From IMG/VR virus record IMGVR_UViG_3300021067_000013, positions 1-39,062 of that record: a DNA stretch of 39,062 nt; one strand, written 5' to 3'. The position numbers and the translations under genes are program-made. This DNA is from a virus. How positions within the stretch are numbered: position 1 is the stretch's first letter; each line of letters opens with the position of its first letter. This document shows positions 1-39,062 of the stretch, in pieces. The notes under the pieces are model-generated. The model was given only the letters and a program-made list of their open reading frames with translations. It had not been told where the DNA came from and did not search any database.

Positions 1-10
1 GAGGACGGCA
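1..10. repeat. Terminal direct repeat, left copy
   Basis: The first ten bases, GAGGACGGCA, are identical to the last ten (39053-39062). Joining the ends through this overlap restores one open reading frame without a frameshift, so the overlap looks like the closure point of a circular or circularly permuted genome rather than chance. Confidence 0.85.
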
Positions 11-210
11 TCCCGCCCTGGGGCCCGAACCCGCACAACGACTACGTCGAGGTCTTCGCCGGCGTCAACGGCCGCTTCTACTGGCATCGCCGCGACGGCC
101 GCAACGACAACATCGTCGCCGACAACGCGCAGGGCAATGGCTACGAAGACGAGGGCTACGCACGTCTCGCCGCGGCCGCGTACTGCCCCGGCTGCCCGAT
201 CCGCGAGTAG
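1..210 (+). CDS. C-terminal part of end-spanning gene (DUF1508-like small protein)
   Basis: Open from base 1 to the TAG at 208-210. It continues the frame that starts at ATG 38984 once the ten-base terminal overlap is collapsed, giving a 92-residue protein. The N-terminal 23 residues are basic (Lys/Arg/Ser rich). The rest holds a short beta-type stretch with FYWHRRDGRNDNIVADNAQG and GYEDEGYARLAA, which resembles the small DUF1508/YegP fold (a beta hairpin with an 'xNGxIIAxxxEGYxxKxxA' style pattern). That resemblance is by eye only. It is the last gene of the rightward late operon, just before a bidirectional terminator. Function unknown; a small DNA-binding or virion-associated protein is possible. 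Confidence 0.8.
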   Translation, partial: EDGIPPWGPNPHNDYVEVFAGVNGRFYWHRRDGRNDNIVADNAQGNGYEDEGYARLAAAAYCPGCPIRE

Positions 211-275
211 CAGCTCGAGCTGCCGGCCGGCGCGCAGCGGACCCCCTGCTGCCGCGTCCGCTGGCGCCGAAGCGA

Positions 276-326
276 AGAAGCCCCACCGCGCCCAGGTCGT
301 CGTCGCCTGACGCGGTGGGGCCTTCG
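276..326. terminator. Bidirectional terminator between converging operons
   Basis: An 11-bp perfect stem (GCCCCACCGCG at 280-290 against CGCGGTGGGGC at 311-321) encloses a 20-nt loop. With one bulged base the stem extends outward through GAAG/CTTC, so each strand ends in a short pyrimidine run (CCTTC rightward, GCTTC leftward). It lies exactly between the stop of the rightward late operon (210) and the stop of the leftward lysogeny operon (334). Both position and symmetry fit a terminator for both. There is no long U-tract, which is usual for GC-rich actinobacterial terminators. Confidence 0.75.
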
Positions 327-333
327 CGCGTCG

Positions 334-726
334 TCAGGCCGATGGCTTTCGCGAGCGAACGGCGGCGATGAGCGGGCCCAGGTCGGCCTGCGCCTCGATT
401 GGGGCGCGCCCCGGCATCCGTAGCAGCACATGCTCGCCGTGCCGCAGGACGATCAGCACACCCGACACCGCGGGCACCTTCGTGCCCCGGCCGAGAAACC
501 CGGTCGTTGGCTTCCAGTGAAAGTCGCGACGTTCGCCGGAGATGGCATCAACCGTGATCGACTCGACCTGATCCAGAGGGATCGTGCGCAGCCGTTCCCG
601 TTCCTGCCCCTTGCGCTTCGGCGTCACCCGATCCAGCACGATCGCGTCAGGAGTTGCCCACAGATGGAGCGTCCCGTAGTCGATCGGGGACATCACCGAC
701 GTCGAGCACAGGTATTCCGCACTCAC
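334..726 (-). CDS. Small PH-domain-like protein of unknown function
   Basis: 130 residues if it starts at the GTG at 726; an ATG at 693 is an alternative, and neither has a clear ribosome site. It is the last gene of the leftward rep-int operon, starting about 10 bases after the integrase stop, so it is probably transcribed in the lysogen. The sequence alternates short beta strands (GTLHLWATPDAIVLDRV, LRTIPLDQVESITVDA, GVLIVLRHGEHVLLRMP) and ends in a helix (LGPLIAAVRSR). This is the general layout of bacterial PH-like domains, so the fold is an inference. Genes in this position often serve lysogeny or superinfection exclusion, but nothing in the sequence proves it. Confidence 0.7.
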   Translation of the reverse strand: MSAEYLCSTSVMSPIDYGTLHLWATPDAIVLDRVTPKRKGQERERLRTIPLDQVESITVDAISGERRDFHWKPTTGFLGRGTKVPAVSGVLIVLRHGEHVLLRMPGRAPIEAQADLGPLIAAVRSRKPSA

Positions 727-737
727 GACGCGGGAGG

Positions 738-1649
738 CTACACCACCCTCAGCCGCCCGACCTCTGGCAGCTGCTCGAGCGCGCTGGCGGCCTGATCGCC
801 GACCAGGGCGGTGTAGCCCACGGTGCTCTGGATCGTTTCGTGACGCATCAGCTCCTGCACCACGCGAAGGTTGCCGGTCGCGCGTAGCAGATTCGTCCCG
901 TACCAGTGGCGCAACGTGTGCAGCGTCGAGTCGATCCCCACCTCATGGAGCCACCGGTTGGTGCGGCGCGACACCTGCCCAGCTGACACCGGCCGGCTGG
1001 GATCGTCGCCGGCAGGGAACAGCCAGCCACGACGCGGCAGCCTCGCGAACGTCGACCGCAGCTGCGGTGCGAGCGGCACGCTGCCAGGATCACCGCCCTT
1101 CTGCTCGCGGATCACGATGACGTCGCCACGCACGTCCTCGCCGCGTAGCGGTGCTATCTCGCAGGCACGCAGCCCCGCGTACGCGGCGAGGTGCAGCCAG
1201 GCGCGGATGGGATCCTCGGACCTGGTAAGCGCCACCTCGACGTCTTCGTCAGGCATCGGCCTCGGCAGCAGCTTCTTCCGCTGCGGCCGCTCGAGCCGCA
1301 CCGTGGGGTCCTGGCTGATGAGCCCCTCGAGCAGCGCCCACCGGTAGAACGCGACGAGGTGGTTGGTTTCCGCGGCGACGGTTTCCGTCGCGAGCTCGGC
1401 GCGCTCAGTGAACGCGCGGAGGTCCTCGAGCTGCAGGTCGAGTAGCGCCCGCTGGCCGCTGAATCTGGCGAGTCGAGCGAGCGCACGGCGGCGCTGGTAG
1501 ATCGTCCCCGGCCGCTTTCTGAGCCGCTCGAGGTGCGCGAGGTGGGCGGCTACGACGGCGCCGGCGGCACCGAAGCCGACCAGCTCAGCGGACATCGACT
1601 CGAGCGTCGCACGCAGCACCGCCATCACCGTCGCTGCACCCCCCGGCAT
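738..1649 (-). CDS. int: Tyrosine recombinase (phage integrase)
   Basis: 303 residues from the ATG at 1649, chosen because GGAAGG lies 11 bases upstream, much like the repressor's site. The frame is open further up to 1772, but those codons run over the attP region. Residues 30-115 form an N-terminal SAM-like core-binding domain, and 135-303 the catalytic domain. The full catalytic set is visible: Arg161 (AGLRACEI), Lys184 (REQKGG), His244-x-x-Arg247 (HTLRHWYG), His270 (LMRHETIQST) and Tyr279 (VGYTAL). There is no large extra arm-binding domain. It should catalyse integration at the host tRNA gene matching the adjacent attP and, with a directionality factor, excision. It lies downstream of the repressor on the same strand. 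Its C-terminus (GRLRVV) carries no ssrA-like degradation tag, unlike the integrases of the BPs-type system. Confidence 0.97.
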   Translation of the reverse strand: MPGGAATVMAVLRATLESMSAELVGFGAAGAVVAAHLAHLERLRKRPGTIYQRRRALARLARFSGQRALLDLQLEDLRAFTERAELATETVAAETNHLVAFYRWALLEGLISQDPTVRLERPQRKKLLPRPMPDEDVEVALTRSEDPIRAWLHLAAYAGLRACEIAPLRGEDVRGDVIVIREQKGGDPGSVPLAPQLRSTFARLPRRGWLFPAGDDPSRPVSAGQVSRRTNRWLHEVGIDSTLHTLRHWYGTNLLRATGNLRVVQELMRHETIQSTVGYTALVGDQAASALEQLPEVGRLRVV

Positions 1650-1701
1650 CAGCAACCACACCTTCCAGGCTGATGTTCGGAATGCGACGGCCGTTTCCTT
1701 T

Positions 1702-1716
1702 AGGTGCCAGGCACCT
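1702..1716. promoter_or_regulatory. Perfect palindrome between int and rep
   Basis: AGGTGCC-A-GGCACCT has 7-bp arms around a single base. It sits between the repressor stop (1750) and the integrase start (1649), beside the tRNA-like core. The centre is too tight for a normal RNA hairpin loop, so a dimer-binding site or an arm-type recombinase or accessory-factor site is more likely than a terminator. Function not shown. Confidence 0.45.
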
Positions 1717-1749
1717 TCGCCGATACATGGGCCCCGATGCGGAGGCGCT

Positions 1750-2031
1750 CTAGGCGGCCACCTCAGAATCACTAGGTTCTGGGTTCGAGTCCCAGGGGGC
1801 GTACCACAACCGAGCGACCGGAACGCCGAAGGCTTCGGCGAAGAGGTCGAGGTCGCTGAGCCTCAGCTCGCGAGTTCCGCTCAGCCGTTCCTGGACCCAG
1901 GAGCGCTTCACGCCCATCCGGGCCGCGAGCTGCTCATCGGTCAGCCGGCGCATTGCCTTGAGCGCCCGGAGGTTGCCAGCGACGACGTCGCCGCTGCTGG
2001 CGCCTCCGCTGGTCTTCATTCTGGTGGCCAT
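1750..2031 (-). CDS. XRE-family repressor with attP-encoded C-terminus
   Basis: 93 residues from the ATG at 2031, preceded by GGAAGGACGGG; the frame stays open to 2118 but lacks a ribosome site there. Residues 18-75 are a lambda-Cro/XRE helix-turn-helix domain (LTDEQLAARMGVKRSWVQERLSG holds the two helices), followed by LRLSDLDLFAEAFGVPVARL, typical of phage repressors. Residues 76-89 (WYAPWDSNPEPSDS) are the antisense reading of the tRNA-derived attP core. The last residues, EVAA, come from phage DNA just past it. Integration would therefore cut off and replace this tail. A C-terminus ending in VAA resembles ssrA-type ClpXP tags. It should bind the repeated elements upstream and shut off the rightward early promoter. 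Assignment as the immunity repressor is inference from domain and position. Confidence 0.88.
   Translation of the reverse strand: MATRMKTSGGASSGDVVAGNLRALKAMRRLTDEQLAARMGVKRSWVQERLSGTRELRLSDLDLFAEAFGVPVARLWYAPWDSNPEPSDSEVAA
1767..1806 (+). other. attP: Putative attP core: 3' half of a tRNA gene
   Basis: Read on the plus strand, this segment folds as the end of a class I tRNA. It holds the 3' strand of an anticodon stem (1769-1773), a 5-nt variable region (1774-1778), a T-stem CTGGG/CCCAG (1779-1783 and 1791-1795) with loop TTCGAGT, the acceptor 3' strand GGGGCGT (1796-1802), discriminator A and encoded CCA (1804-1806). The bases upstream do not form the matching D-arm or anticodon 5' strand, so this is not a functional tRNA. 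It is the usual signature of an attP core that rebuilds a host tRNA gene on integration. Crossover by tyrosine integrases commonly falls at the anticodon loop, here about 1762-1768. The host tRNA identity is not resolved. The core lies inside the 3' end of the repressor gene on the other strand. Confidence 0.88.
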
Positions 2032-2089
2032 CGGTGGTCCCGTCCTTCCATCGAGTCGCGGGCTACCAGAGCGCCCCGCAACGTCAGGC

Positions 2090-2118
2090 AGGGTACGGCA
2101 AAGTACCGCAAGCGGCAA
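2090..2118 (-). promoter_or_regulatory. Leftward promoter for repressor-integrase operon
   Basis: On the minus strand, TTGCCG (complement of 2113-2118) is followed after exactly 17 bases by TACCCT (complement of 2090-2095). This is a good -35/-10 pair with the TAnnnT form common in actinobacteria. It points at the repressor start at 2031, leaving a leader of roughly 50 bases with a ribosome site. Both hexamers overlap the operator-like elements, which suggests autoregulation. Confidence 0.55.
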
Positions 2119-2188
2119 GCCAGGACCTAAAGGTGCAGCACGTTGCCGATGGTTGTTGCACTCTGCTGGCTTTCCCGGTACGTTGCCG
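2096..2188. promoter_or_regulatory. Operator-like repeats of the divergent switch
   Basis: The hexamer CGGCAA/TTGCCG occurs four times: plus orientation at 2096-2101 and 2113-2118, reverse orientation at 2143-2148 and 2183-2188. A near match CCGCAA lies at 2106-2111 if one base is allowed. The last two copies sit in a 10-bp direct repeat, ACGTTGCCGA, at 2140-2149 and 2180-2189, 40 bp apart. A GGTAC/GTACC inverted repeat (2092-2096, 2103-2107) overlaps the first. The elements overlap both divergent promoters, as expected for repressor and Cro-like binding. Confidence 0.6.
2156..2184 (+). promoter_or_regulatory. Rightward early promoter, probably leaderless
   Basis: TTGCAC (2156-2161) is followed after 17 bases by TACGTT (2179-2184). 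The start codon of the next gene (2193) begins 9 bases after the last T, about where transcription should begin, and there is no ribosome site before it. This is the arrangement of leaderless actinobacterial transcripts. A TTGCCG operator copy (2183-2188) overlaps the -10 and start region. Confidence 0.55.
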
Positions 2189-2192
2189 AACC

Positions 2193-2402
2193 ATGCCCGC
2201 AGACACCGGCACCGCCGAGGGCCAGCACACCCTCACCGTCACCCAGGCAGCCCGCCTGCTCGACGTCCACCCTGACACCATCCGCCGCTGGGCCGACAAC
2301 GGCCTGCTGCCGTCCCACCGCACGCCGACCAACCAACGGCGCTTCCTGGTGGAGGACATCCAGAAGCTGCTGCCCCAGCCGCCCCAGGACGGCGACGCGT
2401 GA
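2193..2402 (+). CDS. Excisionase/MerR-type helix-turn-helix protein
   Basis: 69 residues. Residues 14-60 (LTVTQAARLLDVHPDTIRRWADNGLLP followed by RRFLVEDIQKLL) are a typical winged HTH of the HTH_17/BldC/excisionase group. It is the first gene of the rightward early operon, facing the repressor. It could act as Cro-like control protein, as excisionase (directionality factor for the tyrosine integrase), or both. The sequence cannot separate these. The ATG at 2193 has no Shine-Dalgarno sequence, and translation is probably leaderless. Confidence 0.9.
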   Translation: MPADTGTAEGQHTLTVTQAARLLDVHPDTIRRWADNGLLPSHRTPTNQRRFLVEDIQKLLPQPPQDGDA

Positions 2403-2608
2403 CCGCCCTGACTGCCATTCCCTTCGAGGTCTGGCTCGCCATCGTCGGCTTCGGCGTGGTCGTCGGCATTGCCGGGGCGCTCATCGCTGCCGCGCTGCGC
2501 GAAGACGATGAGACGCAGCAGCGCAGCGCCCACCACGCGCCGGTCAGCGACCTCGAGCGTCACCAGCGCATCCGCGCCGAGGCGCGCGAGTGGGGTGCGC
2601 GCCGATGA
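2399..2608 (+). CDS. Small single-pass membrane protein
   Basis: 69 residues from a GTG overlapping the previous stop by 4 bases. Residues 8-33 (FEVWLAIVGFGVVVGIAGALIAAAL) form one membrane helix. The rest is a charged cytoplasmic tail (LREDDETQQRSAHH, LERHQRIRAEAREWGARR). Family not recognised. As an early membrane protein next to the switch, a role in superinfection exclusion is possible but unproven. Confidence 0.8.
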   Translation: MTALTAIPFEVWLAIVGFGVVVGIAGALIAAALREDDETQQRSAHHAPVSDLERHQRIRAEAREWGARR

Positions 2609-3054
2609 CCACGCAGCTGCTCCCCCGCGACGTCTTCGCCGAGCTGCTCGAGCTGTTCGCCGGCGACAACCTCGAGGTCCGCATGCGCTGGCTCGAGCGC
2701 TTCGACCAGGCCGGCGTCGACGCGCTGCACAACGCGCCTGTCGCGACCGACCTGCCCTACGAAGACGTCCCCGATGGGCCCATCACCGTCGCGCTACCTG
2801 GCGACGAAGAGCTGGTCCTCATCGACAACGTCAACGCGCGCAGCACGGTCCTCGCCGGCGAGGCAGGCACCGTCCCGTTCGCGTTGCCCATCGTCATCCT
2901 CGACCTGCAGCAAGGCCGCGCCAGCATCGGCGAGCCGCCGCTGCTGGTCCACCGCGTCGGCATCGTCGGCCCGCCCGACATCCTGCGCAAGGTCGGCAAG
3001 CTCCTGCGAGACGCGTGCTACGGCGCCGCCAACGCAGTCGAGCGCGCCAAGTGA
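2605..3054 (+). CDS. Conserved early protein, unknown function
   Basis: 149 residues from ATG 2605, overlapping the previous stop (ATGA). Soluble and acidic. A helical N-terminus (FAELLELFAGDNLEVRMRWLERFDQAGVDAL) is followed by beta-rich segments (ITVALPGDEELVLIDNV, FALPIVILDLQQ, LLVHRVGIVGPPDILRKVGKLLRDACYGAAN). No catalytic motif was recognised and no family can be named. Confidence 0.8.
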   Translation: MTTQLLPRDVFAELLELFAGDNLEVRMRWLERFDQAGVDALHNAPVATDLPYEDVPDGPITVALPGDEELVLIDNVNARSTVLAGEAGTVPFALPIVILDLQQGRASIGEPPLLVHRVGIVGPPDILRKVGKLLRDACYGAANAVERAK

Positions 3055-3170
3055 TCCGCGAGCCCATGCCGGCGCCGGCGACCTCTGCCTGCGCTGCGCG
3101 AGTCGGGACAGGCGCTGCGCGAGAACGACGCGCGCCGAGGACCGGCGCCGGCGGCCGCGGTCACACCTGA
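3051..3170 (+). CDS. Possible very small protein
   Basis: A GTG at 3051 overlaps the preceding stop (GTGA) and opens a 39-codon frame ending at 3170. It is rich in Ala, Arg, Gly and Pro with no domain. The coupling overlap is the only support. The stretch could instead be a non-coding spacer before the strong ribosome site (GGAGGGG) of the next gene. Confidence 0.35.
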   Translation: MIREPMPAPATSACAARVGTGAARERRAPRTGAGGRGHT

Positions 3171-3201
3171 CCAACAGCACCAGCGACCGGAGGGGAACAC
3201 C

Positions 3202-3429
3202 ATGGCAGCTCACCAACGCACACCCGCGCAGCTCGACGTCGGCGACATCATCGCCATCGACGGCAACGTCGAACGCGTGCTCAGGACCAACCGCGTGCTC
3301 GGCCGCTGGATGATCCGCACCGACGTCAACCTGCACCGGCGACGTAACCGCGACCGCGTCGAGGTGCTCGCCACCTTCGTTCCCGGCCTCGGCTACGTCG
3401 AGCCGCTCGCGTTCGACCTGTCGACATGA
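3202..3429 (+). CDS. Small conserved early protein
   Basis: 75 residues with a strong ribosome site (GGAGGGG) 8 bases upstream. It looks like a small beta-barrel (LDVGDIIAIDGNVERVLRTNRVLGRWMIRTDVNLHRRRNRDRVEVLATF) with many basic residues, compatible with a nucleic-acid-binding fold. Family not recognised. It overlaps the next gene by 4 bases. Confidence 0.82.
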   Translation: MAAHQRTPAQLDVGDIIAIDGNVERVLRTNRVLGRWMIRTDVNLHRRRNRDRVEVLATFVPGLGYVEPLAFDLST

Positions 3430-3674
3430 GCGCGCCGAAGCTCACCGAGGCGCGGCGCGCTGCGCTCGAGGTCCTCGAGCAGGGGCCAGCGCGCTACAGC
3501 AACGCCACCGAGCACCACCAGCCGCCCGTCAGCGGCCTCGCCGGCACCGTCTACTGGCAGAGCGCCGACTGGCTGCTCGAGAACCGCCTCGCTGCGATGC
3601 AGAGCTGTCCGCCTCATGGCGAGTGCCTGGTCATCACCGCCGCCGGCCGCGAGCTGCTCGAGGCAGCCGCGTGA
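3426..3674 (+). CDS. Small winged-helix-like protein
   Basis: 82 residues. The pattern LTEARRAALEVLEQGP, then VYWQSADWLLENRLA, then LVITAAGRELLEAA is that of the small winged-helix phage proteins in which 'ALRxL...ALxxRGLV...ITxxGR' marks helix, wing and last helix. DNA-binding is therefore a reasonable inference. It is coupled at both ends by 4-base overlaps. Confidence 0.82.
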   Translation: MSAPKLTEARRAALEVLEQGPARYSNATEHHQPPVSGLAGTVYWQSADWLLENRLAAMQSCPPHGECLVITAAGRELLEAAA

Positions 3675-4585
3675 CGGCGGCGCTTGAGGTCCTCGAGCTA
3701 CGCGGCCAGCCGCCGGTCGACGTCGAGGAAGCCGACGTCCTCGAGGAAGACCAGCGCTTCTGGTCCGTCACCGAGATCATCAGCGCAGTCGGCGACAGCA
3801 AGGGCCTGCAGAGCTGGGCCGCGACCGAAGCCGCGAAGGCAGCGGTGCAATCGCGCCAGACCTGGCAGGCCATGGAGCAGGAGAACGGCACCGACGCCGC
3901 GCTCGACTGGATCGCGCAGGCGCGCTTCCGCAAGCCCAAGGGCGCGATCAGTGACACCGAGTTCGGCAACCGCGTCCACGCGCTGCTCGAGGACTACGCG
4001 CTCACCGGCGTCCGGCCAGAGGTCAGCGACCAGGTCCCCGACGTCGACCGCAAGAACGCCGAGCGATGCCTCGACCGCTTCGACGCGTGGCTGCAGGCCT
4101 TCCAGCCGCAGTACCTCGCGACCGAAGCGAGCGTCTACAACCTCACCTTCGGCTACGCCGGCACCGCCGACGCGGTCATGGTCATCGACGGCGTCCGCTT
4201 CCTCGCCGACTACAAGAGCAGCCGCAAGAGCGAGACAGCGAAGGGCGGCAAGACGAAGCCCTACGCCGACAGCGTCGGCCTGCAGCTCGCCGCGTACGCG
4301 AAGGCGGAGCTGCTCGCGACCTGGTCAGCGCGCCGATTCAAGAAGACGCGCCGCTACTACCTGCTCAACGAGGTCGAGCGCGCGCTCGCGGTTCCCGTCC
4401 CCGACGTCGACGCCGGCCTCGCCATCCACATCACCCCAGAGCATTGCGACGCGTACCCGGTCATGGACCTCGACGCCGCGTTTCGCAGCTTCCTGCACGC
4501 GCAGGAGGTGGCGCGCTGGGTCTACCAGACCAGCCGCCGAGCGATGGGACCCGCGCTCATCCCACCGACCAGGGAAGGTCAGTAG
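3671..4585 (+). CDS. Cas4/RecB-like PD-(D/E)XK exonuclease
   Basis: 304 residues from GTG 3671, overlapping the previous stop. The nuclease core is clear: FGYAGTADAVMVIDG supplies the first acidic motif, LADYKSSRK is the D-x-K motif, and GLQLAAYAKAEL is the downstream Gln-Tyr motif of RecB/Cas4-type nucleases. The N-terminal part has FWSVTEIISAVGDSKGLQSWA and a helical segment to about residue 120. It should degrade or resect DNA ends to feed recombination or replication. No iron-sulphur cysteine set is seen, so it is Cas4-like only in the nuclease fold. The next gene, a phiC31 gp3-like protein, starts on the last base of this stop codon, so the pair is probably co-translated. Confidence 0.92.
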   Translation: MTAALEVLELRGQPPVDVEEADVLEEDQRFWSVTEIISAVGDSKGLQSWAATEAAKAAVQSRQTWQAMEQENGTDAALDWIAQARFRKPKGAISDTEFGNRVHALLEDYALTGVRPEVSDQVPDVDRKNAERCLDRFDAWLQAFQPQYLATEASVYNLTFGYAGTADAVMVIDGVRFLADYKSSRKSETAKGGKTKPYADSVGLQLAAYAKAELLATWSARRFKKTRRYYLLNEVERALAVPVPDVDAGLAIHITPEHCDAYPVMDLDAAFRSFLHAQEVARWVYQTSRRAMGPALIPPTREGQ

Positions 4586-6261
4586 TGCCGACGCGTGACA
4601 TCGTCCCCATCCACCTGCAGCGCCGCCTGCTCGAGGTCGGCCGCATCCGCCTCGGCAAGAAGGTCGAGATGCGCAACGGCAAGAGCCGGCCGGCGAAGCT
4701 CGACAAGTTCCGCCTCACGTCGCGCGACAAGGCACGCCTCGACAGCGCGGCCGCGTTGTACGGCGGCACCGTCGAACCCTGGGAAGACCAGTTCCAGCTC
4801 TTCACCGAGGTCGATGAGTTCCCCGTCGCGGTCGTCCCGCAGCAGGCGCTGAGCGTCGCCTATGAGTTGTGGGGCCAGGTCACCATCAAGGGCCAGAAGA
4901 GCCCGGTCATCTGCCTCCGCCGCTGCGACGGCGTCGACTGCATGGCACGCGTCGGCGAAAACCTCGTCAGCAAGCCCTGCCTCTGCGCAGGCGAGGAAGA
5001 CACCAGCTGCCGGCCCGTCACGCGCGTCAGCGTCATCCTCAGCGATGTCGCCGGCATCGGCGTCTGGCGCGTCGAGTCGCACGGCTGGAACGCGCTCACG
5101 GAGATGCAGGGCCAGGTCGAGCTGCTCGAGCAGCTGGTCGCGACCGGCCTGCCGATCAAGGCACGCCTGCGCCTCGAGCGTCGCCAGACCCACACCGCGC
5201 GCGGCGTCAACAAGTTCGCGGTCCCGGTCCTCGACATCGACCACACCGTCAACCAGGTCCTCGCAGCTCTGCAGCAGGGCGCGCCCATGCCGGTGCTCGC
5301 GCTGCCTGATTCGCCGCTGCCGGTCCTCGAGCCCGCGGCCCCTCCCGCGCTCGAGGCACCGGCGGCGGCGGCGCCTGCAGCCGCGCCGAATCCGAACATC
5401 GGCACGGTCCCGCCCGCGAGCTCGCCGGCGCCGAGCGTCCGCGAGCAGCTCGCCGCAGCCCGCGATCAGGAACCCCCCGCGCGTTCCAACGCCGCGGAAC
5501 CGATCGCCTCGACCGGCGCGCAGCCGCGCAGCGTCGACCAGCTCGGCGACGACGAGGTCGACCAGCAGGCTGAGGCACCTGCTGGCGACGCCGCTGCGCC
5601 CGATGGGGAAGGTGTTTCGACCACCCCCCCATCGGGCGGCGGTGCTCTTCCCCTCGAGGCGCAGGTTGCTATCTGGATCGGCGACGTCCGCCAGGCGCTC
5701 ATCGACCAGGGCGTCGAGGTCCCGAAGGCTGACGACTTCCGGCACCGCTTCCTCGAGGCATTCAGCGAAGGCGAGTACGCCAGCGCGAAGAAGGTGCCGC
5801 GCGACGCCGACGTCGTCAACGCGCTGCGCGCTGCGTGCGTGCGGCTGCGCCGTGGCACCATCCTGCTCTGCGAGGTCGAGCGCGACCCCGGCATCACGCG
5901 CTGGGTCTTCCGCGACGCGGCGACCAGGCTGCCGACCAACGACCCCGGCGGCCAGAGCAAGGCACGCCGCGGTGGTCCCGTCGACCCCGACGCCGACGCC
6001 GACGACAACGTCATCGACATCGGCGACAAGCGACCCACCGAGCAGCTCGAGCTGCCGCCGGCGGACGCGACCGACGACACCGTCGCGCTCTTCTGGAAAC
6101 GGCAGTTCGACCAGGTCGACGGCATCGGCGCCGCCAAGCTGCTCAAGTTCGCGCGCACCGCATCGGCCGACCTCGGCATCACGCCGCCCGACGCGCTCGG
6201 CGAGCTGCGCGACCCGGCGCTCAGCGAGCAGGTCCTGCTCTGGCTCAGAGGACCTCACTGA
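4585..6261 (+). CDS. phiC31 gp3-like protein (recombination directionality factor family)
   Basis: 558 residues from GTG 4585, with GGGAAGG upstream. The N-terminal 220 residues match the phiC31 gp3 family: VGRIRLGKK, RPAKLDKFRLTSRDKARLDSAAALYGG, then the cysteine cluster RRCDGVDC and KPCLC (Cys110, 114, 119, 132, 134, 142), and the hallmark GVWRVESHGWNALTE. Residues 235-345 are a Pro/Ala-rich linker. Residues 350-445 and 480-558 are two further helical regions. In phiC31, gp3 is the directionality factor that makes the serine integrase excise; the family also occurs widely in phages without that integrase. Here the integrase is a tyrosine recombinase and the neighbour is an exonuclease, so a role in DNA recombination or replication is more likely than excision. 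That role is inference. Confidence 0.88.
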   Translation: MPTRDIVPIHLQRRLLEVGRIRLGKKVEMRNGKSRPAKLDKFRLTSRDKARLDSAAALYGGTVEPWEDQFQLFTEVDEFPVAVVPQQALSVAYELWGQVTIKGQKSPVICLRRCDGVDCMARVGENLVSKPCLCAGEEDTSCRPVTRVSVILSDVAGIGVWRVESHGWNALTEMQGQVELLEQLVATGLPIKARLRLERRQTHTARGVNKFAVPVLDIDHTVNQVLAALQQGAPMPVLALPDSPLPVLEPAAPPALEAPAAAAPAAAPNPNIGTVPPASSPAPSVREQLAAARDQEPPARSNAAEPIASTGAQPRSVDQLGDDEVDQQAEAPAGDAAAPDGEGVSTTPPSGGGALPLEAQVAIWIGDVRQALIDQGVEVPKADDFRHRFLEAFSEGEYASAKKVPRDADVVNALRAACVRLRRGTILLCEVERDPGITRWVFRDAATRLPTNDPGGQSKARRGGPVDPDADADDNVIDIGDKRPTEQLELPPADATDDTVALFWKRQFDQVDGIGAAKLLKFARTASADLGITPPDALGELRDPALSEQVLLWLRGPH

Positions 6262-6374
6262 TGCGCCGGCCGCTGCTCGGTCAGCCGCCGGCGTTCACGC
6301 TGTTCGCGCTCTGGCTCGACGTCCTCGAGCAGGCGCAACGGCGCGTCCTGCGCGACCTCGAGGCGCAGCCATGA
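6261..6374 (+). CDS. Very small protein
   Basis: 37 residues. The ATG overlaps the last base of the preceding stop, and its own stop overlaps the next ATG. It is an amphipathic helix-like sequence (FALWLDVLEQAQRRVLRDLEAQ). Double coupling supports translation. Function unknown. Confidence 0.6.
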   Translation: MRRPLLGQPPAFTLFALWLDVLEQAQRRVLRDLEAQP

Positions 6375-6529
6375 GCCCGCACACGTGCGAGCTATGCACC
6401 GCCATGGGCAGGTCGCGACTCGCCGACGTCCTCATGCCCTTCGGCGTGCTCGGCCCCAAACCGCTCTGCGACGACTGCGCAGCCGAGCTGCACAACATGG
6501 CGACCGGACCCGCCGAGCCGATCCGATGA
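6371..6529 (+). CDS. Small zinc-ribbon protein
   Basis: 52 residues with two cysteine pairs, CELC near residue 6 and CDDC near residue 34, separated by a loop (RLADVLMPFGVLGPKPL). This is a classic four-cysteine zinc ribbon. It is coupled by 4-base overlaps on both sides. Partner or nucleic acid unknown. Confidence 0.75.
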   Translation: MSPHTCELCTAMGRSRLADVLMPFGVLGPKPLCDDCAAELHNMATGPAEPIR

Positions 6530-6663
6530 GCCGCGACCACCACCGCCTCGACCTGCGCACCCCCACGAGCGACGAGGTCCTCAACCGCGACCTGCTCGGC
6601 CGCGTCCTGCTCGCGGTCGCCATCCTGGCGCTGCTCGCCATCGCCTGGCTGGGAACCCGATGA
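6526..6663 (+). CDS. Small membrane protein
   Basis: 45 residues: a charged N-terminal half (SRDHHRLDLRTPTSDEVLNRD) and a C-terminal membrane helix (LLGRVLLAVAILALLAIAWLG), so probably tail-anchored. Overlaps of 4 bases with both neighbours. Function unknown. Confidence 0.72.
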   Translation: MSRDHHRLDLRTPTSDEVLNRDLLGRVLLAVAILALLAIAWLGTR

Positions 6664-6932
6664 GCGACCGCGAGCGCAGCGCGCGCACCTGGGTCGGCGG
6701 CGGCGAAGGGCACGTCTCACTCGAGCAAGCCCGCCAGCGGGCCTTCGCTGAGGTCGTCGCGGCTGAGGAACTGGTCACGGCGCTCGAGGTCGAGCTGGGG
6801 GACGCGAATGACGAGGCGCTCAAGGCGCGGCGCCGTCTGGACGGCGTCAGCTCGCGGCTTCAGGCGGCGCGTCAGCGGCACACCGGGGCGCTCGACCATC
6901 TGCAGTACGTCATGGGACGCGAGGACCGATGA
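6660..6932 (+). CDS. Coiled-coil small protein
   Basis: 90 residues. Residues 20-85 (SLEQARQRAFAEVVAAEELVTALEVE and RLDGVSSRLQAARQRHTGALDHL) carry heptad-like hydrophobic spacing, so it is probably a helical hairpin or dimeric coiled coil. No family recognised. Coupled at both ends. Its codon use, with more GTC/CTG/GGG mixing, is slightly looser than that of its neighbours. Confidence 0.78.
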   Translation: MSDRERSARTWVGGGEGHVSLEQARQRAFAEVVAAEELVTALEVELGDANDEALKARRRLDGVSSRLQAARQRHTGALDHLQYVMGREDR

Positions 6933-7459
6933 GCCTGCGCGTCGCCGGCCTCGACCTCAGCCTCAACCACACTGGCATCGCCTACCCGGGCGGCAGCACC
7001 GAGGTCCTCGAGCCCACCAACCTCAAGGGCGTCGCACGCCACGCCAAGGTGCGCAGCCAGGTCCTCGAGCGCGTCCGCGGCGCCGACATCGTGGTCAGCG
7101 AAGCGCCATACATCGCGCGCATGCACCCCACCACCGTCGACCTCGTCGGCCTGCACGCGGTCGTCAACGCGGCGCTCTGGTCCAACCGCATCGCCATGGC
7201 GTACATCGCGCCGAGCACGCTCAAGAAATACGCGACCGGCAACGGCGGCAAGGACACCGACAAGGCAGCGATGCGCGCCGCGCTGGTCGAGCACCTCGGC
7301 CCGCTCGCGCCGACCGATGACAACGAGGTCGACGCCTTCTGGCTGCGCGCCGCCGGCCTCGAGCACTACGGCGACCGCCTCTTCGTCGCGCCGGCACCGG
7401 AGGCGCTCAACGCCGCGGTCTGGCCACACCTCGAGGACATCCTCGCCGCAGCTCTGTAA
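6929..7459 (+). CDS. RuvC-like Holliday-junction resolvase
   Basis: 176 residues. The RNase H fold is visible from AGLDLSLNHTGIAYP (first catalytic Asp, residue 9), through IVVSEAPYIARMHPTT (Glu of the second motif) and LHAVVNAALW, to DDNEVDAFWLRAAGL (C-terminal acidic motif). STLKKYATGNGGKDTDKAAM is the basic segment typical of phage RuvC-like proteins. It should cut branched DNA formed in recombination or replication, or clear junctions before packaging. It fits with the exonuclease and gp3-like gene upstream as a recombination set. Confidence 0.92.
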   Translation: MSLRVAGLDLSLNHTGIAYPGGSTEVLEPTNLKGVARHAKVRSQVLERVRGADIVVSEAPYIARMHPTTVDLVGLHAVVNAALWSNRIAMAYIAPSTLKKYATGNGGKDTDKAAMRAALVEHLGPLAPTDDNEVDAFWLRAAGLEHYGDRLFVAPAPEALNAAVWPHLEDILAAAL

Positions 7460-7486
7460 CACCCAACCACCGACGACAGGAGCACC

Positions 7487-7705
7487 ATGACAGACGGAGC
7501 ACACAGCGTGCGTATCAAGTCGAAGGATCTGAAGCCGGGAACGGTCATGGTGCGTGAGGACGGCGCGCAGGTGACGCTCCTTCGCCGCAAGCGCCCCGAG
7601 GTGCGCAGCGGCATGTACCACCCTGGTTGGTGGTGCGTGGAAGGTGGCGGTCTGGCCGACTTCGTGATCGACGCGGAGGACTCACCTTGGAGCCCCCGTG
7701 TCTGA
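7487..7705 (+). CDS. Small conserved early protein
   Basis: 72 residues with GGAGCACC just before the ATG. Beta-rich: VRIKSKDLKPGTVMVREDGAQVTLLRRKRPEVRSG then WWCVEGGGLADFVIDAE, perhaps a small SH3-like barrel. The codons are unlike most neighbours (AAG GAT CTG AAG CCG GGA, GTG instead of GTC), which hints at a separate origin. Function unknown. Confidence 0.78.
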   Translation: MTDGAHSVRIKSKDLKPGTVMVREDGAQVTLLRRKRPEVRSGMYHPGWWCVEGGGLADFVIDAEDSPWSPRV

Positions 7706-7796
7706 CCCTTCCCCCGAGCGTGCGGACCGCGCGTTGAAGACCGTTCTGGGAGGCGACGACCCGCCTGCGCCGAATCCCGCCATCCTCACCTACTGA
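7698..7796 (+). CDS. Possible 32-residue protein
   Basis: GTG at 7698, overlapping the previous stop by 8 bases, with GGAG 6 bases upstream; stop at 7794-7796. The product is DPSPERADRALKTVLGGDDPP then PNPAILTY. Short and without a domain, but the ribosome site and tight spacing favour a real small gene. Confidence 0.5.
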   Translation: MSDPSPERADRALKTVLGGDDPPAPNPAILTY

Positions 7797-7813
7797 AGGG
7801 ACAACCAGCAGCC

Positions 7814-8284
7814 ATGACAGACACAACCGTCGACCTCGGCACCACCGCGGACGGCCTGCCGGTAGTCGCCACCGATGTCGAGCTGCGCAGCGTCGGCGGC
7901 GGCCTCACCAAGCCGCTGCGCGTTGACCCGCAGCTCTTCCAGCAAGGCCAGCGCGTCATCATCAGCTACGAAGCCGTGGTCCGCTCGCACCGCTTCGACC
8001 CCATCGACAAGGACGACATCGACGGCGACCAGGTCCGCGTGCACATCGCCTACCCAGAGGTCGCCATCATCGAGCCGGCGGTCGGCAAAGGCCAGCTCGA
8101 GAACAAGCTCAAGAAGATGCGCGAGAGCATCAAGCGCGCCGAGGAAGCCGAGCAGGGCATCCAGCGGCTGCCGACCGACGATGAGCTGCAGAGCGCTCAC
8201 GACGCCGGCGAGCACGCCGGCGGAATCGTCGCCGGCTGCCCTAGCTGCGACGACGAGGTGGCGAAGGACGCCGCCGGCAACTGA
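7814..8284 (+). CDS. Conserved early protein, unknown function
   Basis: 156 residues. Beta-rich N-terminal half (VDLGTTADGLPVVATDVELRSVGGG, GQRVIISYEAVVRSHRFDPIDK, VRVHIAYPEVAIIEPA), a charged coiled-coil segment at about 95-115 (LENKLKKMRESIKRAEEAEQ), and an acidic C-terminus with a CPSC pair. No enzyme motif recognised. AAGGGA precedes the ATG. Confidence 0.82.
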   Translation: MTDTTVDLGTTADGLPVVATDVELRSVGGGLTKPLRVDPQLFQQGQRVIISYEAVVRSHRFDPIDKDDIDGDQVRVHIAYPEVAIIEPAVGKGQLENKLKKMRESIKRAEEAEQGIQRLPTDDELQSAHDAGEHAGGIVAGCPSCDDEVAKDAAGN

Positions 8285-8360
8285 GTCCCCCGCCGGCGTC
8301 GCGTCGGACCCTTCCGCCCCTGACGCGGCGCCGGCGGTCCCCATCCTTTCCAGGAGCACC

Positions 8361-8633
8361 ATGCACGACCTCTACGACGTCGTCCGCCTCAACGTCACCC
8401 TCTACCTGCTACCCCACGAAGACGCGGCACCGTGGGAGGCGCACACCCTCGTCACCATCAGCCGGCGCCGCGCGCAGCAGCTCGGCTGGCTTGAGCCCGA
8501 CCCGCCACCGCTCCGCCTCGCGGACTGCCCCACCTGCGGCGAGCGCTTCAACGTCAACACCGTCGGCCAGCGGTACTGCAGCACCAGCTGCGCCGGCAAG
8601 GCCACCGTCCACATCGCACGCGCTGCGCGGTGA
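8361..8633 (+). CDS. Small zinc-finger protein
   Basis: 90 residues from ATG 8361 with AGGAG 7 bases upstream. Residues 1-50 contain beta strands (VVRLNVTLYLLPHEDAAPWEAHTLVTIS). Residues 55-80 hold CPTCGERF and YCSTSCAGKA, a four-cysteine zinc finger of the kind that starts many phage HNH or DNA-binding proteins. Function unknown. Confidence 0.82.
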   Translation: MHDLYDVVRLNVTLYLLPHEDAAPWEAHTLVTISRRRAQQLGWLEPDPPPLRLADCPTCGERFNVNTVGQRYCSTSCAGKATVHIARAAR

Positions 8634-9277
8634 GCACCAGCACCTACTGCACCTGGGCGCAGGACGCCGACAAGAGCAGCGACAAGCGCGTCCGCGAAGC
8701 CGCCACGGCGTCACACCGCCGCTGTCCCGGAACCAGCAACGGCGAAGGCTGCGCCTGCGCCTGCCACGGCCACACCACCCCACCACCGACCCAGACCGAC
8801 GAGGACCGCGCACCCATGCCCGAACGCCGGCAGTTCACCGAGGAAACGAAGCGTGCCATCTGCGAGGAATACGCCGCCGCGCCGATTGGCAGGAAGACCA
8901 CGGTGCTGCTCGAGTACGCGGTGCGCGCCAGCATGGTCAACCGCTGGTGCCGACAGTTCGGCATCGAGCTGGGACCCCAGGGTGGACCGCGCGACGGCAC
9001 CGGCCCGAAGCCCACCGCCGACGACGTCGACCACCTCGAGCCCGAGCTGCTCGAGCCCGAGGGCGTCGAGGGCGAGCTGCTCGAGGGCGGCGGTGTCTGC
9101 ATCAGCCTCGAGGACACCGACGTCGACGTCCTCGACGCGCTCGCGTTCCTCAACCGCATCGACGGCGGCGCGGCCGGCTTCGTCGCCGACCTCGTCAACG
9201 ACGTCCTCGAGGCACGCCGCGAAGACCCCAGCGTCATCCATCTGGTCGCTCTGCGACAGGAGATCAACGCGCGGTGA
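8630..9277 (+). CDS. Protein with IS3-transposase-type HTH
   Basis: 215 residues from GTG 8630, overlapping the previous stop. Residues 1-50 are Cys/His rich (CPGTSNGEGCACACHGH). Residues 65-112 (RRQFTEETKRAICEEYAAAP then LLEYAVRASMVNRWCRQFGIE) are a helix-turn-helix like that of IS3-family transposase OrfA. The C-terminal 90 residues are very acidic (DVDHLEPELLEPEGVEGELLEGG), ending in a helical DVLDALAFLNRIDG region. No transposase partner or inverted repeats are present, so this is probably a DNA-binding phage protein rather than a mobile element. It lies directly before the helicase gene with a 4-base overlap, so a helicase-loading or origin-binding role is conceivable. Confidence 0.8.
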   Translation: MSTSTYCTWAQDADKSSDKRVREAATASHRRCPGTSNGEGCACACHGHTTPPPTQTDEDRAPMPERRQFTEETKRAICEEYAAAPIGRKTTVLLEYAVRASMVNRWCRQFGIELGPQGGPRDGTGPKPTADDVDHLEPELLEPEGVEGELLEGGGVCISLEDTDVDVLDALAFLNRIDGGAAGFVADLVNDVLEARREDPSVIHLVALRQEINAR

Positions 9278-10848
9278 CCATGGCGCCAGAGCGGCCGACC
9301 ACCTACGGCCGCGTCCCCCCGCACAACCTGGAAGCGGAAGAGTCGCTGGTCGGCGCCGCGCTGCTCAGCCGCGACGCCATCACCAAGGCGCTCGATGCGC
9401 ACGTCAGCGAAACCGACTTCTACAAGCCGGCGCACGGCACCATCTGGCGCGCGCTGCTCGCGCTGTTCGCCGATGACCAGCCCATCGACCCGGTCACCGT
9501 CGCCGCGCAGCTGCGCCACACCAACGACCTCGGCAAGGTCGGCGACCGCGGCACCCTCGCCGAGCTGGCCGCGAACGTTCCCGCGTCCGCCAACGCCGGC
9601 TTCTACGCCAAGGTCGTCCACGACACCGCCACCGAACGCAAGGTCCTCAGCCTCACCGCCGCCATCGAGCAGCGCATCTACGACAATCAGAGCGCCGACG
9701 ACCTCATCGAGCAGCTCACCCACCCGCGCACCACCGAAGCGCACGGATGGGGTCCCGTCGACCTCGCCAAGATCATCGGCGGCAACCTGCAGCCACCAGA
9801 GCCGTCCATCCTCGAGCGCGACGACCACCGCCACTTCTTCTACGCCGGCCGCATCCATTCAGTGAACGGCGAAAGCGAATCGCTCAAGAGCTGGCTGGCG
9901 TTGCACGCATGCGCGCAGCAGATCGCCGCCGGCAACGACGTCCTCTATCTGGACTTTGAGGACACCCCCGAAAGCATCCTCGGCCGGCTGCTCGCGCTCG
10001 GCGTCGCCGGCGACGACCTGCTCGCCGGCCTGGTCTACATCCGGCCCGAGCAGCCCCTCGACGTCGCCGCCGGCAGCAACCTCGAGCGCCTCATCACGAA
10101 ACGCGACCCCGCCCTCGCGGTGGTCGACGGCGTCACCGAAGCCATGAGCCTCGAGGGCTACGACCTGCTCGACAACGCCGACATCGCCAGCTGGCTCGAC
10201 AAGCTCCCGCGCCGCATCCGCAACCTCGGCCCCGCCGTCGTCCTCATCGATCACGTCCCGAAGAACACCGAGAACCGCCGGCGTGGCGGCATCGGCGGCC
10301 AGCACAAGCTCGCCGGCATCGACGTCAGCTACCTGGTCGAATCGATCATCCCCCTCGCGCGCGTCGCACCAGGCGACAGCGACCCGCACACCGGCACCAG
10401 CCGCATCACCGTCGAGAAAGACCGCCCCGGCGGTGTCCGCGCGTTCGCCGCGAACCGCAAGCACGTCGGCGAGCTCGCGCTCACCGCGTACCCAGACGGC
10501 GGTGTCACCGCGCACATCACACCGGCGACGGAGCTGCCCGAAGGCGGCTTCCGGCCCACGCTGCTCATGGAACGCATGAGCGACGCGCTGGCGAAGAGCA
10601 AGGCGCCGCTCACGAAGCGTGCGCTGCGCGCCGCGGTCAAGGGCAAGAGCGAGGCGAAAGACCTGGCGCTCGAGCTGCTGGTCGGCGAGGGCTACGTCAC
10701 GGTCGAAGCCGGCGCACGCGGCGCGCAGCTGCACCGCAGCGTCCGCCCCTACCGCGCGAAAGACGACGACCGCCAGCAAGAGCTGCTGGACGAAGAACCA
10801 CCCGACGACGACTGGACCGACGACCCGGTCCTGGGAGGATCACCATGA
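9274..10848 (+). CDS. DnaB/RepA-like replicative helicase-ATPase
   Basis: 524 residues from GTG 9274, or 522 from ATG 9280. Residues 12-125 match the DnaB N-terminal domain (PPHNLEAEESLVGAALLSRDAI, FYKPAHGTIWRALLALF, IDPVTVAAQL). Residues 180-400 are a RecA-like AAA_25/RepA ATPase with VLYLDFEDTPESILGRLLAL, LAVVDGVTEAMS and PAVVLIDHVPKN. The C-terminal 90 residues look like a winged helix (LTKRALRAAVKGKSEAKDLALELLV). The P-loop reads GESESLKSW (about 199-207), with Leu where GKS/GKT usually has Gly. It should unwind DNA at the phage origin, recruiting host primase and polymerase since none are encoded here. Confidence 0.9.
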   Translation: MTMAPERPTTYGRVPPHNLEAEESLVGAALLSRDAITKALDAHVSETDFYKPAHGTIWRALLALFADDQPIDPVTVAAQLRHTNDLGKVGDRGTLAELAANVPASANAGFYAKVVHDTATERKVLSLTAAIEQRIYDNQSADDLIEQLTHPRTTEAHGWGPVDLAKIIGGNLQPPEPSILERDDHRHFFYAGRIHSVNGESESLKSWLALHACAQQIAAGNDVLYLDFEDTPESILGRLLALGVAGDDLLAGLVYIRPEQPLDVAAGSNLERLITKRDPALAVVDGVTEAMSLEGYDLLDNADIASWLDKLPRRIRNLGPAVVLIDHVPKNTENRRRGGIGGQHKLAGIDVSYLVESIIPLARVAPGDSDPHTGTSRITVEKDRPGGVRAFAANRKHVGELALTAYPDGGVTAHITPATELPEGGFRPTLLMERMSDALAKSKAPLTKRALRAAVKGKSEAKDLALELLVGEGYVTVEAGARGAQLHRSVRPYRAKDDDRQQELLDEEPPDDDWTDDPVLGGSP

Positions 10849-11351
10849 CCACCACCGACCCCGGCGAGCGTTACCTCGACAAGGCGGACACGCTCGAGGA
10901 CCTCGTCTTCCAGGCGCTCGGCGCAGCATCAGCCTGCTGGGCCAACCTCGAGGGCGCCGGCGTCTTCGAGTCCGACCGCGCCAAGGCCATCGGCGATGAG
11001 CTGCTCGAACGCCTGCGCGCGCACCTCGGCGGCTACACCAAGCTGCAGCTGCTCGCCGGCGAGATGCGCGCCAACAGTGAACGCTGGTTCCCGCAACTGC
11101 ACGACGGCACCAAAGACCTGAGCGTCTTCTACGCGCTCGGCCTCGCCGGCGAGGTCGGCGAGGTCGCCAACGTCGTCAAGAAGATGCAGCGCGACACCGG
11201 CTTCGACGTCGCGCTCTACGCCGGCCTCGCCGCCGAGCTGGCCGACGTCTTCGTCTACCTGCTGCTGCTCGCCGACGAATGCGGTGTCGACCTGCTGCTC
11301 GAGTACCGCCACAAGGTCACCGTCAATGAGCAGCGCTGGGGCAACCGATGA
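10845..11351 (+). CDS. MazG-like nucleotide pyrophosphohydrolase
   Basis: 168 residues. Residues 90-168 form the all-alpha NTP pyrophosphohydrolase core: ALGLAGEVGEVANVVKKM gives the ExxE metal motif, and LAAELADVFVYLLLLADECGVDL gives the second ExxD motif. The first 70 residues (LEDLVFQALGAASACWANL, DELLERLRAHLGGY) are an extra helical segment not part of the minimal MazG unit. The enzyme should hydrolyse nucleoside triphosphates or alarmone-like nucleotides during infection. Coupled to the helicase gene by 4 bases. Confidence 0.9.
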   Translation: MTTTDPGERYLDKADTLEDLVFQALGAASACWANLEGAGVFESDRAKAIGDELLERLRAHLGGYTKLQLLAGEMRANSERWFPQLHDGTKDLSVFYALGLAGEVGEVANVVKKMQRDTGFDVALYAGLAAELADVFVYLLLLADECGVDLLLEYRHKVTVNEQRWGNR

Positions 11352-11587
11352 GCCCGAAGCCCGACCACGTCCACCTGCACGGCGAGGTCGAGGACGTCCC
11401 TGACAGCCGCGTCATCGAGCTGCACGCCGGCGACGCCATCGTCCTCAGCATGCCGGCCGACACCAGCACCGCGCAGGCGCGCACCATCCTCGACCAATGG
11501 CAGGAGCGACTGCCTGAGTACCGCGTGGTCCTCATCGCCGGCGCCGACGTCTACGTCATGCGCAACGTAGAGGTCACCGATGGCTGA
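11348..11587 (+). CDS. Small conserved early protein
   Basis: 79 residues, overlapping the previous stop by 4 bases and the next gene by 8. Contains IVLSMPADTSTAQARTILDQWQERLPEYRVVLIAGADVYVMR, a beta-alpha-beta pattern. This is a common type of actinophage early protein without known activity. Confidence 0.78.
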   Translation: MSPKPDHVHLHGEVEDVPDSRVIELHAGDAIVLSMPADTSTAQARTILDQWQERLPEYRVVLIAGADVYVMRNVEVTDG

Positions 11588-12077
11588 CCAGCGCGGCTAC
11601 CTCGAGGTCGACCACAGCCTCAGCGGCGCCGCAGCCGAGGACCTACGCCGCCGATGGCAGCTGCGAAACCTTGAGCACATCATTGGCGCCGAGTGGCCCA
11701 TTGAGCTGCCTGAGGTCGCCTTCCCGAACCTGCTCCGTCGCGAGCTGTACGGCCAGCACCTCACAGTCCACCGCCTCGCGCTCGAGGACGTCACCGACAT
11801 CGCGCTGCACTCGCAGCGCAGCGTCGTCATGCAGCTCGAGCGGTGGCTCGAGCGCAACCACCTCCGCCAGATCACCGCCATCCGCGTCCAGGCACGCGAC
11901 GACGTCTTCCACGGTCACCGCATCTACGTCGCCGAAGCGTTCGCGCTCGGCATCCCACCGGCACCACCTCGAGCACGCCGCCGGCGGCGCTGGCCATGGA
12001 CACGGCTGCGGTCCCGCTACCTGCAGGCACGCCTCGCGTACTGGCGCCGGCGACAGACCGCAGGAGCGGCCGCATGA
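11580..12077 (+). CDS. Basic protein, unknown function
   Basis: 165 residues. Mixed alpha/beta in 1-115 (LRRRWQLRNLEHIIGAEWPIELPEVAF, RQITAIRVQARDDVFHGHRIYVAEAF) with a strongly basic C-terminus (PRARRRRRWPWTRLRSRYLQARLAYWRRR) that could bind nucleic acid or membrane. No family recognised. Confidence 0.75.
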   Translation: MADQRGYLEVDHSLSGAAAEDLRRRWQLRNLEHIIGAEWPIELPEVAFPNLLRRELYGQHLTVHRLALEDVTDIALHSQRSVVMQLERWLERNHLRQITAIRVQARDDVFHGHRIYVAEAFALGIPPAPPRARRRRRWPWTRLRSRYLQARLAYWRRRQTAGAAA

Positions 12078-12772
12078 TGACGAACCGGCCCGACTACGCG
12101 CCCGACCGTCGACCAGGCGACAGCATCCTCATCAACGGCGCCGATCTCGAGCGCACCGCCAACGACCTCATCGCCTTCCACGTCGACAGCCGCCACGCGC
12201 TGGTCATCGCAGCCCTCATCGAAGCCGGCGCCAGCGCGCACGCGCACACACTCCCCGGCACCAGCGCAGTCGGCCTCGTCGCCACCAAGGAACACGTCGA
12301 GCTAGGCCACGCCGCCGCGCAGGCACTCCGCGACGAGGTCGCACGCTGCCGCGCACGCGACGAACACCGCCACACCACCAAGGCGAAGGCAGACCGCACC
12401 GCCCTGACTGCAGCATCGGCGATGTCGGTCGAACCTGCAGCTGAGGTCGAGGTCGAGCCTGAACCCGCAGGCGGTGGTGTCTGGACCTGCGACCACATCG
12501 TCGGCCCCGCCGCCTACGACCGCCGCACCGAGGTCGAGGAAGCGCTCGAGCTGCGCATGCTCAGCCGCCTCGAGGAACAAGGCGCCACACCCACCGGCCC
12601 CGCCACCTTCGAGTGGGACCAGCTCCCAGACGGCGGCTTCGACATCCACGGCGAACAACCCTTCACCAACCTCGACCTCGCACCCCTCACCGACGACAAC
12701 GGCAACACCATCGACCCCACCACCGTCGCCGCCGCCGGCAGCGGCGCACTCGAACGCCCCAGGAGACGCTGA
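12074..12772 (+). CDS. Conserved early protein, unknown function
   Basis: 232 residues from ATG 12074, a second ATG following at 12077. Residues 20-110 are helical (LERTANDLIAFHVDSRHALVIAALIEAGASAHAH, LGHAAAQALRDEVARCRARDEH). An acidic linker follows (AEVEVEPEPAG), then an acidic region with WTCDHIVGP and RTEVEEALELRMLSRLEEQ. No motif identifies an activity. It overlaps the previous gene and is followed closely by the next. Confidence 0.75.
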   Translation: MMTNRPDYAPDRRPGDSILINGADLERTANDLIAFHVDSRHALVIAALIEAGASAHAHTLPGTSAVGLVATKEHVELGHAAAQALRDEVARCRARDEHRHTTKAKADRTALTAASAMSVEPAAEVEVEPEPAGGGVWTCDHIVGPAAYDRRTEVEEALELRMLSRLEEQGATPTGPATFEWDQLPDGGFDIHGEQPFTNLDLAPLTDDNGNTIDPTTVAAAGSGALERPRRR

Positions 12773-12774
12773 CC

Positions 12775-12972
12775 ATGGCCAGACCGCACCGCACCCACCA
12801 GACCCAGCCCGCGCTCGCCATGAACCCCGACGACCACCCAGGCACCAGCGGCGACCACGTCCCCCCAGGCCGCGGTCACGCCATCACCATCGACGTCTGC
12901 CAGGACTGCGGCGCCTGGAAAGACGACGACCTCGCCAAACCCTGCACCGGCAACAACCGCGCCCAGGGCTGA
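12775..12972 (+). CDS. Small protein with zinc-binding pattern
   Basis: 65 residues. The C-terminal half has VCQDCGAWKDDDLAKPC, three cysteines in a knuckle-like spacing; the N-terminal half is Pro/His-rich and probably disordered. Starts 3 bases after the previous stop. Function unknown. Confidence 0.68.
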   Translation: MARPHRTHQTQPALAMNPDDHPGTSGDHVPPGRGHAITIDVCQDCGAWKDDDLAKPCTGNNRAQG

Positions 12973-12974
12973 CC

Positions 12975-13160
12975 ATGCCGCCGCTCAACTACACCGGCCC
13001 GCCCACCGCCGCCCACCAGCTCGAGGTGGTCGACCAGGACGCCGACCACGTCCGCCTCGAGTGCACCCTCGACCACCAATGCGGCTACTTCCTCTGGGCG
13101 GTGCGCGGCCGCTACCGCGGCACCGGTCCCACCCTCGTCAGCTGGGACCAGAAGCCCTGA
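12975..13160 (+). CDS. Small protein, unknown function
   Basis: 61 residues, ATG 3 bases after the previous stop. Beta-rich: HQLEVVDQDADHVRLECTL then CGYFLWAVRGRYRGTGPTLVSW. No family recognised. Confidence 0.68.
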   Translation: MPPLNYTGPPTAAHQLEVVDQDADHVRLECTLDHQCGYFLWAVRGRYRGTGPTLVSWDQKP

Positions 13161-13255
13161 TGGTCGAGCACCGCCGACAGCGACCAGGCGCAACCCTCGA
13201 CCTCGACCTCGAGGGCCAGCGCGCCGTCCCCTTCCCCCTCATCCTCGGCGCCTAG
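13160..13255 (+). CDS. Small protein, possibly the 5' half of an amber-split gene
   Basis: 31 codons from an ATG overlapping the previous stop, ending at TAG 13253-13255. The same frame stays open after the TAG to 13357, and the two halves together would make one about 65-residue beta-rich protein (ATLDLDLEGQRAVPFPLILGA then LGVQTTNGPVAGRIVALTWH). See the separate finding. Confidence 0.5.
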   Translation: MVEHRRQRPGATLDLDLEGQRAVPFPLILGA

Positions 13256-13261
13256 CTCGGC

Positions 13262-13357
13262 GTGCAGACCACCAACGGACCCGTCGCCGGCCGCATCGTC
13301 GCGCTCACCTGGCACGCCAACGGCCTCACCATCGACCTCGAGGACCTCCACCAATGA
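13262..13357 (+). CDS. Small protein, possibly the 3' half of an amber-split gene
   Basis: 31 codons from a GTG at 13262, in the same frame as and 6 bases after the preceding TAG. There is no ribosome site of its own. The product GRIVALTWHANGLTIDLEDLHQ reads like the end of a small beta protein. Its stop overlaps the next ATG by 4 bases. Confidence 0.45.
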   Translation: MQTTNGPVAGRIVALTWHANGLTIDLEDLHQ

Positions 13358-13593
13358 CCGCGCTGCTGGTCGCCGGCTACGTCGCCGACGTCGCCATCCT
13401 CGGCACCTACCTGCTGCTCAGCCGCACCGGCAGAGCCCGCCCCTTCCACGCCGCCAACGCCATCGGCTGCCTCCCGATCATCGCCATCGAGGTCATCACC
13501 GGCGCGTGGCCCGCCCTGGTCCTCACCGCCTCCTTCGGGCTCATCGGCGTGACCGGCCTGCTCAGCAGCCGGCCCGAAACGGCTGTCCGATGA
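13354..13593 (+). CDS. Small integral membrane protein
   Basis: 79 residues with three hydrophobic segments (LLVAGYVADVAILGTYLLL, AANAIGCLPIIAIEVI, WPALVLTASFGLIGVTGLL) and the phrase RTGRARPFHAANAIG, similar to CBU_0592-like small bacterial membrane proteins. Last clearly coding gene before the repeat array. Function unknown. Confidence 0.78.
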   Translation: MTALLVAGYVADVAILGTYLLLSRTGRARPFHAANAIGCLPIIAIEVITGAWPALVLTASFGLIGVTGLLSSRPETAVR

Positions 13594-13877
13594 GGGCGCG
13601 AATGTCCACCTCTGGTGCCCCGGCACGCTCGACTTCGAGGGGCACGCTCAACGCCAGCGTGCCCCAGCGTGCCCCGAAAACCAGGGGCACGGTCGATCCC
13701 TTACACCGCAACGCCTATCGGCCAGCGTGCCCCAGCGTGCCCCAGCGTGCCCCGGCACCAGCCGAGCACCGTGCCCCGTGCCCCCCCCTTTCTAAAGGGG
13801 GCACGGTCACGGGCACGGTCACCGCGGGGCCAGGTCAAGGTCAAGATCAAGAGCACCAGGAGGACGCGCGCGAGTGA
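13590..13877 (+). CDS. Doubtful ORF running through the repeat array
   Basis: 95 codons. The ATG overlaps the preceding stop and the stop overlaps the next GTG, so it has the coupling marks of a real gene. However, the product (NASVPQRAPKTRG, PACPSVPQRAPAPAEHR) is low-complexity Pro/Ala/Arg/Thr. The stretch is filled with GTGCCCC repeats at 10-bp spacing, which does not respect codons, and the next gene has its own AGGAGG. It may be non-coding regulatory DNA, or an ORF that keeps translation coupled across it. Confidence 0.35.
   Translation: MRARMSTSGAPARSTSRGTLNASVPQRAPKTRGTVDPLHRNAYRPACPSVPQRAPAPAEHRAPCPPLSKGGTVTGTVTAGPGQGQDQEHQEDARE
13615..13804. repeat. GTGCCCC repeat array (candidate origin or control region)
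   Basis: Eleven exact copies of GTGCCCC occur in both orientations. Direct copies begin at 13615, 13659, 13669, 13727, 13737, 13747, 13771 and 13778; inverted copies (GGGGCAC) begin at 13639, 13684 and 13798. Five direct copies sit in AGCGTGCCCC units spaced exactly 10 bp apart (a pair and a triplet), i.e. on one face of the helix. This is the layout of iterons or a multi-site operator. It lies between the early block with the helicase and the late block. Confidence 0.75.
13784..13801. other. Hairpin CCCCCTTT-CT-AAAGGGGG in repeat array
   Basis: Perfect 8-bp arms (13784-13791 and 13794-13801) around CT, continued on both sides by GTGCCCC elements. As RNA it could end transcription of the early operon; as DNA it could be part of an origin. 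There is no T-tract after it. Confidence 0.45.
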
Positions 13878-14485
13878 GAGTCCTGACCACCGACACCCAG
13901 GTCGAAGACCTCCTGGACCACATCGAGCAGCTCACCGCGCGCGCGCGTCGACAACACCGCGAGCTCCGCGCGCGACAGGTCCTCGACCGCGACGGATACC
14001 CCACCGCGAGCATGGGCGGAGGAACACCCACCAGCGAGGTAGACGAAGACGGCACCCCGCTCCCACCGCGGTCAGACCCCACCGCGCGCACAGTCATCGA
14101 CCGCAACCAAGGCGACGACCCCATCGGCCAGGCACTCACCAAGCTCATCGGTCACCTGTACGCGATGCGGCACCAAGGTCAGCTCGCCGACGCGGTAGCC
14201 ATCGAGGCGCTCACCCCACCCATCAAGCCACCCAAGGACCCCACCGCGCTCTGGTGCAAGAGCTGCCTGCGCGCCAACGTCCACACCCCTCGAGCAGACG
14301 GCTGCGGCCACTACTGCCGCTGGTGCGCAGACTGGCGCCGAGCACACAACGGCGAGCTGCCCTGGGTCGAGCTGATCGACAAGCGACAGCGCGGCATCCG
14401 CATCACCCCCGCCGTCATCGCCGAGGTCGAACGCGCACGGAAAGCCAAGAAGCCGAAGCGCAAGCGCAGCAAGGCCAAGCGCTGA
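13874..14485 (+). CDS. Zinc-ribbon DNA-binding-like protein
   Basis: 203 residues from GTG 13874 with AGGAGG about 12 bases upstream. The N-terminus is helical (VEDLLDHIEQLTARARRQHRELRAR). Middle residues 85-110 are helical (IGQALTKLIGHLYAMRHQ). Residues 128-151 hold WCKSC and HYCRWC (Cys128, 131, 144, 148, 151, His146), a zinc-binding unit. The C-terminus is a Lys/Arg tail (KAKKPKRKRSKAKR). Nucleic-acid binding is likely. It starts immediately after the GTGCCCC array, so it is a candidate for binding that array or for controlling the late genes. Family not recognised. Confidence 0.8.
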   Translation: MRVLTTDTQVEDLLDHIEQLTARARRQHRELRARQVLDRDGYPTASMGGGTPTSEVDEDGTPLPPRSDPTARTVIDRNQGDDPIGQALTKLIGHLYAMRHQGQLADAVAIEALTPPIKPPKDPTALWCKSCLRANVHTPRADGCGHYCRWCADWRRAHNGELPWVELIDKRQRGIRITPAVIAEVERARKAKKPKRKRSKAKR

Positions 14486-14564
14486 CCATGCACACGCGTC
14501 ACCACCGCGACCTGCTACGGTCCCGCCATTGCTCGACCAGTGTGTCGAGGACCAGGAGGTGCCC

Positions 14565-14885
14565 ATGCCACGGCGACCTCCCCACCCCTGCCCCGGCTTC
14601 GGACACCAGCGGTGCGGCATCCTCGTCACCACCGCACGATGCCCAGCACACACCGGCGCTCAGCTCGACCACACCGAGCGCAGGCGCATGGCCCGCGCTG
14701 TCGCCGACTGGCGAGCAAAGCACGGCGACGTCTGCCCCGGCTACAACCGTCCACCCCACCCGGCCACCGACCTCACCGCCGACCACCTCCTGCCTCGAGC
14801 CCAAGGCGGCGGGCCCGGCAGCCCCCTCGCGGTGCTCTGCCGCTCTTGCAACAGCGCGCGCGGCGCAGGCATCGACGCACGCTGA
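14565..14885 (+). CDS. HNH endonuclease (packaging-associated type)
   Basis: 106 residues from ATG 14565, chosen for the AGGAGG 6 bases before it; an upstream in-frame ATG at 14529 lacks one. It carries paired cysteines (CPGFGHQRCG, CPAH, CPGY) and the HNH core TADHLLPRAQGGGPGSPLAVLCRSCNSARGA with His, Asn and the C-x2-C pair. Small HNH proteins beside the terminase are needed for genome packaging in HK97-type phages. Here it sits 3 kb upstream of the terminase with fibre-like genes between, which is unusual. The 93 bases after it (14886-14978) show no gene and only the next ribosome site. Confidence 0.88.
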   Translation: MPRRPPHPCPGFGHQRCGILVTTARCPAHTGAQLDHTERRRMARAVADWRAKHGDVCPGYNRPPHPATDLTADHLLPRAQGGGPGSPLAVLCRSCNSARGAGIDAR

Positions 14886-14978
14886 CGAAAGTTCGCTGAC
14901 CCCACCCCAGCCAGCACCCTGCCACCTCGGCGCGCGCGCTGACAGGTTTCGTCTCCATTTTTCCGAAGGAGCTGCCCC

Positions 14979-15323
14979 ATGTTCAGCGTCACCCTGATCG
15001 CCTGCGTCGAGGGCAACCCTCACCAGGCATGGCATGGCTCGACCGGACCCGAGGACGAAGAGCACGTCCCCGATGACGTCTGGCAGGACCAGGTCCACGA
15101 CTTCCGCGAGCTCGAGGACGCCAAGGAGTTCATTCGCGGGCTGCATCCGGAGGTGACCACGCACGTCGAGCTGCATGACGAGGACGGCGAGGTCATCTAC
15201 CGGAAGGATGCCGGCGACGACCTCGACGCCGCCGAGCCTGGTGTGGTTCCCGACTCGGCAGGGGTCGAGGAAGACGTCGAGGATGTGGCGCCGCCGGCGC
15301 CGCCTGTCATGGAGGCGCAGTAG
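14979..15323 (+). CDS. Acidic protein, unknown function
   Basis: 114 residues with GAAGGAG before the ATG. The N-terminal 80 residues look like a small alpha/beta domain (MFSVTLIACVEG, LEDAKEFIRGLHPEVTTHVELHDEDGEVIYRKD). The C-terminus is strongly acidic and disordered (GDDLDAAEPG, VEEDVEDVAPPAPP). It abuts the next gene. Possibly a structural accessory or scaffolding-type protein, but nothing shows it. Confidence 0.78.
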   Translation: MFSVTLIACVEGNPHQAWHGSTGPEDEEHVPDDVWQDQVHDFRELEDAKEFIRGLHPEVTTHVELHDEDGEVIYRKDAGDDLDAAEPGVVPDSAGVEEDVEDVAPPAPPVMEAQ

Positions 15324-15986
15324 ATGACCACCGCGACCGCTTCGCCCGAGCAGGTCCACGCCGCCGAGCGCGAGGCGCTTGACGGTTTCCTCAAGCGCAG
15401 CGACGGCGCGCGGTGGCGCATCGCGATGCGCGTCGACAAGTACGACCTCGATGCGGTCGAGCGCGCGCGGGCCTTCTTCGGTTTGCGGCCGAACGAAGAG
15501 CCGAGCGGCGCGCAGCTCGCTGCGGTTGCGGCGCCGGTCGAGGTGGTCGCGAACCTCGGCAACCTGCTCACGCGGCAGGGCAAGAAGCGGCTGATGGACC
15601 GCCTCGCGGGCACCGCGAGCAACCAGGCGCTCGACGCGACGCATTGCCGCGTCGGCGTCGGCGATGGCAGCACCGCAGCGGCGGACACCGACACCGACCT
15701 CAGCGCGGTGGCTGGCTCGACTCACCGGCAGTTCAAGCTGGTCGACAGCGTCACGGTCGGCAGCGGCGCGTCCAGCGGTGTGCTCACCATCGTCGCGACG
15801 TTCGGCACCGCGCTGGCCAACTTCGCGTGGTCGGAGTGGGGCGTCGACGGCGGCACCGCGGACGGCACGACCGTCACCAGCGAGACCAACGCCACCCCCG
15901 GCCTCATCAACCGGAAAGTCGAGGCGCTGGGCACGAAGACCGCGGCCGGCACCTGGGTCATCACCGTCACCATCACGATCACCTAG
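15324..15986 (+). CDS. Phage structural protein (tail/appendage family)
   Basis: 220 residues. After a helical N-terminus, residues 70-220 follow a pattern shared by many phage virion proteins: a leader (VANLGNLLTRQGKKRLMDRLAG), then ALDATHCRVGVGDGSTAAADTDTDLS, then a beta sandwich (FKLVDSVTVGS, LTIVATFGTALANFAWSEWGVDGG) and VITVTITIT at the end. Such proteins are usually minor tail or head-appendage components. It starts with ATG one base after the previous stop. Its exact place in the virion is not known. Confidence 0.8.
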   Translation: MTTATASPEQVHAAEREALDGFLKRSDGARWRIAMRVDKYDLDAVERARAFFGLRPNEEPSGAQLAAVAAPVEVVANLGNLLTRQGKKRLMDRLAGTASNQALDATHCRVGVGDGSTAAADTDTDLSAVAGSTHRQFKLVDSVTVGSGASSGVLTIVATFGTALANFAWSEWGVDGGTADGTTVTSETNATPGLINRKVEALGTKTAAGTWVITVTITIT

Positions 15987-15995
15987 CAGCAGGCC

Positions 15996-17771
15996 ATGGC
16001 CGCGATCCTGCTGACGCGCCTGGCGGAATCCGTCCACCCGGTCATCGGCCGGCGTCGCTTCGTCCCCGCGGTCGAAGGCGACGTCCCCGACTGGTCGATC
16101 ATCGACCTCCGCCCGGACTGCACGGTGCCCGATGGGTTCGCGCTGGTCGGCACGTCAGGCGACGCGACCGCGGCGGCGCTGCTCAGAGCCGGCGGCCTCA
16201 AGCTCGGCGAAACCCTCGATGACACGCTGGGCCCGCTGCTGCGCACGCGCCTCGGCAACCAGCTCGGCCTCGACCTGTCGGACACCACGGTCCGCCAGCT
16301 GCTGCGCACCATCCTCATCGCCGAGGGAAGGGAAGACGGCAGCCGCTGGCGTCCGTTGCGCGCCGACCGCGACGGCAACCTCGACATCAACCTCCCCTTC
16401 GCCGGCGTCCGCGACCGCATCCTGGTCCCGAAGGGCGGCGCATCGTCGGACACGTTCACCTACAGCAACGGCGCGCTCGCCACCGTCTCGTCAGGCGCAT
16501 GGGTCAGCGACGCCGGCACCATGAACGTCGTCAGCAATCATGCCGAATGCGGCGCAGGGAACGGCGCCCGAGCACGCTTCGCGACCGACCTCGGCACCCC
16601 CGACAACGACTCGCAGTACGTCGTCCAGTTCCGCGGCGGCACGAACCACACCGGCGTCGTCGTCGCCATCTGCCGCCTCGCCGGCGCGACGTACACCGGC
16701 TACGGCCACGTCCGCTACCTCGACGCCGGCGCCGGCGGCGGCTACATCAACAAGAACGTCGCCGCCAGCGAGACGCAGCTCAGCAGCGACCACGGCACCG
16801 GTCCGGTCCCCGACGCGACGGACACGCTCTTCGTCAGCGCGAGCGGCACGACGATCACCGCGAAGCGCGACGGCACGAACATCACCGGATCGCCGCTCAC
16901 CGACTCGAGCCTCAGCACCGGCAACTTCGTCGGCTTCGAGATTTTCGACGGCTTCGTCAACCCCGGCGAAGAAACCTTCGTTGACGACTTCGCATCGACG
17001 TTGCCGGCCGGCGGTGGAAGCACCCCCATCAGCGCGAGTGACAGCGCGAGCGCGACTGACAGCACCAGTGTCGCGGCAGCCACCAGCGGCAGCGACGCCG
17101 CCAGCTCGGCTGACGCGAGCATCCAGAGCGCCGGCATCGGCGGAGGCGACACCGCCGCCGGCACCGACACCGGCGGCATCACCGCAACGACCAGCGCCGG
17201 CGACACCGGCAGCGGCGCCGACGCGAGCAGCTCGGCGGCCGCGCTCACCGCCGGCGACACCGCCACCGCGACCGACAGCGCCACCGTCGTCGCGGTGACC
17301 GCCATCACCGCCGCCGACTCAGCGACGTCAAGCGACTCGAGCAGCCTCGCCGCCGGCACCGCCGGCACCGACACCGGCGGCATCACCGATACCGGCGGCA
17401 TCACCGCGACGACCAGCGCCGGCGACACCGCCACCAGCACCGACTCGAGCGGCCTCGGCGTCACCCCCGACGCCGGCGACACCGGCACCAGCAGCGACTC
17501 GAGCGGCATCGCCGCCGCAGTCAGCGTCACCCAGCCCGCCGCCAGCGTCGACCTCGCCGCCATCACCGCGCTGGTCATCGCTGGCCAGTCCGCCACCGTC
17601 GCCGACCTCGCCACCGTCGACACCGGCGAGGTCATCGTCAGCGAGCGCGGCTGCATGAGCATCGACCTGGCGAACACCGCCAGCATCGGCTTCGCCCGCT
17701 CGAACACCGCCAGCATCGTCGCGACCGTCACGTCCACCGCGACCGTCGCCATCACCGTTGAGGACTGCTGA
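15996..17771 (+). CDS. Fibre or surface protein with low-complexity repeats
   Basis: 591 residues. Residues 1-140 are an attachment-type N-terminal region. About 145-330 look like a laminin-G/jelly-roll beta domain (FTYSNGALATVSSGAW, NDSQYVVQFRGGTNHTGVVVAICRLAG, NFVGFEIFDGFVNPGEETFVDDF). Residues 345-545 are degenerate repeats of Asp, Thr, Ala, Ser and Gly (units such as AGDTATATDSATV and TDTGGITATTSAGD). Residues 546-591 form a compact end with one Cys pair. The repeats suggest an extended stalk. A host-surface-binding or head-fibre role is likely. It is placed before the terminase, away from the tail genes. Confidence 0.75.
   Translation: MAAILLTRLAESVHPVIGRRRFVPAVEGDVPDWSIIDLRPDCTVPDGFALVGTSGDATAAALLRAGGLKLGETLDDTLGPLLRTRLGNQLGLDLSDTTVRQLLRTILIAEGREDGSRWRPLRADRDGNLDINLPFAGVRDRILVPKGGASSDTFTYSNGALATVSSGAWVSDAGTMNVVSNHAECGAGNGARARFATDLGTPDNDSQYVVQFRGGTNHTGVVVAICRLAGATYTGYGHVRYLDAGAGGGYINKNVAASETQLSSDHGTGPVPDATDTLFVSASGTTITAKRDGTNITGSPLTDSSLSTGNFVGFEIFDGFVNPGEETFVDDFASTLPAGGGSTPISASDSASATDSTSVAAATSGSDAASSADASIQSAGIGGGDTAAGTDTGGITATTSAGDTGSGADASSSAAALTAGDTATATDSATVVAVTAITAADSATSSDSSSLAAGTAGTDTGGITDTGGITATTSAGDTATSTDSSGLGVTPDAGDTGTSSDSSGIAAAVSVTQPAASVDLAAITALVIAGQSATVADLATVDTGEVIVSERGCMSIDLANTASIGFARSNTASIVATVTSTATVAITVEDC
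17175..17429 (+). repeat. In-frame DNA repeats in the fibre stalk
   Basis: A 33-bp unit at 17175-17207 recurs at 17397-17429 with one A/G change, 222 bp (74 codons) apart. Shorter ACCGACACCGGCGGCATCACC copies lie between. In-frame repeats of this kind allow the stalk to grow or shrink by recombination. Confidence 0.7.
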
Positions 17772-17773
17772 CC

Positions 17774-18073
17774 ATGAGCGACTACCCCGGCGTCCGCAAG
17801 CGCATCACGATGACCTGCCGCAACGAGCTGACCAACCAGCTTGCTGACCCCACCACGCTCGAGGTGTCATACCGCCGCATTGGTGACACCGTCACCACGA
17901 AGACCTGGCCGGCCGACGCCGCGGTGGTGGTGCGCGACAGTGTCGGCGTCTTCCACATCGACGTCGACAGCGACCGCGAAGGAACCTGGGCGCTGCGCGC
18001 CGACGCGGACGGCGCCATCGTCACCGCCAGCGAAACCACCTGGCCCGTCGAGCGAAGCAACTTCGTCAGCTGA
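17774..18073 (+). CDS. Small beta-sandwich protein, probably virion-associated
   Basis: 99 residues, mostly strands (RKRITMTCRNELTNQLADPTTLEVSYRRIGD, AAVVVRDSVGVFHIDVDSDREGTWALRADADGAIVTASETTWPVE). This is an Ig-like or fibre-partner pattern (polymer-type 'GxWxxRxxADG' phrase). It directly follows the fibre gene and ends one base into the terminase start, so it may be a fibre chaperone or capsid decoration. Not certain. Confidence 0.75.
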   Translation: MSDYPGVRKRITMTCRNELTNQLADPTTLEVSYRRIGDTVTTKTWPADAAVVVRDSVGVFHIDVDSDREGTWALRADADGAIVTASETTWPVERSNFVS

Positions 18074-18549
18074 TGGGACGTCGAGGACCTGCGCCGGCGA
18101 CCGTCGAGCAGAAGGAAGCCAAGGGAGAACGCAAAGATCGCCGGCCGAAGAACCCTGCGAAGCCGAAGCCTGGGCTGCCGGCAGCACCTCGAGGCATGCG
18201 CCGCGAGGTCAAGGCCATCTGGGACTACACCCTCGACCAGATCGAATTCATGCGCACCGCTTCGCCGGCCGACCGCGACATCCTCGTCGCGTACTGCGAA
18301 GCGGTCGCCGACCACCGTGCGCTCAGCGCCGAGCTGGCGAAGAGCGACCTGCTGGTCACCGGCAGCACCGGCAACCTTGTCGCCAACCCGCTCATCCAAC
18401 GGAAGACCGACCTGGCGCGCACCATCGCGCGCCTCGGCGCAGAGTTCGGACTGACGCCGCGAGCTCGAGCAGAGTTCGACGTTCCCGCACCGCCAGGTCC
18501 TGCACCTGATGGCGAACAGCGCGACCCCCTCCGCCTACTCACCGCCTGA
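18073..18549 (+). CDS. terS: Terminase small subunit, P27 family
   Basis: 158 residues. It has the P27 signature: MGRRGPAPATVEQKEAKGERKDRRPKNP at the start, a helical middle (WDYTLDQIEFMRTASPADRDILVAYCEAVADHRALSAEL), and the closing ARTIARLGAEFGLTPRARAEFD. It recognises phage DNA and loads the large subunit. It starts on the last base of the preceding stop and overlaps the large subunit by 41 bases. Confidence 0.95.
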   Translation: MGRRGPAPATVEQKEAKGERKDRRPKNPAKPKPGLPAAPRGMRREVKAIWDYTLDQIEFMRTASPADRDILVAYCEAVADHRALSAELAKSDLLVTGSTGNLVANPLIQRKTDLARTIARLGAEFGLTPRARAEFDVPAPPGPAPDGEQRDPLRLLTA

Positions 18550-20287
18550 CCACCAGAAGCGTTGGCGGCCACGCCAGCGTGGTGGTCCGGTCTGCAACTA
18601 CACCTTCGACGGCAAGCGCTGCACGAAGAAGGGCGCGCACTACTGCGAACCGCGCGCCGACAAGCCCGTCCGCTTCTTCGCCGAGCTGCTGGTCCACACC
18701 AAGGGCGCGCACGCGCGGCAAGCGTTCATCCTCGAGCCCGAGCAAGAGCACGAAATCATCCGTCCCATCTTCGGCGAGGTCATCTGGTCGCCGGAGTGGC
18801 GGCGCTACGTCCGCCGCTACATCGTCGCCGCCATCGTCATCGCCAGGAAGAACGGCAAGAGCGAGATCGCTGCCGGCATCGCGCTCTACCTGCTGATCGC
18901 CGACGACGAAGAAGGCGCCGAGGTGTACGGCGCCGCGAAGGACACCAAGCAAGCCGGCAAGGTGTGGGAACCGGCGTCGCGCATGCGGCTGCTCAGCGCG
19001 GTGCTCGCGAAGCGTCTGGGCGTCAACAAGAACAGCCGTCGCATCTTCGACGCTGCCGGCAGCAGCGGCAGCTACTACGAGGTCATCACCGCCGACGCGC
19101 TCGGCGAGCTGGGGCACAACCCGCACGGCTTCCTGCTCGATGAGGTCCTCAGCCAGCCAGACGGCAGCCTCTGGGAAGCGATGCGCACCGCCGCCGGCAC
19201 GCGCACCCAGCCGCTCTTCTTGCTCATCACCACCGAGACGAACGATGACAGCAGCTTCGGCGCCGAGGTCATTGACGAAGCCGAACGCATCCAGGAAGAC
19301 CCGAAGCGCAACCCGCGCCAGTTCGCGTACGTCCGCAAGATGCCGCGCACCGACCAGCAGCTCGAGACGCTGCGCCGGCGTTTCCCCAACCATCCGCGTC
19401 TGCCGGTCAGCCTCGACCCCTGGGATGAGCGCAACTGGTATTGGCCCAACCCCGCGCTCGGCAGCTTCCTGAGCATCGAGTCGCTGCGCCAGGAAGCGCT
19501 CGAGGCGAAGCTCGAGCCGAAGAAGGAAAACGGCTTCCGACAGTTCCGACTCAACCAGCGCGTCCAGCAAGCCACGCGCTGGATGCCGCTGCGTCTCTGG
19601 GACGACGCCGGCGACGGCCGCGCCTGGTCCCCGATCCCCGAAGGTGAGCTGCACGGCCGCCTCTGCTACGGCGGCCTCGACCTCGCTGCCACCACCGACA
19701 TCGCCGCGCTCTGCTGGCTCTTCCCCAACGACGACGACGACAGCGCCCGCGTCATCTGGCGCTTCTGGCTCACCGAAGAGGTCCTGCCGTTCCTCGACCG
19801 GCACACCGATGGCGCGGTCAGCCAGTGGGCACGCGCCGGCTACATGCGCATCACCGAAGGCGACGTCATCGACTTTGAGGACATCCGCGACGTCTTCGAG
19901 CAGGACCTCGGCAACTTCCGCGTCGCTGAGCTGGGCTACGACCCCTGGGGCGCGCCCGACACCGTCAGCTGGCTGCAGAAACGCGACGTCACCGTCTACC
20001 CCATCCGACAAACCTACGAAGGGCTGAGCAGCTCGATGACGGAGCTGATGCGCTTGACGAAGGCGCACGGCCTCGACCACGGCGGCCACCCGGTCGCGCG
20101 CTGGATGGTCGACGCAGTCGCGGTCAAGAGCCCAGCCGACCAGCCCGACGTCATCCGCCCCATCAAACCGAACCGCGCCGCGAGCGGCCGCCGCATCGAC
20201 GGCATCGTCGCCGAGGTCATGGCAATCGCCGCCTGGAAGCGCGAGCACGAAGCGCCGCCAGCCGCTGCCGATTTCTTCACCATCTAG
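18509..20287 (+). CDS. terL: Terminase large subunit
   Basis: 592 residues. ATPase domain: Walker A RKNGKS (113-118), Walker B FLLDE (208-212) and coupling motif TTE (241-243). RNase H-like nuclease: Asp391 (GGLDLAATTD), Asp478 (GYDPWGAPD) and Asp564 (DGIVAEVMAIAAW). It pumps DNA into the prohead and cuts it. The first 50 residues carry CNYTFDGKRCTKKGAHYC, a Cys/His cluster that may bind zinc and lies outside the conserved motor. The type is compatible with either cos or headful packaging; the ten-base terminal overlap does not decide it. Confidence 0.97.
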   Translation: MANSATPSAYSPPDHQKRWRPRQRGGPVCNYTFDGKRCTKKGAHYCEPRADKPVRFFAELLVHTKGAHARQAFILEPEQEHEIIRPIFGEVIWSPEWRRYVRRYIVAAIVIARKNGKSEIAAGIALYLLIADDEEGAEVYGAAKDTKQAGKVWEPASRMRLLSAVLAKRLGVNKNSRRIFDAAGSSGSYYEVITADALGELGHNPHGFLLDEVLSQPDGSLWEAMRTAAGTRTQPLFLLITTETNDDSSFGAEVIDEAERIQEDPKRNPRQFAYVRKMPRTDQQLETLRRRFPNHPRLPVSLDPWDERNWYWPNPALGSFLSIESLRQEALEAKLEPKKENGFRQFRLNQRVQQATRWMPLRLWDDAGDGRAWSPIPEGELHGRLCYGGLDLAATTDIAALCWLFPNDDDDSARVIWRFWLTEEVLPFLDRHTDGAVSQWARAGYMRITEGDVIDFEDIRDVFEQDLGNFRVAELGYDPWGAPDTVSWLQKRDVTVYPIRQTYEGLSSSMTELMRLTKAHGLDHGGHPVARWMVDAVAVKSPADQPDVIRPIKPNRAASGRRIDGIVAEVMAIAAWKREHEAPPAAADFFTI

Positions 20288-20297
20288 GAGCTGCCGC

Positions 20298-20510
20298 ATG
20301 GGCAAGCCCGACATCCTCTTCGCCATCGGTGCGCTCTGCATCGCCGCCGGCGTCGCGCTCATCTACGTCCCCGCCGGCATCATCGTCTTCGGCGTCCTCG
20401 CCATCGTCGGCGCCGTGGTGCTCGCACTCGCCGAGCGCGGCGCGGCGGTGCGCCAGCTCGAGCGCCAGCGCGAGCTCGAGCCTGTCGCTGACGCCGAGGT
20501 CGCCGCCTGA
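20298..20510 (+). CDS. Small two-helix membrane protein
   Basis: 70 residues with AGGAG before the ATG. Two hydrophobic helices (ILFAIGALCIAAGVALIYV and GIIVFGVLAIVGAVVLALA), then a charged tail (VRQLERQRELEPVADAEVAA). It lies between terminase and portal, where several actinophages have a short membrane protein. Function unknown. Confidence 0.78.
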   Translation: MGKPDILFAIGALCIAAGVALIYVPAGIIVFGVLAIVGAVVLALAERGAAVRQLERQRELEPVADAEVAA

Positions 20511-21853
20511 TGAGCCTGTTGGGCAACGCGTTCGCCGGCGCCGTCGACCTGCGCGACACGCTCGCCAACGTCGAACGCGACCTCGAGGTGCGCGCCTACG
20601 TCGAGCAGCCCTCAGCGTCGATGACCAGCGGCGGCTGGACGCAAGGCATGGCGACCTGGCATGGCGGCTGGTTTCTCGATGACGTCGACCAGGCCATGCG
20701 CCTCACCGCCGTCTTCGCCTGTCTGCGCATCCTCAGCGAAGCGGTCGCGACGCTGCCGCTCAACCTGTACCGCGAACGCGACGACGGCAACCGCAGACTG
20801 CTCGGCCGACGCGACACCCCCGAACCGTTCCTCTTCCTCGAGCCAGGCCTCAGCAAGATCGACTACCTCAGCCAGGTCATGCTGTCGCTGCTCACCGATG
20901 GCAACGCCTACATCGCAACCATCCGCGGCGCGCTCGGCCAGCTGCTCGACCTCATCGTCCTCGATCCGCACCAGGTCAAGGTCGAACGCAAGCGCCGTCG
21001 CAACCCTGACGGCACCCAAGGGCCGCTGCAGCTCATCTACACCGTGGGCCAGCAGGAGCTGCACCCCATCCTCGACATCCTGCACATCAAGGGCATGAGC
21101 CGCCCCGGTGCGCTCACCGGCCTCAGCCCGATCACCTACGCCGCCGAAACCGTGGGCGTCGGCCTCAACGCGCAGCGCTACGGAGACAGCTTCTTCAACA
21201 ACGGCGCGCTCGCCAGCGCGGTCATCGAAGCCAACGGCGACTTCCCCGACGAAGCAGCGCGCCGCTGGCGCGACACCTGGAACGCCGGCCACCAGGGCGT
21301 CGCCAACGCCAATCGCATCGGCGTCCTCACCAACGGCGCCACCCTCAAGAAGGTCAGCATCACCCCGGAAGAAGCGCAGTTCCTCAGCACCCGCCAGTTC
21401 ACCGTGCCCGACGTCGCGCGCGTCTACGGCGTCCCCCCGCACCTCATCGCCGACGCGTCGAACAGCACCAGCTGGGGCAGCGGCCTCGCCGAGCAAAACA
21501 GCGCCTTCGGCCAGTTCAGTCTGCGCGCCTGGACGGAACGCCTCGAGGAAGCCCACAACCGGCTGCTCTGGCGCGACGGCCTCTTCGACTACTGCACCGA
21601 GCTGGATATGGATGCTGTCCTGCGCGCGTCGTTCAAGGAACGCATGGAGGCGGTGCAGATCGCGCTCGGCGCCGAGGTCATGGTGGTCAACGAAGCGCGC
21701 AAGGGCGAAGGCCTCGAGCCGGTCCCCTGGGGCGACAAGCCCATCCGCCTGCAGACCTCGAGCACGCCGGCGCCGCCGGCGCCGCAGCCGACACCGCCGC
21801 AACCCATCCCCGCACCTGCGCCGCCGGCGCCTGCCATGAACGGAGCGAGCTGA
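20510..21853 (+). CDS. Portal protein, HK97 type
   Basis: 447 residues. Conserved portal phrases include RLTAVFACLRILSEAVATLPLNLYRE, YLSQVMLSLLTDGNAYIATIRG, HIKGMSRPGALTGLSPITYAAET, FFNNGALASAVIEANGDF, ARVYGVPPHLIAD and FGQFSLRAWTERLEEAHNRLLW. The C-terminal 50 residues are Pro/Ala-rich. It forms the dodecameric ring through which DNA enters and leaves the head. It starts on the last base of the previous stop and ends on the first base of the protease start. Confidence 0.96.
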   Translation: MSLLGNAFAGAVDLRDTLANVERDLEVRAYVEQPSASMTSGGWTQGMATWHGGWFLDDVDQAMRLTAVFACLRILSEAVATLPLNLYRERDDGNRRLLGRRDTPEPFLFLEPGLSKIDYLSQVMLSLLTDGNAYIATIRGALGQLLDLIVLDPHQVKVERKRRRNPDGTQGPLQLIYTVGQQELHPILDILHIKGMSRPGALTGLSPITYAAETVGVGLNAQRYGDSFFNNGALASAVIEANGDFPDEAARRWRDTWNAGHQGVANANRIGVLTNGATLKKVSITPEEAQFLSTRQFTVPDVARVYGVPPHLIADASNSTSWGSGLAEQNSAFGQFSLRAWTERLEEAHNRLLWRDGLFDYCTELDMDAVLRASFKERMEAVQIALGAEVMVVNEARKGEGLEPVPWGDKPIRLQTSSTPAPPAPQPTPPQPIPAPAPPAPAMNGAS

Positions 21854-22578
21854 TGCTCGAGATTCGCGACTTCACCGATCCTGTCGAGCTGCGCAGCGAA
21901 CCCATCGAGGGCGGCGGCCGGCGCCTCATCGCCAGCGGTGTCGCCATCCGCTACGGCGCGCTGAGCAAAAACCTCGGCGGCTACGTCGAGCGCTTCGCGC
22001 CTGGCAGCGCGACGGAGCAGCTCGAGCACCGCAACATCAACGCGTTCCACGAACACCCCGACCCGACGCCAGGCCGCGGCTTCCAAGGGTTCAGCCGGCT
22101 GCTCGGCAGCACCGACGCCGGCACCCTCGAGCTGCGCGACGCCGGCGACGCGCTGCGCTACAGCATCAACCTCCCCGACACCAGCGCCGGCCGCGACGCC
22201 GCGGTCCTGCTCGAGCGGCGCGACATCCGCGGTGCCAGCATCGGCTTCCTCAGCGACAAGAAGGCAGACCGCTGGACGAAGGGCAGCGACGGCCTCGCGC
22301 TTCGTACCGTCAACCGCATCGCGGTACTCGACCACATCGCGCTCACCTGCTCGCCTGCCTACGCCTCGAGCACCAGCGAGCTGGCGCTGCGCAGCCTCGC
22401 CGAGCAGGGCGGCCTCGAGCTGCGCGCCGTCATGGAAGCGGCCGAAGCCCGCGAGCTCGGCGACCTCGTCGCCAGCCTCGAGCACCGCGAAGACGACGGC
22501 GAAGAGCACCAGCGTCACGACGACGGCACGCCACCGCCGGCGCCGTTCCGTCGCAAGATCGCGGCGCTGTACCTGTAG
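21853..22578 (+). CDS. Prohead serine protease, HK97 type
   Basis: 241 residues. The family core is complete: GVAIRYGALSKNLGGYVERFAPGS, catalytic His66 in NAFHEHP, LRYSINLPDTSAGRDA, catalytic Ser129 in RGASIGF, and IALTCSPAYASS. The C-terminus is acidic. It matures the head by cutting the capsid delta domain and itself. The 144 bases after it (22579-22722) have no gene and end in the strong AAGGAGG of the capsid gene. Confidence 0.95.
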   Translation: MLEIRDFTDPVELRSEPIEGGGRRLIASGVAIRYGALSKNLGGYVERFAPGSATEQLEHRNINAFHEHPDPTPGRGFQGFSRLLGSTDAGTLELRDAGDALRYSINLPDTSAGRDAAVLLERRDIRGASIGFLSDKKADRWTKGSDGLALRTVNRIAVLDHIALTCSPAYASSTSELALRSLAEQGGLELRAVMEAAEARELGDLVASLEHREDDGEEHQRHDDGTPPPAPFRRKIAALYL

Positions 22579-22722
22579 CAGCGCACCACCTCTGAGCAGC
22601 TGAGGGCTGCGCCGGCGTCGCCGGTCGTCCTCGCCTCACCAACAGCACGGACCTCGAGCAGCTCGAGCCAGCTCCGCGCGCCCGCACCACACACCCATCA
22701 CCGTCCCCCAAGGAGGACACCC

Positions 22723-23997
22723 ATGACCACCACCCTCGAGCTGCTGCGCGACAACTTCACGCGTCGCGTCGACATCCAGGGCGAGCTGCGCGAGGTGGAC
22801 GAAGCCGCCACCCAGGAGCAGCGCGCCTACAGCGAGCAGGAAGAGCAGCGCATCGCCGAGCTGCGCACCGAGCTGGAAGCCATCGACGGCCGCATCGCCG
22901 CGAACCTGCAGATGGAGCTGCGCACCGAACAGCTCACCGGCGGTGTCGACCAGCTGCTCGGCGCGATGCTCGAGCGCGAGAGCGGCAACGTCGTCGACCT
23001 CCGCAGCGTCGGCGAGCGCTTCGCGGACGGCAACGCCTACGCCGAGTGGGCCAACGCCGGCGCGCGCGGCACGTTCGCGCACGACCTCAGCGGCCTCGAC
23101 CTGCGCGCCGTCACCGACACCACCACCGGCGCAGCGAGCGCCGGCGCCTTCGTGGTGAACCAGATGCTGCCGCGCATGGCGCGCAGCTTCCTGGACCGGC
23201 GCGTCTACCTGTCGGACCTGCTCGACCGCATCCCGGTCAGCACGCCGGCGGTCGAGTACGTCCAGGACATCAGCCCGCTGGCGGACCTCGCCAACAAGGC
23301 GGTCGAGGTGACGGAGGGCAGCGCGAAGCCGCAGGCCGGCATCACCACGCAGCTCAACACCGAGACGATCGCGACCATCGCCGCGTGGGCGAACATCACG
23401 CGGCAGGCGGCCGCCGATGTCCCGATGATCCAGGGCTACCTCGACGGCCGGCTGCGGTACAGCCTCAAGCGCCGCCTCGACAGCCAGATCATCAACGGCA
23501 ACGGCACCGCGCCGAACATCCGCGGTCTGCTCAACCGTTCCGGCATCCTGACCTACGCGCCCGGCGCGGCAGAGCAGCGAGCCATCAGCATCCGCAAGGG
23601 CATCACGCTGATGGAGAACGCCGAATCGGTCCCCGAGATCGTGGTGCTCAACCCGTCCGACGCCGAGACGTTCGACCTGACCAACAGCGCGGCCGCAGGT
23701 CTGCACGCGGTCGACTGGTCGGCGGACGGCCGCGGTGGCTTCCAGCAGTCCCCGTCGCGCACCGCGTGGGGCCTGGTGCAGGTCCACAGCACCGCGATCA
23801 CGGCCGGCACCGCCATGCTGCTCGACCCGCTCGCGGTGTCGATCCTCGACCGCATGACGCCGACCGCGTACATGACCGACAGCCACGCGTCCAACTTCAC
23901 CGCCAACATCCTCACGCTGCTGCTCGAGCTGCGCGCGGGTCTGGCGCTGTTCGCACCGGCCGGCGTGGCGGTCATTACCTTCAACGGAACGACGTAG
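22723..23997 (+). CDS. Major capsid protein, HK97 fold
   Basis: 424 residues. Residues 15-70 are a charged coiled coil (VDEAATQEQRAYSEQEEQRIAELRTELEAIDGR), the delta/scaffold region. After a variable segment the mature fold begins near 125-145 (TGAASAGAFVVNQMLPRMARS) and includes SAKPQAGITTQLNTETIATIAAWANITRQAAADVP, RRLDSQIINGNG, PEIVVLNPSDAETFDLT and the last strand MTDSHASNFTANILTLLLELRAGLALFAPAGVAVI. AAGGAGG precedes the ATG, the strongest ribosome site in the window, as expected for the most abundant protein. Confidence 0.97.
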   Translation: MTTTLELLRDNFTRRVDIQGELREVDEAATQEQRAYSEQEEQRIAELRTELEAIDGRIAANLQMELRTEQLTGGVDQLLGAMLERESGNVVDLRSVGERFADGNAYAEWANAGARGTFAHDLSGLDLRAVTDTTTGAASAGAFVVNQMLPRMARSFLDRRVYLSDLLDRIPVSTPAVEYVQDISPLADLANKAVEVTEGSAKPQAGITTQLNTETIATIAAWANITRQAAADVPMIQGYLDGRLRYSLKRRLDSQIINGNGTAPNIRGLLNRSGILTYAPGAAEQRAISIRKGITLMENAESVPEIVVLNPSDAETFDLTNSAAAGLHAVDWSADGRGGFQQSPSRTAWGLVQVHSTAITAGTAMLLDPLAVSILDRMTPTAYMTDSHASNFTANILTLLLELRAGLALFAPAGVAVITFNGTT

Positions 23998-24013
23998 GCC
24001 AAGAGCCTTCGGC

Positions 24014-24583
24014 GTGATCCGCACCTGTTCCGTCGAAGAGTGCGACCGGCCAGCGAAATCTCGCGGCTGGTGCCAAGCGCACTACATGCGCTGGTACTCA
24101 ACCGGGCAGACGCCCGCTGGTCCGGTCGCACGTCTTCGTCTGCAACCCGAGCCGTGCGCAGTCGAGGGTTGCGAGCGCCCCGCGCGCATCGGGCCCTACT
24201 GCTCACCGCACGGCAAGCGCGTCCAGCGATACGGGAATCCCGGCCCGGCTGATATCGAGCCGAAACGTGGCCACGGAAAGGCCAGGCGACGGAAGCCGCA
24301 GCCCAGCGGCTACGTCTTCCTGACCCTGCCCGATCACCCGAACGCGTACAAGAACGGCACGGTGCCTGAGCACGTCGTCGTCATGGCCGAGCTGCTCGGT
24401 CGACCGTTGAAGAAGGGTGAGAACGTCCACCACAAGAACGGGATCAGGAGCGACAACCGCCCCGAGAATCTCGAGCTGTGGGTGGAACACCAACCGAAGG
24501 GCGCGCGTGCCGCCGACCTTGTCGTGTGGGCGCGTGAGCTGCTCGAGCGGTACGGCGACGTACCGCCCGATGTCCTGGGCTGA
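24014..24583 (+). CDS. Free-standing HNH homing endonuclease
   Basis: 189 residues from GTG 24014. Two Cys/His units at the N-terminus (CSVEECDRPAKSRGWCQAHYMRWY and CAVEGCERPARIGPYCSPH) are followed by an HNH core: VPEHVVVMAELLGRPLKKGE, then VHHKNGIRSDNRPENLELWVEHQ with the catalytic His-His and Asn. This is the HNH_3 type found in mobile nucleases. It interrupts the head operon just after the capsid gene and has no obvious structural role. Its codons are less biased (AAA TCT CGC, TAC GTC TTC CTG) than those of the genes on both sides, which fits late arrival. Confidence 0.9.
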   Translation: MIRTCSVEECDRPAKSRGWCQAHYMRWYSTGQTPAGPVARLRLQPEPCAVEGCERPARIGPYCSPHGKRVQRYGNPGPADIEPKRGHGKARRRKPQPSGYVFLTLPDHPNAYKNGTVPEHVVVMAELLGRPLKKGENVHHKNGIRSDNRPENLELWVEHQPKGARAADLVVWARELLERYGDVPPDVLG

Positions 24584-24630
24584 CGCCCAACACCGATTCC
24601 GCGCGAACGCGCGAGAAAGCGAGCACCACC

Positions 24631-24984
24631 ATGGAGCGAGTCCTGGAATCCGGCCTCTTCATCGATGAGGACGGCAACCTCACCAGCCAGCGCCCCGAGC
24701 GCGGTACGCAGCTGGTCGCCGAAGGCGGCGAGGTGGACGACGTCGCGCGCGGTCTGATCCGCGCACACACCGGCGCCGATACCTTCGCCGACGTCGAGAA
24801 GGTCCTCGACAAGGTCGAGGGCGAGAAGCCGAAGAGCGACGCCGGCAAGGCGCGCGCGAAGGCCGCGGCGGACACCCGCGACGCCGAGGAAGCCGCACGG
24901 CAGGCGGCCGCGGAGGCGCAGGCCAGCGGCGGCGGCGAGCAGGCGGTCACCACGAAGGCCGCCACCGGCAAGGACAGCAAGTAG
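24631..24984 (+). CDS. Head-operon protein, charged, unknown
   Basis: 117 residues. The first 40 residues (ESGLFIDEDGNLTSQRPERGTQLVAEGGEVDDVARGLIRAH) are compact. The remainder is a charged Ala/Lys/Glu helix and disordered tail (ARAKAAADTRDAEEAARQAAAEAQASGGG). Proteins like this between capsid and connector are common in actinophages and may decorate or join the head. It abuts the next gene. Confidence 0.75.
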   Translation: MERVLESGLFIDEDGNLTSQRPERGTQLVAEGGEVDDVARGLIRAHTGADTFADVEKVLDKVEGEKPKSDAGKARAKAAADTRDAEEAARQAAAEAQASGGGEQAVTTKAATGKDSK

Positions 24985-25896
24985 GTGACCGCGCCGGTCG
25001 CGGCGCAGCGCATTCTGCGCGGCGCAGCCGCAGCCATCACCACGCAGTTCCTCGACCAGGACGGCGAATCCACCGACTCGGTGGGCCCTGTCACCGTCGA
25101 TGTCACGCGTGGCGATGGCACCAGCATCGCGACCGGCGCGCCCACCACCTCAGACGGCAATGTGCACACCTACTCGCTGGCGGCCGAGGACAACGACCGC
25201 CTCGACCTGCTGCGCCTCGACTGGCGCGACGCCGGCGACGTCCGCATGACCACCTACTGCGACGTCGTCGGCGGCTTCTTCTTCACCGTCGCCGAGGTAC
25301 GCGCCTTCGACCCGCGCATCGACAACAACCTCGCCAACGACGCGAAGGTCCGCCAGCTGCGCCGTGAGGTCGAGGACAGCTGCGAGCGCATCACCGGCAC
25401 CGCCTGGGTTCCGCGCTACCGGCGCCTCAACATCAAGCCGGCCGACAACATCGGCCGCGGTTGGAACACGCTGCCGCTCAACCTCGACGTCTGGGCCCCG
25501 CGCGTCATCCGCAGCGTCCGCGTCTACACCGATGGCACCAACTACAGCGCGCTCAGTCCCGCCGAGCTCGCGAGCATCACGTTGCGCGAGTGGGGCGCGC
25601 TCGAGCGTGCGGACACCGGCGCCTGGTTGAACAGCGCCGGCGGCACCGTCCTCGAGGTCGAGCACGGCTACGACCAGCCCACCAGCGAGCTGAAACACGC
25701 CGCGCTCACCCACCTCCGCTATCTCGCCTACCGCGAGAAGACCGGCATCCCCGACCGCGCCACCACCTACACCCCCGAAGGCGGCGGCTACTTCACCATC
25801 GCGACACCTGGCGTCGGGCCCTTCGAGACAGGACTGCCCGACGTCGACGCTGTCTACAAGCGGCACAAGGTCGCCAGCGACATCGGCATCGCGTGA
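24985..25896 (+). CDS. Head-to-tail connector (gp6-like)
   Basis: 303 residues from GTG 24985, directly after the previous stop. Residues 1-100 are an Ig-like beta domain (TTQFLDQDGESTDSVGPVTVDVTRGDG). From about 105 onward the connector-like part begins: FTVAEVRAFDPRIDNNLANDAKVRQLRREVEDSCERITGTAWVPR, then VLEVEHGYDQPTSELKHAALTHLRYLAYR. This helical 'VRxLxxxVEDxCExITG' phrase is typical of the head-tail connector in HK97-like phages. The Ig-like N-terminal extension is unusual. Confidence 0.85.
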   Translation: MTAPVAAQRILRGAAAAITTQFLDQDGESTDSVGPVTVDVTRGDGTSIATGAPTTSDGNVHTYSLAAEDNDRLDLLRLDWRDAGDVRMTTYCDVVGGFFFTVAEVRAFDPRIDNNLANDAKVRQLRREVEDSCERITGTAWVPRYRRLNIKPADNIGRGWNTLPLNLDVWAPRVIRSVRVYTDGTNYSALSPAELASITLREWGALERADTGAWLNSAGGTVLEVEHGYDQPTSELKHAALTHLRYLAYREKTGIPDRATTYTPEGGGYFTIATPGVGPFETGLPDVDAVYKRHKVASDIGIA

Positions 25897-26381
25897 TGGC
25901 CAACCAGCTCACCTCCGCAGTCCCGCAGGTCAAGGGCGCCCTGGTCGACCTCTTCGCCGCTGCGCTCGCTACCGCCGGCGTGGACCCAGCACCCGGCACG
26001 CCGGTCACCGTCTTCTACGGCGTGCCCAACGAATCGACCCGCGAGTGCGCCGTGGTCGGCGGCACCCTCAACCCTGCCGAGCAGCAATGGGCTGCGCTCG
26101 GCGCAGCTCGACGCAACCAGGTCCTGGTGCTCGAGGTCTGGGTCGAAACCAGCGAATGGCCCGACCAACGCACCGCCACCGAACGCGCCTACGCGCTGCA
26201 CGCGCTGCTCGAGACAGCGCTGCGCGCGAAGCCCAACGGACCCACGCTCGGCCTGCAGGCCAGCTTCCGGTCGATCATCGCCGAATCGGACACCGAAGAC
26301 CTGCAGGAGTTCCCCGAAGCTGACGGCCACGGCTGGGGCGCGCGCGTCGCGTGGGCCGTCAAGGCATCCGTCCAAATCTGA
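25896..26381 (+). CDS. Tail terminator or head-tail joining protein
   Basis: 161 residues from ATG 25896, on the last base of the previous stop; a GTG one codon earlier is also possible. The pattern VPQVKGALVDLFAAALA, VTVFYGVPNES, VLVLEVWVETSEWPDQRTATERAYALHALLETALRAK, LGLQASFRSIIAESDTEDLQEFPEADGHGWGARVAWAVKASV is that of the tail-terminator/stopper type found before the tail tube gene. Position and pattern agree. Confidence 0.8.
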   Translation: MANQLTSAVPQVKGALVDLFAAALATAGVDPAPGTPVTVFYGVPNESTRECAVVGGTLNPAEQQWAALGAARRNQVLVLEVWVETSEWPDQRTATERAYALHALLETALRAKPNGPTLGLQASFRSIIAESDTEDLQEFPEADGHGWGARVAWAVKASVQI

Positions 26382-26401
26382 GCACCAGGAGCAGCATCAG
26401 C

Positions 26402-26830
26402 ATGAGCGACACCACCATGGTCCCCGTCCAGTACGTCGGCCCCTTCGACAGCGTCGAGGTCGCCGCGACCGGCCATGACGTCGAGCGCGGCCACATCATC
26501 GAGGTCCCGGCCGATGTTGCCGGCCGGCCGCCCGCCGGCGAGCACGGCGATGAGGACTACGACCCCGGCGAGGGCCTGCTCGCGCAGGTCGACAACTGGG
26601 TCGCCGGCGACCTCGACGCCATGAACGTCGACGCGCTCAAGAGCTACGCCGGCGTCCTCGGCGTCGACGTCAGCGGCCTCCGCAAGAAGGACGACCTGGT
26701 CGCCGCGATCCGCTCCGCCGCCGAACCGCAGGAGGTCCTCGAGGACCTCACCGACGCCGAGCTGCTCGACCACGACCCGCCCGCCAACGAAGACACCGCG
26801 CCCCACGGCGCCGACACCCAGGAGAGCTGA
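26402..26830 (+). CDS. Head-tail region protein with SAP/Rho-N-like motif
   Basis: 142 residues with AGGAG before ATG 26402. The N-terminal 50 residues are strands (VPVQYVGPFDSVEVAATGHDVERGHIIEVP). Residues 75-110 (MNVDALKSYAGVLGVDVSGLRKKDDLVAAIRSA) form the two-helix SAP/Rho-N-like unit that many head-tail proteins carry. The C-terminus is acidic. Likely a small virion or assembly protein; exact role unknown. Confidence 0.75.
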   Translation: MSDTTMVPVQYVGPFDSVEVAATGHDVERGHIIEVPADVAGRPPAGEHGDEDYDPGEGLLAQVDNWVAGDLDAMNVDALKSYAGVLGVDVSGLRKKDDLVAAIRSAAEPQEVLEDLTDAELLDHDPPANEDTAPHGADTQES

Positions 26831-26833
26831 GCA

Positions 26834-27838
26834 ATGAGCGCTGTCAACCGCTTCCAGGTCGGCGTCAAGAAGGAGGTCACCTGGGGCACGCCCGTCACCC
26901 CTGACCGCTTCTTCGAGTTCAACAGCGACCAGGTCAAGCCGATGTACGGCCGCGTCGCGTCGCGGGGCATGCGCGCCGGTACGCGCGTCCGCCGCGGTGA
27001 CCGCCAGGTCCCCTTCATCCAGGGCGCCGGCGGCACCGTCGAAATGGACGTCCTCAGCAAGGGGTTCGGCTTCTGGCTCGAGCACATGCTCGGCGGCACC
27101 GTGTCGACCGGCGCGCCAGCGGACGGCAAGACCACGCACACCGCGACCATCGGCGACCTCATCGGCAAGGGGTTCACCTACCAGAGCAACCACCCCTTCC
27201 ACCCCGCCGACACCGACCAGCCCTTCACCTACGAAGGCGGCAAGGTCAAGAGCTGGAAGATCAGCAACCAGGTCGGCGACGCGCTGAAGCTCGAGATGGA
27301 CCTCGACTTCGAGAACGTCGTCACCGCCACAGCGCTCGCGTCCGCGTCGTACCCGAGCGGCAACGTCGAGCCGCTCATCTTCGCCGGCGGTGTCGTCACC
27401 ATCGGCGGCGTCGCCACCGACGTCACCGAATGCGAGGTCAGCTGCGACAACCACCTCTTCGGCACCAGCGACAGCGACGACCGCCGCTACATCCGCGGCA
27501 ACGCGCAGCACCGCGAACCCGTCGAGGGCGACTGGCGCGAAATCGCCTGGTCGCTCGGCCTCGACTTCCAGGACCTCACCGCCTACAACCGCTTCGCCGC
27601 GAGCAGCGCCGCCGGCGCCGTAGCCACCATCGTCCTCACCTGGACCGGCAACATCCTCATCGGCGCCGCGTCGCTACCCACGCTGCAGCTCACCGTGCAG
27701 CAGGCCAGCTTCGATGAGTTCGACAGCACCGTCGACGGGCCCGCGCCGCTGCAGCAGAAGGTCAGCGGCGCCGGCCTCTTCGACGGCAGCACCAGCGCGG
27801 TCACGCTCGCCTACGGCACCGCGGACGCGACCCCGTAG
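26834..27838 (+). CDS. Major tail tube protein
   Basis: 334 residues. It has the long-tail tube pattern: VGVKKEVTWGTPVTPDRFFEFNSDQVKP, GTVEMDVLSKGFGFWLEHMLGG, FTYEGGKVKSWKISNQVGDALKLEMDLDFENV and FDSTVDGPAPLQQKVSGAGLFDGS. The fold is a beta barrel with an added Ig-like part near the C-terminus. It polymerises into the tail tube. Located between the terminator and the tape measure, as expected. Confidence 0.93.
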   Translation: MSAVNRFQVGVKKEVTWGTPVTPDRFFEFNSDQVKPMYGRVASRGMRAGTRVRRGDRQVPFIQGAGGTVEMDVLSKGFGFWLEHMLGGTVSTGAPADGKTTHTATIGDLIGKGFTYQSNHPFHPADTDQPFTYEGGKVKSWKISNQVGDALKLEMDLDFENVVTATALASASYPSGNVEPLIFAGGVVTIGGVATDVTECEVSCDNHLFGTSDSDDRRYIRGNAQHREPVEGDWREIAWSLGLDFQDLTAYNRFAASSAAGAVATIVLTWTGNILIGAASLPTLQLTVQQASFDEFDSTVDGPAPLQQKVSGAGLFDGSTSAVTLAYGTADATP

Positions 27839-27842
27839 CGAG

Positions 27843-28316
27843 ATGGGCACGTCGAACAGCTGGGCCGAGCTGAACGGCAAGCTGCAGAGCACCGCACGCG
27901 CCTACGCCGACCTTCCGGCCCAACAGGTCAAGGACGGCTGCCTCATCGTCAAGCGGTCTGTCTCGGCGCGCATGCCGTCACGGCTGCGCGGCGTCGGCAA
28001 GCGCGGCGCAGCGCTGACGGTTCGGTTCGACCTTCGCGACGCACAAGGCGAAGAGTCCAGCGGAACGGTCTACGTCAAGGGCCCCGCGCAGCTCATCGAG
28101 AATCGCACCAGGCCGCACCGCATCCCGCGCGAGCGCAGCGGCCGCCAGCGACGACGGCGCGTCATCGTCATCCCCGGCGTCGGACCACGCGCGTCCGCCA
28201 ACCACCCCGGCACTCCCGGCAAGCAACCATGGGCGCGTGGCGTCCAGGAAGCCCTGCCCCTGGTGAAGCGCGTCTTCGAAAACACCAGCGAGGTCGCATT
28301 GCGAAGGGCGTTCTGA
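27843..28316 (+). CDS. Minor tail / tail-completion protein (gp10-like)
   Basis: 157 residues, ATG 4 bases after the tube gene stop. The features WAELNGKLQSTARAYADLPAQQVKDGCLIVKRSV, VKGPAQLIENRTRPHRI and NHPGTPGKQPWARGVQEALPLVKRVF resemble the HK97 gp10-like/minor tail family, in which a basic loop and the 'HPGTxGKxPW' phrase recur. Function is assigned from this and position only. Confidence 0.75.
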   Translation: MGTSNSWAELNGKLQSTARAYADLPAQQVKDGCLIVKRSVSARMPSRLRGVGKRGAALTVRFDLRDAQGEESSGTVYVKGPAQLIENRTRPHRIPRERSGRQRRRRVIVIPGVGPRASANHPGTPGKQPWARGVQEALPLVKRVFENTSEVALRRAF

Positions 28317-28318
28317 GC

Positions 28319-28579
28319 GTGGGCTGGACGTTCCTCGGCGAAGCCGAAGAGGGTTCCCTCACAGCAGCCGAATGGGAACGCATCTACCTGATCGTCAACC
28401 AGCGAGGGCTACCCCACGCTGAAATCGATGTCGACCCGCTGCACTGCCCGACCTGTCGCATCGCGTTCGCGGCGGTGCTGGTGGCGCGCGAAACCTCACT
28501 GGCTGACGCTGCTGCTGAGGTGGCAGCGCTGCCGGCGACGGCGTTGGTCGACGCGTTCGATTACGGGGAGTCCGCATGA
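28319..28579 (+). CDS. Small protein between tail tube and tape measure (chaperone position)
   Basis: 86 residues from GTG 28319. It occupies the place of the tail assembly chaperone. It has a short CPTC pair (LHCPTCRIAFAAVLVARETSLADAAAEVAAL). I saw no slippery heptamer or overlapping second frame, so the usual programmed frameshift is not apparent. Its stop overlaps the tape measure start by 4 bases. Confidence 0.68.
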   Translation: MGWTFLGEAEEGSLTAAEWERIYLIVNQRGLPHAEIDVDPLHCPTCRIAFAAVLVARETSLADAAAEVAALPATALVDAFDYGESA

Positions 28580-30240
28580 CAACCGTGACCGAACGGCTGC
28601 GACTTGTCATCGACGCTGTTTCGAAGGACGCCGCCGACAAGATTCGCGGTGTCGGCGACGAAACCGAGAAGGCGTCGATCAAGACCCGGCTGATGACCGC
28701 CGCGTCCGACAAGCTTGGCGTCTCGGTCGATGAGACCGGCAGACTGCTCAAGACCGGACTTGCGCTCGGCGCTGGTGCTGCTGCCGGCGGCCTCGCCGCG
28801 CTCGCCATCAGCGGCGTCAAGCAGTTCACCGACCTCACCGACCAGGTGCGGGACTTCCAGCGCGTCTCTGGTGCGAGCGCCGAGGACTCTTCGCGGTGGG
28901 TCGCTGCGCTCGATGACATGGAGATCAGCGCCGACGCCGGCGCGCGCGCGGTGTTCAAGCTGTCGCGCGAGATCGGCGAAGGCGGCGGAAAGCTGCGCGA
29001 GTTCGGCGTCGAGATCGCCAAGAACAAGGACGGGACCACCGACCTGTCAGGCACGCTGCTCAACATCGCCGACGCGTACAAGCACACCAGCGACGAAGGC
29101 GAGCGCGCGGCGCTCATCCAGGCAGCATTCGGCCGAGCCGGGAAGGAGCTAATCCCGGTCCTCGAGCAGGGCCGCAAGGGCATCAAAGACCTGTTCGAAG
29201 GTGCCGAGGAAGGCCACCAGATTTTCTCGCAGGAAGACCTGCAGAATGCTCGCGAGTTCGAGCTGGCAATGGACGACCTGCAGGACACCCTGCGCGGTTT
29301 CCAGATCGAAGCCGGCAAGGCGGTTGTTCCCGCGCTGACCGAACAGTTGAACAACGCGAGCGAAGGCCTCGAGCTCGCGGACAAGGGCGCGAACCTGCTG
29401 GGCACCTCACTCGCTGACATCGGCGGTGAGGCGCTGCACGTCATCAACCCATTCCACGGCCTGACCGACGCGGTGAGTGGGCTAGGCGATGCGCTCGGCA
29501 TCGGTGGCGATGACACCGAGGACTACGGCGACAAGCAGGAGAAGGTCAAAGAGAAGACCCAAGACCTCGCCAACGCGATCACCGAGCACGGAAGACATTC
29601 GAAGGAAGCGCGCGACGCGCAGCGCGAGCTGACGTCAGCAACGCGGGACCTGCGCGGCGTGCAAGACGACGCCGGCAACGCATTGCAATCGGTGAACGAG
29701 AAGCTGCAGACGCAGGCGGAGAAGGCGTACGCGGCGGCGCAGGCGGACCTGCAGTTCGGTGCCAACAAGCTGAACGTCGAGAAGTCTGTTACCGCGGTCA
29801 GCGAAGCGTTCGACCAGTACAACCAGGTCGCGATCGCGAACCTTGCTGCGAATGACACCAGTGCCCAGGCCACTCGCAACCTCCAGTCTGCCCATCAGGG
29901 CCTGGTTGGTGCGGTGCTCGCATCAGTGCAGGCAGCAGGGAAGAAGGCGGCCGACGACCTCGGCCCGAACGTGAGCGCGGCCGACAGAATGAAAGCGGCG
30001 ACCAACGCGCAGCAGTATGCGCTGCTGCTGCTCGAGCAGCAGTTTCCCGGCCTGCGTGGTCAGGTACAGGGGTACGTAGGCGACCTCGACCGGACGACCG
30101 GCGAGCGACACGCGACCGTCACCGTCGATACCTCGCAGGCGCACGCCGCCATCGCGGCATTGGTCGAGGACCTCGACGCGGTCGCCAATCGCGTGGTGAA
30201 CACGACGATCAACGTCATCAAGAAGGAGTTCGGCGGCTGA
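28576..30240 (+). CDS. Tape measure protein
   Basis: 554 residues, mostly helical. A hydrophobic segment at about 58-82 (GLALGAGAAAGGLAALAISGVKQF) is followed by VRDFQRVSGASAEDSSRWVAALDDM and FGRAGKELIPVLEQGRKGI, which are tape-measure phrases, then long charged helices with many Gln/Ala/Lys. At roughly 1.5 angstrom per residue this would set a tail of about 80 nm, a short siphovirus tail. It gives tail length and is ejected before DNA. Codon choice is clearly looser here (GTT, TCT, TTG) than in the tube and tail genes, pointing to mosaic origin. Confidence 0.93.
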   Translation: MTTVTERLRLVIDAVSKDAADKIRGVGDETEKASIKTRLMTAASDKLGVSVDETGRLLKTGLALGAGAAAGGLAALAISGVKQFTDLTDQVRDFQRVSGASAEDSSRWVAALDDMEISADAGARAVFKLSREIGEGGGKLREFGVEIAKNKDGTTDLSGTLLNIADAYKHTSDEGERAALIQAAFGRAGKELIPVLEQGRKGIKDLFEGAEEGHQIFSQEDLQNAREFELAMDDLQDTLRGFQIEAGKAVVPALTEQLNNASEGLELADKGANLLGTSLADIGGEALHVINPFHGLTDAVSGLGDALGIGGDDTEDYGDKQEKVKEKTQDLANAITEHGRHSKEARDAQRELTSATRDLRGVQDDAGNALQSVNEKLQTQAEKAYAAAQADLQFGANKLNVEKSVTAVSEAFDQYNQVAIANLAANDTSAQATRNLQSAHQGLVGAVLASVQAAGKKAADDLGPNVSAADRMKAATNAQQYALLLLEQQFPGLRGQVQGYVGDLDRTTGERHATVTVDTSQAHAAIAALVEDLDAVANRVVNTTINVIKKEFGG

Positions 30241-30404
30241 TGGGAATGGTCGAAGACCTCATCGCGCAGCTCGACGCGCTTGAGGACCGCGAGGTCACGG
30301 TCACGGTTGCGCAGGAGAAGACCGACAGCACTACGCGCGCGAACGACGCCGCCAACGCACGCGCCCGGTCGCGGATGTTCCTCTACACCGGAAGCACCCG
30401 CTAG
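30240..30404 (+). CDS. Small protein after tape measure
   Basis: 54 residues, ATG on the last base of the tape measure stop. Contains VEDLIAQLDALEDREVTVTVAQEKTDSTTRANDAAN, resembling the end of the tape measure (TVTVDTSQAHAAIAALVEDLDAV). It may therefore be a duplicated or split-off tail of that protein. Function unknown. Confidence 0.72.
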   Translation: MGMVEDLIAQLDALEDREVTVTVAQEKTDSTTRANDAANARARSRMFLYTGSTR

Positions 30405-30406
30405 GC

Positions 30407-33400
30407 ATGGGCGACTTCAACCCGTCGAGCCCCACGCTGCTCGGCCAGGAGTGGCAGCCGCTCAGCGAGCTGGCTCTGCAGTTCAGCTCACCGGCGTCTG
30501 GTTGGGCGCAACGCATCCGTCCCGGCGCGAACACTCTCGCCGCCATCCACCGTTACCACCAGGAGGTGGTCGGCAGCGCGCCCGGGATCGCGCTCGAGGT
30601 GGTCGACACGCTCATGCCCGCGCTGAGCACCTCGACCTTCTTTCCGGGCACCGACCTCGGCAGCCTGACCACCACCGGCTGGCAGGACCAGGCTGCCGCC
30701 GCCGCGACGTTCGCGCGCGTCGATGACAAGACCGACACCAGCGACTACGTCCGCAACAGCACCGCCATCGGTATCACCGAGCAGCGCAACATCCGATTCC
30801 GAGGTGCAGCTGCCGCGCTCGCCGGCAAGCGCATCGCTGCCGTCTTCGTCGGCGCCATGGTGCGCGTCTTCCAGTTCAGCGACCTGGTCGACGTCGGCGT
30901 CGAATCCGCACTCACGCTCGGCGGCGGCAACTACTACAGCCCGCTGCGCCGCATCCCGAATGACGGCCGCTGGTACACCCCCTTCCTGCTCGGCGCCTGG
31001 CGACTCAACCCCGCGACCGACAAGCCCTTCACGCAGGCGGAGGTCAACAACTTCATCACCGCCGCCGGCACCGACAGCTTCGGCCTGCGCATCAGCTATC
31101 CGCGCCCCACGCCAGCAGCTGCCACCGCGGTCAGCGTCGCCGGCCTCTGGGTCGACGTCCTGCTCGCCGCTGAGAACCGCATCGGCGGCTTCTACTACGA
31201 CACGAAGAAGATGCTGCGCTACTGGCAGCGCTTCCCGATGTCGAGCGCCGGCCTGCTCGCGGCGAACACCCACTACTGGCTGGTCGAGTACCCACTGGTT
31301 GGCGGCACCGCGAACTACGCCCGCGGTGTCGCGCACACCGACCCCAGCGCGGTCGAACCCGCGAGCGCAGCAGCAACCACCGGCGAACACCGCGAGCTAG
31401 TCGCTGTCACGCTCAACAACGGCGTCGTCACCGCCGTCGCGCCCGACCGTCGCACCGTGCAGGACAGCGCCGTCACCAGCGGCACCATCGGCCAGCTCAT
31501 GGGCGGTGTCCTGCTCGAGGGCGGCGCCGGCGCCATCCTCAGCCAGAGCGACCCCTACGTCCAGCTCGACCGTCGCAAGATCGCCAGCGACAGCATCGCC
31601 AACCTCGGCCAGAGCATCACCAGTCCAGGCGCCAACAACTACGGCGCCATCGTCATCCCCGTCGCATGGAACCGCGCCGGTGTCCGCCCCGACCGCGAGC
31701 TGGTCATCGAGATCCGCACCGCGATCAACGGCGGCGGCGCCGTCGTCGCGACCGCGACCATCCAACCCGACGACATCGACGGCACGCTGCAACGCAAGCA
31801 GGTCCCCTTCGCCGCCAACTTCGCCGCCGCCGCCGCGCAGTATTTCGTCCACATCCGCAGCAGCGCGAGCACGCTGCGCGGCTGGGACATCCTGCGACAG
31901 GACACACATTCCGAGCTGATCGACAGCGGCGCCGGCACCACCCTCGCGAACATCGAAGGCGCGACCCAGGGCGGCACCACCGACGCCTACTTCGAAGGCG
32001 CCACGGCACTCACTCGCTACGACATCCCGCTCGAGCTGGTCGCCGCGCCGGCCGCGCCAGCAGGCTTCACCGCCGTCGCGCTGCCCGCGGTCGTCGGCGC
32101 CGGCAGCGTCAACAACGCGCCGCCCCGCGTGCTCTGCAGCTGGACCGCCACCGCGCTCGGCGCCAGCTTCGTCAAGTACCGCCTCTGGTCGCGTCCCTCG
32201 AGGACGCCAGCGGTGCAGCCGCAACTGCGGGCCGAAATCGTGGTCAACGCCGGCCAGACGCCAGCGACCGTCGAGGCGCAGCACACGCGCTTCCTCGACA
32301 AGAGCCCCGGCTGGACGCGCCAGCAAGGCGTCGGCCAATGGGGTGACGGCTGGGACTTCTGGGTCACCGTCGTCAACGCCAACGGCATGGAATCGGGCCC
32401 GAGCACCATCGCGACGCGCGTGCAGCTCACCCCCGACCTCGACAGCTGGCTCACCAACAACGCCGCGCCATGGCTCGACGCGCCGGTCTGGGCGCAGGAG
32501 CTGCAGGGCGAAGACCAAGGCACGCTGAACACCTACACGCCGCTCGGTCGCGACTTCCTCGTCACGCGCACGCGCAGCGAACTACCAGGCCGCCTCTACA
32601 AGGTCGGCTGGGACAGCATGCAAGCAGTCGCCGAGGACGGCATCCGCCACCAGCGCGCCGCCGCAGCGAGCGGCCGGCAGCTGGTCCTCAACACTCCTGC
32701 AGGCGACCGCGTCATCGGCAGCATCAGCGCACCTCGAGCGCAGCAGACACCCGCCGATTTCGTGGACAGCGAAGCCACATTCGCCGAGACAGCACGCCAG
32801 CCCGAGGTCGCCGACTACAACCTGCCGGCCGGCCTGGTCCTCAACGGCACCAGCCAGGCGCTCACCATCGCGCACAACGCGCTCATCGACCCCCTCGCCG
32901 GCCCGTTCACGCTCATCATCGTCGCCACCTTCGCCGGCGCCGGCAGCACCAAGGGCATCATCACCAAGGGCAACCTGGCCGGCGCAGGCAACGGCTTCGG
33001 TATCCGTACCAACGCCGTCGCCAACCAGCTCGACTTCTACACCAAGGGAGCGACCGGCACCGTCCGCCAGGCAGTCACCGCCGCAGCTGCGTTCGACGGC
33101 AACGTCCACGTCCTCGCCATGAGCTACGCCGGCGGCGCCGGCGGCGAGCTGCTCGGCTACCTCGACGCCAGCGGCACCCCCATCGCGAGCACGACCGGCA
33201 CCGCCGGCAGCCTCACCAACACCGTCGCGCTCGCCGCTGGTGGCGACAACGGCGGCACGGCCGCCTGGTCAGCGATGGCGCCGCTGCACGGCCTCGCCTA
33301 CTACCCACGCGTCCTCACGCCGGCGGAGATCGTCGCCGCCGCGCGGGACCTGCTCTTCTACCCCAACGCACGCATGCCTGGCGGCAGCACCGCCTTCGTG

Positions 33401-33550
33401 GACCTCCGCGACCAACGCACCTGGAATGGTGTGAGCACCCTCAACATCGTGGACACCTCGAGCGTCCCGCCGGCGCTCACCGTCGCGACGGTCGCCAACC
33501 CGACGCCTCGCGGGCTGCCGTGGCCGCTGCAGGACCTGGACAAGTTCTAG
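30407..33550 (+). CDS. Large minor tail protein with laminin-G-like domain
   Basis: 1047 residues. The first 570 residues are beta-rich with distal-tail-like features. About 570-700 has an fn3-like part (RVLCSWTATALGASFVKYRLWSR, FWVTVVNANGMESGPSTIATRV). About 800-990 is a concanavalin/laminin-G domain (LVLNGTSQALTIAHNALIDPLAGPFTLIIVATFAG, VLAMSYAGGAGGELLGYLDASG, LHGLAYYPRVLTPAEIVAAARDLL). The latter usually binds cell-surface sugars. It is probably the distal tail or adhesion protein. Confidence 0.88.
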   Translation: MGDFNPSSPTLLGQEWQPLSELALQFSSPASGWAQRIRPGANTLAAIHRYHQEVVGSAPGIALEVVDTLMPALSTSTFFPGTDLGSLTTTGWQDQAAAAATFARVDDKTDTSDYVRNSTAIGITEQRNIRFRGAAAALAGKRIAAVFVGAMVRVFQFSDLVDVGVESALTLGGGNYYSPLRRIPNDGRWYTPFLLGAWRLNPATDKPFTQAEVNNFITAAGTDSFGLRISYPRPTPAAATAVSVAGLWVDVLLAAENRIGGFYYDTKKMLRYWQRFPMSSAGLLAANTHYWLVEYPLVGGTANYARGVAHTDPSAVEPASAAATTGEHRELVAVTLNNGVVTAVAPDRRTVQDSAVTSGTIGQLMGGVLLEGGAGAILSQSDPYVQLDRRKIASDSIANLGQSITSPGANNYGAIVIPVAWNRAGVRPDRELVIEIRTAINGGGAVVATATIQPDDIDGTLQRKQVPFAANFAAAAAQYFVHIRSSASTLRGWDILRQDTHSELIDSGAGTTLANIEGATQGGTTDAYFEGATALTRYDIPLELVAAPAAPAGFTAVALPAVVGAGSVNNAPPRVLCSWTATALGASFVKYRLWSRPSRTPAVQPQLRAEIVVNAGQTPATVEAQHTRFLDKSPGWTRQQGVGQWGDGWDFWVTVVNANGMESGPSTIATRVQLTPDLDSWLTNNAAPWLDAPVWAQELQGEDQGTLNTYTPLGRDFLVTRTRSELPGRLYKVGWDSMQAVAEDGIRHQRAAAASGRQLVLNTPAGDRVIGSISAPRAQQTPADFVDSEATFAETARQPEVADYNLPAGLVLNGTSQALTIAHNALIDPLAGPFTLIIVATFAGAGSTKGIITKGNLAGAGNGFGIRTNAVANQLDFYTKGATGTVRQAVTAAAAFDGNVHVLAMSYAGGAGGELLGYLDASGTPIASTTGTAGSLTNTVALAAGGDNGGTAAWSAMAPLHGLAYYPRVLTPAEIVAAARDLLFYPNARMPGGSTAFVDLRDQRTWNGVSTLNIVDTSSVPPALTVATVANPTPRGLPWPLQDLDKF

Positions 33551-34855
33551 ATGCAGGCGCTGCAGCGACAGGGCTACACCGCCGACGAGGTCACCGCGAT
33601 CCTCAAGGCCGGCACCGGCACCATCGGCAACCGCTTCGAGCTGCTCGACCAGGCCTTCCGCGTCGTCGGCGACCTCAACGCCGCGCCGCCAGGAGCGTCG
33701 CCGGCCGCGAGCTCGCCAGGCACCGTGACCGCAGCAAGCGTCGACTACGACGTCGACCGGCCCCTCGTCGGCGCGCTCGAGCTGCGCATGCTCCCCGACC
33801 CGCGGCTGCGCGATGCCGCGATGCAGTACCGCATCAAGCCCTACATCCAGCTCACCAACGCCGGCCGAACCGTCGAGTTCCCCATGGGCGTCTACCTCTG
33901 GGACGTTCCCGAGCGTGACATCGCGCCAGGCATCGAGGAATGGACCGTCACCCTCGCGGACGGCCTCTTCGACCTCGAGTCAGATGGTCCACCGGTCGGC
34001 GGTTTCAACGTCTGGAAGGGCGAGCTGCAGACCGACGCCATCGCCCGCATCGTTCAGGCCGCGGGCCTGGTCGACACCAGCGGCATCCGAGCGAGCGGCG
34101 CAGCGTTCGCCGGCCCGCGCGTCTGGGGCCTCACGCGGCCCCGCCAGGTCTTCGGCATCACGTACATCCCCGGCTTCGAGGAAGGCTGGGGGTTCTACAG
34201 CGACGGCGCCACGATCAGCGTCGGCGGAGACAACCCCAACCAGACGCGCACCAACACCTGGCGCGACATCGCCGCGAGCATCCACAACGGCATCGGCTAT
34301 CAGGTCCCCTGGTGCGACTTCGATGGCATCTACCAGGCGCGCCCCTACGTCGACTGGACGAAGGCAACGCCCGCCGTGCAGTTCGGCACCGCCAGCGACG
34401 GCATCACTGTCAGCCCGATCCGCTCAAGCAACGACGTCGCGCGTCGATGCAACTACGCGGCGGCCTGGTCAGAAGCCGGCGACGTCGCGATCTTCTTCGC
34501 GGAGGCAGACGCCAACGTCATCGCGCCCGGGCATCCCCTCAGCCAAGCGAAGATTCGCCACTACATGCGGCGCTTCGAGCCGCGCAGCACCGCCGACAGC
34601 ATGACCACCGCCGAGCTGCTGGTCCGCAAGATGGTGCTCGAGGGCCTCGCCGCCTACCGGCGCGTCAGCTTCACAACGCTCTTCTGGCCAGTCGAGCCCT
34701 ACGACGTCGTCAGCGTCATGGTCGCCGGCGACACCGAATACGCGACACCCCAGCTCTTCCAGTCGCGTGGCGCGCGCTTCGACCTCTTCACCGGCCTGGT
34801 CCAACACGACGCCAACCAGGTCTTCGCCTCGAGCACGCCGGCAGGCACAACATGA
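33551..34855 (+). CDS. Minor tail protein, baseplate-hub-like
   Basis: 434 residues, ATG directly after the previous stop. Pattern: VDYDVDRPLVGALELRMLPDPRLRDAAMQYRIKPYIQLTNAGRTVEFPMGVYLWDVPERDI, TVTLADGLFDLESDGPPVGGF, IHNGIGYQVPWCDFDGIYQARPYVDW, and a late FTTLFWPVEPYDVVSVMVAGD. This resembles the actinophage minor tail proteins that form the hub (gp27-like fold). The tail tip is completed by the genes on both sides. Confidence 0.83.
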   Translation: MQALQRQGYTADEVTAILKAGTGTIGNRFELLDQAFRVVGDLNAAPPGASPAASSPGTVTAASVDYDVDRPLVGALELRMLPDPRLRDAAMQYRIKPYIQLTNAGRTVEFPMGVYLWDVPERDIAPGIEEWTVTLADGLFDLESDGPPVGGFNVWKGELQTDAIARIVQAAGLVDTSGIRASGAAFAGPRVWGLTRPRQVFGITYIPGFEEGWGFYSDGATISVGGDNPNQTRTNTWRDIAASIHNGIGYQVPWCDFDGIYQARPYVDWTKATPAVQFGTASDGITVSPIRSSNDVARRCNYAAAWSEAGDVAIFFAEADANVIAPGHPLSQAKIRHYMRRFEPRSTADSMTTAELLVRKMVLEGLAAYRRVSFTTLFWPVEPYDVVSVMVAGDTEYATPQLFQSRGARFDLFTGLVQHDANQVFASSTPAGTT

Positions 34856-36621
34856 TCGGCGCCGCACCCGAGCTGGGCACCGTCCTCGCCGTCGACCGCA
34901 CCAACGGCACCGTCGACGCGCAGCTGCGCAGCGGCATCACCGTCTACGCGGTCAAGTACCAGGGCAACCCGCCATGGAAAGGCACCGACGCGCGCTTCCT
35001 CGAGGTCGCGGACGGCGCCTACGTCTGCCTCGGCACCTCTGGCGACGCCGGCGGCTTCGGCCCCAACCTCGTCACGAATCCCGAGATGGTCGAGGACACC
35101 GCCGGCTGGGACAACACCGCCAGCAAGGCATGGAATTTCGACGGCACCACCGAGAGCTGCGTCGCGCTCGCGAGCACCTCGCTCGCGGTCGACACCACCT
35201 TCGTCAACAACGGCACCGGCAGCCTCAAGGTCACCGCGACCGGCGCCGCCACGGTCGGCTTCACCACCGCGACCGGCACCAGCGGAGTCGGCAGCATCGT
35301 CCCCGGCACCCAATACAACGCCAGCTTCTGGGTCCTGAACGATCCCAACAAAACCAGCCGTGTCGCGCAGCTGCGCATCAAGTGGTACACCGCCGCCGGC
35401 GCGCTCATCAGCAACAGCGCCTTCGGTGCGACCATCGCGACGGACGCCGCGGTGTGGCGCACCGTCGCGTGCACCGCGGTCGCGCCGGCCACCGCTGCGT
35501 TCGCTGCCGCCGAGCTGCAGTTTGTCGGCGCCGCGAGCGGCGACCTGTTCTACGCCGACACCGGCGTCCTCACCGGCGGCGCCGGCGCCGCCATCGCGCG
35601 CGACGCCACCAACTTCTACAGCGGCGGCAGCGGCGACGCGTCGCTGTCGATCACCTCGAGTGCTGCGGGCCTCGCGTACGCGCAGACCCCTTCGCCGGCG
35701 ACCGACCCCCTCGGCGGCTTCCCCGTCAACGCCGGCGACGTCTATTACGTCGACTGCCGCTTCCGGCAGCCCCAGGGCCTGCAGATGTTCATTGTCGCCG
35801 CGTGGGTCTTCGCTGACGGCACCGTCATCCCCGAGTTCAACCTCGACAGCCGCAGCGTCGCCGGCACCAGCAGCTTCCAGTACCACCTGCAGCACTTCAT
35901 CGCGCCGAGCGGCGCGGTCGCGGTTCATTTCGCGTTCGCGTTCATCGCCGACGCTGCAGCGCGCGTGCTGAACATCGACAGCATCAAGGTCCGCCAGGCG
36001 CTGCTCAACCCCGGCCTCGGTCTGGTCAGCATCACCCCCGACAACTTCGCGTGGGCGGTCGGCGGCAAAGCGCAGCAACCCGGCTACGCGCTCTGGCTGC
36101 CGAACGAAAACGACTTCCCGCGCCTCGTCATCAACGGCTACCTGTCGCAGCGCGCGCTGCACTCACGCATCCTGCGCCTCGGCCTCGCCGACCGAAACCT
36201 CGCGCAAGGTGTCCCGACCGTCATCCCCATGGACACCATCAACGAGACAGGCGGCATGACGCAGCTCGCCGGCGGCACGGCCGGCACCAGCTACATCCAG
36301 GTCCCCCGCACCGGCTACTACAACGTCACCGGCAAGCTCACCTGGAAGCTCTGGGTAGCGGCCGGCGCCAACGCCGGCGTCGCCACCGAGGTCTGGGCCA
36401 TGGACTCGACCGGCGGCACCTTCCTGCGCCTGCTCGCCAGCACCGGCGAAGGCGTCAGCGCCGGCGGCGGCTTCCCCGTCACGCACAGCGCCAACGACGT
36501 CGCGCGCGTCAATCGCGACGAGCGCATCGTCCTGGTCGGCCGCAGCGGCCAGGTCAACACCGGCCACGGCATCACCACCGGCCAGACCTCGCTGCAGGCC
36601 ACCTACGTCGGCGACGCCTGA
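34852..36621 (+). CDS. Tail fibre with carbohydrate-binding-like modules
   Basis: 589 residues from ATG 34852, overlapping the previous stop. Residues 1-65 form a small OB-like start (LGTVLAVDRTNGTVDAQLRSGITVYAVKYQG) typical of tail-hub partners. From 69, NLVTNPEMVEDTAGWDN opens a CBM_4_9-type beta sandwich, and a second similar unit runs to about 390. Near 400-440 is a hinge. About 480-589 is a C1q/TNF-like beta domain (YIQVPRTGYYNVTGKLTWKLWVAAG, RDERIVLVGRSGQ). It is a likely receptor-binding protein. Confidence 0.85.
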   Translation: MIGAAPELGTVLAVDRTNGTVDAQLRSGITVYAVKYQGNPPWKGTDARFLEVADGAYVCLGTSGDAGGFGPNLVTNPEMVEDTAGWDNTASKAWNFDGTTESCVALASTSLAVDTTFVNNGTGSLKVTATGAATVGFTTATGTSGVGSIVPGTQYNASFWVLNDPNKTSRVAQLRIKWYTAAGALISNSAFGATIATDAAVWRTVACTAVAPATAAFAAAELQFVGAASGDLFYADTGVLTGGAGAAIARDATNFYSGGSGDASLSITSSAAGLAYAQTPSPATDPLGGFPVNAGDVYYVDCRFRQPQGLQMFIVAAWVFADGTVIPEFNLDSRSVAGTSSFQYHLQHFIAPSGAVAVHFAFAFIADAAARVLNIDSIKVRQALLNPGLGLVSITPDNFAWAVGGKAQQPGYALWLPNENDFPRLVINGYLSQRALHSRILRLGLADRNLAQGVPTVIPMDTINETGGMTQLAGGTAGTSYIQVPRTGYYNVTGKLTWKLWVAAGANAGVATEVWAMDSTGGTFLRLLASTGEGVSAGGGFPVTHSANDVARVNRDERIVLVGRSGQVNTGHGITTGQTSLQATYVGDA

Positions 36622-36654
36622 TCGCCGCGAGTTCGCAACCGAAAGGGGAACACC

Positions 36655-37119
36655 ATGCAATCCAACGTTCGCTTCGTCGCGCTCTGGGCGGCGCTGGTAC
36701 CGGTCCTCACCGGCGCCTGCTACCTCATCGAGCCGCTCGGCATCGCCAGCTGGACCGAAACCCAGACCGGCCTCACTGTCGCTGAGGTCAACGCTGCCAG
36801 CGCGCTGGTGCTCGCGCTGGTCGCCTTCTTCTGGGCACGCAGCGTCAAGGAACCAGCCGCGCTGCAAGGCGCGGTTAGCGCGGTCGCGGTCGCCACCCTC
36901 GCGCTCGGCAGCCCCGCCGGCTTCGCGTGGTGGTCCTTCAGCGACAAGGCCACCGCGCTGCTGGTCAGCTTCGTCGGCCTGGTCCTGGTGCTCATCCTCA
37001 CGCTGCTCAACCGCATGGTCGCCTACGCGCCGGAAACCGTCGAGGTCGAGGTCGCGAAGGCGCAGACCCCCGACGTCGTCTTCGGCGCGATCGCCGACAA
37101 GCTGCAGCCGCCGGCATGA
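36655..37119 (+). CDS. Putative holin (four-helix membrane protein)
   Basis: 154 residues with AAAGGGG before the ATG. About four hydrophobic segments: VALWAALVPVLTGACYLI, AASALVLALVAFFWA, AVSAVAVATLALGSPAGFAWW and ALLVSFVGLVLVLILTLLN. It then has a charged cytoplasmic tail. It sits next to the putative lysin after the tail genes, the usual lysis position. Holin function is inferred from position and topology. Confidence 0.7.
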   Translation: MQSNVRFVALWAALVPVLTGACYLIEPLGIASWTETQTGLTVAEVNAASALVLALVAFFWARSVKEPAALQGAVSAVAVATLALGSPAGFAWWSFSDKATALLVSFVGLVLVLILTLLNRMVAYAPETVEVEVAKAQTPDVVFGAIADKLQPPA

Positions 37120-38114
37120 ACGACCGCACCGACCGCATCGCCGCGGACGTCGCCTGGTCGCGTCCGCCCGACATCCCCGCCGACCTGATCCTCAACTACA
37201 GCGGGCCCGCGTTCGCCGGCGTCGAGTGGATCAACCGGTGGGGCAAGCCCTACCTGCTCGGCTTCGAGTCGACCACGACGCGCGCGTACGCGGGAGGTGA
37301 CGCCGGCGCAGTCGACGCGCGGCAGCTGCTCGGCGTCATGCGCAGCATCCCCGGCTACCTCGAGCGGCGGTGTGGCTTCTGGGTCTGCGCCGCGGACTCG
37401 CCGAGCACGCCAGGCTGGGCGCTGGACCAGGTCACCGAATACTGCCGGCGCTTCGCTGCGGTCATCGTCGCTGAGGTCGGCGAGGTCCCCGCGTTGGCCT
37501 ACGGCAACGTCGACGCAGCGCGCGCTGGTGCTCGAGGTCTGACCGCCGCCGGCGCCATCGGCCGCGAGTGGGGCGTCGGCACCTGGGGTTACGGCGAAGG
37601 CGGCAGCGCCAACCGGCCGCCGCGTATCTCGAGCGCGGCGCTGATCCAATCCGGCAACACCCCAGGACCAGCCGAAGGCACCGACCTCAACTGGATCTTC
37701 ACCGAGCTGGGCGCCTTCGCCGCGCACGGCGGACCGCGCACCACCACCCAACCGAAGAGGAAAGCAGAGGACGTCATGCTCTTTCACACCAGCGACGACG
37801 GCGGCACGACCGTCCAGTGGTACCGCGACGCCGATGGCATCCTGGTCCCCATCGAGCCGCTCCTCGCGGTCGGCCTCGGCGCGCTCGACCCCGACGTCCC
37901 GCGCTGCGACCTCGGCGGTGTCCTGGGCGCGCTCGCGTGGAACAACGCGACCATCGAGGCACGCAAGAAGATGGGCCTGGACGGCAAGGTCACCGTCGAC
38001 GTCAAGAAGCTCGCCACCGAGCTGGCTGAGCGGCTGCCGGCCGGCACCGCGGTCGACCCCAAGAAGCTCGCCGACGCGGTCGCTGACGCGCTCGCGGCAC
38101 GGCTGGCGGCCTGA
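37116..38114 (+). CDS. DUF1906 glycoside-hydrolase-like protein (putative lysin)
   Basis: 332 residues. Residues 1-220 resemble the Rv2525c/DUF1906 TIM-barrel family: ILNYSGPAFAGVEWINRWGKPYLLGFES, VDARQLLGVMRSIPGYLERRCGFWVCAADS, VTEYCRRFAAVIVAEVGEVPALAYGN, TDLNWIFTELGAFAAHGG. Residues 225-290 are a small beta part (VMLFHTSDDGGTTVQWYRDADG), and the rest a helical end. Such proteins act on cell-wall glycans in actinobacteria. With no amidase, lysozyme or peptidase seen elsewhere, this is the best lysin candidate. Catalytic residues are not certain. Confidence 0.78.
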   Translation: MNDRTDRIAADVAWSRPPDIPADLILNYSGPAFAGVEWINRWGKPYLLGFESTTTRAYAGGDAGAVDARQLLGVMRSIPGYLERRCGFWVCAADSPSTPGWALDQVTEYCRRFAAVIVAEVGEVPALAYGNVDAARAGARGLTAAGAIGREWGVGTWGYGEGGSANRPPRISSAALIQSGNTPGPAEGTDLNWIFTELGAFAAHGGPRTTTQPKRKAEDVMLFHTSDDGGTTVQWYRDADGILVPIEPLLAVGLGALDPDVPRCDLGGVLGALAWNNATIEARKKMGLDGKVTVDVKKLATELAERLPAGTAVDPKKLADAVADALAARLAA

Positions 38115-38142
38115 GCAGCTCGGCACGGTGCTCGACGTCGTC

Positions 38143-38574
38143 ATGGTGCGCGTGCTGGTCGCTGCCGGCACGGTGCTCAGCGCCGGCATCAGCGCGGCCA
38201 GCGCAGCCGAAGCGGCGTCCCCCTGGGTTCCTCTGGGCCTGGGGGGAACCGCCGCGCTCGGCCTGGTGTACCTGTTCCGCAAGGTGCAGCGCGACATCAT
38301 CGGCGAGCAGGACCGACGCTATGAGAACAGCCAGCGCGACCTGCGCGAAGCCCGACGCGACGCGCTGCGCGCACGCAAGCGTGCCGAGCACGCCGAGATA
38401 GGGCACCGCCGCTGCGAAGCCGAAATGCGCGGACTCAAGAGCGCGCTGCGCATACGCAACCTGCTCCCCCTCGAGCTGGTCCTCGAGGACGAAATCGAGA
38501 CGGCGCCCTACGTCGAACCCAGCGACGCCGAGCTGGACCGCGAGCTCGGCTACAGCGAAGAAGGTGACCAATGA
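38143..38574 (+). CDS. Membrane-anchored coiled-coil protein of lysis region
   Basis: 143 residues from ATG 38143; a GTG at 38128 is also possible and neither has a ribosome site. The N-terminus looks like a signal sequence (VLVAAGTVLSAGISAASAAEAA), followed by a membrane helix (WVPLGLGGTAALGLVYLF) and a long charged coiled coil (KVQRDIIGEQDRRYENSQRDLREARRDALRARKRAEHAE). This topology is common in phage lysis regions (second holin or spanin-like partner). Not certain. Confidence 0.7.
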   Translation: MVRVLVAAGTVLSAGISAASAAEAASPWVPLGLGGTAALGLVYLFRKVQRDIIGEQDRRYENSQRDLREARRDALRARKRAEHAEIGHRRCEAEMRGLKSALRIRNLLPLELVLEDEIETAPYVEPSDAELDRELGYSEEGDQ

Positions 38575-38957
38575 GACGCAGATACCTCGCCGGCATCCTC
38601 GTCTGCATCGTGGTGCTGATCGTCGCGACCGCGATGAGCACCGCCGCCTACTTCGGGGCGCGCGACGCGAAGGAGCGCAACAGCGACGAACGCGCCGACC
38701 GCATCATCGACAGCTGCAGACGCACCAACGACACCAACCGTGGCGTCCTCGCGTTCATCGCAGCGACGCTGGACACCAAGCCGCTGCACGCCATCCCGAG
38801 CGGAAACAGCGACGTCGACCACGTCATCGCCGCCATCATCGAGCAGGTCAACGCCAACCAGGAGACGCGCAACGAGGTCATCGCCGACGCGCAACGGCAC
38901 TACTTCCCGCTGCGCAACTGCACGACCGGCGCGCTGCTCCCGCCGCCGGCGACCTGA
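38571..38957 (+). CDS. Single-pass membrane protein of lysis region
   Basis: 128 residues, overlapping the previous gene by 4 bases, with GAAGG upstream. One N-terminal membrane helix (YLAGILVCIVVLIVATAMSTAAYFG) and an extracytoplasmic helical domain with two cysteines (CRRTNDTNRGVLAFIAATL, HYFPLRNC). Probably an antiholin or lysis accessory, unproven. Confidence 0.72.
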   Translation: MRRRYLAGILVCIVVLIVATAMSTAAYFGARDAKERNSDERADRIIDSCRRTNDTNRGVLAFIAATLDTKPLHAIPSGNSDVDHVIAAIIEQVNANQETRNEVIADAQRHYFPLRNCTTGALLPPPAT

Positions 38958-38983
38958 GGCACCGACAGAAGGAAGGCCGCGAG

Positions 38984-39062
38984 ATGGCTGAGCGAGCGAA
39001 GAAGACACCGACGAAGAAGCCGGCCAGCTCGAGGCGCCGGCGCTGGGGCGTCGAGGACGGCA
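38984..39062 (+). CDS. N-terminal part of end-spanning gene
   Basis: ATG 38984 with GGAAGG 8 bases upstream. The frame is open to the end of the window and continues at base 1 of the window after removing the ten repeated bases. The 23 unique codons encode a basic, Lys/Arg-rich N-terminus. See the entry at 1-210 for the rest of the protein. Confidence 0.82.
   Translation, partial: MAERAKKTPTKKPASSRRRRWGVEDG
39053..39062. repeat. Terminal direct repeat, right copy
   Basis: GAGGACGGCA, identical to bases 1-10. See the left copy. The unique genome length is therefore 39,052 if the ends are joined. Confidence 0.85.

Follow-up and report, generated by a model that had tools for sequence, protein, structure and literature searches.

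The locus considered here lies in an IMG/VR virus record that codes for a siphovirus, the whole of which (39,062 nucleotides) we refer to as the window. Its genes and features, in window coordinates, are the following.

738-1625, minus strand: tyrosine integrase of the armless type, about 295 aa
2031-1750, minus strand: XRE/HTH immunity repressor of 93 codons (93 aa), whose viral form ends PSDSEVAA
1750-1767, minus strand: virus-only tail SEVAA plus stop codon, predicted from the in-silico attL to be lost at integration
1762-1766, plus strand: anticodon-loop positions CTC plus AG, the phage reading CTCAG against CTCTT in the 40-odd host tRNA genes compared
1767-1806, plus strand: attP common core, a 40-nt 3' half of tRNA-Lys(CTT), from A37 to A76 with CCA
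2193-2402, plus strand: divergent HTH_17/MerR-like protein, 69 aa (Pfam HTH_17, 5e-12; MerR, 3e-12)

With integrase (738-1625) and repressor on the minus strand and the HTH gene (2193-2402) on the plus strand, the gene order is the one that the original prediction had equated with that of the mycobacteriophage immunity switches. The repressor (MATRMKTSGG...VARLWYAPWDSNPEPSDSEVAA) has its HTH_31/HTH_3 domain (Pfam) between residues 20 and 74 and matches PHROG transcriptional repressor families. In a single-sequence structure model, residues 13-76 form helices of high confidence and the score is low (pLDDT about 51) past residue 80, for which reason the tRNA-derived part of the protein is probably a flexible end.

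The core, AATCACTAGGTTCTGGGTTCGAGTCCCAGGGGGCGTACCA, comprises the T-arm, the acceptor strand and the CCA of the tRNA. Repressor codons 76-88, from W76 to D88 (WYAPWDSNPEPSD), are the antisense of plus-strand positions 1768-1806, with A1767 completing the 40 nt. The proposal that codons 76-89 are antisense to a tRNA 3' half thus stands for codons 76-88 within the core, codon 89 (TCT, Ser) spanning tRNA positions 35-37; EVAA and the stop codon fall beyond the core, as had been claimed. Followed from A76 back to A37, the phage tracks the tRNA, departs from it at anticodon bases 36 and 35 (AG versus TT), matches it again over the CTC upstream of AG, and then diverges. The AG standing in for anticodon TT converts what would be an antisense TAA stop into TCT in the phage. 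A tRNA-Leu(CAG) identity of the core was considered and dropped, the variable loop being too short for it and the core having its matches in tRNA-Lys genes.

An exact 32-mer of the core had no match among about 85,000 species genomes (all genome contigs), and a slightly looser 30-mer had 44 loci, almost all in Acidimicrobiia and nearly all tRNA-Lys(CTT). Scanning 395 Acidimicrobiia genomes with two mismatches allowed led to one family whose tRNA-Lys(CTT) genes are identical to the core at 38 of 40 positions, far beyond chance, the two differences forming a single compensatory T-stem pair. The tRNA-Lys(CTT) sequence of this family, AAGTGACTCTTAATCACTAGGTTC(A/G)GGGTTCGAGTCCC(T/C)GGGGGCGTACCA, is present in 11 of its 12 genomes, and most of these differ from the core by that compensatory pair only. 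The exact 40-nt core had no match in the 395 genomes or in a wider search of the order, neither repressor nor integrase turned up in the family's 12 genomes, and no lysogen was found; the host-genome search that had been suggested as a check therefore yielded the 38/40 match in one family, and neither the exact core nor a lysogen. The host is most likely a member or near relative of this family that has yet to be sampled. In viral contigs, core patterns were found either nowhere or only in the contig of one further locus, which we set aside: a tRNA-Lys core lies beside an integrase there, with no repressor running into the core.

Close relatives of the repressor and of the att site were likewise not found in our searches, which would fit a reading in which the overlap between gene and attP comes from an antisense tRNA that is open by chance, the contig being a dead or misassembled prophage remnant. 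We consider this very improbable in view of the rest of the window, which looks like a whole siphovirus.

18509-20287: large terminase
20510-21853: portal
22723-23997: major capsid
28576-30240: tape-measure-like protein

Also against the remnant reading, the two contig ends have 10 bp in common (GAGGACGGCA, window 1-10 and 39053-39062), a frame crosses the end joint (MAERAKK...WGVEDGIPPWGPNPHNDYVEVF..., named YegP-like by eye from its sequence), and a second contig is 100% identical to the window over 12.7 kb. From the end overlap and the frame across the joint, we take the contig to be probably a complete genome, either a circle or a molecule with cohesive ends of 10 bases. A single tRNA was called in the phage, tRNA-Thr(CGT) (window 16835-16911, minus strand). 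It falls within a plus-strand frame of 591 aa (15996-17771) for which PHROG gave no match, and the call may be real or false.

Let us then consider what integration would do to the repressor gene. Prior to integration, the gene would be read through attP, that is, through the antisense of the tRNA-Lys 3' half, to end in SEVAA. Recombination by the integrase would then take place between the 40-bp core and the 3' half of tRNA-Lys(CTT) in the host, so that at attL the tRNA would be rebuilt while the repressor gene on the opposite strand would meet a TAA made of anticodon bases 35-36 and A37. The resulting protein would stop at D88 with its tail gone, and this short form, presumed stable, would repress the divergent early promoter.

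The stop on which this scheme depends is present throughout our sample: in all tRNA-Lys(CTT) genes examined, the antisense of host T35-T36-A37 is TAA in the repressor frame. We rebuilt attL in silico from host left flanks, the phage core and the phage right arm, for every crossover point in the core and for a set of 76 tRNA-Lys locus entries that includes overlapping ones. The virus encodes ...WYAPWDSNPEPSDSEVAA followed by its stop, and the in-silico prophage repressor ends ...WYAPWDSNPEP(S/A/T/R)D followed by the host stop, individual residues changing with differences in the host core. SEVAA is removed whatever the crossover point, giving a predicted prophage form of 88 aa ending PSD, and ARAGORN finds tRNA-Lys(CTT) rebuilt at the in-silico attL of the best-matching host family. 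The expected loss of EVAA on rebuilding attL is thus borne out over the 76 entries, apart from offset artefacts at cut or non-homologous host 3' ends and one outlier (L097), which ends ...NPEPID. The original prediction erred, however, in having the last residues exchanged for host-encoded ones: the Lys anticodon reads TAA in antisense, so that the host stop falls directly after D88. With this refinement its main inference, the logic of BPs, Brujita and Charlie, is supported by attP within the repressor, the integrase downstream on the same strand, the divergent HTH gene and a predicted host stop that drops five residues; it is a stop, and not new residues, that the host would supply. The phage right arm beside the core reads CACAACCGAGCGACCGG.

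Published accounts define integration-dependent immunity by attP within the repressor gene, a shorter and active prophage form, a host stop near attL and, usually, a tail ending in -AA (PMC4557955, PMC9934374, PMC8092301, PMC5559632). We consider it quite likely that the window encodes such a switch in full, including degradation of the tailed form and immunity conferred by the short one. Alternatively, attP might merely overlap the 3' end of the repressor gene, with SEVAA inert and immunity working as in ordinary temperate phages. The shortness of the tail, five residues only, and the presence of the whole HTH domain in both forms are what one would expect in that case. However, the two anticodon bases at which the phage differs are exactly those of the antisense stop, in a core that otherwise follows the tRNA, and both gene order and reading frame match those of known switches; we therefore hold the inert tail to be unlikely.

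The tail is the least certain part of the proposed switch. We argue for its function from its position, exactly on the part removed by integration, and suggest that SEVAA probably marks the protein for ClpXP-type degradation, in which case only the short form would be stable and give immunity. In the candidate host family, tmRNA tags have the endings ALAA, DLAA or GLAA, with which EVAA shares the closing Ala-Ala and a hydrophobic residue, the leucine being absent. An AA end alone is weak evidence, and the caution attached to the original prediction on this point was apt: AA ends are common in the alanine-rich proteome, at 5 of 50 predicted phage proteins, and an unrelated 70-aa gene between terminase and portal (window 20298-20510) likewise ends EVAA, both of which would suit an inert tail. 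The switch might also be real and its tail act by another route, the long form being stable and inactive or antagonistic (for example through altered oligomerisation), or being the target of another protease. Some known systems work without ssrA-like tails, the M. abscessus MabC, N, O and H repressors using this layout without ssrA-like or -AA ends (PMC8092301), and the leucine in the host tag ending LAA has no counterpart in EVAA. The terminal hydrophobic-Ala-Ala nevertheless resembles ssrA ends, and a different route appears to us rather improbable compared with degradation of the tailed form.

The integrase lies downstream of the repressor gene and collinear with it, across a gap of about 120 nt. 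It matches Pfam Phage_integrase (E 3e-18) and, weakly, a SAM-like core-binding domain; it is 31-34% identical to its counterparts in Charlie, Brujita, Ewald and Meyran, and the catalytic residues (R, K, H, R, H and Y) are conserved. Aligned to these four it has no extra N-terminal domain, and no arm domain was matched in Pfam; 'armless' integrases have been noted before (PMC6109161). It ends RLRVV, with no ssrA-like end, in agreement with the earlier remark that the integrase is untagged. Such a tag is not a requirement, being absent also from the integrases of MabC, K, N, O and H (PMC8092301).

On the other side of the repressor, the divergent gene occupies the position of the excisionase or Cro-like genes of known systems. 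Between the two, CGGCAAMGTRC, a motif derived from the same region in which it was counted, has three exact sites (2096-2106 plus, 2138-2148 minus, 2178-2188 minus) and no other exact copy in the window; this cluster at 2096-2188 is suggestive, and only suggestive, of putative operators. A promoter scan of 1600-2300 gave no sigma-70-like promoter and one weak terminator-like site. An inverted pair, CCTTTAGGT/ACCTAAAGG, and a palindrome, AGGTGCC/GGCACCT, at window 1697-1718 and 2125-2136, flank the core and are possible integrase or excisionase sites.

The repressors of Charlie, Butters, Redi, Ewald, Meyran and Brujita all include a stretch of antisense tRNA, read in the frame used here (..SN..P..). 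In the first five, which have a tRNA-Lys-type core, the stretch reads GSNxxPADY, and over the anticodon the phage has TAC, which a single base separates from TAA; given the Lys anticodon, TAA would be expected at this point from the attB tRNAs of M. smegmatis and Gordonia. Charlie and the cluster N phages Butters and Redi have, as in the window, integrase and repressor leftward and a divergent gene rightward, and their repressors end SAA (Charlie, Redi) or EVA (Butters). In contrast to the window, about 21 residues separate the TAC codon from the end in the Charlie type, against five here; the body of the Charlie-type repressor is unrelated to ours at the sensitivity used, and its host is Mycobacterium. 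The Gordonia phages Ewald (LAA) and Meyran (LAAA) have the same antisense tRNA segment and frame and an integrase of armless length, but their integrase too ends AA, unlike that of the window, and the tail is about 18-19 residues. tRNA-Lys is also the reported attB of the Gordonia CW phages (PMC5559632). Brujita (cluster I), with a repressor ending HAA, carries the tRNA segment inside the gene in the same frame with a different tRNA as target, and its integrase ends AA, which that of the window does not. Ewald gp35 and Brujita gp35 belong to the same HTH_17 family as the divergent gene of the window.

Tails beyond the junction are thus about 18-21 residues in the Lys-type group. In BPs (cluster G), integration gives a shorter, active repressor with 33 residues removed (PMC4557955). 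For the Bifidobacterium prophages Bb423phi2 and 689b-1, viral repressors rebuilt in silico had an extra ssrA-like C-terminus (PMC6109161); the site there is tRNA-Met and 18 residues are lost, against tRNA-Lys and five in the window. A loss of five residues is the shortest among the systems compared, the others being reported at 18-35. A relation to tRNA-dependent lysogeny, which involves a short core (about 10 bp) that does not rebuild the tRNA and a phage tRNA of the same isotype (PMC10865867), was rejected: the 40-nt core rebuilds tRNA-Lys, and the single tRNA called in the phage, Thr(CGT), is not of that isotype.

The range of integration-dependent immunity, described in phages of Mycobacterium, Gordonia and Bifidobacterium, would thereby come to include a probable Acidimicrobiia phage, which suggests an old origin of the switch or its wide sharing among phages of actinobacteria. 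We found no earlier report of it in this host class, which appears to be new for such switches; the layout and its consequence for the repressor are well supported, and the tail is unusually short. We lean, if only somewhat, toward regarding the locus as a minimal form of the switch in Acidimicrobiia, a group distant from the hosts known until now, with a five-residue tail fused directly to the junction and with the host anticodon, read backwards, as the stop; on this minimal reading, held with the same modest preference, the host could not lose the anticodon-derived stop without destroying its lysine tRNA. A sequence rule follows as well: where tRNA-Lys (or, from the code, tRNA-Asn) lies in the repressor frame in this manner, the anticodon gives a stop, and attP must differ there. 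For a test of degradation, a five-residue tail offers a small, clean object.

A few observations concern the tRNA-Lys gene itself. Among the 44 genome loci of the 30-mer, with frames judged by eye, no recognisable repressor ran antisense into tRNA-Lys; the frames present include a PAP2-like one and others. At one of these loci (L043), a frame that by eye resembles a PAP2 phosphatase runs antisense into tRNA-Lys and stops there at this same TAA, and the host gene there may borrow the tRNA-Lys antisense stop too. Five loci (L024, L025, L031, L047 and L054) are lone tRNA-Lys half-cores in Acidimicrobiia MAGs, and some of the genomes with a lone half-core also hold a full tRNA-Lys with the same 3' flank. 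These look like junctions of other elements, with the tRNA-Lys gene as a repeated integration site.
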